From: an uncultured Acidobacteriota bacterium
Lineage (GTDB): Bacteria; Acidobacteriota; Thermoanaerobaculia; Gp7-AA8
Length of the DNA: 64,000 nt
Reading direction: 5' to 3'
Assembly: GCA_937870635.1 (NCBI GenBank)
Contig: CALMZP010000019.1
Location: forward strand, 1 to 64,000
The notes under the pieces were generated by a model, which ran no database searches, was not told the origin of the DNA, and saw nothing but the letters and a program-made list of their open reading frames with translations. Positions within the stretch are counted from its first letter, which is position 1; every line of letters begins with the position of its first letter. Positions 1-64,000 of this stretch are shown piece by piece. A program made the position numbers and the translations under genes.

Positions 1-54
1 GCCGGTTCATTCCCGGGTACTCGGCGAGGGAGATCCGAAGCGGTGCCGGATCGC

Positions 55-765
55 TCAACGGCGGCTCCCCACGAGAATGAGCCGCGGCGAGGAGTGGTCG
101 AACGGCGCTCCGTCGAAGTCTCCGTATGCCTTGACGATCTTCAGGCCGGCCCTGGTGAACATGTCCGTAATCTCATCGAGATCGTATCCGCGAACGCGCT
201 CGAGGAAGCGCTTCGGTCCGATCGTGATCCGTTTGTTGAACGACCGGTCCGAGCGGTCGAACCAGCGCTCGATGCGCACGTCGCCCGTCGGGGTGTGTTG
301 CGTCTCGGCCTGCACGAGCTTGTCCAGCTCGCGATGAACGTTGAGATAGTCGAACAGAAAGACAGCTTCCGGCTCGAGAACCCGCGCCATCTCCGTGACG
401 ACGGAATCGTTCTCTTCCTCGGTCGAAAAATACCCGAAGCTGGTGAAGAAGTTCACCAGCGCTGCGAAGCTCGCGCTACAGAACGGCAACGCCCGCATGT
501 CTGCTCGAGCCACCGGCATGTGGCCGTACTCGCCGATACCCGTGCGAAGCAGCAGGTAAGAAAGGTCGCACCCCACGGGATCGTACCCGGCGCCGCGCAA
601 TTCCTGCACGTGGCGCCCCATGCCGCACGCGAGGTCGAGCACACGGCCCTGGATCGGGCCGAAGGTCTTGCGAAAGAAACTCACCTGCTGCCGGGCTTCG
701 TTCTCGTCGCGATGCGAATAGAGCTCGAGGTACTCCTCCCCGAACCACTCCTGGTACCAGGTCAC
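55..765 (-). CDS. Class I SAM-dependent methyltransferase
   Basis: 236-residue protein with a Rossmann-type SAM-binding motif (VLDLACGMGRH, about residues 42-52), the acidic beta-2 end (GCDLS) and a later hydrophobic strand typical of class I methyltransferases. The C-terminal half resembles small-molecule methyltransferases, but the substrate cannot be read from sequence. Its ATG overlaps the stop of the upstream MglA-like GTPase gene by 4 nt (ATGA), so the two are probably co-translated. The 54 bases between its stop and the left window edge hold no gene I can support. Confidence 0.9.
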   Translation of the reverse strand: MTWYQEWFGEEYLELYSHRDENEARQQVSFFRKTFGPIQGRVLDLACGMGRHVQELRGAGYDPVGCDLSYLLLRTGIGEYGHMPVARADMRALPFCSASFAALVNFFTSFGYFSTEEENDSVVTEMARVLEPEAVFLFDYLNVHRELDKLVQAETQHTPTGDVRIERWFDRSDRSFNKRITIGPKRFLERVRGYDLDEITDMFTRAGLKIVKAYGDFDGAPFDHSSPRLILVGSRR

Positions 766-1694
766 AAGCGGGCCAGCTTGTCGCGCAGCAGCCGTTCCTG
801 CGCACGCGCCTTGTCCAGCGCCATCTCGATCGACGTGATGACTTCGCGCGTGGTCGCCAGCATCGCTTCGATTTCCGCGCGGTCGACAGCCGTTTCATCG
901 GCGACGGCCACGTTTCCGAACGGATCTTCTTCCGCTTCCTCGATCTGGTGCTGCGTGACCGGAGGAGGCGGCGGTGGAGGAGGAGTCTGGCGAGTGCCCG
1001 CCTCGGTCTTCATCGTGAGCTTCGGAGTTCCTGCTGAAGATGCTGTCGCTCCGGAGCGCGCGGTCATGTCCGGCGATGTGAGCGGGGCACCCTCGACGAG
1101 CGTCGTGTCGACGTTGTTCCTGAGGTTTTCGAGAATGCGGCCGATCGCGGCACGAAGGGTTGCGGTGACGCCCGTTCCCTGAATCGCGGCCGCTTCGACG
1201 ACGGGCGCCTGGCCCGGCTGAAGGTACGAGTTCATGTCTTCGACCGAGTCGATGTCGGGGAGGTCGCGCTTGTTGTACTGAAACACGAGCGCCACTTTCT
1301 CAGGATCGATCCGGTTGAGACGGAGGTTGGTCTTGAGGTTGTCGAGGCTCTGCAGATTCGAATCGCGCATCGACGACTGAGAATCGGCGACGAACACGAC
1401 GCCGTCGGCGCCGCGCAGTACGAGCTTGCGCGTGGCGTCGTAGAAGACCTGGCCGGGAACGGTGTAGAGCTGCACGCGGACTTTCTGTCCGTTGATGGTC
1501 CCCAGCTCCATGGGCATGAAGTCGAAGAAGAGGGTCCGGTCGGTCTCCGTCGACATCGAGATCATCTTGCCCTTGTTCTCGAGCTTGGGGTTGCCGTAGA
1601 TCTTCTCGAGGTTCGTGGTTTTGCCACACAGGCCGGGCCCGTAGTAGACGAGCTTGACCGTGACCTCGTTGATGGCTTTGTTGATGAGGACCAT
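762..1694 (-). CDS. MglA-family small GTPase with proline-rich C-terminal extension
   Basis: 310 residues. The first about 195 are an MglA-type Ras-like GTPase: P-loop GPGLCGKTT (19-27), switch-II TVPGQ (78-82), and the NKRD specificity motif (141-144). MglA homologues control cell polarity and motility and are usually about 195 residues, so the last 115 residues are extra: a low-complexity linker, an eight-proline run (238-245), and an acidic, probably coiled-coil C-terminus (about 265-310). No MglB/roadblock gene lies next to it. It is the first gene of a two-gene unit with the methyltransferase. The GTPase assignment is firm; a motility or polarity role is inferred from the family. Confidence 0.92.
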   Translation of the reverse strand: MVLINKAINEVTVKLVYYGPGLCGKTTNLEKIYGNPKLENKGKMISMSTETDRTLFFDFMPMELGTINGQKVRVQLYTVPGQVFYDATRKLVLRGADGVVFVADSQSSMRDSNLQSLDNLKTNLRLNRIDPEKVALVFQYNKRDLPDIDSVEDMNSYLQPGQAPVVEAAAIQGTGVTATLRAAIGRILENLRNNVDTTLVEGAPLTSPDMTARSGATASSAGTPKLTMKTEAGTRQTPPPPPPPPVTQHQIEEAEEDPFGNVAVADETAVDRAEIEAMLATTREVITSIEMALDKARAQERLLRDKLARL

Positions 1695-1792
1695 GCTGCC
1701 TCCGCTGGCGACGGCTAGCTTAGCACCGGGAGTGCGGCAGCCTGCCGCTCAGGCGGGGCGCCGCTTGCCGCGCCCCACGCTCGGGCGACGAC

Positions 1793-1818
1793 GCGGGCGA
1801 GGTCGCCCGCGCTCCACT
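1793..1818. repeat. REP-like palindrome, GCGGGCGA family
   Basis: GCGGGCGA-GG-TCGCCCGC is a near-perfect palindrome followed by GCTCCACT. The same core and flank recur at 20309-20333 and, as a paired element, at 39924-39998. It lies in the 180-bp gap upstream of the KDPG aldolase gene; the rest of that gap is GC-rich with other imperfect palindromes and no recognisable promoter. Confidence 0.7.
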
Positions 1819-1874
1819 GAATGCCGTCGCCGCCGCGCTCCGTCGTGGGGCGGCACCAGTGCTAACCTAACGGC

Positions 1875-2552
1875 ATGTCACGCAAAGAGCTCCTCGAGCG
1901 CGTACGCGCCGAGCAGATCGTCGGGGTCGTTCGGGAGGACAGCAAAGAGGCGGCCATGGCCGTCGCCGATGCGTTCGCACGGAATGGCATCCGTATCCTC
2001 GAGATCACGCTGACGACGCCCGACGCATTCGAGCTGATCGCCGCGATGGGCCAGAAATACGCGCCGAGCGACGTCATCATCGCCGCCGGCACCGTTCGCA
2101 GCTCGAACGATGCGGCACTCGCCCGCCGCGCCGGCGCCCAGGTCATCGTCTCGCCGCATACCGACGTGCGCGTCATCGAATACGCTCTCGAGAACGACCT
2201 GCTGTCCATCGCCGGCGCCGCGACCGCCACCGAGATCATCCGGGCATGGGAAGCCGGGTGCGACATCGTCAAGATCTACCCAGCCAACACCCTGGGCGGC
2301 CCGGAGTTCATCCGCACCATTCGCGGACCGATCCGCGACATCCCCATGCTCGCCGGCGGCATCGTGCCGCTGGACATGATCGACGGCTACCTCGACGCGG
2401 GCTGCATCGCCGTCAACCTCGGCGGCACTCTCGCCGTGCCCGACCTGGTGCGCACGCGCCAGTGGGAAGAGATCGGCCGCAGGGTCGTCCTCGCCACCTC
2501 GATCGTGCAGTCGAGGAAGACGGAAGCCACATCCGACAGTTACGTCCACTGA
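1875..2552 (+). CDS. eda: 2-dehydro-3-deoxy-phosphogluconate (KDPG/KHG) aldolase
   Basis: 225-residue TIM-barrel class I aldolase of the KDPG/KHG family. It should cleave 2-keto-3-deoxy-6-phosphogluconate to pyruvate and glyceraldehyde-3-phosphate in the Entner-Doudoroff or uronate pathway. The Schiff-base lysine lies in DIVKIYPA (Lys133) and the conserved Glu in LEITLTTP (Glu43). Length is typical (about 205-225). The stop codon abuts the start of the next gene (TGA then ATG), suggesting cotranscription. No edd or KDG kinase gene is adjacent, so the exact pathway is not fixed; related 2-keto-aldonate phosphates are possible substrates. Confidence 0.93.
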   Translation: MSRKELLERVRAEQIVGVVREDSKEAAMAVADAFARNGIRILEITLTTPDAFELIAAMGQKYAPSDVIIAAGTVRSSNDAALARRAGAQVIVSPHTDVRVIEYALENDLLSIAGAATATEIIRAWEAGCDIVKIYPANTLGGPEFIRTIRGPIRDIPMLAGGIVPLDMIDGYLDAGCIAVNLGGTLAVPDLVRTRQWEEIGRRVVLATSIVQSRKTEATSDSYVH

Positions 2553-3026
2553 ATGCTGCTGACAATCGCCCTCGTCCTTGCCACTGCCTTCCCTTCCACG
2601 AGCCGGACGTCGTGGATGACCCCGCAGTCGTTTCATCTCACGATCGGTATGACGCGTGAAGAAACGGTCCGTGCGCTGGAAACCAAAGGATGGCCCGCGA
2701 AGAAGGGCCGCACCGACGATGAGATGGTCGTCGACTACAGCGACGACAAGGCGCTGACCCTCGAGTTCCGCAAAGGCCGCCTGCGCTCTGTTCGTTTCGA
2801 ACTGTTCGCCATGCTGCCCGACGTGCGAGCCGCATTCGAAGAGCAGAAATCGCTCCTGCGAACCGTTCACGGCGAGCCGAAGAAGAGCAAAAAATCCGTG
2901 CTGGTGTACGACGACCGCCTGCCCAACATCCTCGTCGTTCTTTCCGACGATCCGAAATCAGATTATGGAAAGAAGGGGGTGGGATACCTGGCGGTACGGT
3001 ACTTCGACCCACTCTTTGAACGATGA
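2553..3026 (+). CDS. Exported protein of unknown function
   Basis: 157 residues. The first 13-15 are hydrophobic (LLTIALVLATAF) and look like a short signal peptide. The rest is a charged alpha/beta region with a motif like those in small periplasmic proteins (FHLTIGMTREETVRALETKG) and no catalytic signature I recognise. It begins immediately after the eda stop codon, so it is probably cotranscribed. Its stop codon lies inside the left arm of the GAACGAT heptamer repeat. Confidence 0.75.
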   Translation: MLLTIALVLATAFPSTSRTSWMTPQSFHLTIGMTREETVRALETKGWPAKKGRTDDEMVVDYSDDKALTLEFRKGRLRSVRFELFAMLPDVRAAFEEQKSLLRTVHGEPKKSKKSVLVYDDRLPNILVVLSDDPKSDYGKKGVGYLAVRYFDPLFER

Positions 3027-3090
3027 ACGATGAACGATGAACGGCAATCATCACGTCAGGATGACGTGAATTCATCGTTCATCGTTCAAA
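3015..3090. repeat. Inverted heptamer repeat, unit GAACGAT
   Basis: Left arm 3015-3042 carries about four tandem copies of the 7-mer GAACGAT. The right arm 3071-3090 carries the reverse complement (ATCGTTC copies). Between them is a perfect 8-bp stem TCACGTCA-GGA-TGACGTGA (3051-3069). The whole can fold as one long hairpin between two convergent genes and might act as a bidirectional terminator, although it has no U-tract. The same heptamer recurs at 54464-54512. Confidence 0.85.
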
Positions 3091-3092
3091 AG

Positions 3093-5039
3093 CTATCGGC
3101 TTCCGCCGCCGCCCGCCGCCACGACCACTCCGCCTGCCGGTTCGGGATCGCGCTGCACGTAGCGATGCATCGCGCCTTCGTAGATGAAGACACCGCCGCC
3201 GGTGGTACCGACGTAGTAGCGGTTGTCAAACGGGTCGGGCGCGATCGACGTCACTTCTGTCCCCTGCATCGGCAGCGTCAGCTCGAGCCAGTCGGATTCT
3301 TCCGGAGCGCCGACCAGCACTTCGCGCTGCTGCCGCGAGGTGAGGAACAGCAGATCGCTGTTGTTGCGCGTGGCCGCGATCACCGAGGCGTACTTCGCGT
3401 TCGGCGCATCGGTGCGCTGCCAGCGTCCGAATGAATCGACGCGGCCCGCCTTCACGCCGTCGACGCCGGCGACGAAGACATACTGCTTGCCCGCGATCGA
3501 CCGGAGGGCAATGGTGCGGCCCTTCGTCGGCGCGTCAGTGATGGTCACCCACTTCTCGCCGTCGAAGGCCGCGATTCCTGCCGCTGTCAGCGCGAAGAGC
3601 GCGCGGCGTTCCCCGATGCTGCCCACGACGATATCGACGGCCTTCTCCTGCGATGAGGCGAGCCGGTACCACTCCCTGCCGCCATCCCGCGTCGTGAAGA
3701 CGCCTTCCGACGTCGCCGCGAACGAACGCGTTGCGTTGAAGCGGACGATCTTGTTGACACGGATCGGGAAGTGCGACGGCGCAGCCTGCGTCCACTCAGC
3801 GCCGTCCTTGCTCCAGAAGAAGCCCCGCTCGGTTCCGGCCAGGAAAGGCACGTCGGCCGTTGCGGGATTCGCCACGACGAGCGACAACACCTCCGGAAGG
3901 GGCGTGGTGGTGATCCGCGTCCAGTTCTTCCCCGCATCCTTCGATGTATAGATTCCGGATGCCTGACCGCCGAAGGCCACGGCTGCGTAGACCTTTTCCT
4001 TCTCCACCGGATCGGTGGCGATGCTCGTGATCCGGAGATTGTGCAGTCCATACGACGTCCGCGCAAAGGTCTGGGCTCGATCGTCGGAGACGTAAACGCC
4101 ATCACCCTCGACACCGATGATCACGCGCCCCGGACGTTTCGGATGCAGCACGACCGAATTGATGACCAGGTCTTCGTTGGAGATGACATTCCAGCTCTTG
4201 CCGGCGTCTTCGGATCGATACAGGCCGGCGACCGACCCGGCATAGACGGTGCTGCCCGTCTCATCGGCGGGATCGATGTCGACGGTGTGAATGCGCCGGT
4301 TCTTGAAGCCGTCGCGATAGCGGGTCCACAGATCTCCGCGGTTGTCCGTGCTGTAGACCCAGCCGCATGTCGAGACCCAGATGTTGTCCGGTCTGGCCGG
4401 GTTGATCGTGATCGCGAACATGTCGGTGTCGAGCACCATCCCGTTGTGGATGTGTGTCCAGTTCGCACCACCGTCGTCGCTGCGCCATCCCTGGCGCCAT
4501 GTGCCGACGTAGATGCGGTCGCGCGTGCGCGGATCGATCGCAAGCGATTCGACGTTCTCGTGTTCGGACAGCTTCTTCCAGCTTTTTCCGCTGTCGAAGC
4601 TCCGATACACGCCGCTCAGGCCACCGGCCAGAACGTATTGAGGATCGTTCGGATCGATCGCGATCGCGCGCACCGAGAAGTCTTCCAGGCCCTTGTCGCG
4701 CCTCTCCCAGGTCTTCCCGCGATCAGCGGAGACAGCGATGACACCGCCGCCCCACAGTCCCCAGGACGCGGCCCACAGTTTTCCGTCGCGATCGATGACG
4801 AGGTTGTCGACCACGTATCCGGGGAAGGGGATGCTCCGGCGTGGATTCTCCCAGGTCTTCGCCCCGTCGGTCGAGACGTACACCTCACCGGCGCTGGTGC
4901 CGAGGAAAAGGAGGTCAGGATCGGAAGGGTCGGCGATCAGCGCGCGGACGTCGGCGCCGTGTAATCCGGCGCGGCGCCACTGCGCCTCCGCGGAGGCCGT
5001 AAATAAAACAACCGTAAGGAGAATGAGGAGTTTACGCAT
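3093..5039 (-). CDS. Secreted Asp-box (BNR/sortilin-like) beta-propeller protein
   Basis: 648 residues with a signal peptide (MRKLLILLTVVLFTASAEA). The mature part is a series of beta-propeller blades with Asp-box motifs such as STDGAKTW, SADRGKTW, SFDSGKSW, SDDGGANW, SEDAGKSW, SKDAGKNW and TRDGGREW, as in sialidase, VPS10/sortilin and photosynthesis-assembly Ycf48-like propellers. The catalytic arginine triad of true sialidases is not evident, so a binding or structural role is more likely. The C-terminus ends in a Gly-rich tail. It is divergent from galU. Confidence 0.88.
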   Translation of the reverse strand: MRKLLILLTVVLFTASAEAQWRRAGLHGADVRALIADPSDPDLLFLGTSAGEVYVSTDGAKTWENPRRSIPFPGYVVDNLVIDRDGKLWAASWGLWGGGVIAVSADRGKTWERRDKGLEDFSVRAIAIDPNDPQYVLAGGLSGVYRSFDSGKSWKKLSEHENVESLAIDPRTRDRIYVGTWRQGWRSDDGGANWTHIHNGMVLDTDMFAITINPARPDNIWVSTCGWVYSTDNRGDLWTRYRDGFKNRRIHTVDIDPADETGSTVYAGSVAGLYRSEDAGKSWNVISNEDLVINSVVLHPKRPGRVIIGVEGDGVYVSDDRAQTFARTSYGLHNLRITSIATDPVEKEKVYAAVAFGGQASGIYTSKDAGKNWTRITTTPLPEVLSLVVANPATADVPFLAGTERGFFWSKDGAEWTQAAPSHFPIRVNKIVRFNATRSFAATSEGVFTTRDGGREWYRLASSQEKAVDIVVGSIGERRALFALTAAGIAAFDGEKWVTITDAPTKGRTIALRSIAGKQYVFVAGVDGVKAGRVDSFGRWQRTDAPNAKYASVIAATRNNSDLLFLTSRQQREVLVGAPEESDWLELTLPMQGTEVTSIAPDPFDNRYYVGTTGGGVFIYEGAMHRYVQRDPEPAGGVVVAAGGGGSR

Positions 5040-5115
5040 GCCCGCCCGTCAAAGGATATTTGTACCATATCGCGCCAGAGCAATATTGGTGCAAAGTCTG
5101 TATTCTACGCGCCGC

Positions 5116-6057
5116 ATGAACGGGCTTCGCACATGTGTTTTCCCCTGCGCCGGCTTCGGCACGCGCTTCTTCCCCGCCACCAAGGTCATCCCCAAGGAAA
5201 TGCTGCCACTTGTGGACAAGCCGATCCTTCAGTACGGGATCGAGGAAGCTCGCGGCTCGGGGATGGACAAGCTCATCATCGTCACCTCCCAGGGGAAGGA
5301 CTCGATCATCGATCATTTCGACCGATCTTCCAGCCTGGAACGGTCGCTCCGGGAGAGGGAGAAGTTCGACCTTCTCAGCGAAGTCGAAGCGGTGAGCTCC
5401 ATGGTCGACCTCATCGCCGTCCGTCAGAAGGATGCCCTCGGTCTCGGCCACGCCGTCCTGACTGCCCGGGACGCGGTCGGCAACGATCCTTTTGCAGTCG
5501 TCCTCCCCGATGACGTGATCCTGTCCGACGAGCCATGCCTCGCCCAGATGCGCCGGGTGTTCGAAGAAACCGGAAGGCCGGTCGTCGCCCTGATGGAAGT
5601 CGCGCCGGAGGAGACGAGCCGGTACGGAATCGTCGCCGGCGAGATGAAGGGCAACCGCCGATTCAAGGTCTCGGACATGGTCGAGAAACCGAAGACGGAT
5701 CCGCCATCGAGCTACGCGATCATCGGGCGTTACATCCTTCCGCCGGAGATCTTCCCGCTGCTCGAGAAGACCCAGCGCGGCGCTGGTGGCGAGATTCAGC
5801 TCACCGACGCGCTGCGGCAGCTCGTACAAAGCGGCGACTTCTATGGCTATGTCTTCGAAGGACGTCGTTATGACGCGGGTGAGAAGCTCGGATATCTGAA
5901 GGCAACCGTCGACTATGCCCTGCGGCATCCTGCCCTCGGCAAGGAGTTCGCCGCGTATCTGCAGGGGTTATTCGGGAATGGAAAAGCCATCGACCGGGAA
6001 GCGGCTGCAGATTCTGGACGCGCCGCCCGAAGTGAGAAACCTCGTCAGCGAGTGTGA
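5116..6057 (+). CDS. galU: UTP-glucose-1-phosphate uridylyltransferase
   Basis: About 313 residues from the ATG at 5116; the open frame extends far upstream but the family start is MNGLRTCVFPCAGFGTR. It makes UDP-glucose from UTP and glucose-1-phosphate for envelope glycans. Seen: nucleotide-binding FPCAGFGTRFFPATK, the KPILQYG-like VDKPILQYGIEE, the DDV motif in VVLPDDVIL, and VEKP. The last about 25 residues after LQGLFGNGKA are basic and low-complexity, beyond the usual GalU end, and are encoded by DNA that also forms the start of the downstream antitoxin gene in another frame. Confidence 0.95.
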   Translation: MNGLRTCVFPCAGFGTRFFPATKVIPKEMLPLVDKPILQYGIEEARGSGMDKLIIVTSQGKDSIIDHFDRSSSLERSLREREKFDLLSEVEAVSSMVDLIAVRQKDALGLGHAVLTARDAVGNDPFAVVLPDDVILSDEPCLAQMRRVFEETGRPVVALMEVAPEETSRYGIVAGEMKGNRRFKVSDMVEKPKTDPPSSYAIIGRYILPPEIFPLLEKTQRGAGGEIQLTDALRQLVQSGDFYGYVFEGRRYDAGEKLGYLKATVDYALRHPALGKEFAAYLQGLFGNGKAIDREAAADSGRAARSEKPRQRV

Positions 6058-6253
6058 GCTGACCGGACGGCACACACTCTTCGAGCGCGAGGGCCGCCCC
6101 GTTGCCATCCTCATTTCTTTCGACGAGTACCTCGCCATGCGCGAGACCATCGAGATCGCCAGCGATCCCGATCTGCGGTCCATGATCGACGCGACCGAAG
6201 AGGAGATCCGCCGCAACGCCCTGCTCCTCCCGGAGGATCTCTTTGGGGAATGA
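5978..6253 (+). CDS. Phd/YefM-type antitoxin
   Basis: 91 residues from the ATG at 5978, overlapping the galU 3' end by 80 nt in another frame. The N-terminal half matches the Phd/YefM DNA-binding fold (LTGRHTLFEREGRPVAILIS, then FDEYLAMRET). The C-terminal half is acidic and helical, suited to wrapping a toxin. A RelE/ParE-like gene follows with an 11-nt overlap, the classic antitoxin-toxin order. Such antitoxins normally repress their own operon; no operator could be identified within galU. Confidence 0.82.
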   Translation: MEKPSTGKRLQILDAPPEVRNLVSECELTGRHTLFEREGRPVAILISFDEYLAMRETIEIASDPDLRSMIDATEEEIRRNALLLPEDLFGE

Positions 6254-6491
6254 CCGCCTGCGGATCGTCGAGTCGGTCGAGGCCCAGTGGAAGGCTCTCG
6301 CAGACCACGAACGCGAGGTCGCGCGACAGATGTTGGTGAAGATCGACGAAGACCCGATCATCGGTGCGCCGCTCTTCGAGCCGCTCCGCGGTTTGTGGAG
6401 TGCGCGTAGCGAGAATATCCGCATCGTCTACCGGATCATGGCCGAGGCGCGCTTCGTGGTGATCCTGGCGATCGTGAGAGTGGCCGTATGA
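6243..6491 (+). CDS. RelE/ParE-family toxin
   Basis: 82 residues from a TTG start (6243) that overlaps the antitoxin stop. Layout is that of a small RelE/ParE toxin: two N-terminal helices (VEAQWKALADHEREVARQML), a basic loop, and C-terminal strands (ENIRIVYRI, FVVILAIVRVAV). RelE toxins cleave mRNA on the ribosome and ParE toxins act on gyrase; the sequence does not settle which. The usual C-terminal basic/aromatic catalytic tail is short here, so activity is uncertain. The stop overlaps the maf start (ATGA). Confidence 0.75.
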   Translation: MGNDRLRIVESVEAQWKALADHEREVARQMLVKIDEDPIIGAPLFEPLRGLWSARSENIRIVYRIMAEARFVVILAIVRVAV

Positions 6492-7078
6492 CGTTCATCC
6501 TCGCTTCATCCTCCCCGCGCCGGCGGGAGCTCCTGGCCTCGATCGGAATCGACTTCGAAGTCATTCCGAGCCACGTGCCGGAGGAACACCGGACGGGCGA
6601 AGCGCCGGAGGAGTACGTCGCGCGTCTGTCACGGGACAAGGCGGCGGCCATCGCACAAAAGCATCCCGACCGCTGGGTCATTGCCGCCGACACCACGGTA
6701 CTCATGGGCGACGAGCTTCTCGAGAAGCCCGCGGACCGTGCCGATGCCCGGCGAATGCTGGCAGCCATTGCCGGACGGACCCACGTCGTCTACACCGGTG
6801 TGACGATCGAGCACGGATCCAGATGTCATCGCGACACGCGTGTGGCGGAGTCCGAGGTGCGGATGCTGCCACTTTCTGCGGAAGACATCGCCTGGTATGT
6901 CGAGACCGGAGAGCCGCTCGACAAGGCCGGCGCCTATGCGGTCCAGGGCATCGGGGCGATGTTCATCGAATCGATCCACGGGAGCTACACCAATGTCGTC
7001 GGGCTCCCACTTGCGTTACTGTTTCAGATGTTGCGCAACGCGGGAATCGATCCGTTAACCGTTAACGATCGGCGGTAG
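6488..7078 (+). CDS. maf: Maf family nucleoside triphosphate pyrophosphatase
   Basis: 196 residues. It contains the Maf signature: N-terminal ILASSSPRRRELL (residues 4-16), ADTTV with the catalytic Asp, LEKP, the GRTHVVYTGV motif, and DKAGAYAVQGIGA. Maf/YhdE/YceF enzymes hydrolyse dTTP, UTP or modified pyrimidine NTPs to monophosphates. Length is normal. It overlaps the toxin stop by 4 nt and is followed 12 nt later by the MCE gene, so the plus-strand operon continues. Confidence 0.94.
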   Translation: MTFILASSSPRRRELLASIGIDFEVIPSHVPEEHRTGEAPEEYVARLSRDKAAAIAQKHPDRWVIAADTTVLMGDELLEKPADRADARRMLAAIAGRTHVVYTGVTIEHGSRCHRDTRVAESEVRMLPLSAEDIAWYVETGEPLDKAGAYAVQGIGAMFIESIHGSYTNVVGLPLALLFQMLRNAGIDPLTVNDRR

Positions 7079-7090
7079 GGAGACCTCACG

Positions 7091-8614
7091 ATGTCCTCAG
7101 CGGCAAAAGTTGGCGCCTTCATGCTCGTCATCCTGGCGATCCTCGGATACTTCGTCCTGAAGATCGAGAACCTGGACATGTTCGGGCCGAAGCTTCGGGA
7201 GATTCAGGTCGTATTCGACAACGTGGCCGGCTTGAACGAGCGTTCCGAGGTTCGTGTGGCCGGCGTTCCAAAAGGAGAGGTCACCAAGATTGCGCTGCAG
7301 CCGGACGGCAAAGCGAAGGTCACGCTCGAGATCCATGACGACGTCCCTCTTTTCGAAGGTGCGACCGCGCGGGTGGCAAACCTTGGTCTTCTCGGTGAGA
7401 AGTACGTCGAGCTCGATCCGGGCGACCCGCGGGCGCGGCCGGTGACAGGTCCAAACATCGTTCTCCGAGGCTCGCAGCCGGCATCGATCGACGACGTGAC
7501 GACCCAGGTATCCGACATCGCGAAGGACGTGAAGGCGATCACCGCTTCCCTCCGCACCGTCATGGCGGGACCGACGGGCGAGCAGCGCCTCCAGGACATC
7601 GTCGAGAACGTGCGGCTGATCACGGCGCAGGTGCGCGAGCTGATCGCCGTCAACCGTGTCAACGTCGACGCGACGATGGCCAACATGCGCGCGATCACGG
7701 AGGATCTGCGCGTCGAAATCCCGAAGATCGCGGCGTCGCTCGATCGCGCCGCAAACTCGATCGGCGGCACGGTCGGCGAGAATCGCGAAGACGTCCGCCG
7801 CATCGTGGAGAACCTTCGGGGCCTCTCGTCCGACCTCCGCGTGACGGCCGACAACCTCAACACGATCACCGGCAATGTGCGCAGTGGCGAAGGCACCGTC
7901 GGCAAGCTCTTCACGAGCAACGAGGCGCACGACAAACTCGTCGCCGCACTCGGCTCGGTGGAGAAGGGCGTGACGGAGCTGAGCGGAACACTCGGCCGGG
8001 TCGGCAAAATGACGCTCGACCTCGGCGTCAAAGCCGATTACTACGCCGGGATGAGCAACGAGACCGCCGGCATCGAGAACATCGGCGGCAAGTCGCGCAG
8101 CGCCGTCACGCTGCGGCTCGTGCCCGACCCGGAGAAAAATCGCTTCTACCATGTCGAGCTGGCCGATGACCCGCGCGGAAGCCGCGAGGACCGGCTCACC
8201 GTCGAGACCGAGACGGACGAGTTCGGAAACGAGACGACGACGACCGTGCGCCGCACGCGCTTCGAGCGCGAGTTCCTCATCTCGGCCCAGGCCGGATGGG
8301 TTCTGGACGACCTCGCTTTGCGCGTCGGCCTCTTCGATTCGTCAGGAGGCGTGGGCGCCGACTATCGCTTCAACGATCGCATTCGGGTCACCGGTGAGGC
8401 CTTCGACTTCGGCGGCAAGCGCGATGACAATCCGCATGTCCGTCTCTTCGGCGAGTACACGGTCCGGAAAGAGAAGCCGCACACGCCGCGTCTGTTCGTG
8501 ACGTCGGGAGTCGACAACGCTTTGAACGATACGGCGTTCATCATCGGCGGCGGTCTTCGCTGGCGCGACGATGATCTGAAGTATCTGCTGGGCAGCATCC
8601 CTCTTCCGAAATGA
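7091..8614 (+). CDS. MCE/MlaD-family protein with a C-terminal barrel-like domain
   Basis: 507 residues. An N-terminal membrane anchor (about 8-24, VGAFMLVILAILGYFVLKI) is followed by one MCE/MlaD domain (about 35-125; VVFDNVAGLNERSEVRVAGV, LGLLGEKYVELDPG) that forms hexameric lipid channels in the Mla system. A long helical region (about 130-310) with repeated VENLR/ITxxLR patterns follows. The last about 150 residues are beta-rich (FEREFLISAQAGWVL, LRVGLFDSSGGVGADYRF, FIIGGGLRW) and resemble barrel strands. No MlaE/MlaF genes are adjacent. Role inferred: phospholipid transport between membranes. Confidence 0.88.
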   Translation: MSSAAKVGAFMLVILAILGYFVLKIENLDMFGPKLREIQVVFDNVAGLNERSEVRVAGVPKGEVTKIALQPDGKAKVTLEIHDDVPLFEGATARVANLGLLGEKYVELDPGDPRARPVTGPNIVLRGSQPASIDDVTTQVSDIAKDVKAITASLRTVMAGPTGEQRLQDIVENVRLITAQVRELIAVNRVNVDATMANMRAITEDLRVEIPKIAASLDRAANSIGGTVGENREDVRRIVENLRGLSSDLRVTADNLNTITGNVRSGEGTVGKLFTSNEAHDKLVAALGSVEKGVTELSGTLGRVGKMTLDLGVKADYYAGMSNETAGIENIGGKSRSAVTLRLVPDPEKNRFYHVELADDPRGSREDRLTVETETDEFGNETTTTVRRTRFEREFLISAQAGWVLDDLALRVGLFDSSGGVGADYRFNDRIRVTGEAFDFGGKRDDNPHVRLFGEYTVRKEKPHTPRLFVTSGVDNALNDTAFIIGGGLRWRDDDLKYLLGSIPLPK

Positions 8615-9693
8615 CGCGTGTCGCGCTGATCTTCGGCGGCCGGTCACCCGAGCACGACGTGTCGATTCTGTCGGCGCGGTCGGTGGCGGCTGCAGCCCCG
8701 CGTCCGCGGATCGAAGCCATTCCCGTCTGCATGGCGAGGGATGGCTTCTTCGTCGAGCCTCATCGCAGCGCCGCGATCCTGGAGGGCCGGGGCTCGGCCG
8801 ATATCGGCGATCCCGCGTTCTCCTTCGAGACGTGGTGGCGCGCCGGTCACGCCGACATCGTCTTTCCCCTGGTCCATGGCGTCGGGGGTGAGGACGGTGT
8901 CCTGCAGGGATATCTCGAATCGATCGACGCTCCGTATGTCGGCAGCGGCGTCGCCGCATCGGCGGTGAGCATGGACAAGACTCACATGAAGCATGCCTTC
9001 GCCGCCGCGAAGCTGCCCATTGCGGACGCCGTGCATGTGACGGAATCCGATTGGAGGAACGAACGGGAGCGGATCACGCGGGCGGTGACGAATGCCCTGC
9101 GTCTGCCGTACTTCGTGAAGCCGGCCAACAGCGGATCATCGATCGGGGTTACGAAGGTGAAGCGGGACGGCGATCTCCTCGCGGCAATGGATCTCGGCTT
9201 CACGTTCGACGACAAAGTACTCGTCGAGCGCGGCATCGACGCGCGGGAAATCGAAGTGTCCGTGCTCGGGAACGATCGGCCCGAGGCTTCACTGCCAGGT
9301 GAGATCCTGGCGGCGCGCGACTTCTACGACTACGAGGACAAGTATGCGGACGGCAAAGCGGAGCTCGTGATCCCGGCGAAGCTCGGTGCCGACAAGATCG
9401 AAGAGGTCCGCCGCCTCGCGATCGCCGCGTTCAAGGCGATAGGCGGCGCGGGCTATGCCCGCGTCGATTTCTTTCTCGAGCGGGGCACGAACCGACTCTA
9501 CGTGAACGAGATCAATACCATTCCCGGCTTCACGAGCATCTCCATGTATCCGAAGATGTGGGAGGCGACGGAGCTCAAGTACTCGAGATTGATCGAGCGC
9601 CTGGTCGAGCTGGGACTGGAGCGCCATGCCGCGCGAAAGGCACGCCGCGACAAGGCCATGGAGTGGCTGCGGGGCGCAAGGAAGATCGTTTAG
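8611..9693 (+). CDS. ddl: D-alanine--D-alanine ligase
   Basis: 360 residues, ATP-grasp fold. It makes D-Ala-D-Ala for peptidoglycan. Seen: N-terminal FGGRSPEHDVSILSARSV, the PLVHGVGGEDG loop, PYVGSGVAASAVSMDK, the ATP-binding KPANSGSSIGVTKV, and the C-terminal metal-binding YVNEINTIPGFTSISMYPKMW. The IPGFT...SMYPK context fits a D-Ala rather than D-lactate ligase. It overlaps the MCE gene by 4 nt. Confidence 0.95.
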   Translation: MTRVALIFGGRSPEHDVSILSARSVAAAAPRPRIEAIPVCMARDGFFVEPHRSAAILEGRGSADIGDPAFSFETWWRAGHADIVFPLVHGVGGEDGVLQGYLESIDAPYVGSGVAASAVSMDKTHMKHAFAAAKLPIADAVHVTESDWRNERERITRAVTNALRLPYFVKPANSGSSIGVTKVKRDGDLLAAMDLGFTFDDKVLVERGIDAREIEVSVLGNDRPEASLPGEILAARDFYDYEDKYADGKAELVIPAKLGADKIEEVRRLAIAAFKAIGGAGYARVDFFLERGTNRLYVNEINTIPGFTSISMYPKMWEATELKYSRLIERLVELGLERHAARKARRDKAMEWLRGARKIV

Positions 9694-9700
9694 AACGATC

Positions 9701-11356
9701 ATGTGGCCACTACGAATCGCGTTCGCCCGACTCCGTCCACTGAACGCTTCGGCGTTCATCCGGATCACGATCGTGGCCGCGGTTTTTGCGCTTTTTCTCT
9801 GGGGTGACTTCGCGCTGTTCCGCCGGCTCTTCGCCGCGATTGGCACGGTCGAGGCGGCGACGCCGTTCTTTGCTCTCGGCATCCTGCGCAACCTGCTGGC
9901 GCTCGTGTTCCTCATCGCAACGGTCGTGCTGTTCTCATCCGGACTCACGACCGCGATCGGGTCGTTCTTCACCGACCTGGACCTCGACCTCTATCACAGC
10001 GTGCCGCGGTCGAAGCTGCGGATCATCTTCGCGCGGTACCTGAAGACGCTGTTCCAAAGCGCAGGAGTCGTGTTCGCGTTCCTCGCTCCACTCGTCGTCG
10101 CGTTCGAGGGGCAGTACCCGCGGCCGGCGTCATTCGTTCCGACGGTTCTCTTCAACATCGCGTTTCTTCTGACGATCCCGGTGAGCCTGGCCTGCACGAC
10201 CATCCTTCTTCTCGTGCGCTGGTTTCCTGTCCGGCGTGTCAACCAGATCGTCGCCACGCTGGCGATCCTCGTACTCACCATCGCCGTCATGGCGTTCCGC
10301 GTGAGCAGGCCCGAGCGCCTCTTCACGCAGGTGGGGACCGACGATGTCGTCGCGGTCCTGCGAGCGATCGAGCTCCCGGCCATCGACCTCTATCCAGGAA
10401 CCGCGCTCGCCGAGCTGATGGTCGGGCGGCATCCGGGTCCGCTGCCGATGAAGATCGGGCTCACGGCTCTCCTCGCGTTCGGGGCGTTTCTCTCCGTCAG
10501 CGCGCCGCTCTATTTCACGGCATTCGTCCGTGCGCGCGAGAGCATGGCCCCGGTGGCCTTCGGATCGGGTCCGCTCACCCGCACACTCGATGGCCTCCTC
10601 TCCCGGACCAGCCTTCCCGTTCGAGCCATGGCGGCGAAGGAGATCCGCACGCTGACCCGTGATGTCGCTCAATGGTCGCAGGTATTTCTGATGCTCGCGC
10701 TGCTCTTCATGTACCTGTACAACATCCGGATGCTTCCACTGGGCGGCGATGGCCGCGCCAGCATCATCGCTTACGCAAATCTCGGAATGGCGGGCTTCGT
10801 CGTCGCGGCCATCTGCCTGCGCTTCGCCTATCCATCCGTGTCATCGGAGGGGAAGGCGTTCTGGATGATGCAGGTCGCACCGATCTCTTACCGTGAGCTT
10901 CTGCGCGTGAAGGTGCTGATCTACGGGACGCCGCTCGTGGTCGTCGCGCTCCTTCTGACGGCGATCGCGAACGTGCTCCTCGGAGCCAACCTGACCGTCT
11001 GGCTGTTCACCGTCCTCGGCGCCACCCTCATCGCAGTGACCCTCGTCTGTCTCGGCGTCGGGATGGGCGCGCTCGATCCGGATTTCAACGCCGAGAATCC
11101 GCTACAGGTCGGCCTGTCGCTGGGCGGGTTCGCGTACATGGCCGTCTCGATGCTCTACGTCGGACTGATGATGATCATCATGGCGCGCCCGGTGGTGCGG
11201 TACTTTTTCTGGCGGGTTCTCGGCGTCGGAGACGGCCACAGCTGGGTATCCATCCTCGTTCCCCTTCTGATTGCCGTGGGTCTGTCCGTCACTCTGGCCG
11301 TAGCGCCTGTCATCGCCGGCGAGCGGCGCCTCATACGTCTTGGCCGCAGCGGCTGA
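9701..11356 (+). CDS. Polytopic ABC-2-like export permease
   Basis: 551 residues from the ATG at 9701, just after the ddl stop. There are about 12 hydrophobic segments (e.g. ITIVAAVFALFLWGDFALF, FLIATVVLFSSGLTTAIG, LIAVTLVCLGVGMGAL). The general pattern, with a cytoplasmic AKEIRTLTRDVAQWSQVF loop in the middle, resembles putative ABC exporter permeases. No ATPase is adjacent; the nearest ABC ATPase gene is at 58.2 kb. Substrate unknown. The open frame reads further upstream inside ddl, but that part is not membrane-like. Confidence 0.8.
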   Translation: MWPLRIAFARLRPLNASAFIRITIVAAVFALFLWGDFALFRRLFAAIGTVEAATPFFALGILRNLLALVFLIATVVLFSSGLTTAIGSFFTDLDLDLYHSVPRSKLRIIFARYLKTLFQSAGVVFAFLAPLVVAFEGQYPRPASFVPTVLFNIAFLLTIPVSLACTTILLLVRWFPVRRVNQIVATLAILVLTIAVMAFRVSRPERLFTQVGTDDVVAVLRAIELPAIDLYPGTALAELMVGRHPGPLPMKIGLTALLAFGAFLSVSAPLYFTAFVRARESMAPVAFGSGPLTRTLDGLLSRTSLPVRAMAAKEIRTLTRDVAQWSQVFLMLALLFMYLYNIRMLPLGGDGRASIIAYANLGMAGFVVAAICLRFAYPSVSSEGKAFWMMQVAPISYRELLRVKVLIYGTPLVVVALLLTAIANVLLGANLTVWLFTVLGATLIAVTLVCLGVGMGALDPDFNAENPLQVGLSLGGFAYMAVSMLYVGLMMIIMARPVVRYFFWRVLGVGDGHSWVSILVPLLIAVGLSVTLAVAPVIAGERRLIRLGRSG

Positions 11357-11405
11357 TGCTGCTGCTAGAATCCACGCGGGCCTCAACCGCCGACAAGGAG
11401 ATCGA

Positions 11406-11831
11406 ATGACACAGATTCCTCCGCCGACTGTTCCGCCGAGTACCCCTCCACCTCCGGGTGGCGGTGCCTACACGCCTCCTCCTCCACCGCCGGCCGGCGG
11501 GGCGGGAGGATCAGACAGGACTCTCATGGTCATCCTGTCTTACCTCTGGATCCTCGCTCTCATCCCGCTGTTGACGAAGAAGGAAGACCGGGAAGTTCAG
11601 TGGCACGCGAAGAATGGTCTGGCGATCCTCGTCGCTGAAGTGGCCGTATGGCTTCTCTTCTTCGTGATCGGCATGTTCATGCCGAGCGACATGCTCGGAT
11701 GCGGCCTCGCCACCATTCAGTGCGTGGTGTGGCTTGCATTCCTCGTCGTCCGCATCATCGCGATCGTCAAAGGTGTCAGTGGTCAGCGTTTCCGCCTCCC
11801 CGTCGTCAGCGACTTCGCTGACAAAATGTAA
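11406..11831 (+). CDS. Proline-rich DUF4870/TIC20-like membrane protein
   Basis: 141 residues. The start at 11406 is set by a Shine-Dalgarno AAGGAG six bases upstream. A proline/glycine-rich N-terminus (residues 1-35, with two poly-Pro runs) precedes three to four membrane helices. The motif ILSYLWILALIPLLTKKEDREVQWHAKNG is characteristic of the DUF4870/TIC20-like family (quoted here only as landmarks: YLWIL, HAKNG). Function unknown. It forms a pair with the next gene, which carries a near-identical proline-rich leader. Confidence 0.8.
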   Translation: MTQIPPPTVPPSTPPPPGGGAYTPPPPPPAGGAGGSDRTLMVILSYLWILALIPLLTKKEDREVQWHAKNGLAILVAEVAVWLLFFVIGMFMPSDMLGCGLATIQCVVWLAFLVVRIIAIVKGVSGQRFRLPVVSDFADKM

Positions 11832-11840
11832 GGAGACCAA

Positions 11841-12188
11841 ATGTCCAGCAACGCACCAGGTGGTTCCTACACCCCGCCGCCGCCACCACCGCCCACCGCA
11901 CCGAGCGGCGGAGGTGGAGGGCAGCTCGTCTATCCATCGACTCCGCCCAAGGACCCGATTCTCATTCTCATTCTCAATCTGCTCATCGGTGGAGTCGGTT
12001 ACCTGATCATGGGCCAGAAGACGAAGGGCATCGTCGCCATCGTCGTCTGGGTTCTCGGATGGGCCGCCTGCGGCATCCCGTCCGGAATCGTCGCCGTCCT
12101 CGCCGCCATCGACGGCTACCTGCAGGCGCAACAGCTCCAGCAGGGCAAGCCGGTCGGTGAGTGGACCTGGTTCAGCGACCACCGATAA
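11841..12188 (+). CDS. Proline-rich TM2-like membrane protein
   Basis: 115 residues, preceded by a strong AAGGAG site (gtAAGGAGaccaaATG). The N-terminus (GGSYTPPPPPPP) mirrors the leader of the upstream gene. The rest has two hydrophobic segments (LILILNLLIGGVGYLIMGQ; GIVAIVVWVLGWAACGIPSG) arranged like a TM2 domain, with a turn between them. It is last in the plus-strand run and is followed by a rho-independent terminator. Function unknown. Confidence 0.78.
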   Translation: MSSNAPGGSYTPPPPPPPTAPSGGGGGQLVYPSTPPKDPILILILNLLIGGVGYLIMGQKTKGIVAIVVWVLGWAACGIPSGIVAVLAAIDGYLQAQQLQQGKPVGEWTWFSDHR

Positions 12189-12211
12189 GAAAAAGGTGTT
12201 CGGTACCAAAG

Positions 12212-12241
12212 GGCGTGGGCAGAAATGCCCGCGCCTTTTTC
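12212..12241 (+). terminator. Rho-independent terminator
   Basis: A 10-bp stem GGCGTGGGCA / TGCCCGCGCC (one G-T pair) closed by a GAAA tetraloop (12222-12225) and followed by TTTTT (12236-12240). It sits 24 bases after the last gene of the maf-to-TM2 run and should end that operon. Confidence 0.9.
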
Positions 12242-12387
12242 ATCCCGAGCGAAGCGAGGGATCTCCGGTACCACCGAGCGGGAGTGGCCTACGGGGGAGG
12301 ATCAACGTGCCTCCCGAGCGGTCGCGATCTCCCCTGTGGGCTATATCTGTGCGGTGCTTCCGGAGATCCCTCGCTTCGCTCGGGATG
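12241..12387. repeat. 28-bp perfect inverted repeat, CATCCCGAG family
   Basis: Arm 12241-12268 is an exact reverse complement of arm 12360-12387 (28 of 28 bases), starting CATCCCGAGCGAAGCGAGGG. The arms enclose about 91 bp of GC-rich DNA that itself has weak dyad symmetry next to the arms (CCGGTACCACCG / CGGTGCTTCCGG). The same arms recur around 33485-33697, and diverged arms at 62126-62226. No coding capacity or transposase is present. It fills the gap between two convergent operons. Confidence 0.9.
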
Positions 12388-12389
12388 AA

Positions 12390-12737
12390 CTACCACACGT
12401 TTCTCACCACGCCCCAGCCCAGCAGCACGGCCGCGCACGCCCACGCAAACCACGTTCTCGTCAGGATCACCGGGCGCACTGTCACGAAGGCCGCCGTTCC
12501 CATCGCCACGAAGAGCAGCGGATTGAACGCGAATGCGGCCGCGACATCTCCATGAAGAAGCGCATGCAGCGCGCGCGTCCCTCCGCAACCGGGACAGAGC
12601 AGGCCGGTCAGCGTATTGAAAACGCACGGCGGATAGAACCACGTCGTGACGGGATCGAAGAAATAGACAGTGACGGCGCCGGCGAGCAGGACGCTCGCTC
12701 CCAGAACGAGAAGGGGAACGTTCGCGCGTGTCACCAC
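12390..12737 (-). CDS. DUF2752 family membrane protein
   Basis: 115 residues with three hydrophobic helices. It carries the family hallmark LLCPGCGGTRALHALLHGD (residues 46-64; CPxCGxTRA), then FNPLLFVA. DUF2752 proteins are small inner-membrane proteins of unknown function. It is the last gene of the suf operon, overlapping sufT by 7 nt, and its stop codon abuts the 28-bp inverted repeat. Confidence 0.88.
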   Translation of the reverse strand: MVTRANVPLLVLGASVLLAGAVTVYFFDPVTTWFYPPCVFNTLTGLLCPGCGGTRALHALLHGDVAAAFAFNPLLFVAMGTAAFVTVRPVILTRTWFAWACAAVLLGWGVVRNVW

Positions 12738-13279
12738 ATCATGCCGAGCTGCAGCTTCGCGGCTTCAGACATCATGCTGCGATCCCACACCGGGTCGAAG
12801 ACCACTTCCACGTCCGCGTTCCGGACGTTCGGCAGCGATTCGATCTTGTGCTTCACGTCGCCGGCGAGAACGGGGCCCATGCCGCACCCTGGAGCCGTCA
12901 GCGTCATCTTCACCTTCACATCGGTTCGTCCGTCATCGGCCGGCGCCAGTTCGCACAGGTAGACGAGGCCGAGGTCGACGATGTTGACCGGGATCTCGGG
13001 GTCGAAGCAGGTCTTCAGCTGTTCCCATACGAGCTCTTCCAGCTTGTCGGGGGTGATGGCGGCGTCAGGAGCCTGCGCAACTTCGGTCGGGGTCTTGCCG
13101 ATCGCTTCGACTTCCTTCCCCGAGACGCGGACCATGAGGCCACGGTCGGTGATCAGCGTGTAGGCGCCGCCGAGGCTCTGGGTGATGGTGGCGTGGGCAC
13201 CCTGGGGAACGAGCACCTTCTCACCGCTCGGGATCATGACGGCTTCACAGGTTCTGCTGATGACGACTTCTTCTCTCAT
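12731..13279 (-). CDS. sufT: SufT-like Fe-S assembly factor (DUF59/MIP18 domain)
   Basis: 182 residues. The C-terminal about 100 form a DUF59/MIP18 domain (CFDPEIPVNIVDLGLVY; MTLTAPGCGMGPVLAGDV with its conserved Cys). The N-terminal about 75 (VPQGAHATITQSLGGAYTLI) match the extension of the SufT type rather than a bare MIP18 protein. SufT supports maturation of Fe-S proteins under high demand. Position immediately after sufU in a sufBCDSU operon supports the name. Confidence 0.9.
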   Translation of the reverse strand: MREEVVISRTCEAVMIPSGEKVLVPQGAHATITQSLGGAYTLITDRGLMVRVSGKEVEAIGKTPTEVAQAPDAAITPDKLEELVWEQLKTCFDPEIPVNIVDLGLVYLCELAPADDGRTDVKVKMTLTAPGCGMGPVLAGDVKHKIESLPNVRNADVEVVFDPVWDRSMMSEAAKLQLGMMW

Positions 13280-13294
13280 GGGTTCCTGGACGAC

Positions 13295-13744
13295 TCACTC
13301 CGTGGTGATGGATTCCTGCTCCCCTTCGAGAGCGGTGCGCAGCGTATGCCAGGCCAGCGTCGCGCATTTCACGCGCGCCGGGAACTCCGAGACTCCGGAG
13401 AATGCGGCGAGCCGCCCGAGTTCGCCCGCGTCGACGGTACTCGTGTCTCCGGTGACCAGACTGTGAAACGTATCGAAGAGCTGATTTGCTTCCTCGGTCG
13501 ACTTCCCCTTCACCGTCGAGCTCATCACGGAAGCGGACGCCTTCGAGATCGCACAGCCGCTGCCCGTGAACGTCACTTCCCTGATGACGTCGCCGTCGAG
13601 ATTGAGGAAGACCGTGTAATGGTCGCCGCACAGAGGATTGAAGCCTTCCACCTTGCGCATCGCGCCCGGCAGCTCCTTGAAATTTCTCGGATTGCGGTTG
13701 TGATCGAGGATCACCTGCTGATAAAGCTCGCGAAGATCCGACAT
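13295..13744 (-). CDS. sufU: SufU-type Fe-S scaffold / sulfur transfer protein
   Basis: 149 residues, NifU N-terminal-like fold. Zinc or cluster ligands are visible: the Cys and Asp of NPLCGDHYTVF, the Cys of GSGCAISKAS, and the Cys of VKCATLAWHTL. The insertion between the second and third Cys blocks favours SufU over IscU. SufU accepts persulfide sulfur from SufS. Its start overlaps the sufS stop (TGATG). Confidence 0.94.
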   Translation of the reverse strand: MSDLRELYQQVILDHNRNPRNFKELPGAMRKVEGFNPLCGDHYTVFLNLDGDVIREVTFTGSGCAISKASASVMSSTVKGKSTEEANQLFDTFHSLVTGDTSTVDAGELGRLAAFSGVSEFPARVKCATLAWHTLRTALEGEQESITTE

Positions 13745-14997
13745 CAGCGGAAGACCTCGATCACCTTGTGGAGCCCTTCCACCAGGAGGTCCGCCTCTTC
13801 ACGCGTGTTGTAGAGGCCGAATGACGCTCGGCCCGTCGCCGGAACGTTGAATCGCATCATGAGCGGCTGTGCACAGTGATGCCCCGTGCGCACGGCAATG
13901 CCTTCCTGATCGAGAATCGTTCCGATGTCATGCGGGTGGACCCCTTCGAGCACGAATGAGATCACAGACGCCTTGTCGGCGGCCGTGCCGATGATCGTGA
14001 GCCCCTCGATCTCCTGGAGCCGCGCGGTCGCGTAGAGCAGGAGGTCGTGCTCCCACGCGGCCACGTTCGCCACGCCGAGTCCGGAGATGTAGCGCAGCGC
14101 CTCGCCCAGGCCGATGACGCCTTCGATGTTCGGCGTGCCCGCTTCGAACTTGTAAGGCAGTGAGTTGTAGGTGGTCTTCTCGAAGGAGACGGAGAGGATC
14201 ATGTCTCCACCGCCCTGCCATGGCGGCATGGCCTGGAGCAGGGCCTGTTTGCCGTAAAGGACGCCAACGCCGGTCGGCGCGTAGACCTTGTGGCCGGAGA
14301 ATGCGTAAAAATCGCAATCGATGTCGCGCACGTCGACGACTCCGTGCGGGACGCCCTGAGCGCCGTCGATGAGAACGACAGCGCCGGCGGCGTGCGCGAG
14401 CTCGGTCATCTTTCTGATGGGATTGACCGTTCCGAGCGCGTTCGAGATGTGCCCGATCGCCACGAGCTTCACCCGGTTGCCGAGCATCTTCTCGTATTCG
14501 TCGAGCGACAGCTCACCCTGGTCGTTGACGGGGATGATCCGGAGCCGCGCGCCCTTCTCGTCGCAGATCATCTGCCAGGGAACGATGTTCGAATGATGTT
14601 CGATCGCGGAGATGATCACTTCGTCGCCGGCGCCGATGTTCCGGCGGCCCCATGACTGGGCCACGAGGTTGATGCTCTCGGTCGTGCCTCGCGTGAAGAC
14701 GATCTCCTTCACATCGCGCGCGTTCAGAAAATCCTTCACGATCTTGCGCGCGCCTTCGTACGCCTCCGTGGCGACTTCGCTCAGGTAATGCACGCCGCGA
14801 TGAACGTTCGAGTTCTCCTCGGCGTAGTACTTCACGATGCGGTCGATGACCGCCTGCGGTTTCTGCGTCGTGGCCGCGTTGTCGAGATAGACAAGGCGTT
14901 TGCCACGAACCTCGCGGCGCAGGATTGGAAAATCGCGCCGCACCGTCTCGATGTCGAGTGTGGACGCGGGCCCTGCGGTCTGCGTGAGTACGCTCAT
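13744..14997 (-). CDS. sufS: Cysteine desulfurase, group II
   Basis: 417 residues from the ATG at 14997, chosen because it overlaps the sufD stop by 4 nt and the family N-terminus (IETVRRDFPILRREVRGKRLVYLDNAATTQKP) follows; the longer open frame upstream reads antisense-like sequence inside sufD. PLP lysine in AFSGHKVYAPTGVG; catalytic Cys in VRTGHHCAQPLM. It liberates sulfur from cysteine for SufU/SufB. Confidence 0.95.
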   Translation of the reverse strand: MSVLTQTAGPASTLDIETVRRDFPILRREVRGKRLVYLDNAATTQKPQAVIDRIVKYYAEENSNVHRGVHYLSEVATEAYEGARKIVKDFLNARDVKEIVFTRGTTESINLVAQSWGRRNIGAGDEVIISAIEHHSNIVPWQMICDEKGARLRIIPVNDQGELSLDEYEKMLGNRVKLVAIGHISNALGTVNPIRKMTELAHAAGAVVLIDGAQGVPHGVVDVRDIDCDFYAFSGHKVYAPTGVGVLYGKQALLQAMPPWQGGGDMILSVSFEKTTYNSLPYKFEAGTPNIEGVIGLGEALRYISGLGVANVAAWEHDLLLYATARLQEIEGLTIIGTAADKASVISFVLEGVHPHDIGTILDQEGIAVRTGHHCAQPLMMRFNVPATGRASFGLYNTREEADLLVEGLHKVIEVFR

Positions 14998-16244
14998 CGA
15001 CGTCCCTCCCGCCGTTCCGGCAGACGCGCCGGCATCTGTTCGAACAGGACGCGGCGGATCTCTTCCTGCACCGGCTGAAGCTTCATGCGGTCGACGATCT
15101 CGCCGGCGAACGCATAGACGAGAAGGTTGCGCGCTTCGTCTTCGCCCAGACCGCGCGACCGGAGATAGAACAACGGTTCCTCGGCGATCTGGCCGATCGT
15201 CGAGCCGTGATTGCACTTCACATCGTCGTTGTGGATCTCCAGGGCCGGCTTCGAATCGATGATCGCCGACTCGGAGAGGATGAGATTGTGGTTCTCCTGG
15301 CGCGACACGGTCTTGACCGCGTCGGGACGGACGAGGACCTTCCCGTCGAACACGCCCCTCGACTGCTCGTCGAGAACGCCCTTGTACAGCTCCTGACTGT
15401 CGCAGTGCGGGCTCGCGTGATCGACCGTCGTCTGGTTGTCGATGTGCTGGGTTCCCTTGCCCACGAACAGACCGTCGAGCACCATGCTCGCTCCCTCGCC
15501 CGCCAGTACGCCGACTACTTCGTTCCGCACGAGCGCGCCGCCGAGAGTCACGATGCGCGAGGTCACACTGCTCGAACGCCGCTGGTTCACGTAAAGCGCT
15601 CCGACGTGGAAGGCGTCACGCGATTCGTTGCCGAACCGATAGTGATCGACGACCGCGCCGTCGGCCGCGGCGATCTCCGTCAGCGCGTTCGTGAAGTACG
15701 CGCCGGTCCCGACGTACGTCTCGGCGATCGTCACTTCGCTGTTGCGGCCGGCGACGATGAGATTGCGCGGATGCGACCACACGCCGTCTCCCTCCCCGAT
15801 GAACAGCAGGTGGATGAATCCGTCGACGACTTTGTTCGCGGGAACTTCGATGAGCGCCCCGTCGACGAACTGCGACGTGTTCAGCGCGACGAGAGCCTGT
15901 CCCTCGGCGTCGGCGTACCGGCCGAGGTGCTCTTCGACGGCGCCGCCCGGATCGGAAGCGAGATTGCGAACGATGACACCGGCGTCGCCCGAGCTCTCTA
16001 CGAGACGACCGTTGACGAAAATCAGCTCAGCAGCCGCGCGCCCGGCCATCGTCGCCGTGATGCCCGCGGGCACGGTTCCCCCGCCACCAGCGGGACGCCA
16101 CTGCACTTTGGCGACAGGGGCGAGGTTGGTGTACTTCCACTGTTCCAGGCGCGTGGTGGGCCAGCCGAGGGTGCTGAAACGCTCGCCGGCTTTCTGCCGG
16201 AGCGACTGCAGAACATCGGGGACGGAAGCGGTCTTCATGTTCAC
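14994..16244 (-). CDS. sufD: Fe-S assembly scaffold subunit SufD
   Basis: 416 residues. The C-terminal half has the SufB/D beta-helix signature (QTTVDHASPHCDSQELYKGV, then SAIIDSKPALEIHNDDVKCNHGSTIGQI). The N-terminal helical domain carries LGWPTTRLEQWKYTNLAP, typical of SufD. It forms the SufBC2D complex with its neighbours. It overlaps sufC and sufS by 4 nt each. Confidence 0.95.
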   Translation of the reverse strand: MNMKTASVPDVLQSLRQKAGERFSTLGWPTTRLEQWKYTNLAPVAKVQWRPAGGGGTVPAGITATMAGRAAAELIFVNGRLVESSGDAGVIVRNLASDPGGAVEEHLGRYADAEGQALVALNTSQFVDGALIEVPANKVVDGFIHLLFIGEGDGVWSHPRNLIVAGRNSEVTIAETYVGTGAYFTNALTEIAAADGAVVDHYRFGNESRDAFHVGALYVNQRRSSSVTSRIVTLGGALVRNEVVGVLAGEGASMVLDGLFVGKGTQHIDNQTTVDHASPHCDSQELYKGVLDEQSRGVFDGKVLVRPDAVKTVSRQENHNLILSESAIIDSKPALEIHNDDVKCNHGSTIGQIAEEPLFYLRSRGLGEDEARNLLVYAFAGEIVDRMKLQPVQEEIRRVLFEQMPARLPERREGRR

Positions 16245-17002
16245 CGCGCCGCGGCGGCCGCCTCCTGGTCGATCCAGTCGTAGCCCTTCTGTTCGAGTTC
16301 CTCAGCGAGTTCCTTGCCGCCTGACTTCATGATCCGGCCGTTGGCCAGCACATGAACGTAATCGGGCACCAGGTAACGCAGCAGGCGCTGGTAGTGCGTG
16401 ATGACGAGCACGGCATGGTGCTCGCTGCGCAGCGCGTTCACGCCGTTCGCAACGATGCGAAGAGCGTCGATGTCGAGTCCGGAATCGGTCTCGTCGAGAA
16501 TGGCGAGCTTGGGATCGAGCACGGCCATCTGGAAGATCTCGTTCCGCTTCTTCTCGCCGCCGGAGAACCCTTCGTTGACTCCGCGGTTCATGAACTGCTC
16601 GTTCAGCTCGACGACCTTCATCTTCTCGCGCGCGAGCTGCAGAAACTCGACCGCGTCGAGCTCTTCCTCGCCACGATGTTTGCGCATCGCGTTCAGGGCA
16701 GCCTTGAGGAAATAGATATTGTTCACGCCCGGGATCTCAACCGGATACTGCATGGCCAGAAACACCCCTTCGCGCGCGCGCTCCTCGATCGGCATGGCCA
16801 GCAGATCGCGGCCCTCGAAGGTGACGCTGCCGCCGAGCACTTCGTAGCTCGGGCGGCCTGCCAGCACATTGGCCAGCGTCGATTTACCCGAACCGTTCGG
16901 GCCCATGATCGCGTGCACTTCACCCGCGCCGACTTTGAGCGACAGCCCCTTCAGAATTTCCTTGCCGTCGATGCCGGCCCTCAGGTCCTTGATCTCTAAC
17001 AT
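16241..17002 (-). CDS. sufC: SufC ABC-type ATPase of the Fe-S assembly complex
   Basis: 253 residues from the ATG at 17002, preferred over one six codons upstream because AAGGAT lies six bases before it. Walker A GPNGSGKST, ABC signature FSGGEKKRNE, Walker B LAILDETDSGLD, and the SufC-specific switch region are present. It powers SufB/SufD conformational change for cluster assembly. Confidence 0.96.
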   Translation of the reverse strand: MLEIKDLRAGIDGKEILKGLSLKVGAGEVHAIMGPNGSGKSTLANVLAGRPSYEVLGGSVTFEGRDLLAMPIEERAREGVFLAMQYPVEIPGVNNIYFLKAALNAMRKHRGEEELDAVEFLQLAREKMKVVELNEQFMNRGVNEGFSGGEKKRNEIFQMAVLDPKLAILDETDSGLDIDALRIVANGVNALRSEHHAVLVITHYQRLLRYLVPDYVHVLANGRIMKSGGKELAEELEQKGYDWIDQEAAAAAR

Positions 17003-17016
17003 TGAATATCCTTCAA

Positions 17017-18450
<1,434 letters not shown>

Positions 18451-18471
18451 GATGAATTCGTCCCGCTCACT

Positions 18472-18945
18472 TCATGCGCCCCGCATCTGCTCTACCGATG
18501 TCTCGCTCTGCCCGGCATAAAACTTGGGCAGAACTCCCCGCGTCAGATCGCCCAGCGATACCTGCTCGAACGCGCCCTTGATGGCGGAGTTGATTCCGAA
18601 CATGAACCGTCGCGACGGGCACGCGATGCGAATCGCGCAGACCGCGTGTCCGGCATCGTCCGTCGTCTCACATTCGGTGAGATCCCACGGCCCTTCCAGC
18701 ACCGCGATCAGATGACCGAGAGTGACCGCTTCGACATCCGCGTCGAAGGAGTAGCCTCCGCCCGCGCCGCGGTGGGAGTTGATGAGCCCGCCCTGATGGA
18801 GCTTCTTGAGCACCTTCGTCACCATCGGGACGGGCAGGTGATAGAAGCCGGCAATTTCCCTCGCAGCGACGACCTGGCCCTGCTTTCGGGCGAGGTAAAC
18901 GGAGGCGAGGAGGCCGTAATCGGTGAGGCGCGAGATTTTGAGCAT
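18472..18945 (-). CDS. Rrf2/IscR-like Fe-S-sensing regulator of the suf operon
   Basis: 157 residues. An Rrf2 winged helix-turn-helix occupies about residues 1-85 (MLKISRLTDYGLLASVYLA; GGYSFDADVEAVTLG). Three cysteines at 92, 103 and 109 match the ligand set of IscR-type [2Fe-2S] regulators, though with wider spacing than E. coli IscR (92/98/104). It is the first gene of the suf unit. By analogy with SufR/IscR it should repress suf when clusters are plentiful; that is inference. Confidence 0.9.
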   Translation of the reverse strand: MLKISRLTDYGLLASVYLARKQGQVVAAREIAGFYHLPVPMVTKVLKKLHQGGLINSHRGAGGGYSFDADVEAVTLGHLIAVLEGPWDLTECETTDDAGHAVCAIRIACPSRRFMFGINSAIKGAFEQVSLGDLTRGVLPKFYAGQSETSVEQMRGA

Positions 18946-18974
18946 GGCGGGCGGCTAAAGAGGACCGGCGGCAA

Positions 18975-19003
18975 ACAGTACCACCTTGGTCCGGTTTGTT
19001 CAA
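18975..19003 (-). promoter_or_regulatory. Candidate sigma-70 promoter of the suf operon
   Basis: On the minus strand TTGAAC (19003-18998), a 17-bp spacer, then TACTGT (18980-18975). The predicted start would leave a 5' leader of about 23 nt before the Rrf2 gene. The spacer holds ACC-AA-GGT, a short dyad where the regulator might bind. Pattern match only. Confidence 0.45.
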
Positions 19004-19026
19004 CAGACCGCCGGCCACCGCCCATT

Positions 19027-19245
19027 CCCCCGTGACGCCACCCGCCCTCGCCACCGTGACCCCATCCACCCTCGCCACCGTGACGCCATCCGCCGCCCAC
19101 CCGTGACGCCGCCTTCCCCCGCCCGTGAGTACGACGACACGCCCGTGCAGCGTAGGTCTGAGGGCTCCGCTTTCACGGTGGTGTGGGCGGAGGCGTGACG
19201 GTGGAAAGGGCGGGCGGCGTCACGGTTGGGCGGGCGGGCGGCGCG
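19027..19245. repeat. 24-bp tandem repeats in inverted arms (GGCGTCACGG family), copy A
   Basis: On the plus strand CGTGACGCC-type units start near 19031, 19055, 19079 and 19102, a 23-24 bp period. After about 40 bp of other sequence, units of opposite orientation (TCACGG/GCGTGACGG/GCGTCACGG) run from about 19171 to 19245, into the last codons of the thioesterase gene. Read through, the repeat gives an artificial WRHGGEGG octapeptide frame, which is why it looks like an ORF. Confidence 0.8.
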
Positions 19246-19654
19246 CCATCATCGTTCCCAGCATCGTTGCCACGAGCGTCCCATCCGCGAAGACATCTGC
19301 GACCGTCGCGGTGATGGTCCTGCCTGCGCGGATGACGCGTCCTCGAGCGACGAACTCCGCGCCTCGTGCGGGCGCGAGCAGGTTCAGCTTGAACTCGACG
19401 CTGACTACGTCGGATCCGGCGGCCATCATCGTCAGCGCCGCGAATCCGCACGCGCTGTCCGCGATGCTCGCGATGACGCCGGCATGCAGGACTCCGGTCT
19501 GCTGGCTGAGGTCGTCACGCCATCCGAGGGAGAGATCGACCTCTCCCGGCGCGATCCTCAGCAGCTCGGCGCCGATCACGCGCATCAGGTTCTGCCGCGC
19601 GAAACTTTCGCGAACGGCGTCCTGGAAACGGGGATTGAGAACGTCGGCTGGCAT
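19220..19654 (-). CDS. PaaI-like hotdog-fold thioesterase
   Basis: 144 residues with the PaaI/4-hydroxybenzoyl-CoA thioesterase pattern: GVLHAGVIASIADSACGFAA with the HxG and the following Asp, then VVSVEFKLNLLAPARG and RVIRAGRTITATVADVF. Likely hydrolyses acyl-CoA thioesters; substrate unknown. Its last residues (RRPPAQP) are encoded by the flanking 24-bp repeat, so the native C-terminus may have been replaced. Confidence 0.88.
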   Translation of the reverse strand: MPADVLNPRFQDAVRESFARQNLMRVIGAELLRIAPGEVDLSLGWRDDLSQQTGVLHAGVIASIADSACGFAALTMMAAGSDVVSVEFKLNLLAPARGAEFVARGRVIRAGRTITATVADVFADGTLVATMLGTMMARRPPAQP

Positions 19655-19686
19655 ACAACCTGCGACCTCGAGAGTATCAATTGACC

Positions 19687-20238
19687 ATGAAAATGTCCGT
19701 TCTCGTCTTTGCCCTCGCCACCGCCCTCTTCACTGCGGCGTGCGGGGACGATCGCAACAACCTCCGCCGCGACCAGCAGGAGTACGACGTTGTGCAGGAA
19801 GGCGCGGGCGGAACGGTGAGCTCCACGCTGCAGGTGCCGGGAGAGGTCGCCCCACTTCCTCCACTGACCGGCACGAATGCAGATACGACGAGCGCATTCA
19901 CTCTCCCGACGACAACGGACCCGACCCAGTCCGGACCGCCGGGCACGATCGCCGGAACGTTCCCCACCGGCACCGGGGGCGGGTCGATGCCTTCAGGTTC
20001 ATCAGGTTCACCGAATCCATCGACGCGCCCGGTTTCCCGGCCGGCACCGACGCCGCAGCCGCAGCCCGTTCCGACGCAGACGCGCGAGCCGGAGCCGATG
20101 CCGGCACCAGAGCCGCAGCCGACCACCACGCAGGAACCACGCGAAGAGGAACTCGAGCCGGAACCCGAGCCGGAGCCGCAACCGCGGCCCGAGCCGCAGC
20201 CTCCGCCACCCCCGCCACCGAGCAGCACGAACCCGTAA
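19687..20238 (+). CDS. Proline-rich lipoprotein
   Basis: About 183 residues from the ATG at 19687 (a TTG six bases earlier is also possible). The signal peptide ends in the lipobox LFTAAC. The mature protein is low-complexity: a Thr/Ser/Pro-rich half, then an alternating acidic-proline stretch (PEPMPAPEPQP, LEPEPEPEPQP, ending PPPPPPP). Such Pro-Glu tracts span the periplasm in TonB-like or cell-wall-spanning proteins. No folded domain is recognisable. Confidence 0.78.
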   Translation: MKMSVLVFALATALFTAACGDDRNNLRRDQQEYDVVQEGAGGTVSSTLQVPGEVAPLPPLTGTNADTTSAFTLPTTTDPTQSGPPGTIAGTFPTGTGGGSMPSGSSGSPNPSTRPVSRPAPTPQPQPVPTQTREPEPMPAPEPQPTTTQEPREEELEPEPEPEPQPRPEPQPPPPPPPSSTNP

Positions 20239-20308
20239 TCGCAGTGCGGCAGCCTGGTGCCGCTCGGGCTGGATCTCTGCTGCTCCGCCCTCATGGTCCG
20301 ACGAGGGC

Positions 20309-20380
20309 GCGGGCGAGGTCGCCCGCGCTCCACCAGTCCATCCCGACGCTTCACACTCACCATTCACCATTCAACATTCC
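20309..20380. repeat. REP-like palindrome plus single heptamer arm upstream of glyQ
   Basis: 20309-20333 is another GCGGGCGA-GG-TCGCCCGCGCTCCAC element identical in core to the one at 1.8 kb. Just after it, 20352-20380 contains three heptamers (ACCATTC, ACCATTC, AACATTC) with no inverted partner arm nearby. The gap 20239-20430 holds nothing else I can identify. Confidence 0.65.
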
Positions 20381-20430
20381 GCCTCTTCCCTCGAGACCAT
20401 GCCTTCCCCACTCCGTTAGAATGCCCGCCC

Positions 20431-21317
<887 letters not shown>

Positions 21318-21318
<1 letters not shown>

Positions 21319-23411
21319 TGGCGGAGTACTTTTTCGAGCTCGTCGCAGAAGAGATCCCGGCGTGGATGCACGACAGCGCGCAGGCGACGCTCCGGGAGCG
21401 CCTGACGAAAGTCGTCGAGGCTTTGGGTGTAGCGGAGGCGGCGTCGAACGTCACGGTCAACAGCACGCCGCGGCGGATCGCTATTTTCCTGACCGGCCTG
21501 CCGGAACGGGAAGCGGATCGCGATCAGGAAGTCAAAGGCCCTCCGCGCAAGACCGCGTTCGACGCCGAAGGGAAGCCGTCGCAGGCGCTGGCCGGGTTCC
21601 TCAGAAAAAATGCTGCGACCGAGTCGGACATCCTTCCGGCGACGGACGATTACGTTCGTATCCGCAGGCGCATTGCGGGGCGCAACGTCGCTGAAGTCAT
21701 CCGCGAGCGCATGCCGGAGATCATCGAAACGCTCCGCTGGCCGAAGATGATGCGCTGGGGGAAAGGCGAACATTCCTTCATCCGTCCGGTCCATTCGATC
21801 GTGTCGATGTTCGACGGCCGCCCCGCGCCGCTCAGCATCTTCGGCATCGAGTCGGGCACGACGACCATCGGCCATCGCACTCTCGCTCCCGCGCGGGTCG
21901 AGGTCACGAACTATAACGATTACGTGACGAAGCTCGAGCTCGCGCGCGTGGTGATCGATGCAACGCGCCGCCGCCATGTCATGGCCGAACGAGCGCGCGT
22001 GCTGTCGAACCAGGTGAACGGTGCGCCGGCGGTGGACGTCTCCATCTGGTCGCAGTGGCAATACCTGACCGAGTATCCCGGAGTGGTCCGCGCCGAATTC
22101 CAGCGCGACTTCCTGAGCCTTCCCGAAGAAGTGCTCGTCACGGTGATGCGCGTGCACCAGAAGCAGCTTCCGATCCGCGACGAGAAGGGCAACCTGACGA
22201 ATTACTTCCTCGCCGTCCTCGACAACGACGGCGATCCCGACGGCCACGCGGCGTACGGCAATTCGTTCGTGACGAACGCGAGGTTTGCCGACGCGAAGTT
22301 TTTCTACGAGACCGACCGCCGGCGGAAGCTCGCTGACCGCGTGGAGTCACTCTCGCACCTGCAGTTCCAGGAAAAGCTCGGGAACTATCTCGATAAGACC
22401 CGCCGCATCGAAGCGATCGCCGCGGCGGTCCGCGCAGAGACGGGGGTCGATGCGGAATCGGCCAGGACAGCGGCGCATCTCTGCAAAGCCGACCTCGTCA
22501 CCGAGATGGTGAAAGAGTTCACGGACCTCCAGGGAAAGATCGGCGGGATCTACGCCCGCGAAGAGGGACAGCCTGAAGTCGTGTGGCAGGCGGTGTACGA
22601 CCACTACCTGCCGGTGAACATCGACGACACGCTGCCGCGGAGCGCAGTCGGCGCAGTGGTCTCGATCGCCGACAAGATCGATACGCTGGCAGGGTTCTTC
22701 CGCATCGGCGCGCGGCCCACGGGATCGAAGGATCCCTTTGCACTGCGCCGTGCCGCTCAGGGCATCGTGCAGATCCTTCTCAATCGCGACCGGCGTCAGG
22801 TCAAGATCGGCATCGACCGGCTGATCGACATCGCCATCGCCGCCCACGGAGTCGACGGCGCTGAGGCCGGCACCCTCCGGGACGACCTGCTTGCGTTCTT
22901 CGCCGAACGTGTGCGAACGATCCTCGAAGCATCGGCGTGGGGATTTGCGTACGACGAGATCGCGGCGACGATGGAAGCCGGCTGGGCTCCCTCACTGTCC
23001 GATCTCGTGGACCGCACGGCCGCGATCAAAGCGATGCGCACGGACTCGAATTTCCTTTCCGTCCTCGACTCCGCAAAACGAATCGCCAACATCACCGCCG
23101 GAGAAGAGTCGGCAGCCGTCGACACGCGCCGTCTTCAGGAACCGGCGGAGAAACGGTTGAACGAGCTTGCAGGAGTCGTCGGCGAACAGATCAACGAGAT
23201 GGTCGCGGAGCGCCAGTACCGCCCCGCGCTCGAGTCTTTCGCTGGACTGGCGCCCGAGCTGGAGACATTCTTCAACGAAGTGATGGTCATGGTCGATGAC
23301 CCGGCGTTGAGGAAGAACCGCGTCGCGTTGCTTCGCAGAATCGGCGGTGTGGCCATGAAGATCGCCGACGTCACGAAGATCGTCGTCGACAGGCGTGACT
23401 ACCGCGCGTGA
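21318..23411 (+). CDS. glyS: Glycyl-tRNA synthetase beta subunit
   Basis: 697 residues. N-terminus MAEYFFELVAEEIPAWM, then GPPRKTAFDAEGKPSQALAGF, MRWGKGEHSFIRPVH, FLSLPEEVLVTVMRVHQK, and YDHYLPVNIDDTLPRS with the HD-like domain (DKIDTLAGFF, PTGSKDPFALRRAAQGIV). It binds tRNA-Gly. Length matches the family. Confidence 0.97.
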
Positions 23412-24646
23412 GACGCCGCGCATTCTTCGCCCTCCTCCTTCTCGCCGGCGCATGCCGGAACGAGCCCGCAGCACCCGCAGCCTCCGCGCGGCCGGCACCA
23501 CCGCCTCCAATCGAGGCCGAGCGCACGAATCTCCTCAACGTCGGATTCGGCGCTGCCGTCATCTCACGCACGGCTGAACTGACGCTCGATCACTCCGCGG
23601 TGCGTGCGATCGACGGCGATCCCGCGTCGCGATGGAGCTCACCGCCGGGCGATCCTCAACAGACGATGACCTTTTCACTGGCCGCGCCGGTCCGAGTCGA
23701 AAAACTGGGATTGCTCGCTCCTTCGGCGCCGCCGGTCACGATTCGGACAGTCACGCTCGAGACTTCGCCGGACGGAACGACGTTCACTCCGATCCAGGGC
23801 GTTCAGTTAAAGCCGACAGACGAGATTCAGTGGTTCGACGCCGCGATCCCCTCGGCGCGCTACGTTCGTGTGACCGTGGGCGAGGGCGGATCCTCGCTGG
23901 CGACCCTTCAGTCCGTTCACGTCAGAGGCGAGTGGCTCCAGCCTCCCTCCGTCGCCCCGATCGCGGACTGCTGGGCCGTCAACGAGACGACCGGCAACTT
24001 CGCCGAACGCGGGGGGCGGGTCGCAGCATGGCTCGATACCGCGCCGGAGAAAACCCAGCTCGATGGCGGGCGTTTCGGCGCCGTGTACCGCTTCGCCTGG
24101 GCTCGCGGACCCCAGTGGGGCCTAGGGTTGATCACTCTCTCGCCTGACGGGAAACGTCTCACCGGCATGAAATGGCACGAGCTGGGCGGCGGCCACGCGT
24201 TCAGCACCAGTTGGTTTGGCGAGCGGCGGTCCTGCGCTCCCGCGGGCATGCAACCCGACATCGTCGTCGACACCTTCCTGCGCCGGGCCGGGTGGTATCC
24301 CCTCTTCAGCCTCCACTTCGACGAGAAGGACGCGGTGGTCGAGCAGGCCAGCGGCGAGGCGTTCGGGATCATCGAGAACATCGTGAGGGGTCTGCCGTCA
24401 CAGCGAATCCGGCTGGCAGCGCGCGAATATCACGAGAGCACGCCGGAGGCGAACCGCCGGCGCGCGGAAACGAGGCTTCGAACGCTGCGCGATGCGCTCA
24501 CAAAACGCGGCCTCGATCTCTCCCGCGTCGACTTTGCACCCCTCGGTGCCGACGAGCCGCGCATCGCGATTCCGACCGAGGCGATGCGCGTCATGCATGG
24601 AACGGTGGAGATTCAGGTTGCGCCGGATGGCCGGTCCGCTTTTTGA
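23408..24646 (+). CDS. Lipoprotein with F5/8-type C (discoidin-like) and OmpA-like C-terminal regions
   Basis: 412 residues from a GTG that overlaps the glyS stop (GTGA). Lipobox LLLLAGAC. Residues about 45-180 look like a discoidin/F5-8C carbohydrate-binding fold (AIDGDPASRWSSPPGDPQQT, VTLETSPDGTTFTPIQGV, ARYVRVTV). A middle region has no known match. The last about 75 residues (RRRAETRLRTLRDALTKRGLDLSRVDFAPLGADEP, landmarks NRRRAETRLRTL and GADEP) resemble an OmpA-like peptidoglycan-binding end. Probably outer-membrane-anchored. Confidence 0.75.
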   Translation: MRRRAFFALLLLAGACRNEPAAPAASARPAPPPPIEAERTNLLNVGFGAAVISRTAELTLDHSAVRAIDGDPASRWSSPPGDPQQTMTFSLAAPVRVEKLGLLAPSAPPVTIRTVTLETSPDGTTFTPIQGVQLKPTDEIQWFDAAIPSARYVRVTVGEGGSSLATLQSVHVRGEWLQPPSVAPIADCWAVNETTGNFAERGGRVAAWLDTAPEKTQLDGGRFGAVYRFAWARGPQWGLGLITLSPDGKRLTGMKWHELGGGHAFSTSWFGERRSCAPAGMQPDIVVDTFLRRAGWYPLFSLHFDEKDAVVEQASGEAFGIIENIVRGLPSQRIRLAAREYHESTPEANRRRAETRLRTLRDALTKRGLDLSRVDFAPLGADEPRIAIPTEAMRVMHGTVEIQVAPDGRSAF

Positions 24647-24680
24647 AGCATAATCCGCGAGCTTCCACGAGGTTCGTTCA

Positions 24681-27410
<2,730 letters not shown>

Positions 27411-27413
27411 TCC

Positions 27414-27483
27414 GATTTTGGATTTTGGATCTCGAGTGACTCGACCCTGTCAATCCAAAATCCAAAATCGCAAATCCAAAATC
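27414..27483. repeat. Inverted heptamer repeat, unit ATTTTGG
   Basis: Left arm 27414-27430 (GATTTTGGATTTTGGAT). Right arm 27452-27483 has the reverse complement, with one irregular unit (ATCGCAA). The loop holds TCGAG-TGA-CTCGA, itself a small hairpin. It lies between the convergent ppdK and DedA genes. Sister elements with the same heptamer are at 31.2, 52.15 and 60.1 kb. Confidence 0.88.
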
Positions 27484-27485
27484 CC

Positions 27486-28073
27486 CTAGTCCTCCGGCCC
27501 CGCCGGCTCCAGCGCCAGCGCCGCTTTTTCCCGCCGGCTGTGCCGGATCCACAGCGCCACCGCGACGAGGACGATGATGAGCAGGCCCCACTTTTCGGCG
27601 TGCTCGTAACGGCCGAGCAGGGTCTGCACGGCGGCGCCAAAGTAGTAGCCGAGCGCGGTTACGCCGATCGCCCAGATCATGCAGCTGATCGCTTCATAGA
27701 TCAGGAACTTGATCAGCGAGATCTTCGAGATTCCCACTACCACCGCGCAGGTGATGCGCAGTCCGTAGAGCCATTGCGTGACGATGATCGCCGCCACGCC
27801 GTACCGCTCGAACATGCGGATGCTCTTGCCGAAGTGGCGCTGCATCTTCGGATAGCGGTCGAGGAGCCGGACCCCATGGCGCCGCCCCAGCCAGAACCAG
27901 AAAAAGTGGCCCAGGTAGGCCCCCAGGAACCCGATGAGCGTGACGGCGACGACACCCAGGCGGCCGCGTTCGGCGAAAAAGCCGGCGATGACGAGAATCG
28001 CCTCTCCCTCGAGAAAGGTCCCGAGGAAAACGGCCAGATAACCGAACCTTTCCAGCAGGGCTTCAGGCGACAT
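27486..28073 (-). CDS. DedA/SNARE-associated family membrane protein
   Basis: 195 residues with four to five hydrophobic segments. DedA hallmarks: FLGTFLEGEAILVIAGFFAERG (landmark FLEGE), FLGAYLGHFFWFWLGRRHG, and the FERYGVAAIIVTQWLYGLR motif that corresponds to the conserved F-x-R-(F/Y)-x-P-x-x-R region. DedA proteins are linked to lipid scrambling and membrane potential. C-terminal tail is short and charged. Confidence 0.92.
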   Translation of the reverse strand: MSPEALLERFGYLAVFLGTFLEGEAILVIAGFFAERGRLGVVAVTLIGFLGAYLGHFFWFWLGRRHGVRLLDRYPKMQRHFGKSIRMFERYGVAAIIVTQWLYGLRITCAVVVGISKISLIKFLIYEAISCMIWAIGVTALGYYFGAAVQTLLGRYEHAEKWGLLIIVLVAVALWIRHSRREKAALALEPAGPED

Positions 28074-28156
28074 TCAGGCTCGGCCGGCCTTCCCGAATCG
28101 GGGTGGGGTGAAATGGATACGCCACGGGTAGCATTACAGCAGGTCGGAGGCCGATC

Positions 28157-28654
28157 ATGAAGCGATTGCTGGCAATTCCCGCCGTGGTGCTGCTCACGCT
28201 CCCGCTCGCTGGGGAAGAGGCGAAAGCTCCAAAGAGCGCCCCGAAGCCTCTCACCGACTCAGCGTCCAAAGCCCCGGCCGAGTCTCCGCTCGTCGCAGCC
28301 GCAAGGAAAACACGCCGCGGCAGCGGCAAATCGATCGTGATCACCGATGAGAGCGTGAAGAAGTCGAAGGGCCACGTCACCAGCACGACCATCGTCTACA
28401 CGCCTCCCGCGATTCCGGAAAAGCCTTCACAGCCGGCCGACGTGGTGATGCTCAAAGACCGCGCGAAAAAGCAGGAAGAAGCGCAGAAAAAGGCCGAAGA
28501 CGGGAAGCTTGGCCAAGAAAAAAAGCAGAAAGAGCTCGCGCGCCGCGCCGCGCTCGCCGAAGCCTCTGAGAACTCCCAGGGCGGAATCGACGACGGCGTC
28601 GATCCGGCGCAGCTCGAGCGCGACCTCGCGGCGGAAGCGGCGAAGAAACCGTAG
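28157..28654 (+). CDS. Exported Lys/Ala-rich protein of unknown function
   Basis: 165 residues with a signal peptide (MKRLLAIPAVVLLTLPLAG). The mature part is Lys/Ala/Glu-rich. Residues about 95-145 (VMLKDRAKKQEEAQKKAEDG, KKQKELARRAALAEASEN) look like a long coiled coil. No enzymatic motif. It is flanked by convergent neighbours, followed by a GGACCTT heptamer hairpin. Confidence 0.75.
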   Translation: MKRLLAIPAVVLLTLPLAGEEAKAPKSAPKPLTDSASKAPAESPLVAAARKTRRGSGKSIVITDESVKKSKGHVTSTTIVYTPPAIPEKPSQPADVVMLKDRAKKQEEAQKKAEDGKLGQEKKQKELARRAALAEASENSQGGIDDGVDPAQLERDLAAEAAKKP

Positions 28655-28706
28655 CTCTCCGCCACGCGCGCTTCTTCTTCGGGTGAGTCAGGGCTTCGGT
28701 TCGATT

Positions 28707-28797
28707 TGGACCTTGGACCCTGGACCCTGGACCTTCGAGCTTAGACTCAGGCCGGTGACGTCACTCCCAAGGTCCAAGGTCCAGGGTCCAAGGTCCA
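28707..28797. repeat. Inverted heptamer repeat, unit GGACCYT
   Basis: Left arm 28707-28735 has four tandem units (GGACCTT, GGACCCT, GGACCCT, GGACCTT). Right arm 28769-28797 is its reverse complement in 28 of 29 positions; the one difference leaves a wobble pair. The 33-nt loop has no pattern I recognise. It lies between two convergent genes. Confidence 0.9.
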
Positions 28798-28806
28798 TCA
28801 TCCCCC

Positions 28807-29466
28807 TCACCGCTCCGAACGGGTCGACCCGAAGGAGTCCTGGACGCTCTCGCGAGACTCCACGGTGCGTAGCACCTTTTCGAGCAGCACCCAGATCTGG
28901 TCGAGGCTCTGCTCGATCCGAGTCAGGCGCTGATCGAGATCGCCTGAATCGAGCTCCGCGATGAGGTCCCAGAACACCGGATCCGTGGGCCGGGTCTCGG
29001 GACGCTTCACCGACAGCGTGTCATCGGGCGAAACTTCGTCGGGATAGATCTTGTCGATGATCGTGCGGATGGAGCTTTCCGGCGCGATGAGCGGCGAGAT
29101 CTCCATCGCCACCGCGTCTTCCAGCCGCTCCACCACTTCGAGATCGGTGGGATCGGCCATCGCCACTTCGAGGCGGTTTTTCTCGTCGATCCGAACCGGC
29201 ACGGCCTTACATTCGTGCGCGAGGGCGCGGTTCATCTTGCGGATCAGCTTCTTGGGAATCTCGATGTGCAGAAGGCTGATGCATGGGATGTCGATCTGTT
29301 TCGACAGAAACGCGGCGAGCACGTTCTCATCGATGAATTTCAAGTCGACCAGCGTCGACCCGAAGCGCTTGCCGGTCTGTCGCTGTTCGGCGAGCGCGAT
29401 CTGCATCTGCACTTCATCGATGAGGTTGGCGGCGAGCAACATGTCGCCGAGGTTCTGCCGCTGCAT
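28807..29466 (-). CDS. MshEN (type II/IV secretion GspE N-terminal) domain protein
   Basis: 219 residues from the ATG at 29466, where MQRQNLGDMLLAANLIDEVQ begins the domain; an earlier ATG adds 17 unrelated residues. Residues 1-150 form an MshEN/GspE-N fold (LGDMLLAANLIDE, RFGSTLVDLKFIDENVLAAFLSKQ, MADPTDLEVVERLED), which in pilus and secretion ATPases can bind cyclic di-GMP. There is no ATPase domain here. The C-terminus is a short coiled coil (DQRLTRIEQSLDQIWVLLEKV). A stand-alone regulator is plausible. Confidence 0.85.
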   Translation of the reverse strand: MQRQNLGDMLLAANLIDEVQMQIALAEQRQTGKRFGSTLVDLKFIDENVLAAFLSKQIDIPCISLLHIEIPKKLIRKMNRALAHECKAVPVRIDEKNRLEVAMADPTDLEVVERLEDAVAMEISPLIAPESSIRTIIDKIYPDEVSPDDTLSVKRPETRPTDPVFWDLIAELDSGDLDQRLTRIEQSLDQIWVLLEKVLRTVESRESVQDSFGSTRSER

Positions 29467-29517
29467 GGGGAGCAATGGTAGCGAAAAAGAAACCCCTCCG
29501 TTGGACGGATGACCCAA

Positions 29518-30519
29518 CTACCGTTCGGACTCCGCCTTGAGAGCCCGGGACATGAGCCGCTGGATGGCGTCGCGGGGCGACTCGTTCTCGTACAGAACGC
29601 GGTACATCTCCGAGGCGATGGGCATGTCGATCTGATACAGCGCCGACAGCGCGAAGGCCGATCGAGACGTTTTCACCCCTTCGGCTACGAAGCGAGCCTC
29701 ATCGAGGATGTCCGTCAGCTTCTTTCCGCGTCCGAGCTCGACGCCGACCGTCCGGTTGCGCGACAGCGAGCCGGTGCACGTGAGCACGAGGTCGCCCATT
29801 CCTGCGAGTCCGGCAAATGTCTCGAGGCGTCCACCCGCATTCAAGCCGAGGCGGGTTATCTCGTGCAGGCCACGCGTGACGAGCGCCGCGTTCGTGTTGG
29901 AGCCGAGGCCCAGGCCTTCGACGACGCCGGCAGCGATGGCGATGACGTTCTTGAGAGAACCACCCAGCTCTACGCCGGCGACGTCCGCGGAGTGGTACAG
30001 CCGGAACGTTGCGCACGACAGGGTGCGCTGGATCTCCTGCGCATACTCAATGTCCGATGACGCGATAACCGCCGCCGTCGGGTCGCCGCGGGCAACTTCT
30101 CTGGCGAACGTCGGTCCCGACAGCGCGGCGAAGGCGATGAGATTCTCGCCGACGACGCTCTTCGTCACCTCTGACATCCGAGCCAGCGTTTCGTTCTCGA
30201 TGCCCTTCGTACCGGAGATCACGCGGAACCGGCGGTTCATCCGCTGCGTCAGCTCGGTGAGCACCTGCCGGTAGTGATGGCTCGGCGTCACCATGAATAC
30301 GGTGTCGCTGTGCGCAGCGGCCTCGTCGAGATCGCCAGTGACCGCGATCCGGGAACTCAGCTCGACGTTGGGCAGATAGGCCGCGTTCTGTCCCGTGCGG
30401 GCGACGCTTTCAGCGATCTCCGGATTGTGTGACCACATCAGGACGTCGTGGCCGCACCGCGCGATGACCACGGACATCGCCGTTCCGAACGACCCGGCGC
30501 CGATGACCGTGATTTTCAT
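29518..30519 (-). CDS. gpsA: Glycerol-3-phosphate dehydrogenase [NAD(P)+]
   Basis: 333 residues from the ATG at 30519. NAD(P)-binding GAGSFGTAMS near the N-terminus, VISGTKGIE, the catalytic lysine region ELGGSLKNVIAIAAG, and GLAGMGDLVLTCTGSLSRNR. It supplies sn-glycerol-3-phosphate for phospholipids. It follows plsY with a 1-nt overlap (TGATG), so substrate supply and first acylation are coupled. A long artificial upstream extension in the same frame reads plsY out of phase and was discarded. Confidence 0.96.
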   Translation of the reverse strand: MKITVIGAGSFGTAMSVVIARCGHDVLMWSHNPEIAESVARTGQNAAYLPNVELSSRIAVTGDLDEAAAHSDTVFMVTPSHHYRQVLTELTQRMNRRFRVISGTKGIENETLARMSEVTKSVVGENLIAFAALSGPTFAREVARGDPTAAVIASSDIEYAQEIQRTLSCATFRLYHSADVAGVELGGSLKNVIAIAAGVVEGLGLGSNTNAALVTRGLHEITRLGLNAGGRLETFAGLAGMGDLVLTCTGSLSRNRTVGVELGRGKKLTDILDEARFVAEGVKTSRSAFALSALYQIDMPIASEMYRVLYENESPRDAIQRLMSRALKAESER

Positions 30520-31169
30520 CAGTCGTCCTTCCTCTGACCCATGCGCCGCTCCTTGTTCTGGGCGAGCCGGGCGATGTTGGAATGGTGCTTCGCGATGACG
30601 ACGAACGCAATGACGACGCTGATGACGATGTGCCAGAACGGCGCGTGAACGACGAGGAAGCGGAAGAAGAGTGGAATCGAGGCTGCGCTGAGGATCGACG
30701 CGAGCGAGACATACCGCGTGGCGATGATCACGATGAGAAATACGATCGCGCCGGCTGCCACCACACGCGGCTCGAGCGCGAGGAAGACGCCCGCGGCCGT
30801 TGCCACGCCTTTGCCGCCGTGAAAACGGAGCCACACGGGGAAGATGTGCCCCAGCACTCCGATCAGCCCCGCCATGGCCACCCAGAAGTGGCGAGACTGC
30901 AGGGCCGAAGCCGATCCTTCCGCGAACGTCCATTGGGGCAGCTCCACCATCCACCGCGCGAGCGCGATGACCGCGTAGCCTTTGGCCAGGTCGAGCAGGA
31001 GGGCCACGATTCCGGGCGCTTTCCCGAAGTTGCGCGCGACGTTGGTCGCGCCGACGTTGCGGCTGCCGTGCTGGCGGATGTCCGCGCCCGCGACCATCCG
31101 CACGACGAGATAGCTGAACGGGATCGACCCGATCAGATACGCGAGGATGAGAAGGCCGGCGGGCAGCAT
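30519..31169 (-). CDS. plsY: Acyl-phosphate glycerol-3-phosphate acyltransferase
   Basis: 216 residues, integral membrane. PlsY motifs are visible: IGSIPFSYLVVR, GSRNVGATNVARNFG (motif 1), RFHGGKGVATAAGVFL (motif 2, glycine-rich), and KHHSNIARLAQNKERRM (motif 3). It transfers acyl from acyl-phosphate to glycerol-3-phosphate. Upstream of gpsA in the same unit. Confidence 0.96.
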   Translation of the reverse strand: MLPAGLLILAYLIGSIPFSYLVVRMVAGADIRQHGSRNVGATNVARNFGKAPGIVALLLDLAKGYAVIALARWMVELPQWTFAEGSASALQSRHFWVAMAGLIGVLGHIFPVWLRFHGGKGVATAAGVFLALEPRVVAAGAIVFLIVIIATRYVSLASILSAASIPLFFRFLVVHAPFWHIVISVVIAFVVIAKHHSNIARLAQNKERRMGQRKDD

Positions 31170-31199
31170 CAGAGGGATTGTATGGCCAGGCAGGGATGC

Positions 31200-31277
31200 G
31201 ATTTTGGATTTTGGATTTTGGATTTTGGATTACCTGTCGAGAGATCCAATCCAAAATCCAAAATCCAAAATCCAAAA
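31200..31277. repeat. Inverted heptamer repeat, unit ATTTTGG (perfect)
   Basis: Left arm 31200-31231 has four perfect ATTTTGG units and right arm 31248-31277 four perfect reverse complements. The loop is only about 16 nt. It is the most regular member of the family. It sits in a tandem (minus/minus) gap between the cystathionine lyase stop and the plsY start, so it must be transcribed or tolerated upstream of plsY. Confidence 0.92.
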
Positions 31278-31282
31278 CTGTG

Positions 31283-32434
31283 CTACATGCCCTCGAAGGC
31301 ATTCTCCAGATCGCCGATCAGATCCTCGATGTCCTCAATCCCCACCGAGATGCGGACCAGCCCCGGTGTGATGCCGAGGCGCTTCCGATTTTCAGGGGGC
31401 ACGGAGCCGTGGGTCATCGATTCCGGGTGGGAGATCAGCGTCTCCACACCGCCCAGCGATTCGGCCAGCGAGCAAAGCTTCACGCGATCGAGGAACGCCT
31501 TCGCGTTCTCGCGCGTTCCGAGCTCGAACGAGATCATCGATCCGAAGCCGTTCATCTGCCGCTTCGCGAGCGCGTGCTGAGGATGATCAGGAAGCCCCGG
31601 GTAGTTGACCTTCTTCACCTTCCGGTTGCTGGCGAGGTACCGGGCCATGGCCACGCCATTCTCCTCATGGCGTTTCATGCGCACGGCGAGCGTCTTCGTT
31701 CCGCGGAGAACGAGCCAGGAATCGAACGGCGAGAGAATTGCGCCGACCGCGTTCTGCAGGAACCCGACTTTCTCAGCAAATTCGTCGGAATTCGACACGA
31801 CCACACCGCCGACGGAGTCGGAGTGCCCATTGAGAAACTTCGTCGTTGAATGGACGACCACGTCCGCGCCGAGCTCGATCGGCCGCTGAATGTACGGCGA
31901 GCAGAAGGTGTTGTCGACCACCACCATCGCGCCTGCACGATGCGCGACATCGGCGCACGCGGCAATGTCGCTGATCCGCATCATCGGATTCGTCGGCGTC
32001 TCCAGATAGAGGACCTTCGTCTCCGGTTTGATCGCCGCGCTTACGGAGTCGATGTTCGACGTGTCCACGTACGTGAACGTGAGCCCGAACTTCTCGAGCA
32101 CCCGGTGAAAAAGGCGGAATGACCCCCCGTACATGTCTTCGCCGGCGACGACGTGATCTCCGGCCTGCAGCGTGCGGAAGACGACGTCGATCGCCGACAT
32201 GCCCGACGCGAAGCAGTGCCCGTGCCTCCCGCGCTCGAGCGCGGCGAGATTGGCTTCGAGCGCGGAGCGCGTCGGATTCTTCGTGCGCGCGTACTCGTAG
32301 CCTTTGTGGCGTCCGAGCTCCGGCTGCACGTACGTCGAAGTCTGATAAATCGGGATCGTCACCGCGCCGGTGTGCGGCTCCGGCTCTTGACCCGCGTGAA
32401 TGCAGTCTGTTGCGAAGCCCATGATTTCCCTCAC
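31283..32434 (-). CDS. Cystathionine gamma-lyase / gamma-synthase family PLP enzyme
   Basis: 383 residues; a start at 32422 (MGFATDCIHAG, with GAGGGA upstream) is equally good. Cys/Met metabolism PLP family: GYEYARTKNPTRSALE, the DMYGGSFRLF loop, VVDNTFCSPYIQRP, and the PLP lysine in VVHSTTKFLNGHSD. Paired with a CBS-like gene, it most likely cleaves cystathionine to cysteine (MccB-like, reverse transsulfuration); MetB activity cannot be excluded. Confidence 0.93.
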   Translation of the reverse strand: MREIMGFATDCIHAGQEPEPHTGAVTIPIYQTSTYVQPELGRHKGYEYARTKNPTRSALEANLAALERGRHGHCFASGMSAIDVVFRTLQAGDHVVAGEDMYGGSFRLFHRVLEKFGLTFTYVDTSNIDSVSAAIKPETKVLYLETPTNPMMRISDIAACADVAHRAGAMVVVDNTFCSPYIQRPIELGADVVVHSTTKFLNGHSDSVGGVVVSNSDEFAEKVGFLQNAVGAILSPFDSWLVLRGTKTLAVRMKRHEENGVAMARYLASNRKVKKVNYPGLPDHPQHALAKRQMNGFGSMISFELGTRENAKAFLDRVKLCSLAESLGGVETLISHPESMTHGSVPPENRKRLGITPGLVRISVGIEDIEDLIGDLENAFEGM

Positions 32435-33411
32435 TCAGCTTCGGTTGGTTTCGCCCACTTCGAATAGATGCCTTTGGACATGTAGCGTTCTGCCGCGTCG
32501 GGGATCACGGTCACCACGCGTTTTCCGCGGCCGAGTTTCCGCGCGACCTGAAGCGCCGCCTCGACGTTTGCGCCCGCAGAGGACGCGCCCAGAATCCCTT
32601 CTTCGCGCGCGAGGCGGCGGACCATCGTGAACGCCGGGTCGTCTTCCACCATGATCACGTCGTCGACGAGCGACATGTCGAGGACCGGAGGGATGAACGT
32701 CGACGCGCCAATCCCCTCCACTTCGTGGGGGCCGGCTTCGCCGCCCTTGAGGATCGACCCCTGCGGCTCGACGACGACGCAGTAGACGTCAGCGATCCGT
32801 TCGCGCAGATACTTCGCCACGCCGGTGAACGTGCCGCCTGTACCTGCTCCGGCGACCCATCCGTCCACGCGCCCTTCCATCTGTTCGAAGATCTCCGGCG
32901 CCGTCGTCTCGTAGTGCGATTCCGTGTTGAACACATTGCGGAACTGCTGCGGCACATACGAGTTCGGAATCGACCTCGCCAGCTCCTCGGCTCGCGCGAT
33001 GGCGCCCTTCATCCCGGCGTCTTTCGGCGTCAGCTCGACGCGGCCGCCAAGGGCCTTCATGACTTCCTGTTTCTCGATGGAGAAGTTCTCGGGCACGCAG
33101 AGGATGACCTGGTAGCCCATGCCTGTCCCGGCGAGCGCGAGGGCGATGCCGGTATTGCCCGCGGTCGGCTCGATGATCGTGCCGCCCTTCTTCAGAAGTC
33201 CGGCGCGCTCGGCACGGGCGATCATGCCGGCACCGATGCGGTCCTTGATCGATCCGCCGGGGTTGAGGAACTCCAGCTTCACGAAGATGTCGGCGTCATC
33301 GCGACCGGGGATGTTGCGCAGCCGGACCATCGGCGTGTTTCCGATGAGATCGAGGACGTTGTCGACGGGAGTGGGCAGAGGACGGGCAGTCAAAGCGGGC
33401 GCATTATGCAT
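32431..33411 (-). CDS. Cystathionine beta-synthase-like / cysteine synthase family enzyme
   Basis: 326 residues, beta-family PLP enzyme. PLP lysine in NPGGSIKDRIG; substrate loop EPTAGNTGIALAL; PLP-phosphate GAGTGGTFTG. The Ala in EPTAGNTG (instead of Ser, EPTSGNTG, of CysK) and the linked gamma-lyase gene suggest a MccA/CBS-like role making cystathionine from serine or O-acetylserine and homocysteine. No regulatory CBS domain. CysK-type activity remains possible. Confidence 0.9.
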   Translation of the reverse strand: MHNAPALTARPLPTPVDNVLDLIGNTPMVRLRNIPGRDDADIFVKLEFLNPGGSIKDRIGAGMIARAERAGLLKKGGTIIEPTAGNTGIALALAGTGMGYQVILCVPENFSIEKQEVMKALGGRVELTPKDAGMKGAIARAEELARSIPNSYVPQQFRNVFNTESHYETTAPEIFEQMEGRVDGWVAGAGTGGTFTGVAKYLRERIADVYCVVVEPQGSILKGGEAGPHEVEGIGASTFIPPVLDMSLVDDVIMVEDDPAFTMVRRLAREEGILGASSAGANVEAALQVARKLGRGKRVVTVIPDAAERYMSKGIYSKWAKPTEAE

Positions 33412-33467
33412 TGCCTAGCGCGATCATTGCCATCACTGGCGGAGGCGGATGCGACGCGATGCATCCC

Positions 33468-33697
33468 GAGCGAAGCGTTTTCTGCATCCCGAGCGCAGCG
33501 AGGGATCTCCGGAAGCACCGGCAGGATCATTCAACATTCAACATTCAACATTCAACATTCGACATTCAACATTTCGGTCCTCCGTCGCAGGGAGACGGGA
33601 ATGGTGAATGTTGAATGTTCAATGTTGAATTAAATGTTGAATGATCCTGGGAATGATCCTGCCGGTGATACCGGAGATCCCTCGCTTCGCTCGGGAT
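33468..33697. repeat. Composite element: CATCCCGAG arms enclosing an inverted ATTCAAC heptamer repeat
   Basis: Outer arms 33485-33512 and 33671-33697 are reverse complements of the 28-bp family also seen at 12.2 kb (one mismatch). Just inside come CACCGGCAGGATCATTCAAC / complement, then tandem heptamers ATTCAAC (33530-33573) facing GTTGAAT units (33606-33645). A partial extra arm precedes it at 33468. It fills the gap before the zinc-ribbon gene; no coding sequence found here. Confidence 0.88.
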
Positions 33698-33703
33698 AAA
33701 CAT

Positions 33704-33731
33704 AAAAGGCGGGCCTCGCGGCCCGCCTTTT
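33704..33731 (-). terminator. Bidirectional rho-independent terminator
   Basis: AAAA-GGCGGGCC-TCGC-GGCCCGCC-TTTT: an 8-bp perfect stem with a tetraloop, flanked by A-run and T-run so it can work in both directions. It lies 25 bases past the stop of the zinc-ribbon gene on the minus strand. Confidence 0.88.
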
Positions 33732-33756
33732 CCTACTTCATTGAATGCTTAGAGTC

Positions 33757-34074
33757 TCAGGCCCAGCTGGACGGGCGTGAGGAGGAGCGGCGCTGGTTAT
33801 AGCAGTCGCGGCAGTAAACCGGCTTTCCGCTCACGGGGGTGAAGGGTACTTCGGTCGCGACTCCGCAGCTGTCGCACGTCACGCTGACCATCTGGCGCTC
33901 GCGGGAGCCACCATTGCCGTCACGGGCCGTCTTCCGCTTGTCGCGGCAGTTCTTGCAGCGCTTCGGCTCGTTGGTGAAGCCGCGCTCCGCATAGAAGGCC
34001 TGCTCATTCTTGCTGAACACGAATTCCTGTCCGCAATCGGCGCAGTTGAGGGACTTGTCGTTGAATGTATCCAT
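33757..34074 (-). CDS. Small double zinc-ribbon protein
   Basis: 105 residues from the ATG at 34074, supported by AGGAGAT upstream. Two Cys4 units: CADCGQEFVFSKNEQAFYAERG...CKNC (residues about 10-45) and CDSCGVATEVPFTPVSGKPVYCRDC (about 70-95; landmarks CDSCG and YCRDC). The first matches the 'probable zinc-ribbon' (zf-trcl) family and the second the small CxxC-CxxC family with VPFxPxxGKPVYC. It might bind nucleic acid; unknown function. Ser/Arg-rich tail. Confidence 0.85.
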   Translation of the reverse strand: MDTFNDKSLNCADCGQEFVFSKNEQAFYAERGFTNEPKRCKNCRDKRKTARDGNGGSRERQMVSVTCDSCGVATEVPFTPVSGKPVYCRDCYNQRRSSSRPSSWA

Positions 34075-34254
34075 GAACCTTTGATCTCCTAAGTTGTACA
34101 ACTGGAACTGATGTTTGCCGCAGCGTGACACGCGCGGGGTGCCGCGACCAATTGCCCCCGCATCTGGATTGGTACCACCCTTCTTCGGATCAGCCCCCTT
34201 CCGGAACGAAACGCAATACGGCCCCGCGAACGCACGTGCTGTTCTTAGGTGTGA

Positions 34255-34300
34255 TCATGTATTGGATTCGTTGGGCTGAGTTTTAGCATACGTATTCCAA
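34255..34300 (+). promoter_or_regulatory. Candidate promoter upstream of the DUF72 gene
   Basis: In the 262-bp divergent gap 34075-34336, TTGGGC (about 34271) is followed after 16 bp by TATTCC (about 34293). This is a weak sigma-70-like match about 40 bp before the DUF72 start. The rest of the gap shows no repeats. Confidence 0.25.
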
Positions 34301-34336
34301 TGAAGGCAACGACTTACGGGTGATCTTCAAATAAGA

Positions 34337-35170
34337 ATGCACAAGGTTCGTGTCGGTCCGGCAGGATGGAGTTACACCGACTGGGAAGGAACCGTTTATC
34401 CGAAGCAAAGATCGAAATTCGACCCGCTCGCGTACCTGGCCAGCTTCTTCGAAACGATCGAGATCAACTCGCCCTTCTACCGCATCCCTCCACCCGCCCA
34501 CGCGAAGAGCTGGGCGCGCCGCGTCGGCAGTAATCCTGACTTCCGGTTCACCACCAAGGTCTTCCGCGGCTTCACGCACGAGAAGGCTTCGCTGACGCCG
34601 GATGACGTCAAGGCCTTCAAGCTCTACCTCGACCCCCTCATGGACTCCGGCCGCCTCGGCGCCCTGCTGCTGCAGTTTCCATGGAGCTTCAAGAACAGCG
34701 ACGAGTCACGCGCAAAACTCGAGCAGCTGTTCCATGCGTTCGCCGAATACCCGAAAGCGCTGGAGGTCAGGCATGCCTCGTTTCAGAACGACGAGTTCCT
34801 CCGCTTCCTCGACGAGCAGGGCGTGGGATTCGTGAACGTCGACCAGCCGCTCTTTCATGACTCGGTCAAGCCGTCCGACGCGGTGACGGGCCCTGTCGCG
34901 TACGCGCGCTTTCATGGAAGGAACTACGAGAAGTGGTTCGCGCACGAAGAGAGCTGGGAGCGCTACAACTACCTGTACTCGAGGGATGAGCTCGAGCCGT
35001 GGGTCGAGAGGATCGAGACCATGGCCAGAAGCCAGGACACGTACGTGATCACGAACAATCACTTCCGAGGCCAGGCCATCGTGAACGCGGCGGAGTTGAA
35101 GGAGGCACTGGGACAGGGAGGAAAAGTCCCGCCGCAGGTGAAAGAGGCCTATCCGGAGCGATTCAGGTGA
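34337..35170 (+). CDS. DUF72 family protein
   Basis: 277 residues, TIM-barrel-like DUF72 (YecE family). Landmarks: VRVGPAGWSYTDWEGTVYP, FFETIEINSPFYRIP, FRFTTKVFRGFTH, and the C-terminal DTYVITNNHFRGQAIVNA. Function of the family is unknown; some members sit near Fe-S or DNA metabolism genes. Monocistronic here. Confidence 0.92.
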   Translation: MHKVRVGPAGWSYTDWEGTVYPKQRSKFDPLAYLASFFETIEINSPFYRIPPPAHAKSWARRVGSNPDFRFTTKVFRGFTHEKASLTPDDVKAFKLYLDPLMDSGRLGALLLQFPWSFKNSDESRAKLEQLFHAFAEYPKALEVRHASFQNDEFLRFLDEQGVGFVNVDQPLFHDSVKPSDAVTGPVAYARFHGRNYEKWFAHEESWERYNYLYSRDELEPWVERIETMARSQDTYVITNNHFRGQAIVNAAELKEALGQGGKVPPQVKEAYPERFR

Positions 35171-35314
35171 CAACGAAAGCCGTGCCGATGGCGCTGTGGC
35201 CGGAGGGCGATGCGTGGGGCGGTGGTGGCCGTTTCGAAAACCGGAAAGACCGGCCGGCCGGAAGAAACGCGGCGCGAAAACTCTTCCAAGGGGCATCGCG
35301 GCTTACCGCGGCCA

Positions 35315-36817
35315 ATGGAAACGTCAGCCGAACAGGAACTTCGCCGCCGCGACGAGGTATTCAAAGCCCTCGTCGAGAACACCCCCGATCTCATCGCGCG
35401 TTTCACCCGCGAGCTCCGCCGCTGCTACGTCAACCCCGCAATCGAGCGCCTGACCGGCCTGCCGTACTCGGAGCTGGTCGGCAAGACGCTCGGCGAGCTC
35501 AATTTCGACGCACGATTCAGCGCACCGATCGAGCAGGCGCTGCGGGACGTCTTCGCCACAGCCACGGAGCGAACGATGGAAGCGTTCCTGCCCAGCCCGG
35601 CCGGCGAGCGGATCTACCAATTGCGCATCGTTCCAGAGTTCACGCGGACCGGAGAAGTCGAGTTCGCGCTCGTCATCAGCCGCGACATCACGACGATCCG
35701 GCACGAGGAAGCGGAACACCGGCGGCTCCAGCGCGAGCTGGAGCATGCGAACCAGCTGATCGGGCTCGGGCGGGTTGCGTCCGCGATGTCACATGAATTC
35801 AACAACGTGCTCATGGGGATCCAGTCGTTCGCCGAGATTGTGTTGCGGTCAGGTCACGAGCCGCGCGTGCTCGATGCGGCGAGCCGCATCCTTCAATCGG
35901 TCGTCCGGGGCCGTGCCATCACGGAGGAGCTGCGCGCATTCGCGCGCCCTCAGGCGCCGGCTCGCAGTCCCATCGACGTTCGCTCGTGGCTGTACGAAGC
36001 GTTTCTGAACGAGTTGCCCGATCATGTGACGTTCGAAATCGAAGTCGAAGGAACGCCCAAGATTCACGGCGACCCGCTGCAACTCACCCAGGTCATCGCC
36101 AACATCATCGTCAACGCGCGCGAGGCGATCGGAGGCGAGATAGGGTCGGTCCGCCTGAGAGCGAACACAAGCGCCGACGGAACGCTCGTCGAGATCACCG
36201 TCACCGACGACGGCCCGGGGATCGATCCGCGGGCGCGGGCGCGCATCTTTGAACCGTTCTTCACGACCAAGGAAGGCGGCACCGGTCTCGGACTGGCGAT
36301 CGCTCATCAGGTCATCGCCTTGCACGGTGGCCAGCTTTCTGTCGAGAACAACGCGTCTCGGGGAACCATGGTTCGAATCGCCCTCCCGTCGACCGCGAGC
36401 GCGGATGAGCATCCCTCGGCCACTCGTCCCGCCGCCACCGCTGCGCCGCGGCGTCCGGAGAGGATCCTCTTCGTCGAAGATGATGAAGCCGTGGCGGCGG
36501 GCGTGATCGCTCTGCTGGAGGACGAGCACATCTTTGTACGGCGTGCGCGCGATGGCGCCGAGGCGCTCAGGATCCTTCGGGATTACCAGCCCCAGGCTTT
36601 GCTGATCGACATCAATCTTCCCGACTGGAACGGCTTCGACCTGTATGACGAGGTCACCGCCTCGTTCGAGCCGCTCCCGGTCGTCTTCGCGTCGGGCCAC
36701 GCGGACGCCGGGCGACTCGGCAGTCTGAAGACATCCGCTCCCGTGCGCATGCTGAAGAAGCCGTACGCAATCGACACGTTGCTCGAGGCTCTCGAGACCC
36801 TGGCCGCGGTTGGGTGA
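35315..36817 (+). CDS. Hybrid PAS histidine kinase with C-terminal receiver
   Basis: 500 residues from METSAEQEL (35315); a GTG/ATG farther upstream would add 35 basic residues. Domains in order: PAS (about 12-130; ENTPDLIARFTREL), HisKA (about 140-205, phospho-His in SAMSHEFNNVLMG), HATPase (about 245-360; N-box NIIVNAREAIGG, G1 DDGPGID, G2 GTGLGLAI), and receiver (about 385-495; acidic VEDDEA, phospho-Asp in LLIDINLPDWNG, Lys in MLKKPYA). Cytoplasmic, no membrane segment. First gene of a signalling cluster with the KaiC-like gene. Confidence 0.9.
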   Translation: METSAEQELRRRDEVFKALVENTPDLIARFTRELRRCYVNPAIERLTGLPYSELVGKTLGELNFDARFSAPIEQALRDVFATATERTMEAFLPSPAGERIYQLRIVPEFTRTGEVEFALVISRDITTIRHEEAEHRRLQRELEHANQLIGLGRVASAMSHEFNNVLMGIQSFAEIVLRSGHEPRVLDAASRILQSVVRGRAITEELRAFARPQAPARSPIDVRSWLYEAFLNELPDHVTFEIEVEGTPKIHGDPLQLTQVIANIIVNAREAIGGEIGSVRLRANTSADGTLVEITVTDDGPGIDPRARARIFEPFFTTKEGGTGLGLAIAHQVIALHGGQLSVENNASRGTMVRIALPSTASADEHPSATRPAATAAPRRPERILFVEDDEAVAAGVIALLEDEHIFVRRARDGAEALRILRDYQPQALLIDINLPDWNGFDLYDEVTASFEPLPVVFASGHADAGRLGSLKTSAPVRMLKKPYAIDTLLEALETLAAVG

Positions 36818-36842
36818 CAGAGGGCCTGTCCCGAGGTTCCCT

Positions 36843-36918
36843 CTCAGAGGTCCAGGGCGCACAGAGAAGACTCGGAGTCTCCTCTGTGCATCTCTGTGCT
36901 CTCTGCGCCCTCTCTGGT
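36843..36918. repeat. CTCTGTG-type inverted repeat / hairpin
   Basis: GCACAGAG-A-AGACT-CGG-AGTCT-C-CTCTGTGC (36859-36889) forms a near-perfect 13-bp hairpin. It is flanked by more CTCTG(T/C)G-like units (to 36918) whose complements partly occur on the left. It looks like yet another inverted-arm repeat with a 7- to 10-nt unit. It fills the 208-bp gap before the next gene; I see no promoter. Confidence 0.65.
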
Positions 36919-37025
36919 GATCGCCGCATCCAAAGTGTGCAAAAGTGAACAACCTGGCGATCGCTCTCCTGCCAAGATGGTTGACCGGACCGAGACCGCC
37001 GACATGGTCCCCGGTGCGGTTCGGT

Positions 37026-37469
37026 ATGAACGCGCCAGCCAAAGAAGAACTGAAGTCGATCGCGGCGAGGGTGCTTCATCGTCGCCTCGACTCGAGCGCG
37101 AGTCCGGATCCGGAGAAGATGCTGTCCGCGATCGGGCGCGCGTGGGATGACGCCGGGAAGCTGCTGGCCCCGATCATAGGAGAGGCGGGCTTCAGCGCGT
37201 TGCGTTCGCGGGCATTGCACCTCGCCCAGCGCGAATACCCTCCGGACAGGGCGGCGGCGCCAACGGCGGCGGAAAAGCTGCCAGTCGACCTCGAGACCTG
37301 GCTCCAGCAGTTCGAGCCGGCGCTTACCATCGAGGCTGCATCGGCGATGTTTTCGGCGTTCGCAAACCTTCTTCACAACCTGATCGGCGAGCGATTGACG
37401 ATGCGTCTCCTGCGAAAGGCGTGGCCGGAAGGCTTCCCACCCCCGGAGTCGAAGGAGACTGGACCATGA
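37026..37469 (+). CDS. Small helical protein encoded next to a KaiC-like ATPase
   Basis: 147 residues from the ATG at 37026 (a GTG at 36945 is possible). Predicted all-alpha: KEELKSIAARVLHRRL, PEKMLSAIGRAWDDAGKLLAPIIG, IEAASAMFSAFANLLHNLIGERL. I recognise no family. Its stop overlaps the KaiC-like start by 4 nt (ATGA), implying translational coupling and probably a physical or regulatory link. Confidence 0.72.
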   Translation: MNAPAKEELKSIAARVLHRRLDSSASPDPEKMLSAIGRAWDDAGKLLAPIIGEAGFSALRSRALHLAQREYPPDRAAAPTAAEKLPVDLETWLQQFEPALTIEAASAMFSAFANLLHNLIGERLTMRLLRKAWPEGFPPPESKETGP

Positions 37470-38935
37470 CAGACAGCGTAACGATCCGCCAGCTTGAAAC
37501 GGGGGTGCCGGGACTGGACGCCATCCTCGGAGGAGGCCTCCCGGAGTTCTCCTTCAATCTCATCGCAGGCGCGCCCGGCTCAGGGAAGACGACGCTGGCG
37601 CAACAGATCATGTTCGGGCTCTGCACCGGAAACCTCCGGGCGATCTACTTCACAGTCGTTGGTGAGCCGCCGCTGAAGATGCTCCGCTACCAGCAGCAGT
37701 ACACGTTCTTCGACATGGATCGCGTCGACGATTCGATCCGGTTCGTGAACCTCGGGGAGGATCTGATCGGCGGCTCGCTCGAGAAGGTCCTGGCACGCAT
37801 CGTCCGCGAAGTGGAAGCAGTGAATCCCGCCGTCGTGATCGTCGACTCTTTCCGCTCGATCGCGCAATCGGCCGCCGGAAGTGCGCGAACGGCGGACCTC
37901 GACCTGCAGCACTTCGTCCAGCAGCTCGCCATCAGGCTGACCGGCTGGGAATCGACCACCTTCCTCGTCGGCGAATACGACCCTTCGGAAACAGTGCACA
38001 ACCCCGTCTTCACGGTAGCAGACGGGGTCCTGTGGCTGGACCAGAGCGTCGACCGCAATTCAGTCGTCCGCAAGATTCAGGTCATGAAGATGCGGGGGCA
38101 GGGGCCAAGCCCTGGATTGCATACCTACCGGATCACGAGCGACGGCATCGAAGTGTTTCCGCGCGTCGTCATCGGCGAAGCTGAGAAGGAAACGAGGGAC
38201 AGCAGGGAAAAGCGCCTGTCGATCGGGGTTCCCAGGCTCGACGAGATGCTCGGTGGGGGAATCCCCCCGAGATACTCCGTGCTGGTCGCCGGACCATCGG
38301 GGTCAGGTAAGAGCGTGCTGGCGACGCAGTTCATCATGGAGGGCGTCCATCGAGGCGAGCCCGGAATTGTCGCGGTGTTCGAGAAAAGGCCGAGTGTCTA
38401 TTCCGAGGTTGCGCCGGGCGGTCATGCTTTCGAGGAAATGGTGCGCGCGAGACGGATCGGGATCGTCCAGATGCGGCCCCTGGATCTTTCGATCGATGAA
38501 ACGCTGCACGAGATCGTCGAAGAGATTTACCGCCGCAAGGCCAAACGGCTGGTGATCGATTCACTCTCCGGCTTCGAGCTCGCACTGGCTCCGACGTTCC
38601 GCGAGGATTTCCGCGAGTCGCTCTATCGCATGGTGGCCGTGCTCACTTCCAAGGGTATTACGATGCTGATGACCGCCGAACTCGAGGACAGCTATTCCGA
38701 TCTTCGGTTCAGCCCGCACGGAACGGCGTTTCTGACTGACGCGATCATCGTCCAGCGATACATCGAGCTGGACGGGCGCCTGCAGCCGATCATGGCCGTG
38801 GTCAAGGTCCGGGGGAGCGCCCATAGCAGAGATTTCCACGCTTTCAGCATCACGAACGAGGGGATCGTGGTGGGCGAACCGATGGCGGGTTATCGGGGAC
38901 TGCTCACCGGAACACCGGTGCAGGACGGCGGATGA
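37466..38935 (+). CDS. KaiC-like double-domain RecA ATPase
   Basis: 489 residues from the ATG at 37466. Two tandem KaiC/RadA-type domains: first Walker A GAPGSGKTT (35-43), second GPSGSGKS (276-283), each after a KaiC motif (GVPGLDAILGGGLP; GVPRLDEMLGGGIPP), with Walker B VVIVDSF and LVIDSLSG. Cyanobacterial KaiC has paired catalytic Glu residues in each domain; here only single Glu are seen (VVGEPP, VFEKRP). No KaiA or KaiB gene is adjacent. Encoded between a small helical protein and a histidine kinase with 4-nt overlaps. A signal-integrating ATPase is likely. Confidence 0.9.
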   Translation: MTDSVTIRQLETGVPGLDAILGGGLPEFSFNLIAGAPGSGKTTLAQQIMFGLCTGNLRAIYFTVVGEPPLKMLRYQQQYTFFDMDRVDDSIRFVNLGEDLIGGSLEKVLARIVREVEAVNPAVVIVDSFRSIAQSAAGSARTADLDLQHFVQQLAIRLTGWESTTFLVGEYDPSETVHNPVFTVADGVLWLDQSVDRNSVVRKIQVMKMRGQGPSPGLHTYRITSDGIEVFPRVVIGEAEKETRDSREKRLSIGVPRLDEMLGGGIPPRYSVLVAGPSGSGKSVLATQFIMEGVHRGEPGIVAVFEKRPSVYSEVAPGGHAFEEMVRARRIGIVQMRPLDLSIDETLHEIVEEIYRRKAKRLVIDSLSGFELALAPTFREDFRESLYRMVAVLTSKGITMLMTAELEDSYSDLRFSPHGTAFLTDAIIVQRYIELDGRLQPIMAVVKVRGSAHSRDFHAFSITNEGIVVGEPMAGYRGLLTGTPVQDGG

Positions 38936-39825
38936 ACAAACTGCCGATGCGCGAAAAACGAAAAACGAAAGCGAAGCCCTCTGCTCCGGATAGCGTGGAT
39001 GCTCGCGAAGCGGCGGTGGCTCAGGCCTGGGTCGACCTGGAAACGGTCATGGGTGACCTTCGCGAGGCGAATGGACACCTCGTCCTCGCGAATCTCCGGT
39101 CGCAGGAACTGGCGAGCGAAGTCCGCCGCCTGTACGAGGAGGCCACGAGCGCCAGCGAAGCAAAAGACGCATTCTTCGAACAGGTCTCCCACGAATTGCG
39201 CACGCCGATGACGTCGATCAGCGGATGGGCATCGCTGCTGGGAATCCATACCGACCCGGAGACGATCTCCGAGGCGGCTCGTGCGATCGCCGGCAGCGCG
39301 GCCATCCAGGCGAAGCTGGTCAACGACCTCCTCGATGTGTCGCGCATCATGACGCGGAAGTTCGACGTCGCGCCGATCGAGACCGACCTGCGTAGAACCG
39401 TCGATGAAGCGGTCACCGCGATGCGGCCCGCGGCGGTGACGAAAGGCGTTTCCCTGAAGGTGAGTGGTGAGCAGGGAATTCTCATCGACGGCGATCCGCT
39501 TCGATTGCGCCAGGTTCTCGACAATCTCCTGTCCAACGCGGTGAAGTTCACCCCCACCGGCGGCGTCATCAATGTGAACGTGACGCGCGCGGGTGGCGAG
39601 GCGGTGCTGGAAGTACGAGACAACGGCGAGGGAATCCTGCCCGACTTTCTTCCCCACGTTTTCAAGCGCCACGCGCAGGCCGCGAGCGGACGCTTCGGCG
39701 GCCTCGGTCTGGGGCTGGCCATCGTCAAGCACATCGTCGAGCTGCACGGTGGAACGGTGGTGGCCGAGAGCGCGGGGCCCGGCAGGGGGGCGACATTCAC
39801 GGTACGCGTTCCCGGAGCGCGCTGA
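38932..39825 (+). CDS. Soluble sensor histidine kinase
   Basis: 297 residues, start overlaps the KaiC-like stop (ATGA). Basic N-terminus, a coiled coil (about 45-80), HisKA with phospho-His in [12 protein letters not shown], HATPase with N-box [16 protein letters not shown] and [12 protein letters not shown]. There is no recognisable sensor domain and no membrane helix, so input probably comes from its partner, plausibly the KaiC-like protein (compare SasA-KaiC in cyanobacteria). No response regulator gene follows; the receiver of the upstream hybrid kinase may serve. Confidence 0.92.
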
Positions 39826-39923
39826 GAATCGAACGCTCCTTGATGCCATTGCCCGCGGCCGCGTGGCTCGCGGCCTGGAAGAGAAAGGCAATCCCCGTGA
39901 AGACGTCGTTTGTGCGAGGCATG

Positions 39924-39998
39924 GTGGAGCGCGGGCGACCTCGCCCGCGGTTTCTCGCCGCACAGGAAACCGGCGGGCGAGATCGCCCGCGGCTCCAC
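39924..39998. repeat. Paired REP element, GCGGGCGA family
   Basis: Two palindromes, GCGGGCGA-CC-TCGCCCGC and GCGGGCGA-GA-TCGCCCGC, separated by GGTTTC...GAAACC. The whole is bounded by GTGGAGC / GCTCCAC, so it folds as a three-part structure. It is the complete form of the single elements at 1.8 and 20.3 kb. It lies in the 209-bp gap before selB; the rest of the gap shows nothing else. Confidence 0.82.
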
Positions 39999-40034
39999 TG
40001 ATCTTCGCGAGAGCCACGGTACCATTCGCACCCG

Positions 40035-41924
40035 ATGCCTCGAACCAAACGCGTGGTCGGCACCGCCGGGCACATCGACCACGGTAAAACGTCCCTCGTC
40101 AAAGCGCTGACCGGCATCGATGCCGATCGTCTCCCCGAAGAAAAACGGCGCGGCATCACCATCGACCTCGGCTTCGCTCGCTGGTTCACCGACGAATACC
40201 AGATCGGATTCGTCGACGTCCCCGGCCACGAGCGGTTCGTGAAGAACATGCTCGCGGGCATCGGCGGCATCGACAGCGTGCTTCTCGTCGTGGCGGCGGA
40301 CGAGTCGATCAAGCCGCAGACGCGCGAGCATTTCGCCATCTGCAGGCTCCTGGCGATCCGCACGGGCGTCGTCGCAATCACGAAATCCGATCTTGTCGAG
40401 CCCGAGATCATCGAGCTGGTGAAGCTCGAGGTAGAGGATCTCGTGGCGGGAAGTTTTCTGGAAGGCCGGCCGATCGTCCCCGTGAGCGGCACCACCGGCA
40501 AGGGGCTCGACGACCTGCGGCGAGCCATTCTCGAATCGGTCGCGGAGATCAGCGACCGCGATTCCGCGACGCGCGTCTTCCGCCTTCCGATCGACCGTGC
40601 ATTCACGATGAAGGGCTTCGGCTCCGTCGTGACGGGGACGACCTACAGCGGCGAGGTGGCGTCGGACGCCGAGGTGGAGGTGATGCCGGGCGGCGATCGC
40701 AGCCGCGCGCGGTCCATTCAGGTCCATGGCGAATCGCGCTCCTCCGCGACCGCCGGCGAGCGCACGTCGATCAACCTGGCCGACATTCCACTGGACCGCC
40801 TGCACCGCGGCCAGCAACTCGTTCAACCCGGAACGGTGCGGGAGTCGCAGATCATCACGGCGAGACTCGATCTCCTTCCCGACGCGAAGCCGCTGCGGGA
40901 GCAGACGCGCCTCCGCTTCCACCACCTCGCCTCGGAGCTCCTTGGCAACTTCCGCTTCGTCGATGCCACGGACGGAGTGCTGCAGCCGGGCCGCAGCGCG
41001 TTCGTGCAGTTCCGGCTCGAGTCGCCCGTCGTCGCCGTCGCGGGAGATCGTTTTGTCGTGCGCCGATACTCGCCCGCGCTCACGATCGGCGGCGGCGTCG
41101 TGCTCGACCCGCTTCTCCCCAAGTTGAGCCGCGGAACGCGGGAAGAGCTTCTGGAAACCCTCGCCAGCGGCTCGCTCGTCGAGCGCGTCGAGCTCGTCGC
41201 GCGCATCGAAGGCCTGCGCGGCCTTTCGATCGATTCGGTCCGCGCAAGAACGGGCCTCACGATTCCTGCTCTCCGCGCCGAGCTGAAGAAGCTTCCGCAT
41301 CTGGAGAAAGTCGGGAATGGACGATGGCTTCATCGCGATGCGGTCACCGACTTCCGCCGCGGCTCGATCGAGTTCCTCGACCGTTACTTCAAGTCGAACC
41401 GGATGGCGGTGACGGTGCCGAAGGGCGAGTTCGTGCAGAAACTCATCCCGCCTCACACCGACCCGGCGATCGTCGAGTTTCTGCTGCGCGACCTTTCCAG
41501 TGAAACGATCGTGGACGTACGCGGTGACGTTCTGGAAATTCCGGGCCGCTCGAAGACTCTGGGGGGCGCGGAAGGGGAACTGGCGCGGATGATCGAGAAC
41601 CAGTTTCTCGAGGCCGGACTGAACTCGCCCGCTGTGTCGGTGCTCATCAAAGCGATGCCTCACCGGCCGAAGATGATCGAAGGCGTGATCGCCTTCCTGG
41701 TGAAGCAGGGCATCCTCGTGCGCATCGCCGAGGGCGTCTATCTGCACCGCGATACGATTGCCGCCGCGCGCCAGACGATGGCCGCGCACAAAGGCGAGAC
41801 CGTCGACGTCGGTCAGTTCAAGGAGCTGTTCGGGTTGTCGAGGAAGGTGGCGATCCCGCTGCTGGAGCTTTTCGACCGGGAGGGCGTGACGAAGCGGGTG
41901 GGCGACGCGCGACAGGTGCTTTGA
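40035..41924 (+). CDS. selB: Selenocysteine-specific translation elongation factor
   Basis: 629 residues. N-terminal GTPase: GHIDHGKTS (12-20), [32 protein letters not shown]. Domains II-III follow ([13 protein letters not shown]). The C-terminal about 250 residues are winged helices ([36 protein letters not shown]) that bind the SECIS hairpin. It delivers Sec-tRNA to UGA. selA, selC and selD are not in the window, and no in-frame-UGA selenoprotein was recognised. The 3' 107 nt are overlapped by the antisense-facing lipoprotein gene. Confidence 0.96.
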
Positions 41925-42630
41925 TCTGCTCGTATCCCGCGGGGATCTGAAACAGCGACGAGGCAACGTCTTTCTGCTGGATGGCAGTGACCGCGCGATC
42001 CACCGTCATCTTCGATTTTCCATACGGCAGCTCGGCGCGATCGACGAAGGGAAATCCCCGCGCATTCGTGAGGCCTTCGTCCGCCTGCGCGACGATTGCG
42101 GCCAGTCTCGTCGACGTTTCCCCGCTGACGTGCATCAGCGCGTGAAGATCATCGGGAATGAGCGGATGCTGGGCAAACCACAGCTCGCGCTGATACCCGC
42201 CGAGCCGGATGAAGGACTGCGTGGCCCGGGCTCCGAGAATCTCGCGCTGGGCGCCCGTCGCTTCGAACCGCGCGCGCGGAAGCTCACGGTCGACGGGCCG
42301 GCGCATGGCAGTGCGGCGCCGGGCGAGAAGGCTGGTCATCGACTCCGTGCGCCAGGTGCGCTCGAGATCGTTCACGAACGTGACGGTCTTCGCGCTCGTG
42401 TCGTAAAGACGCCACATCTCGGCGTCGTCCGTACTTCTCGCCTTCGAGCCTGCGACGAACACCGTATGGGCCGTGGTGCGATCGGCCGGCTGCAGCGTGG
42501 TCTGCACCGTGATCACCGTGGCGCGAACGGTCGGCCCGCGCCGCGCGGCGGTCCGCCGCGCCGGGACGATCTCTGACTGCTGACACGCGGCTAAAAGCAG
42601 CGCCGCGACGATGGCACCTCGGAAAATCAC
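41818..42630 (-). CDS. Lipoprotein, DUF4412-like
   Basis: 270 residues from a GTG directly after the polA stop. Lipobox ALLLAAC. The body includes RLYDTSAKTVTFVNDLERTWR and ends its recognisable part with [13 protein letters not shown], like DUF4412-type proteins. The last about 33 residues (Pro/Arg/Ser-rich) are encoded across the selB 3' end on the other strand. The original stop may have been near 41925. Confidence 0.75.
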   Translation of the reverse strand: MIFRGAIVAALLLAACQQSEIVPARRTAARRGPTVRATVITVQTTLQPADRTTAHTVFVAGSKARSTDDAEMWRLYDTSAKTVTFVNDLERTWRTESMTSLLARRRTAMRRPVDRELPRARFEATGAQREILGARATQSFIRLGGYQRELWFAQHPLIPDDLHALMHVSGETSTRLAAIVAQADEGLTNARGFPFVDRAELPYGKSKMTVDRAVTAIQQKDVASSLFQIPAGYEQIKAPVARRPPASSRPPGRKAPAAGSPPSSTTRTAP

Positions 42631-45294
42631 CTAGTCTTTCGCCTCGTACCAGCTCTTCCCCCAGTGCGCGTCCACTGCCAGCGGCACCGCGAGGGGGTAG
42701 ATCGTCTCCATCGTATCTTTGACGATTCCGGCAACCTTCTCTGCAGTCGCCTCCGGAGTCTCGATGACGATTTCATCATGAACCGTGAGCAGCATCCGCG
42801 CGTCCGCCGCTTCCGTGGTGAGCCGCTTGTCGAGAGCGATCATCGCCAGCTTCAGCAGGTCGGCCGCGGTGCCCTGAATGGGAGCGTTCGTGGCCATCCG
42901 TTCCGCGTTCCCGCGCACGACAAACGAACGGTTGTGAATCTCGGGGATGTAGCGCACGCGCCCGAAGAGAGTGGTCACTTTGCCCGTAGCTCGCGCCTCG
43001 TTGAGCGTGCGATCGAGAAACTCCTGAATCTTCGGATACCGCGCGAAGTAGGCCTCGATCCAGTCCTTGGCCTGCCCCGTGGAGATGCTCAACTCGTTCG
43101 ACAGGCGGAACGCCGACATCCCGTAAAGAACGCCGAAGTTGATGGTCTTCGCCGCCCGCCGCTGTTCAGCCGTCAACTGATCCTCGGCCACATTGAACAT
43201 CTTCGACGCGGTGGCCCGATGAATGTCCGCGCCGCGCCGGAAGGTCTCGATGAGGCTCTCGTCTTCGCTCATGTGCGCGAGGATGCGCAGCTCCACCTGC
43301 GAATAGTCGGCGGAAAGGAGCACGTAACCATCATCGGCAACGAATGCCTTGCGGATCGTGCGCCCGAGCTCCGTCCGGATGGGGATGTTCTGCAGGTTCG
43401 GGTCGGACGACGACAGCCGTCCCGTGGCAGCAACCGCCTGGTTGAACGACGTGTGTACGCGCCCGTCCGCGGCGACGAGCAGCGGCAGCGCGTCGACGTA
43501 AGTCCCTTTGAGCTTGTGAAGCTCGCGGTGCTGCAGGATCAGTTGCGGCACCGCATATCCGTGCGATGCCAGCTCGGTCAGGACTTCCACGCTCGTCGAA
43601 TAGCTCTTCGTGGTCTTGGTCTTCTTGACGGCGGGGTACTGAAGCTTCTCGAAGAGGACCTGCCCGAGCTGCATCGGCGAGTTGATGTTGAACTCCATCC
43701 CCGCTTCGGCGTAGATCTGTTTCTCGAGCTCGGCGATCGTGGCGCCCATCGAGTTCGACATCTGCCTGAGCAGCCCGACGTCGACGCGGATGCCGCGCTT
43801 CTCCATGCGCGCGAGGACCGGAACCAGCGGAATCTCGATCCGGTCGTAAATGTCGAGCAGAGCGGGATCGCGGCGCAGCTCCGGCTCGAGCATCGTGGCC
43901 AGTGACATCGCCACATCCGACTTTTCGCCGAGGTACTGCTGGTAGGGAGCGAGAGGGGAGGAACCGATCTCGTGTTCGATCGCGAAGAGCGGAGCTGTTT
44001 TCGCCACGTCCTTGCGCGCAACGACGTCGATCTTGAGGCGATCGCGCGCGACGTTGCCGAACGCGTGGCTGGGAAGGCCGGGGTTGATCACGTAGGACAT
44101 GAGCATCGTGTCGGTGAACGTCTCCGGCACGGGCCATCCAGCGGCCGCGAGGCGCCGGATCTGCAGCTTGGCATCGTGAGCGACGAACGTTCGTCCGGAC
44201 GAGAGCAGCGCGCGCACCGCTTCGCGAATCTCGCTTGTGCCGCCGGCGGCATCGGCGATGGGAATGATCAGGGAATCGTGCGGCGCGCGGGAGATCGAGA
44301 TGGCCAGGACGTCGTCGAACGCGTCAGCGGTCGCCGGCTCCACCCACAGGCCGAGATTCGCGGAGTCGTCTCCCGCGTAACGAGCGATCTCTTCAGCCGT
44401 CGATGCGAACCGGTACTCCTTCGGCTGCACCGGAGCGTCCGGCAGGAACTCCTGCATCAGCGACGCGAACTCGAGGCGTGAGAACACGTCGTGAAGGCGC
44501 GCGCGGTCCGGCTCCTGACGCTTGAGCGTCTCGAAATCCAGGTCGAGGTCGAGATCACATTTGATGCGCGCCAGATCGCGCGACAGGAACGCCTTGTCCC
44601 GATTCTCTTCCAGTGTCTTCTTCTGCGATGCGCGCTTGATCTGGTCGAGGTTCTCGTAGACGCCCTCGAGCGATCCGAACTGCTGGATGAGCGTCTTCGC
44701 ACCCTTCTCACCGATTCCTGGAACGCCCGGGATGTTGTCGATCGCGTCGCCCCAGATGGCCATCACGTCGACGACCTTCTCCGGCGGCAGACCGAACGCT
44801 TCTTCGACACCTTTCGAGTCGTACATGACCTCGCGCCCGGTGTGGTAGAACGAGATGCCCTCGCCGACGAGCTGGAAGAAGTCCTTGTCGCTCGTCGCCA
44901 GCGTGACGTGGTACCCGCGATCGCGCGCTGCGCACGCCAGGGACCCGAGGAAATCGTCGGCCTCCCACTCGGAGGCCCGGATGATCGGAATGCGGAAACC
45001 TTCCAGCACTTCATATACGAGCGGAATCTGCACCGACAGGTCGTCGGGCATCGGTTTGCGATCTTTCTTGTAGTCCTCGAACTGCGCCTCTCGAACGGTG
45101 GACGGACCTTCGTCGAACGCAACGGCGATCGAATCGGGCTCGAAGTCCTTCAGCAGCTTCCGCAGCATCTGCACGAAGCCGTAGACGGCGTTGGTGGCGA
45201 ACCCGGAGGAGTTGGTCAGGTTCCGGATCGCGTAGTACGACCGGTAGACGTTGTTGGATCCATCGATGAGAATCAGTGAGGGCTTCTTCGGCAC
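42631..45294 (-). CDS. polA: DNA polymerase I
   Basis: 887 residues. 5'-3' exonuclease (1 to about 290; LILIDGSNNVYRSYYA, AFDEGPSTVREAQFEDYK), a 3'-5' exonuclease-like domain (about 305-470), and the polymerase (about 500-887; LLSADYSQVELRIL motif A, RRAAKTINFGVLYGMS motif B, LLTVHDEIVIE motif C). The proofreading acidic residues are missing: where E. coli has DTETD there is LWVEPATAD, and the KYD region reads KLQ. It is therefore probably proofreading-deficient, as in Taq. Confidence 0.97.
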   Translation of the reverse strand: MPKKPSLILIDGSNNVYRSYYAIRNLTNSSGFATNAVYGFVQMLRKLLKDFEPDSIAVAFDEGPSTVREAQFEDYKKDRKPMPDDLSVQIPLVYEVLEGFRIPIIRASEWEADDFLGSLACAARDRGYHVTLATSDKDFFQLVGEGISFYHTGREVMYDSKGVEEAFGLPPEKVVDVMAIWGDAIDNIPGVPGIGEKGAKTLIQQFGSLEGVYENLDQIKRASQKKTLEENRDKAFLSRDLARIKCDLDLDLDFETLKRQEPDRARLHDVFSRLEFASLMQEFLPDAPVQPKEYRFASTAEEIARYAGDDSANLGLWVEPATADAFDDVLAISISRAPHDSLIIPIADAAGGTSEIREAVRALLSSGRTFVAHDAKLQIRRLAAAGWPVPETFTDTMLMSYVINPGLPSHAFGNVARDRLKIDVVARKDVAKTAPLFAIEHEIGSSPLAPYQQYLGEKSDVAMSLATMLEPELRRDPALLDIYDRIEIPLVPVLARMEKRGIRVDVGLLRQMSNSMGATIAELEKQIYAEAGMEFNINSPMQLGQVLFEKLQYPAVKKTKTTKSYSTSVEVLTELASHGYAVPQLILQHRELHKLKGTYVDALPLLVAADGRVHTSFNQAVAATGRLSSSDPNLQNIPIRTELGRTIRKAFVADDGYVLLSADYSQVELRILAHMSEDESLIETFRRGADIHRATASKMFNVAEDQLTAEQRRAAKTINFGVLYGMSAFRLSNELSISTGQAKDWIEAYFARYPKIQEFLDRTLNEARATGKVTTLFGRVRYIPEIHNRSFVVRGNAERMATNAPIQGTAADLLKLAMIALDKRLTTEAADARMLLTVHDEIVIETPEATAEKVAGIVKDTMETIYPLAVPLAVDAHWGKSWYEAKD

Positions 45295-45310
45295 GGGCGG
45301 AGGATTGTAG

Positions 45311-45474
45311 TCCGCCCACCCCTTCCACCGTGACGCCGCCTACCCACCGCCCGTAAAAGCGAAGACAACGCGGACAACCCACACACGGGTGGTCGGGCGG
45401 TCGGCGTCACGGGGGGGGAAGGCAGGCGTCACGGTGGCGCGGGCGGGTGGCCTCACGGGCGGCAAGGGTGGGCG
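45311..45474. repeat. 24-bp repeats in inverted arms (GGCGTCACGG family), copy B
   Basis: Left part 45311-45353 carries the CCACCGTGACGCC orientation. After about 35 bp, the right part 45389-45474 carries GGCGTCACGG units at 45403, 45425 and 45449 (22- and 24-bp steps). It lies directly upstream of polA on the minus strand. Confidence 0.75.
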
Positions 45475-45888
45475 GAAAACACAAACGGAGCCTTTTGGGC
45501 TCCGTCGTGCGAAAAGGGGCTGGACCGCTGCGGCCAGTTGGTAGGGTTCAAGGAAGCTATGTGATTAATCGTCCAAAATCGGTCCAATTTTTAAGGAGGG
45601 AGCCCGCAGCGGCCACTAAGCGCGAACGAATCAGGCTGGATTCGCGCGTCGGTTCCGAATTTTCTGTCGAAACCATTTTCATGTTGGGTTCCCTCTTTGC
45701 TAGAAGCGCGCCAGCAGTGTGAGGTCCATCACGGACCAACGTTTTTCACCCCCTCGTGGCGGACGCAACCGACTGAACTATCAGGAAAAACGCAACTTCT
45801 ACTGATGCGCTTGTGAAAAGTGGCGCTAACGACGCGCTGGAAACTTTTGCCGCAGGTGGCCCCCCGGTTGCAATTCTGACCGCCCGGC
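45475..45888. other. Long divergent gap with hairpins, no supported gene
   Basis: Between copy B of the 24-bp repeats and the barrel-protein gene. A perfect 8-bp hairpin ACGGAGCC-TTTTG-GGCTCCGT lies at 45485-45505; read on the minus strand it is followed by a T-rich stretch, so it could terminate a minus-strand transcript. CCGCTGCGG (about 45525) has its complement CCGCAGCGG (about 45604). A consensus Shine-Dalgarno TAAGGAGG (45591-45598) has no start codon after it. A structured RNA is possible but no class was recognised. Short frames here lack support. Confidence 0.45.
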
Positions 45889-46554
45889 ATGAAGAAACTA
45901 TTGCTCCTCCTTCTCTGCTCCACAGCCGCCTCGGCCGAAGCTCAGAACTGGAGCCTCGGGGTCGGAACCGGACCCTTCGTCTTCGGCCACTTCGTCCGCC
46001 GGACGACCCGCGTGGCCACACCCGAGGGAAGTGCGACGCAGACCGTCACGCTTTCCGCGGCGACGCGCGCCGGTCTTTCGGTCGGCATCGAGCGCAGCTT
46101 CGGCGATCGATTCGCCATCCGCTTCGAAGGCGCGTTCACGCGAGCGCCCCTCGCGGTCAAAGGTGACGAGCGCCAGGATGACGCCGTCGACATTCCGGCC
46201 GGCGACCTCGACGTAGCGACGATGATGCTGCCACTCGTCGTGCGCATCAATCCGCGCGGCACGTTCCGGTTTCACATCATGGGCGGTCCGGCGGCCGCCG
46301 CCTACACGATCCGAACGCGAACGAACGCGGCCGGCTCGATTCCCATCTTCCGGGGCACCCGAACGGAATGGGGCGGCGCGTTCGGCGCGGGCATGGCGTG
46401 GCAGTGGAACGAGAACTTCGGGATCGAAGGATCGATCCTCGACATCAACACGTCGTCGCCCTTCCGCAAGGACGAGATCGGCGGGCTGGGCACCGTCGAG
46501 ATCGAGCGCCCCGACAACCTTCACAGCACGATCGGTATCCGCTACCGGTTTTGA
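45889..46554 (+). CDS. Outer-membrane beta-barrel protein
   Basis: 221 residues with signal peptide (MKKLLLLLLCSTAASAEA). The mature part alternates hydrophobic strands (LSVGIERSFGDRFAIRFEGAF landmarks, FRFHIMGGPAAAAYTI, WGGAFGAGMAWQWNENFGIEGSI) and ends in the C-terminal Phe (IGIRYRF) recognised by the BAM machinery. Length suits an eight-stranded barrel. It overlaps the convergent membrane-protein gene by 13 nt. Confidence 0.85.
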   Translation: MKKLLLLLLCSTAASAEAQNWSLGVGTGPFVFGHFVRRTTRVATPEGSATQTVTLSAATRAGLSVGIERSFGDRFAIRFEGAFTRAPLAVKGDERQDDAVDIPAGDLDVATMMLPLVVRINPRGTFRFHIMGGPAAAAYTIRTRTNAAGSIPIFRGTRTEWGGAFGAGMAWQWNENFGIEGSILDINTSSPFRKDEIGGLGTVEIERPDNLHSTIGIRYRF

Positions 46555-48188
46555 GTCAACGATCGCAGGAGGAGCGCCGCGCGCCTCGACTGCGGATCCT
46601 CACGCAGTTTGCGCTGCAGTTCCGAGACTGCGCGGGCGCGGTCGGCAGCGCCGCTCTCGACCTGAGCCCGCTGATATCCGGCGCCCTCCGGATAAACGGC
46701 CGTGTACTCGCGATCGAGCAGCTTCGCATTCACTCCATTGCGACGGATGAAGACCATTCCGTCGTCGTCGAAGTGCACCAGTGCCCAGCGGGACCGCGGA
46801 AATCGCGTCGCGGTGATGGGCGCGAACGACTGCGTGACCTTCCCATCACGTCCGATGGTCGTCACTTGATCGAGCGTATCGACGTACTCGAGAATCGCGT
46901 ACTCGATCTGGTATTCGCTCAACAACCTGTTCCACGCCCGGCTGTCCGAGCGCGCGGCGGCCAGCTGTTGCATCAATGAAAGAAAAACCTCGTTGCGGCC
47001 GTCGATGAAGATCCGGCGCTCGGGGTAGAGCGCCCAGGCGAGATACCCGCCCATGTTGTAGCTGTTCATCATGTGACCGCGCGGGTCTTCCTTCTCGACC
47101 CACGTCGCGATGCGATCGGGAAAGTACGACGCCACGCCGAAACCGCGCTCGAACGGGTAACGCACCGTCAGCACGACGAGCAGGGCAGCCACGCCGGCCG
47201 CGAGAAGGGCGCCCTTCCACGCGGTCCGAAGCCGCGCGACTTCCGGGGCGATCAGCATCGGCACGAAGGTGCAGAACAGGCTCACGTTGCGGATGTACCG
47301 CAGCGCGATGTAGCCGAGGAAAGCACCGACGAAGATGCTGCGCCAGCGCCGCTCGCGGGCGGCGAGCACCAGGAAGATCGCCGCCATCGCAAAGAGCAGA
47401 AAGAAGACGGGCGTCCGGTACAAGTCGGGCGAGCGCCATTCATCGTTGTTCACGACTCCCGATTCGATGATGGCGGTCAGCTCGAACGGCACCGTCAGAA
47501 CCCGGTAGCCGAATGGATTTGCAAGGCTGGCAATCGTGGAAGCGATCGTGGCGAGCGCGATCGGCATGAATCTCGGGCGCGCCTCGAAGAACACCGCTGC
47601 CGCGACGAGGCCCTGAATCACGATCCCGACGATCACCGCGGCATGCACGTTCGCCCACAGAGCGGCGATCAGCGGGATCGGAATGAGAAGACGACGGCCG
47701 CCCCCGCGTACGAATTCATCGAGCAGGACCCACGTGAGCACGGCAAAGAGAACGGTGAAGATCTCCGGCCGCTCGATGTATCGAATGACGCCGCCGGCGA
47801 CAGCCAGAAAGAGGAGACCGCTCGCCGCGACAGGGCCGGCACCTCGGCGAAGGGCATACCAGCCGGCGATCGAAAGGGTCAGCGCGATGACGAGCGATTT
47901 CGCAACGGCGATCCCGGCCGGGCCGAACGCGTGATAAATCCAGAACTGCGAGAGCTGAAAGAGCCACTCGTGATCGATGTACTCATGACCCTGAGCGGTG
48001 AAGCTGAAGACATCGACCCGCGGGATCTGGCCCGTCGTCGCGATCACCTCTCCCGTCTTGAGGTGCCACCAGAAGTCGAGGTCGGCGACCTTGCAGATTC
48101 CGGCACCGAACGCCGCTACGAACGCGGCCGCGACGACCACGACCTGGGCCCCGCGGGAGACGGTGGGCGGGGGCGCAGGCAGGCTCAA
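46542..48188 (-). CDS. Polytopic membrane protein, GT-C-like
   Basis: 548 residues with about 10-11 membrane helices. The first periplasmic loop has DFWWHLKTGEVIATTGQIPRVDVFS, a pattern (D-x-W-W-H-x-x-T-G) seen in GT-C-type glycosyltransferase-like membrane proteins of several phyla. The C-terminal about 170 residues are soluble (YNMGGYLAWALYPERRIFIDGRNE), with the YxGGYL-W motif shared by that group. No substrate can be named. It overlaps the small DUF1858-like gene by 4 nt. Confidence 0.82.
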   Translation of the reverse strand: MSLPAPPPTVSRGAQVVVVAAAFVAAFGAGICKVADLDFWWHLKTGEVIATTGQIPRVDVFSFTAQGHEYIDHEWLFQLSQFWIYHAFGPAGIAVAKSLVIALTLSIAGWYALRRGAGPVAASGLLFLAVAGGVIRYIERPEIFTVLFAVLTWVLLDEFVRGGGRRLLIPIPLIAALWANVHAAVIVGIVIQGLVAAAVFFEARPRFMPIALATIASTIASLANPFGYRVLTVPFELTAIIESGVVNNDEWRSPDLYRTPVFFLLFAMAAIFLVLAARERRWRSIFVGAFLGYIALRYIRNVSLFCTFVPMLIAPEVARLRTAWKGALLAAGVAALLVVLTVRYPFERGFGVASYFPDRIATWVEKEDPRGHMMNSYNMGGYLAWALYPERRIFIDGRNEVFLSLMQQLAAARSDSRAWNRLLSEYQIEYAILEYVDTLDQVTTIGRDGKVTQSFAPITATRFPRSRWALVHFDDDGMVFIRRNGVNAKLLDREYTAVYPEGAGYQRAQVESGAADRARAVSELQRKLREDPQSRRAALLLRSLTQNR

Positions 48189-48409
48189 GAGCGAAAGAGG
48201 GAGTTCAGATCGTTCAACAGCTTTTCCAGCGAAAGCCCGTACCCCCCTGCCACCTCGGCAAGGGTCTCGTCGCTGGCGGAATCACAGTTCGAGCAGCCAC
48301 CGAGATGATAGGAAGCGAACACCCACTTCGCAGCAGGGTGAAGCGCCAGCGCTTCCTCCACCGTCATGCCCGGTTGGAACTGGTGGTGAGTCGTTTCAGC
48401 CATCGGCAC
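48185..48409 (-). CDS. DUF1858-like small redox disulfide protein
   Basis: 74 residues (possible start two codons later). Matches the 'hybrid-cluster-protein-associated disulfide' / DUF1858 pattern: GMTVEEALALHPAAKWVFASY, a Cys pair GGCSNCD, then SDETLAEVAGGYGLSLEKLLNDLN. Family members bind metal or form disulfides; function is unclear. Cotranscribed with the polytopic protein and divergent from moaD. Confidence 0.85.
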   Translation of the reverse strand: MPMAETTHHQFQPGMTVEEALALHPAAKWVFASYHLGGCSNCDSASDETLAEVAGGYGLSLEKLLNDLNSLFRS

Positions 48410-48434
48410 CCGGCAGTTTAAACTTGAACGCCTG

Positions 48435-48680
48435 ATGAAGGTCAGACTCCTCTATTTCGCGATCCTCAAGGACATTACCGGCCGGAGCGAGGCCGAGCTG
48501 ACTTTGCCCGAGGGGACGCTGGCCGGCGACGTCTGGACGTCGATGCGGAATCAGTACGCTCAACTCGCTGGCTATGCTCAACCGCCGATGATCGCCGTGA
48601 ACGAGGCGTATGCGCGGCCAGAAACGCGGCTCCGCGACGGCGACGAGCTCGCTTTCATTCCGCCCGTCGCGGGAGGATAG
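48435..48680 (+). CDS. moaD: Molybdopterin synthase sulfur carrier subunit
   Basis: 81 residues, beta-grasp fold, ends in the required Gly-Gly (IPPVAGG). Its C-terminal thiocarboxylate gives sulfur to precursor Z. N-terminal VRLLYFAILKDITGRSE is typical. moaE follows after 93 bp. Confidence 0.93.
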   Translation: MKVRLLYFAILKDITGRSEAELTLPEGTLAGDVWTSMRNQYAQLAGYAQPPMIAVNEAYARPETRLRDGDELAFIPPVAGG

Positions 48681-48773
48681 CGTCCGCGAGCGACAAGCAA
48701 CCACGAGGTGCTTCCCTGGATCATCCGCGTAGCCCGGGATGACAATCTGTACACTTCGCGCTTCGATCGACCG

Positions 48774-49190
48774 ATGTCCTATCTGACCGATTCCCCCATC
48801 GATTCCGCCGCGCTGCGGCGGCAGGTGATGCGCGACTCCGATGGCGCCTGTGTCATTTTCGAGGGTGTGGTTCGCAACCATCACGAAGGAAAGCGCGTCG
48901 AGTCGATCTTCTACGATGCCTACCGGCCGATGGCCGAGAAGGAGATCGAGAAAGTGATTCGGAGCGTCGAGCTCGACTTTCCCGGCGTCGCGGTCGCCGT
49001 CCTCCACCGGCTCGGCCAGCTGGGGATCGGCGACATCTCCATCACGATTGCCTGCGCCGCGGCTCACCGCGCCGACGCGTACGCGGCTTCGCGCGCGATC
49101 ATCGACCGAGTGAAAGAAACCGTTCCGATCTGGAAGAAGGAGCGGGGGCCCGACGGCGAGGAATGGGTGGGATGGCAGGGCCGGTGCTGA
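48774..49190 (+). CDS. moaE: Molybdopterin synthase catalytic subunit
   Basis: 138 residues from the ATG at 48774; the longer upstream frame is not MoaE-like. Landmarks: CVIFEGVVRNHHEGKRVESIFYDAY (landmark GVVRNHHEGK), AVLHRLGQLGIGDISI, AHRADAYAASRAIIDRVKETVPIWKKE with the catalytic lysines. It makes molybdopterin with MoaD. Other Mo-cofactor genes are absent from the window. Confidence 0.94.
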   Translation: MSYLTDSPIDSAALRRQVMRDSDGACVIFEGVVRNHHEGKRVESIFYDAYRPMAEKEIEKVIRSVELDFPGVAVAVLHRLGQLGIGDISITIACAAAHRADAYAASRAIIDRVKETVPIWKKERGPDGEEWVGWQGRC

Positions 49191-49417
49191 TTCCGGCTGC
49201 GAGTGTGCTTCTCATCCGGGAGCCTTTCGAGGTCTTCATGATCCTGCGTCACGAGAACCGCTCGTTCGTGCCGAATGCGTGGGCTCGAAATCTGGAAGCG
49301 ATCGCCGGATTCTCGTCCGCCGCTGAATTGATGGCTGCGCGGCGCGGCGCGAAGATTGAAGCGATCCAGCCGGTTGTGGTCGTCGAAGACGGCAGAAAGA
49401 AGATCGTGCTTCCGTGA
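49163..49417 (+). pseudogene. NUDIX hydrolase remnant with internal deletion
   Basis: 84-residue frame. The N-terminal half (IPAASVLLIREPFEVFMILRH, then SFVPNAWARN) matches the start of NUDIX hydrolases, where GAWVFPGG is expected. The second half (LEAIAGFSSAAELMAARRG, IQPVVVVEDGRKKIVLP) resembles their C-terminus. The Nudix box (GX5EX7REUXEEXGU) and about 130 residues are absent, so catalysis is impossible. It precedes an MBL hydrolase, a usual neighbour of such NUDIX genes. It could be a still-translated mini-protein. Confidence 0.65.
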
Positions 49418-50184
49418 AGATTCGCAGCATCACAGCGCCGAACCCGGGACCTCTGACGCTCGATGGCACCCGCACTTACATCCTTGGCGACACGGCGGTG
49501 ATCGATCCTGGGCCGGCGGACGAGAGGCACGTTCGCGCGATTGCCGAGGCCGTGCCTCATCTTCAGACGATTCTGATCACGCACCGTCACGCCGACCACG
49601 CCCCCGCTGCCGGCCCGCTCAAGAAGCTGTTCGGCGCACATGTGCTTGCGCCGGACGACGTGCTCGATGACTGTATCGTCGACGTGCGCGTTCACGACGG
49701 ACAGATCGTGGCGGTTGCCGATACGAAACTCGAAGTCATCGCAACTCCCGGGCACACCAGCGAGCACGTCTGCTATCTCACGGCCGACGGGGACCTTTTC
49801 ACCGGCGACACGATACTGGGGCAAGGCACCACGGCGATCTTCCCTCCCGACGGCGACATGGCGGATTACATGCGTTCGCTGCAACGTCTTCGCGCCAGGT
49901 CACCGCGGCGCATCCACCCGGCTCATGGGCCGACCCGCGACGATGCGGTCGCGCTGATCGATGAGTACATTGAGCACCGGCTGCAGCGCGAAGAACAGGT
50001 TCTCGAGGCGCTGCGCGCCGGCGCGACGACCCTGCCGGAAATGCGCGAGCGCATCTACCAGTCCCTCGATCCGAATCTTCACACCGCGGCTGAAATTCAG
50101 CTCGCTGCGCACCTGATAAAGTTGGCCGCCGAGCGCCGCATTCGGCAGAGCAATGGCGGTTACACCGTCGCTCGAGAGGAATGA
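49414..50184 (+). CDS. Metallo-beta-lactamase-fold hydrolase, LACTB2-like
   Basis: 256 residues from a GTG overlapping the previous stop (GTGA). Metal-binding THRHADH (56-62), TPGHTSEHVCY, and FTGDTILG. The C-terminal winged-helix (DPNLHTAAEIQLAAHLIKLA) is typical of LACTB2-like proteins, some of which are endoribonucleases. Substrate unknown. Confidence 0.92.
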   Translation: MKIRSITAPNPGPLTLDGTRTYILGDTAVIDPGPADERHVRAIAEAVPHLQTILITHRHADHAPAAGPLKKLFGAHVLAPDDVLDDCIVDVRVHDGQIVAVADTKLEVIATPGHTSEHVCYLTADGDLFTGDTILGQGTTAIFPPDGDMADYMRSLQRLRARSPRRIHPAHGPTRDDAVALIDEYIEHRLQREEQVLEALRAGATTLPEMRERIYQSLDPNLHTAAEIQLAAHLIKLAAERRIRQSNGGYTVAREE

Positions 50185-51114
50185 TTGAGACACAAGGATT
50201 TCATCGAGGTTCACGACTACACCGCTGAAGAGGTGATGCGGATTTTCGAGCTCGCCCGTGACATGAAGGCGAAACCGAAGAAGTTCAAGGACGCCCTTAC
50301 CGGCCAGACGCTCGCGATGATCTTCGAGAAGTCTTCGACGCGTACCCGCGTGTCATTCGAAGTGGGCATGTTCCAGCTCGGCGGGCATGCTCTGTTTCTT
50401 TCGGCGCGGGACATTCAGCTCGGTCGAGGAGAGCCCATTACCGACACGGCGAAGGTGCTGTCGAGATATGTCGACGGAATCATGGCGCGAACGTTCGCGC
50501 ACAAGACGGTGACGGACCTCGCTGAGCACGCGAGCGTCCCGGTCATCAACGGGCTCACGGATCTCTCTCACCCCTGCCAGTCGATGACCGATTACTTCAC
50601 GGCCTGGGAGAAGTTCGGCGATCTGAAGGGGCGCAAACTCGCGTATGTCGGCGACGGGAACAACATGGCCCACTCGCTCATGCTGGCCGGACCGAAGCTG
50701 GGCATGGACGTCGCCATCGCCACGCCCGCCGCTTATGCGCCCGCGGCCGAAATGGTTTCGACCGCGAAGGCGGACGCGAAGGCAGCGGGAACGAAGATGG
50801 TGATCACCACCTCGGTCGATGAGGCCGTCGCCGGCGCCGACATCGTGGAGACGGACGTCTGGGCATCGATGGGGCAGGAGGCGGAGGCCGAGAAGCGCCA
50901 CCGCGACTTCGCGGGCTGGATCGTAGACAAACGCGTCATGTCGCTGGCGAAGCGCGAAGCGATCTTCATGCACTGCCTCCCCGCTCACCGTGGCGAAGAG
51001 GTTGCAGCGGAGGTCATCGACTCACCGCGGTCGGTGATCTACGACGAAGCAGAGAACCGCCTGCACATACAGAAGGCGATCATGTACACGCTGATGAAGG
51101 ACCGCGATCGTTGA
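50185..51114 (+). CDS. argF: Ornithine carbamoyltransferase
   Basis: 309 residues from a TTG (50185) preceded by GAGAGGAA. Carbamoyl-phosphate binding FEKSSTRTRVSFEVG, LSHPCQSMTDYFT (HPxQ), ornithine loop DVWASMGQE, and MHCLPAHRGEE. It makes citrulline in arginine synthesis. No other arg genes nearby. Confidence 0.95.
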   Translation: MRHKDFIEVHDYTAEEVMRIFELARDMKAKPKKFKDALTGQTLAMIFEKSSTRTRVSFEVGMFQLGGHALFLSARDIQLGRGEPITDTAKVLSRYVDGIMARTFAHKTVTDLAEHASVPVINGLTDLSHPCQSMTDYFTAWEKFGDLKGRKLAYVGDGNNMAHSLMLAGPKLGMDVAIATPAAYAPAAEMVSTAKADAKAAGTKMVITTSVDEAVAGADIVETDVWASMGQEAEAEKRHRDFAGWIVDKRVMSLAKREAIFMHCLPAHRGEEVAAEVIDSPRSVIYDEAENRLHIQKAIMYTLMKDRDR

Positions 51115-52115
51115 CCGATTCAAAGACCCGCCACACGCGCGGTCTGATCGTCGTCATTTTTCTCGGCGTGGTCTTTCTGGCGCTCCTGGCACTCATCGTT
51201 CTGAAAACGGGCGGTGACCGGCGTCCGCCCGCGAAACGGATCGAAAAGGTCACCGTTCTGCCCGTCAGGATCCGCATCCGGACGGAGCCGAACGCGCGAG
51301 CTGCCGTCGTCGCCACGGCCACGACCGGGGAAACGCTTCAGCTGCTCGAGGATCAGGGCACCTGGGTGAAGGTCGAGAAATCCGACGGGCTGGAAGGCTG
51401 GGCGGAGCGCGAAAATCTCGAACTCACGGCGGAACGCCAGCGGCGCCTCGCGCGCTATGCCGCGATCCGCAAGCTGCCGGCGCTGAGCGGAGTCACGACG
51501 GAACGGACGCAGCTCTTCGCGGGGCCGGGCATCTTCTATCCGATGGTCGGCGACATCCCTTCCGGCACGGCCGTGAAGGTGTTCACGCGCGACCATGACT
51601 TCTTCGCGATCGACTTCGAAGACAAAGTTGCCTACGCCGGCGTCGACGCGATCGACGTGACCGCATCCGGCGCGCCGCAGTTCGACGTTCAGACCGCCGG
51701 CACCGGAACCGCGGCGACGGAGACCACCGCGAGCATGGAACCGGTGCCGCCTCCCGCGCCCAAACCGGAACCGGAGTTTCCTCCACAGCTTCCGACCGGC
51801 GGCGACCTCGTCGATCGAGGCGGCGTCTACACCGCCGTGCCTCCCGGAGGAACGCAGCCGGAAGAGATCGACCGCGTGGTGCCTCGATACCCGTCAGCCG
51901 CGCGACGCCACGGAGTGGCCGGCGCCGTCGTCATCCGCGGGATCGTCCGCCGCGACGGCCGCATCGACGACGTCGAGATCATCAAAGATCTCCCCCATGG
52001 TCTGGGAGAAGCCGCCCGCGACGCGGTCCGCCGCTGGCGCTTCCGGCCCGCGACGTATCGCGGTGAGCCGATCGACGTCTATTACACCGTCACCGTGAAC
52101 TTCAGATTGCAATAG
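51111..52115 (+). CDS. SH3-domain protein with TonB-like C-terminus
   Basis: 334 residues from a TTG overlapping the argF stop. A short cytoplasmic part, one membrane helix (about 12-32, IVVIFLGVVFLALLALIVL), an SH3b-like domain (about 50-100; RIRTEPNARAAVVATATTGE and WVKVEKSDGLEGWAE), a second SH3-like region (about 125-175), a Pro-rich linker (PPPAPKPEPEFPP), and a TonB C-terminal domain (about 245-334; PRYPSAARRHGVAGAVVIRGIVRRDGRI landmarks, RRWRFRPATYRGEP). It may link the inner membrane, the wall and outer-membrane partners. Confidence 0.87.
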   Translation: MTDSKTRHTRGLIVVIFLGVVFLALLALIVLKTGGDRRPPAKRIEKVTVLPVRIRIRTEPNARAAVVATATTGETLQLLEDQGTWVKVEKSDGLEGWAERENLELTAERQRRLARYAAIRKLPALSGVTTERTQLFAGPGIFYPMVGDIPSGTAVKVFTRDHDFFAIDFEDKVAYAGVDAIDVTASGAPQFDVQTAGTGTAATETTASMEPVPPPAPKPEPEFPPQLPTGGDLVDRGGVYTAVPPGGTQPEEIDRVVPRYPSAARRHGVAGAVVIRGIVRRDGRIDDVEIIKDLPHGLGEAARDAVRRWRFRPATYRGEPIDVYYTVTVNFRLQ

Positions 52116-52130
52116 AGCGTTGGGATGGGG

Positions 52131-52209
52131 GGATTTTGGATTTTGGATTTTGGATTCAACTTCGAATCGGTTTTAAAAATCCAAAATCCAAAATCCAAAA
52201 TCCAAAATC
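52131..52209. repeat. Inverted heptamer repeat, unit ATTTTGG
   Basis: Left arm 52131-52156, right arm 52178-52209 in reverse complement, about 21-nt loop. Same heptamer as at 27.4, 31.2 and 60.1 kb. Tandem plus-strand gap between the TonB-like gene and nfo. Confidence 0.9.
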
Positions 52210-52249
52210 GGGATGACATCGCCGTCCTCCCGCGTTCTCCGCTCCGTCC

Positions 52250-53140
52250 ATGTCCCGTTTCCGATTTTCATCCTCTGGCGACCTCATCGGCGCGCACATC
52301 TCGACCAGGGGCGGCCTCCACACCGCGTTCGAGCGCGCGGCGATCATCGGAGCGGACTCCGCCGCCGTGTTCGCGAAGAACTCGAATCAGTGGAAGGGCA
52401 AAGAGATGACTGCCGAGGAATGCGTCCTGTTCGCGGAGAAGCGATCGCTGCAGCCGGTGCTGACGCATGCTTCGTATCTCATCAACCTCGCCACGACGAA
52501 CCAGGAGTTCCACCGGAAGTCCCTTGCAGCGATGGCCGACGAGCTCGATCGCGCGGAGCGTCTCGGCATTCACGCCGTCGTCCTTCACCCCGGCGCGCAT
52601 CTGAACGCCGGCGTTGCCGCGGGCATCGACCAGATCGCCCGTTCCTTCGACCAGATCCACGCGACGCTGCCGGACCACAAGGTCGTCACCCTCCTCGAGA
52701 CCGCCGCCGGTCAGGGCTCCTGCCTCGGCTGCACGTTCGAGGAGCTCGGCCGGATCATCTCGCTCGTCGATGACAAGTCGCGTCTCGGCATCTGCGTCGA
52801 CACCTGCCATGTCTTCGCCGCCGGCTACGAGATCCGCACTCCGGACGGTTACGAGGCAATGGTCGAAGAAATCGAGACTCATGTCGGGATCGAGAACGTC
52901 GGCGCCTTTCACCTGAACGATTCGAAGAAGCCTCTGGGCAGCCGTGTCGATCGCCACCAGCACATCGGGGACGGCGAGATCGGACTGGAAGCCTTCCGCA
53001 TGCTCCTCAACGACTCCCGCTTCGATGGCATCCCGAAGCTCATCGAGACGCCGAAGAACGAGGATCACTCGTGGGACATCAGGAATCTCGCCACACTCCG
53101 GTCGCTCCTGGGCGGCAAGCGCGGGCGATCCGCGGCTTAG
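52250..53140 (+). CDS. nfo: Endonuclease IV (AP endonuclease)
   Basis: 296 residues, TIM barrel. It cuts DNA at abasic sites using three zinc ions. Landmarks: IGAHISTRGGLHTAFERA, LTHASYLINLA, VLHPGAH, LLETAAGQGSCLGCTFEEL, GICVDTCHVFAAGYEI, GAFHLNDSKKPLGSRVDRHQHIGDG (landmark HLNDSK), and the C-terminal LIETPK. Confidence 0.95.
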   Translation: MSRFRFSSSGDLIGAHISTRGGLHTAFERAAIIGADSAAVFAKNSNQWKGKEMTAEECVLFAEKRSLQPVLTHASYLINLATTNQEFHRKSLAAMADELDRAERLGIHAVVLHPGAHLNAGVAAGIDQIARSFDQIHATLPDHKVVTLLETAAGQGSCLGCTFEELGRIISLVDDKSRLGICVDTCHVFAAGYEIRTPDGYEAMVEEIETHVGIENVGAFHLNDSKKPLGSRVDRHQHIGDGEIGLEAFRMLLNDSRFDGIPKLIETPKNEDHSWDIRNLATLRSLLGGKRGRSAA

Positions 53141-53191
53141 TGACGGCGCCGGTTGCGGCTCCGAATTGTTTCAATTACAGTCCGCCGCGCC

Positions 53192-54430
<1,239 letters not shown>

Positions 54431-54463
54431 CGCGCGGCGGGACGGTATCGTCCCTCAACTCGA

Positions 54464-54512
54464 AACGATGAACGATGAATGAACGATGAGGAAGTTGCAT
54501 CGATCATCGTTC
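54464..54512. repeat. Partial inverted heptamer repeat, unit GAACGAT
   Basis: Left arm 54464-54491 with three GAACGAT-like units, one shortened (AACGATGAAT). Short right arm ATCATCGTTC at 54503-54512. A preceding GGGACG-GTAT-CGTCCC hairpin (54439-54454) just after icd could be a weak terminator. Same unit as the element at 3.0 kb. It runs straight into copy C of the 24-bp repeats. Confidence 0.7.
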
Positions 54513-54527
54513 GGGTGGCGGTCGGTA

Positions 54528-54624
54528 GGCGTAACGGGCGGCGGGGAGGTCGGCGTCACGGATGGTCGGGCGGGCGGCGTCACGGTGGCGGGGGCGGTTG
54601 GCGTCACGGATGGAAAGGGTGGGC
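54528..54624. repeat. 24-bp tandem repeat (GGCGTCACGG family), copy C
   Basis: Four units begin at 54528 (GGCGTAACGG), 54552, 54576 and 54600 (GGCGTCACGG), an exact 24-bp period, all in one orientation. The last unit merges into the 31-bp direct repeat at 54617. Confidence 0.85.
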
Positions 54625-54647
54625 GGCCCAGACCAGGAACCACGGTT
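54617..54647 (+). repeat. 31-bp direct repeat, left copy
   Basis: Identical over 31 bases to 56225-56255, which is the 3' end of the membrane-protein gene on the other strand. Here it is an orphan, encoding (minus strand) a PWFLVWAAHPF-like tail with no gene attached. It marks the left junction of the 54.6-56.2 kb island. Confidence 0.85.
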
Positions 54648-55279
54648 ACCCACGATCCATACCTCAAGGAGAACCCGACCGAACGAGCATGGTTCCTCAG
54701 AACGCTCAGTTCGAACCACACCGTGAGCGACCGAAACCTCCACGTCGCATTGCGCAATGGTGTGGTGTTTGTCGTCGGCGGTACCCAGAAACCTGGTGCC
54801 GATAACCTCGATTACCGGTGGGATCGCGGCGTGGTGATTCAGGGAATCCGGGAAGGATCAAACAGCGGATCGTGCGTAACCGCATGGGCTCCCGCCGCGC
54901 CAATCTGGGTCGCGACGCATAGGGATGCCGCTGGGGCGATATCTACAACTGGATACCGGTCGAACGTCGGCACGTCGTTTTCTGCTCCGCTCGTAGCCGG
55001 CATCGCAGCCCGTTGGATGCATGAGCGGCACGACGCCGGTTACGCACGCCCGTGGTACACAGACGCCTACGATGCTCTGCTAGCGGCGAATACTGCGGCT
55101 CCGGTTCCTCAAAATACGGCAACGACCGGGTACCCCGTCTGCGTAATCTACGGCACCGGAAACTGGCGCGAACCGTACAGTTGGGAATTGGCCGATGGAA
55201 CGTGCTACTACGGAGATCGGTGGTACTCCCTCCAAGGCGCAAGTGCTAGCACCTCGAAGATCATCCACTGGAGCCGGAC

Positions 55280-56104
55280 ATGCCCGTGACGAACCGCCGT
55301 GTTCCAGTCGCTACGTCTCTCCTTACGTTAATGCTTGCCTTTCTCGTCGGCCCGCCTGCGCCCGCCGCGGATATCGATGGCGACGGTTACGAGCGGATCC
55401 TCATACCACTCGCGATCAACGGTCAAACCACGCCGGGTGCTTTCGGCACACAATGGACGGGCCGGCTTTGGCTGTATAACGCGGCACCGCGCGCGGTCGG
55501 TATTGCCGGTCCGCGCTGCCACTCACCCGGATGTGGGATCTACGAGGCTGGTCATATGGGCATTCTGGGTCATGGTCCTACGACTTCCCAACCGGAAGTC
55601 GGGCTAGTGCTGAGGCCCAGGAGCGACGACGCGCCGCACCTGACGTTCTCCAGCCGGTTGTGGGAGACCACCCGTATGGGACAGCCCCGTGGCATCGATC
55701 TGCCGATCGTGCGAGAAGGAAACTTCTTTGCGGGCCCGGTTGCATTTCTCGGCGTGCCAGCCGACTCAGGTGTTCGGGTCGCGTTACGTGTGTACAACCC
55801 GTGGGTCGAGCCGCGATCTTCGGTGGCGGGTGCGGACCGCGTCGCAGTCGAGTTCCTCGACGCGAACGGCGTCGCGCTCGCAACCACCGAGCTGACGTTG
55901 ACCGTTCCTGGCAATCCGGCCGAGCGTCCCGACTATCCAGGATTTGCGGCCATTCACGATGCCCGTGCAGCTTTTCCCCAGCTTGCTGGAACGGACGTTC
56001 TGCACATCCGCGTGCGACCCGTCGTGCCGGGCGCACAGTACTACGCGATGGTTTCGGTCACTGACAACGAGACGCAGACGGTGGCCATCGTTACGGCTCA
56101 GTGA
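55280..56104 (+). CDS. Secreted protein of unknown function
   Basis: 274 residues with signal peptide (VPVATSLLTLMLAFLVGPPAPAAD, landmark LLTLMLAFLVGPP). The mature protein looks all-beta (GRLWLYNAAPRAVGIAG, VRVALRVYNPWVEP, VAVEFLDANGVALATTELTLTVPG, HIRVRPVVPGAQYYAMVSVTDNETQTVAIVT). The last block resembles surface-protein beta-sandwich repeats. It overlaps the protease fragment by 10 nt, suggesting they moved as one unit. Followed by a strong terminator. Confidence 0.78.
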   Translation: MPVTNRRVPVATSLLTLMLAFLVGPPAPAADIDGDGYERILIPLAINGQTTPGAFGTQWTGRLWLYNAAPRAVGIAGPRCHSPGCGIYEAGHMGILGHGPTTSQPEVGLVLRPRSDDAPHLTFSSRLWETTRMGQPRGIDLPIVREGNFFAGPVAFLGVPADSGVRVALRVYNPWVEPRSSVAGADRVAVEFLDANGVALATTELTLTVPGNPAERPDYPGFAAIHDARAAFPQLAGTDVLHIRVRPVVPGAQYYAMVSVTDNETQTVAIVTAQ

Positions 56105-56112
56105 AGAGTTCA

Positions 56113-56139
56113 GGGGCGGGCTCCCACCCGCCCCTTTTT
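56113..56139 (+). terminator. Rho-independent terminator
   Basis: Stem GGGGCGGG (56113-56120) with CCCGCCCC (56127-56134), six-base loop, then TTTTT (56135-56139). It ends the island transcript nine bases after the secreted-protein stop. Confidence 0.9.
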
Positions 56140-56169
56140 CCGGGGATCGGGCGCCGCGTGTGTCGCGGG

Positions 56170-56255
56170 CGGAGGCAGCCGCCGTCACGGCGGACAGGGC
56201 GGGGCGGCGTCTCACGCTCGGAACGGGTGGGCGGCCCAGACCAGGAACCACGGTT
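56170..56255. repeat. 24-bp repeat copy D and right copy of the 31-bp direct repeat
   Basis: GCCGTCACGG at 56181 and GGCGTCTCACG at 56206 are two diverged units of the 24-bp family. 56225-56255 repeats 54617-54647 exactly. This copy codes for the C-terminal residues of the following minus-strand gene. Confidence 0.7.
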
Positions 56256-57117
56256 CGCGCCTGCCGAAGCGCGTGGCGAGTGCGACGCCGATTCCAAAGA
56301 TCGACGCGGTGCTCCAGATCACGGTGCCCACGACGGGGATCATCCGCAGCGCGCCGAGGATCAGGAGGCCGACGACGACCATGGCGAGGTCGCCGCGAAG
56401 CCACCGGCGTGAGGCCAGCTGCTCGCGCGTCTTCGAGCCGGCAACCAGCGTTCCCACCGCGTGGAAAACCGCGACCATGCCGTAAGTCTTCGTGAGGATG
56501 CCGAACACGCCGAGGCCGACGAGCAGCGGAACGCCAACGAGGTACGGCACGAGGTAGCTGAAGAGGATCGCGGTGAGAACGAAGCTCGTCACCGCGACGA
56601 GGCCGAGCGCAAAGCAGTAGAGCGCACTGGCACGGATCTCGACCGACGATGATCGGATTTCGCGCGCGCCGATCAGAGTCAGCACGACCGCGACGATGAG
56701 CCAGGCTACGAGCAGGGCGAGGATCACGGCGCCGCGCGTGAGCGAAGCGGCCGCACCTTCGAGCGTGGACAGCGGGTAGATACGCCCCCCCACCCGATTC
56801 TCGGCGCCGGCTACCTTTCCGCCGCTATGGATCAGATCTCCGCTGACGCGGCCCGCGCCGGTGAAGAACACGCTGCCGCCGATGACGACGAGGTCACCGT
56901 CGATGACGTTGCTCACATGCGCGGAGCCGCCGACGACCTGGACGCTGCCGTGAACGGGCTCGCTGATCACCGCGTCGCGCCCGAAGGCGTAGTGATCGCC
57001 GCGCGAAGGTCGTGCGGCGCCCTTTTCGTCACCGACCGCGGCCACGGGAGTGACGACGACGATCAGGCTCATCACCGCCGCCAGGACGACCGCGGTCATC
57101 ACGAAGCGCTTAAACAT
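56212..57117 (-). CDS. Membrane protein with bactofilin/polymer-forming-like N-terminal domain
   Basis: 301 residues. Signal or first helix (about 5-28), then a short right-handed beta-helix-like stretch (GSVQVVGGSAHVSNVIDGDLVVIGGSVFF landmarks; GRVSGDLIHSGGKV) like bactofilin turns, followed by four or five membrane helices (about 130-285). Last gene of the sigma/anti-sigma unit, overlapping the anti-sigma gene by 8 nt. Role unknown; possibly an envelope-stress output of the ECF system. Confidence 0.8.
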   Translation of the reverse strand: MFKRFVMTAVVLAAVMSLIVVVTPVAAVGDEKGAARPSRGDHYAFGRDAVISEPVHGSVQVVGGSAHVSNVIDGDLVVIGGSVFFTGAGRVSGDLIHSGGKVAGAENRVGGRIYPLSTLEGAAASLTRGAVILALLVAWLIVAVVLTLIGAREIRSSSVEIRASALYCFALGLVAVTSFVLTAILFSYLVPYLVGVPLLVGLGVFGILTKTYGMVAVFHAVGTLVAGSKTREQLASRRWLRGDLAMVVVGLLILGALRMIPVVGTVIWSTASIFGIGVALATRFGRREPWFLVWAAHPFRA

Positions 57118-57538
57118 CGATGCCTTTCGGCGCGCGACGGAGTAGCGCGAAGAGGATTGCGTTCACGATGACGAAGAGCCCGAGGACGAGGACCGGCGCG
57201 GTTTCGAGAATTCCGCCGCCGACGCCGACCAGCGATCGCGCGATGGCGACCGAGCCGCGGAAAGACTGCATCAACAGGTCGACCGGCGAAACCGAGGCCG
57301 CCGCGAAGAGGGCGGCTGCGATGGCGGTGATGGTCAGCGCGCCGCCGAGCACCAGCGGCCAGGAGCGATGGTCAGCTCCTTCCCACGGAGCGAGCGGCAG
57401 CGCATCGACGCGGACGGGCTGGCTCAGGACTCGCGCTTCCAGCTGCTGCTGAATGACGCGGCACTCCGCACACTCTTCCAGATGGGCCGAGTGCGCCTCC
57501 GGATCTTCAAAGTACCGCGTGCACTTGTCAGAGGTCAT
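57110..57538 (-). CDS. Membrane anti-sigma factor with zinc-finger-like N-terminus
   Basis: 142 residues. The N-terminus HSAHLEECAECRVIQQQL (H-x3-C-x2-C) matches the ZAS anti-sigma zinc-binding motif. Two membrane helices follow (about 63-85 and 110-132). Overlap with the ECF sigma gene (4 nt) supports the function: it should hold the sigma factor at the membrane until a signal releases it. Confidence 0.82.
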   Translation of the reverse strand: MTSDKCTRYFEDPEAHSAHLEECAECRVIQQQLEARVLSQPVRVDALPLAPWEGADHRSWPLVLGGALTITAIAAALFAAASVSPVDLLMQSFRGSVAIARSLVGVGGGILETAPVLVLGLFVIVNAILFALLRRAPKGIDV

Positions 57539-58122
57539 AACGGTTCCACAAACGAGTCGAGCGCATCCTTCAGCAAGTTTCGCGCACGGAACAGTTTGTT
57601 TTTCACCGTTCCGAGCGGAAGCTTCTTCATGGTCGCGATCTCTTCGTACGACAGCTCGGCGAAATGGCGGAGCTGAATCAGTTCTCGATAATCGACGGGC
57701 AGCTTCTCCACCGCCTTGTCGATGGCGGAGGCCAGCTGCTTGTTTTTCAGGGCGCGATAGGGAGAGACGCCGTCGTCGGCGAACTCACGCTCCTTGCCGG
57801 CCGGTTCCTCGTCCGTCTGCTGGAAGATGGGCACCTCGCTGATACTCTTCTTCCGCAGCGCGTCGATGGCACTGTTCTGGGCGATCCGGAAGAGCCAGGT
57901 CGAAAACTGGTACTTCGGGTCGTAGCGGTCGAGAGCGAGGAACACCTTCACGAAAATTTCCTGTGCGAGGTCGTGAGCATCCTCGTAGCGATGGGTGATC
58001 CGATAAACGTAGTTGATGACCCGTTTTTCGTACCGTTTCACCAGCTCCGAGAACCGGTCCCGATCGCCCTCGAGGATCCGCGCCACGACGGCCCGGTCGT
58101 CGAGTTGCTCACGCTCTGCCAT
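57535..58122 (-). CDS. ECF RNA polymerase sigma factor, RpoE-like
   Basis: 195 residues from the ATG at 58122. Sigma region 2 (VKRYEKRVINYVYRITHRYEDAHDLAQEIFVKVF; landmark DLAQEIFVKVF) and FSTWLFRIAQNSAIDALRK; region 4 with helix-turn-helix (LSYEEIATMKKLPLGTVKNKLFRARNLL). Related to RpoE/SigW-type ECF factors. It begins the sigma/anti-sigma/membrane-protein operon. The recognition promoter is unknown. A longer upstream frame is not sigma-like. Confidence 0.94.
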   Translation of the reverse strand: MAEREQLDDRAVVARILEGDRDRFSELVKRYEKRVINYVYRITHRYEDAHDLAQEIFVKVFLALDRYDPKYQFSTWLFRIAQNSAIDALRKKSISEVPIFQQTDEEPAGKEREFADDGVSPYRALKNKQLASAIDKAVEKLPVDYRELIQLRHFAELSYEEIATMKKLPLGTVKNKLFRARNLLKDALDSFVEPL

Positions 58123-58208
58123 TGGTCTTACGGTTTCCGCCTGCGAAGGTTTAGCCCCGGGGACGCACCCACGCGGCCGGGCGGGATGATAACGTCTGGG
58201 ATCGGCCA

Positions 58209-58940
58209 ATGATCGAAATTCGTGCCCTGACAAAGAAATACGGCGATTTCACGGCCGTGGACAACCTCTCCCTTTCGGTGGCTCGAGGGGAGATTTTCGG
58301 CTTCCTGGGACCCAACGGAGCCGGAAAGACGACGACCATCCGGGTCCTGGCCGGGCTTTCCCTGCCGACCTCAGGCATTGTAACCATCGACGGCCTGGAC
58401 GTCGTCGCGCAACAGGTCGCCGCCAAGAAGCTCACCGGGTACGTCCCCGACCGCCCCTACCTGTACGAGAAGCTCACCGGGCGGGAGCTCCTTCAGTTCG
58501 TCGCAAATCTCTACTCGAAGCGGTGGGAGGACTGCGAGCCAAAAGCGCTGGAGCTTCTTTCCTACTTCGGCCTGACGGAGTGGACCGATGCGCGCATCGA
58601 GAATCTCTCGCACGGGATGAAGCAGAAACTCGTGATCGTCTCCGCTCTCGTCCATGATCCCGCGGTGCTCATCATCGACGAGCCGATGGTCGGACTCGAC
58701 GCGCTGGCTCAGCGTCAGGTGAAGCTGCTCTTTCGCCGTCTCGCTGACGAGAAGCGGACGGTCTTTCTCACCACGCACACGCTTTCGGTTGCCGAGGCAG
58801 TCTGCGACCGCATCGCCATCCTGCATCGGGGGAAGATCATCGCCACCGGGCCGACGGCGAAGCTGAAGGAAGAGGCCGGGCAACCGGGCAGTCCTCTCGA
58901 AGACGTATTTCTGCAACTGACCTATAGCGAGCCCGAGTGA
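58209..58940 (+). CDS. ABC transporter ATP-binding protein
   Basis: 243 residues: Walker A GPNGAGKTTT, Q-loop region VPDRPYLYEKLTGRE, signature LSHGMKQKLV, Walker B VLIIDEPMVGLD, H-loop TTHTL. It resembles the ATPases of ABC-2 type exporters. No permease gene is adjacent; the ABC-2-like permease at 9.7 kb is a candidate partner (inference). Overlaps prmC by 4 nt. Confidence 0.93.
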   Translation: MIEIRALTKKYGDFTAVDNLSLSVARGEIFGFLGPNGAGKTTTIRVLAGLSLPTSGIVTIDGLDVVAQQVAAKKLTGYVPDRPYLYEKLTGRELLQFVANLYSKRWEDCEPKALELLSYFGLTEWTDARIENLSHGMKQKLVIVSALVHDPAVLIIDEPMVGLDALAQRQVKLLFRRLADEKRTVFLTTHTLSVAEAVCDRIAILHRGKIIATGPTAKLKEEAGQPGSPLEDVFLQLTYSEPE

Positions 58941-59770
58941 GCCGAGAACTACTGGCCGTGGTCCGGACGCGGTTCCGCGATGAAGCGTTGCAGCGGGGGG
59001 TGAGCCCGCGCGACGTCGATCTCCTCCTCTCCGACCTTCTCGGTCAGAGTCCCGCCTGGGTGTTCTCGCACGGAGACACGATGGTCGACCCGGCGCCGCT
59101 CGAGCAACTGTTGAAGCGGCGCTTCGATGGCGAGCCGCTCCAGTACATCCGCGGGCGAACCGAGTTCTTTTCTCACGATTTCGTCGTCGACGATCGCGTG
59201 CTGATTCCCCGTCCGGAGACGGAGATCCTCGTCGAGACGGCGATCGCGCGCGCGAAGCCTGGGGCACGCGTCGTCGACATCGGGACGGGAAGCGGATGCA
59301 TCGCCATCTCGCTGGAGAAGGCGCGACCCGATCTGCGCGTGACCGGAGTCGACCTCTCACTCGACGCGCTCGCCGTTGCCAGCATCAACCGGCGGCGCCT
59401 CTCCTCGAACGTGCGGCTCGCGGCTTCGAACCTGATGGCCTCGATCGATGCGGAAGTGGATCTCGTCGTGACGAATCCTCCGTACATCGCGGCGACGGAG
59501 ATCGCCGCGCTCGCGCCGGAGGTCCGCCTTTTCGAGCCGATGATGGCCCTCACGCCCGGCGTCACAGGGATGGAGCTCATCGAGCGCATCCTCACGCAAT
59601 CGCGTTCGCGGCTGGCGCTGACGGGAATGATCATCATGGAGATCGGCTATGGCCAGGACCAGCAGGTCCGGGCCGCGGCAGAGGAGGCGACGTGGGTCGT
59701 GGACGAGATGATTCCTGACCTCGCCGGCGTCGACCGCGTCGTCGTATTATCCCGGCGTGGCTCTGAATGA
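58937..59770 (+). CDS. prmC: Peptide chain release factor N5-glutamine methyltransferase
   Basis: 277 residues from a GTG (GTGA overlap). N-terminal helical domain, GEPLQYIRGRTEFF, the SAM motif VVDIGTGSGCIAISLEKARP, and the catalytic NPPYI motif. It methylates the GGQ Gln of release factors. prfA is not adjacent. Confidence 0.94.
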   Translation: MSRELLAVVRTRFRDEALQRGVSPRDVDLLLSDLLGQSPAWVFSHGDTMVDPAPLEQLLKRRFDGEPLQYIRGRTEFFSHDFVVDDRVLIPRPETEILVETAIARAKPGARVVDIGTGSGCIAISLEKARPDLRVTGVDLSLDALAVASINRRRLSSNVRLAASNLMASIDAEVDLVVTNPPYIAATEIAALAPEVRLFEPMMALTPGVTGMELIERILTQSRSRLALTGMIIMEIGYGQDQQVRAAAEEATWVVDEMIPDLAGVDRVVVLSRRGSE

Positions 59771-60110
59771 CAAATGCCTGTTCTGCCGGATCGTCTCCGG
59801 CGACATCCCCGCGAAGAAAGCGTACGAAGACGACGATGTCGTAGCGTTCCACGACATCAACCCGCAGGCGCCCGTGCACGTGCTCGTCATTCCGCGCAGG
59901 CACATCGCCAGCCTCGACGAATTGACGGACGGCGACGCCATGACCGCCGGAATGATGGTGGTCCGTGCGGCGAAGATCGCGCGAGGGCTGCATCTCGAAT
60001 CGGACGGTTATCGGTTCATCATCAACATGGGAGAAGCCGCCGGACAGACCGTCTTCCACATCCACGCGCATATCCTCGGCGGAAGAGCCTTCGGCTGGCC
60101 GCCGGGATGA
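59757..60110 (+). CDS. HIT family nucleotide-binding protein
   Basis: 117 residues from a GTG overlapping prmC by 14 nt. Zinc-site start CLFCRIVSGDIPAKK; the histidine triad in TVFHIHAHILGG (HxHxH); VLVIPRRHIASLDEL. HinT-like phosphoramidase or nucleotide hydrolase. Confidence 0.95.
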   Translation: MALNDKCLFCRIVSGDIPAKKAYEDDDVVAFHDINPQAPVHVLVIPRRHIASLDELTDGDAMTAGMMVVRAAKIARGLHLESDGYRFIINMGEAAGQTVFHIHAHILGGRAFGWPPG

Positions 60111-60114
60111 GGCC

Positions 60115-60190
60115 ATTTTAGATTTTGGATTTTGGATTTTGGATTGAACCCCAATCCAAAATCTAAAATCCAAAATCTAAAATCCAAAAT
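60115..60190. repeat. Inverted heptamer repeat, units ATTTTGG/ATTTTAG
   Basis: Left arm 60115-60145 (four units, the first ATTTTAG). Right arm 60153-60190 (five units, alternately CCAAAAT and CTAAAAT). The loop is only about 7 nt. It lies between the convergent HIT and AI-2E/cobalamin-domain genes. The mixed GG/AG units show that the arms diversify by unit. Confidence 0.9.
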
Positions 60191-60195
60191 GGGGG

Positions 60196-62058
60196 TCAGG
60201 CGGGCGGCGGGACCCTGAACCTCGTCCCGCTGAAGGTGATACTCGCGCTGCTCTTCTTCTTCGTTCCCTTCCGTCGCTGAAGGAAGTCTTCCTTCGCCTC
60301 GGCCAGGCTCGAGGGAACGTAGGTCGCGCCGGCGTCGATGGTCCGCGCGCGGTCGCGCGCGAAACCCGAGCCGCCGGCGACGATCGTGAGATCGGGGAAG
60401 TTCGTCGCCACCATCTGCAAGAGTGAATAGCCAGCATCGAGATGCTCGACGTGCGAGCAGGAGATGAACACCGCCTCCGGCGTCACTTCGCTGATGAACG
60501 CGATGAGCTCCGGCTCCGGCAGGTCGGTGAAGTAATCGACCGAATACCCTTCGCTGCGCAGAAGCTGCGTCAGCATGAGCGTGCCCAGCGACAAACGCTC
60601 ACCGGCTACCGAGACGGCGACGATGTGGCGTTCCGGGTCGGGGATGCCGGCGTTGCGATCGCCGAAGCGGATGATGAGCTCGCGCACGACATCCTTGATG
60701 AAGTGATCGTGCGCGGGCGAGATGCGTTTGCGATCGAGCTCTTCCTGGGCGAACGTCAGCGTCGGGATGAAGAGATCGGTGAACATCTCCTCCATCGTCG
60801 ACGTTTCCGCCTGCCGGTCGGCGATGGCAATCGCGCCGGTGCGATCGCGCAGAAGCAGGCGATTGTAGAAGCTGAGATAGCCCTCGAGCGGATCTTCACT
60901 TCCGAAGATGATCGAGAAGATGCGCAGCGCCGGGATGAATTCGCCGCCCACGGTGAGGCACACGGTGATCGGCGTCGCCAGGAGAAGTCCCACCGGTCCC
61001 CACAGCCAGCCCCAGAAGATTGCCGCGATCAGCAGCGCGATGGGCGAAACGCCGACGCGATGTCCGACGACGATCGGCTCGATGAAATTGCCCACCAGCT
61101 GATCCGAGAACACGAAGAGCCCGAGGACCGCCATGGCGGTGTACCAGTTCGGAAAGACAGCGAGGGCAAGGAATGTCGGGAAAGCCGCGCTCAGCACGGC
61201 GCCGATGTAGGGGACGAACCGCAGGAGTCCCGCCAGGACGCCCCAGAGCGCCGCGTGCGGAACGGCGAGCAGCCAGAGGCCGGCTCCGATGAGCAGTCCG
61301 AACCCGATATTGAGCAGCGCAATCGTGAGCAGGTAACGGCTGATGCGCTGCCCCGTCTCTCCGATGGCCTGCGTCGTGACCGTCAGATGCGCACGCCCGG
61401 CGATCCGCAGAAGTTTGTCTCGGATCTGCTCGCGGTCGCGAAGAATGAAGAAGACGAGGACGACGACGAGGAAAACCGCCGCAACGCCTTCGATCTGCGG
61501 AGCAACCTCCTCGTAGCGCTCGCCGAGGGTCTTGCGCTCGGGAATGACTCGGACCTTGAGGTCGGCGCGCTCCGGTGCCGTTCGCGCTTCGGCAACACGC
61601 TCGATGGTCCTCTCGAACACGTCGAGTGTTCCGCCCGTACGCGTACGCAGGAACTTCAGCTTCTCCTCGATGTGACCGCTGGCTGCGGCCTGCGAGATCT
61701 CGCGCGCGACCTCGTTGAACTGCTGATAGATCCACCACCCGCCGAAGCTCAGGCTGGTCACCACCAGCCCCAGAGCGAGCACGATGCCGCCGGTGCGGCG
61801 GATGAATGTCCGCTCCAGCGTGGCGACGATCGGCGTCAGAAGGAACGCGAAAAGAACCGCCAGCGCCATCGGGACGACGACCGGGCGCGAGAAGTAGAGG
61901 ATCGCGATGACGATGACGCTGATCAGGAGCGTTCGCGCCCGCGACTGACGACGGTCGACCGCGCGCTGGTCAGGAACGGCCACCGTGCCGGGTGCCGTCA
62001 CCGCCCTCCGGCCGGAGATCGTCCTCTCGAATGAATCCTCGTCGTCGTCGAATGGCAC
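60196..62058 (-). CDS. AI-2E family permease fused to a CarH-like cobalamin-binding module
   Basis: 620 residues. Residues about 40-375 form an AI-2E/TqsA-type permease (seven or eight helices; PVVVPMALAVLFAFLLTPIV, GVLAGLLRFVPYIGAVLSAAFP, DQLVGNFIEPIVVGHRVGVSPIALLIA landmarks). Residues about 415-475 form a helical bundle (EMFTDLFIPTLTFAQEELDR, ISPAHDHFIKDVV) and about 478-590 a Rossmann-like domain, together resembling the B12-binding modules of CarH/LitR. The cobalamin motif DxHxxG is replaced by GERLSLG, lacking the axial His. A regulated exporter is possible. Confidence 0.85.
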   Translation of the reverse strand: MPFDDDEDSFERTISGRRAVTAPGTVAVPDQRAVDRRQSRARTLLISVIVIAILYFSRPVVVPMALAVLFAFLLTPIVATLERTFIRRTGGIVLALGLVVTSLSFGGWWIYQQFNEVAREISQAAASGHIEEKLKFLRTRTGGTLDVFERTIERVAEARTAPERADLKVRVIPERKTLGERYEEVAPQIEGVAAVFLVVVLVFFILRDREQIRDKLLRIAGRAHLTVTTQAIGETGQRISRYLLTIALLNIGFGLLIGAGLWLLAVPHAALWGVLAGLLRFVPYIGAVLSAAFPTFLALAVFPNWYTAMAVLGLFVFSDQLVGNFIEPIVVGHRVGVSPIALLIAAIFWGWLWGPVGLLLATPITVCLTVGGEFIPALRIFSIIFGSEDPLEGYLSFYNRLLLRDRTGAIAIADRQAETSTMEEMFTDLFIPTLTFAQEELDRKRISPAHDHFIKDVVRELIIRFGDRNAGIPDPERHIVAVSVAGERLSLGTLMLTQLLRSEGYSVDYFTDLPEPELIAFISEVTPEAVFISCSHVEHLDAGYSLLQMVATNFPDLTIVAGGSGFARDRARTIDAGATYVPSSLAEAKEDFLQRRKGTKKKSSASITFSGTRFRVPPPA

Positions 62059-62098
62059 GGGAAGAGTCTAATGCAGCGGCTGCGCCGGGGTTAGTTCG

Positions 62099-62289
62099 AG
62101 GTGCTTGGTGCTTGGTGCTGGGTGTGTCATCCCGATCGTAGTGAGGGACCTGGATAGGATGGGGGCGCGAAGATTGTGCCTCGTGCCGCCCGTCCCCGGC
62201 AGATCCCTCACTACACTGGGGATGACCCCACGCTGGGGATGACCGCCTGACTGATACGGCCCCTAAGCACTAAGCACCCAGCACCCAGC
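62099..62289. repeat. Composite element: inverted GGTGCTT heptamers enclosing CATCCCGA arms
   Basis: Outer heptamer arms: 62099-62126 (GGTGCTT, GGTGCTT, GGTGCTG, GGTGTG) and 62263-62289 (reverse complements TAAGCAC, CCAGCAC). Inner arms 62126-62148 (GTCATCCCGATCGTAGTGAG) and 62204-62226 are diverged members of the 28-bp family; an extra partial unit (CTGGGGATGACC) follows at 62233. Nesting order is the reverse of the 33.5-kb element. It fills the 264-bp tandem gap; no gene found. Confidence 0.85.
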
Positions 62290-62322
62290 TTGTCCCGGGA
62301 CTTGCTCACGATCCTCGCACAC

Positions 62323-64000
62323 TCAACGTCGATTCTCCGGAAGGCCCACGGTGAACCTGCCGATCTGTTCGCGCCGGGGATAGTTTGCGTCGATCCATCG
62401 CGCAAGGTCAGGAACGCGCACCGCATTGGGAATCCCATCGAATGTGCCGAGGACGGGCTCACCGGCGACGATGACGCAGGCGGGCGGATGAGCGTTCAGC
62501 TCCGCCATGGCCTCGGCGAGAAGGATCGGATTGGACAGCATCGGAACGTCGGGGCAACGAACCGGTGGTGCGCGCTTTAGAAGGTAATAGAGCGCCCGCT
62601 CGTTCGAGAAGTCGAAAAAAGTGGCTTCCGGTCCGAATGAATCGACGAGTCCGTTCAGTGCCGCGAGCTCGGTGGCGTTCTGCGGCGTCGTGTAGAGACC
62701 TTTTCCAGTACCAAGAGGATACGGAACGAGGCCCGAGTGCTCTTGACGAGATGGCCATCCGGCAAGTGATTTCGCAGCGTAGATGATGTTGTCGGCGACT
62801 TCGAGCGCGATGAGAAACGGGAGCGCGACCAGGCACGCGTAGAGTCCTCGTCCGCGGCGAATCAACGGCTCGATGAGAAACGCCACCGCTGCGATGCCGA
62901 TGAATGGCATCGCATAGCGCGTGTGGCCCCATCCCATGCGACCAGCCGCTGTTCGGAATAGCATGACCGCGAAGATCGCAAAGATCGCGATCCGCTGCTG
63001 GAGGAGTGGAGCGTGAGCGGGCCGGCCGGCCTCTTTGACACGCCCGAGATCACCCGCGCTCCACGCAAGCGCAAGAAGGACCCCATAAAAAACGAGAGCA
63101 CCGTAATAACGCACTGTCTCGATGGATACACCCTGTTTCACAGGAAGAGACCAGACAGCGTCGATCGCAGCTGGGATGATGACGAAGGAGTCGATCAAGA
63201 ACCGCCGGATGTCGGCTCGAACGATCAGCAGAACGATGAGCGGCAGCGCCAGAGCCACCACCCCGGCGAAAACCTCACCGCGCGACGGCAGGCGCCTCGC
63301 CCTGACCAGACCGGTCACGGCCAAAACACCGGTCGCGGCGATCGCATACATGCCCGTGTCCAGGCTCCAGAGCAGACCAAGCGTCGAAGCGGAGAATGCA
63401 GCAGCAAGGCAGATCGGCCGGCTCGTCCGTGCGTAGCGGAGATAGGCGATCGCGGCCACGAGCAGCGGCGCGAGCCGGAAAAATGGAAAACCGATCGCCT
63501 GTCCAGCGCCGAGCGCGGTGAGGGAGAGCAGGACGCCGAGCAGAAGCCCTGTCGTTGTCACGCACACCTCCGCAGCGAGCGGAACCAGCAATGCCAGCGT
63601 TGCCGCGTTGAGAATCGTGTTCAGCCGTCGCACGCGCCAGGGCGACGGCGGGGTTCCCATGAATAACGCGTCAAGTCCCCCGTCGACGGCGAGTCCGTGC
63701 AGGAGAAAGATGTCGCCATACGGACGGCTGCCCTCCCGCATCAAGAACGCCGGCGTGAGGTGCTCGCCCTCATGGAACATATCCATGAGAACGTATGGCT
63801 GATCGTGCACGAAAAGCATGAGCACGAAGACGGTGGCAGCGAGGATCCAGACGACTTTTCGTGGCACGAGCGGTGCGTCTTCAGAGGAAGGAAGGGTGGC
63901 ATGACCAGCGGCGTTCGCGAGAACGCCACCGAGGAACGAGAAGCCGAGCACAAGGACAAGGACGGCGTAGTCCCAGCCTTTGGGGTATTGATGGATCGTG
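62323..64000 (-). CDS. Polytopic membrane protein, partial (start beyond the window)
   Basis: At least 559 residues; the frame stays open to the right edge (…YPKGWDYAVLVLVLGFSFLGG reads as a helix), so a GTG at 63951 is probably internal. About 10-12 hydrophobic helices (VVWILAATVFVLMLFV, LLLGVLLSLTALGAGQAIG, ALVFYGVLLALAWSAG). A soluble C-terminal region (YPLGTGKGLYTTPQNATELAAL; FFDFSNERALYYLLKRAPP) is typical of glycosyltransferase-like (GT-C/PMT-type) membrane proteins. A degenerate REP sequence lies in-frame near 63041. Function not assigned. Confidence 0.82.
   Translation of the reverse strand, partial: TIHQYPKGWDYAVLVLVLGFSFLGGVLANAAGHATLPSSEDAPLVPRKVVWILAATVFVLMLFVHDQPYVLMDMFHEGEHLTPAFLMREGSRPYGDIFLLHGLAVDGGLDALFMGTPPSPWRVRRLNTILNAATLALLVPLAAEVCVTTTGLLLGVLLSLTALGAGQAIGFPFFRLAPLLVAAIAYLRYARTSRPICLAAAFSASTLGLLWSLDTGMYAIAATGVLAVTGLVRARRLPSRGEVFAGVVALALPLIVLLIVRADIRRFLIDSFVIIPAAIDAVWSLPVKQGVSIETVRYYGALVFYGVLLALAWSAGDLGRVKEAGRPAHAPLLQQRIAIFAIFAVMLFRTAAGRMGWGHTRYAMPFIGIAAVAFLIEPLIRRGRGLYACLVALPFLIALEVADNIIYAAKSLAGWPSRQEHSGLVPYPLGTGKGLYTTPQNATELAALNGLVDSFGPEATFFDFSNERALYYLLKRAPPVRCPDVPMLSNPILLAEAMAELNAHPPACVIVAGEPVLGTFDGIPNAVRVPDLARWIDANYPRREQIGRFTVGLPENRR

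Follow-up and report, generated by a model that had tools for sequence, protein, structure and literature searches.

The locus described here raises the question of how ~1.6 kb of DNA, framed by two copies of a 31-bp sequence and beginning inside a protease gene, came to lie, in an Acidobacteriota genome, between the housekeeping genes for isocitrate dehydrogenase (IDH) and a membrane protein. The window referred to below is the whole stretch of DNA analyzed (64,000 nucleotides). The island (~1.6 kb) contains a 5'-truncated S8 protease, an intact gene for a secreted protein (hereafter P2), a terminator and a degenerate repeat arm, and its features are arranged as follows:

53192-54430, plus strand: IDH gene, the left neighbor (Pfam Iso_dh, E-value 7.5e-91), convergent with the membrane gene in relatives
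54505-54628, plus strand: arm 1, a dispersed intergenic repeat (right-hand arm only) made of runs of ~24-nt GGCGTCACGG units
54617-54647, plus strand: left repeat copy, 10 bp of arm end and 21 bp of copied membrane-gene tail
54648-55289, plus strand: 5'-truncated S8 protease remnant (Pfam Peptidase_S8 and alignment with full-length homologues)
55280-56104, plus strand: P2, intact secreted protein gene of 274 aa, its start codon overlapping the protease stop
56112-56140, plus strand: likely intrinsic terminator, hairpin and T-run (9-bp stem, -20.2 kcal/mol, z -2.3)
56150-56234, plus strand: arm 2, a degenerate repeat arm (matched at 56183-56211 by the unit profile, E 0.18 over 64 kb)
56225-56255, plus strand: right repeat copy, in place within the membrane gene
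56212-57117, minus strand: membrane-protein gene of 301 aa, the native right neighbor, which stands beside an ECF sigma factor gene in close relatives

The direct repeat and the repeat arms

Positions 54617-54647 and 56225-56255 are identical, exactly as the preliminary description of this DNA had reported, and form the sole exact repeat of at least 31 nt within the 64-kb window, where chance, given the base composition, would yield ~4e-9 such repeats. Further exact direct repeats of at least 26 nt are located in the window at 1792/20308 and 12360/33671. A search of the whole 4.5-Mb genome with up to three mismatches allowed returned two copies of the 31-mer only, which rules out a dispersed family of the whole 31-mer. 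The repeat is instead a composite. Its first 10 bp (GGGTGGGCGG) are the common outer end of a family of repeat arms, and the remaining 21 bp (CCCAGACCAGGAACCACGGTT) form the 3' end of the native membrane-gene coding sequence, aligning with the membrane-gene tails of relatives, which carry CCAGGCCAGGAACCACGGCTC or close variants at the same place. The right copy had already been recognized as the coding 3' end of a membrane-protein gene, and this is borne out by the 301-aa gene on the minus strand. The idea of "repeat-bearing gene tails", on the other hand, has to be given up, since the 31-mer occurs only twice and combines 10 bp of intergenic repeat with 21 bp of native tail duplicated by the event.

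Concerning the arms, the unit profile detects arm 1 with E-values of 3e-7 to 5e-3, and in a genome search with this region the repeat, at 54511-54628, has matches at ~45 further places, often as outward-facing inverted pairs. Its occurrences in the window are at 19018-19243, 45313-45458 and 54505-54628, and some copies in the genome abut or replace gene ends. A single weak match was obtained from 19 other genomes; by sequence comparison, the arm repeat is lineage-specific. No relevant account of such repeats in Acidobacteria turned up in the literature searched, and RNA folding of the arms was no better than that of shuffled sequences. REP/BIME-like elements are dispersed palindromic intergenic repeats, present in many copies and often as inverted pairs. 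The arm repeat is similar to them in its many intergenic copies and frequent inverted pairing, but differs in that the arms are variable runs of ~24-nt units and, one weak match aside, belong to this genome only among the 20 searched. Another inverted repeat with dispersed copies (GGATTTTGGATTTTGGATT, which reads ILDFGF) is present in the window at 52131-52209 and from 31206 onward.

Between the terminator and the right repeat copy lie 84 bp of arm-like sequence. Similarity between arm 1 and arm 2 is weak, as 44 of 1000 shuffles reach the same score.

Content of the island

An open frame (54486-55289) starts in repeat-arm sequence, passes through the left 31-bp copy and enters the subtilase fragment. 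The left copy ends exactly where the protease sequence starts (junction 54647/54648). The match of the remnant to Peptidase_S8 (PF00082) covers profile positions 224-259 with an E-value of 4e-4 and, at 20.1 bits, falls just below the curated cut-off of 21.8. The Ser block of the S8 family (GTSxSAP) is present as GTSFSAP, and the blocks of the catalytic Asp and His, which homologues carry at approximately residues 156-202 and 211-270, are absent upstream of the junction. These data agree with the preliminary description, which saw the left copy fused to a subtilisin-like gene that had lost its Asp and His blocks and took the junction for a scar; the left junction does lie inside the protease gene.

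The protein encoded by P2 matched no Pfam or NCBIfam family, and folding it alone from its single sequence gave a poor model (pLDDT 47). The hairpin and T-run at 56112-56140 was not listed by a consensus terminator scan.

The island had also been claimed to be AT-richer than its surroundings, which is not clearly the case: with a GC content of 0.622 it lies at the 22nd percentile, the window as a whole having 0.634. Of the measurements of GC and codon bias proposed there, GC proved normal; GC3 is lower in both genes of the island (0.66 and 0.68) than in the neighbors (0.82-0.85). However, low GC3 is common to the other S8/P2 copies of this genome (0.60-0.73). A foreign origin argued from composition was rejected, GC being normal and low GC3 a trait of the family.

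The empty site in relatives

Relatives share the gene order endonuclease IV-like, IDH, membrane gene, ECF sigma factor. In seven of them neither an S8 protease nor P2 stands between IDH and the membrane gene, which are convergent, and on this comparison the island is therefore an insertion in this lineage. This supports the earlier suggestion that it was brought in. The gap between the two genes measures 26, 68, 167, 176 and 190 nt in five of the seven, and the other two (G001 and G007) have different genes there, one of them resembling, by eye, an alkylation-repair HEAT-like protein. Gap contents vary across the loci compared (L024, L031, L020, L023), from these other genes in G001 and G007 to a long palindrome in G015 and tandem hairpins in G010. 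The gap looks like a tolerated landing site.

The end of the membrane gene is informative as well. Here the protein ends REPWFLVWAAHPFRA*, its last codons (AAHPFRA) deriving from the repeat arm, and in most close relatives it ends GRREPWFLAWRAAEA or similarly (e.g., REPWFLAWRAAEA), with RAAEA-type codons where this genome has the arm. Since the tails of relatives differ at these last codons, the arm would already have abutted the membrane gene, replacing its last codons, and the event would have copied that junction.

The protease-P2 unit and its truncated copies

Protease and P2 form a conserved two-gene unit, found in five other genomes (G018, G002, G012, G013, and G009) and, in this genome, on contigs C81 and C64. 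The preliminary description held that the island carries a fragment of such a unit, and the complete units in relatives and elsewhere in this genome confirm it. P2 has 11 matches in this genome, and the three closest copies, on C19 (the window), C158 and C53, form one clade (support 100/98). Each of these three lies downstream of a protease stump, of ~212, ~18, and ~85 residues, respectively. A possible fourth case of a lost protease with P2 kept was seen on contig C45 of G013. Because dN/dS is ~0.17 between the C19 and C158 copies, with dS near saturation, P2 has evolved under constraint, part of which perhaps predates the truncations. The repeated keeping of P2 where the protease is cut off is a more curious feature than the insertion itself.

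At C158 (L066, 6100-7150) the P2 paralogue with its 18-residue stump adjoins a DUF4440 fragment without both ends. This DUF4440 gene (named by eye) is intact in G009, and at C158 it is clipped at its 5' end beside the stump; the GGATTTTGGATTTTGGATT repeat also occurs there (L066, 7132-7207), fused to the cut end of the gene. At C53 (L120, 2834-3879) a C-terminal protease stump directly follows the stop of a DAHP synthase gene whose last codons differ (an altered gene end), and it is followed by an apparently frameshifted P2.

We also looked for a donor. The preliminary description had advised searching for a full-length protease beside a gene ending PWFLVWAAHPF, and none came to light: in this genome and 60 relatives the closest full-length proteases reach 38-48% identity, thus no close version, and none of them adjoins the membrane gene. 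No donor above 66% DNA identity was found in this genome, no P2 closer than the known copies in 149 genomes of the class, and no relative of the protease fragment in a scan of GTDB contigs. The C158 copy was rejected as donor because of its 66% DNA identity and its shorter protease stump.

Origin of the island

The reading that we consider probable is that an inserted piece was joined by homology at one end and illegitimately at the other, 31 bp of the target being copied a second time in the process. In the ancestor, IDH and the membrane gene would have been convergent, and a repeat arm would have lain directly against the membrane gene, whose last codons it had by then replaced. The incoming piece would have come from a protease-P2 unit; it would have been broken off within the protease gene and have finished in an arm belonging to this family of repeats. 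Its right end would have joined by homology, either between the two arms or, had the donor possessed this junction beforehand, via the tail of the target. Its left end would have been attached by an illegitimate join 21 bp into the membrane-gene tail, thereby leaving 31 bp of the target present twice. The membrane gene would thus be kept, and a dead protease stump and an intact P2 delivered. Either a linear fragment or a template switch may have been the route, as may a circle integrating by a single crossover; as to the step supplying the homology, we infer it, and likewise a donor that could be another cell, another place in the genome or an excised circle. Besides the empty site, the composite repeat and the protease-P2 units found elsewhere, two observations speak for this reading: the two closest P2 paralogues (C158 and C53) also follow truncated protease stumps at altered gene ends, and an arm-like sequence is found just left of the right repeat copy. 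Against it speak the weakness of that arm by sequence alone (E 0.18), the target deletion usual in comparable events (see below) and the search for a donor, which yielded no parent junctions for comparison. The recombination model of the preliminary description was broadly right as recombination and insertion, while its gene-tail family and its argument from composition fail.

The same product could have arisen in two steps: first a full protease-P2 unit would have entered, duplicating more of the membrane-gene tail, and then a deletion would have extended from inside the left tail copy into the protease. The outcome would look identical, and loss of the protease with P2 kept at C158, C53 and apparently C45 of G013 makes such decay after insertion plausible. 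Nevertheless, two events are needed, and the sequence shows no remainder of a longer tail copy on the left: the left copy stops where the protease begins. We hold this course to be unlikely.

The site could also be an artefact of assembly or strain mixture, in which the true site is empty and the island, located elsewhere or on a free circle, was threaded in via the shared 31-mer. The genome is in 171 contigs with ~3% contamination, and 31 nt is near the smallest k of some assemblers. Against this, the island has a 21-bp membrane tail joined to the protease, a join that no collapse can invent and that must stem from a real molecule or from a chimeric read, and the contig runs on normally on both sides with conserved gene order. 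An artefact is therefore, in our judgment, decidedly improbable.

Retro-insertion, in which a cDNA truncated at its 5' end would have been made from the protease-P2 transcript and inserted with duplication of 31 bp at the target site, would fit the ragged 5' ends and the kept 3' gene in three paralogues and the direct repeat around one of them. However, no match to reverse transcriptase (PF00078) exists in this genome (~98.7% complete), for which reason it was rejected. The 84 bp of arm-like sequence also separate the terminator from the right repeat, and no direct repeat flanks the C53 copy and none that is convincing the C158 copy; we give this origin hardly any credence. An integrative element or a transposon that duplicated 31 bp of its target site is just as remote and was likewise rejected, for although the insert is flanked by direct repeats, none of the island ORFs visibly resembles a transposase or integrase gene, no inverted repeats pair the island ends, P2 is absent from plasmid and phage collections, and no copies with the same ends exist elsewhere in this genome.

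Comparison with known systems

The locus is an insertion scar that can be read cleanly, with an empty site in relatives, a composite repeat marking both joins and an arm of a high-copy repeat where they fell. This suggests that, in this lineage, gene pieces are helped to land at gene ends by dispersed repeat arms.

Concerning the retention of P2, arrays of orphan immunity genes left by displaced T6SS effectors have been reported in Vibrio cholerae, and a mechanism akin to homology-facilitated illegitimate recombination (HFIR) was proposed by the authors (PMC5361080). As in those arrays, the upstream gene of a pair is lost here and the downstream partner kept, so that the putative retention of P2 may be likened to the orphan immunity genes kept in other bacteria. 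Unlike them, the P2 copies stand at separate places and not in one array behind a new module, and the S8 protease and P2 are not known as an effector/immunity pair, which makes the comparison an analogy only. It would be quite speculative to regard protease and P2 as an antagonistic or dependent pair (e.g., a secreted protease with an inhibitor or binding partner), whose orphan P2 is spread and retained by repeated insertions cut inside the protease. Still, repeated protease loss with a conserved P2 offers a testable lead on an uncharacterized secreted family of Thermoanaerobaculia.

The closest likeness in mechanism is to HFIR, which has been described in S. pneumoniae, A. baylyi, P. stutzeri, and E. 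coli and inserts ~1 kb, usually with deletion of target DNA; single-crossover products with duplications of 109-950 bp were reported in the same study (PMC3240628). Insertion of a circle by a single crossover, with loss of an end, would likewise leave an insert flanked by direct repeats of the target, although the shared segment here is only 31 bp and the circle hypothetical. With HFIR the locus shares an insert of ~1 kb scale and, given the empty convergent site in relatives, an insert absent from the ancestral site. The putative homology on one side, suggested by the weak arm match, and an illegitimate join on the other, which in HFIR has 3-10 bp of microhomology, would be further points of likeness. 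It differs at the illegitimate end, where HFIR normally deletes target DNA and here 31 bp are duplicated. Because of this duplication it is not a standard HFIR product, and the event would rather have worked like HFIR-type events. The event itself is real and of a familiar kind.
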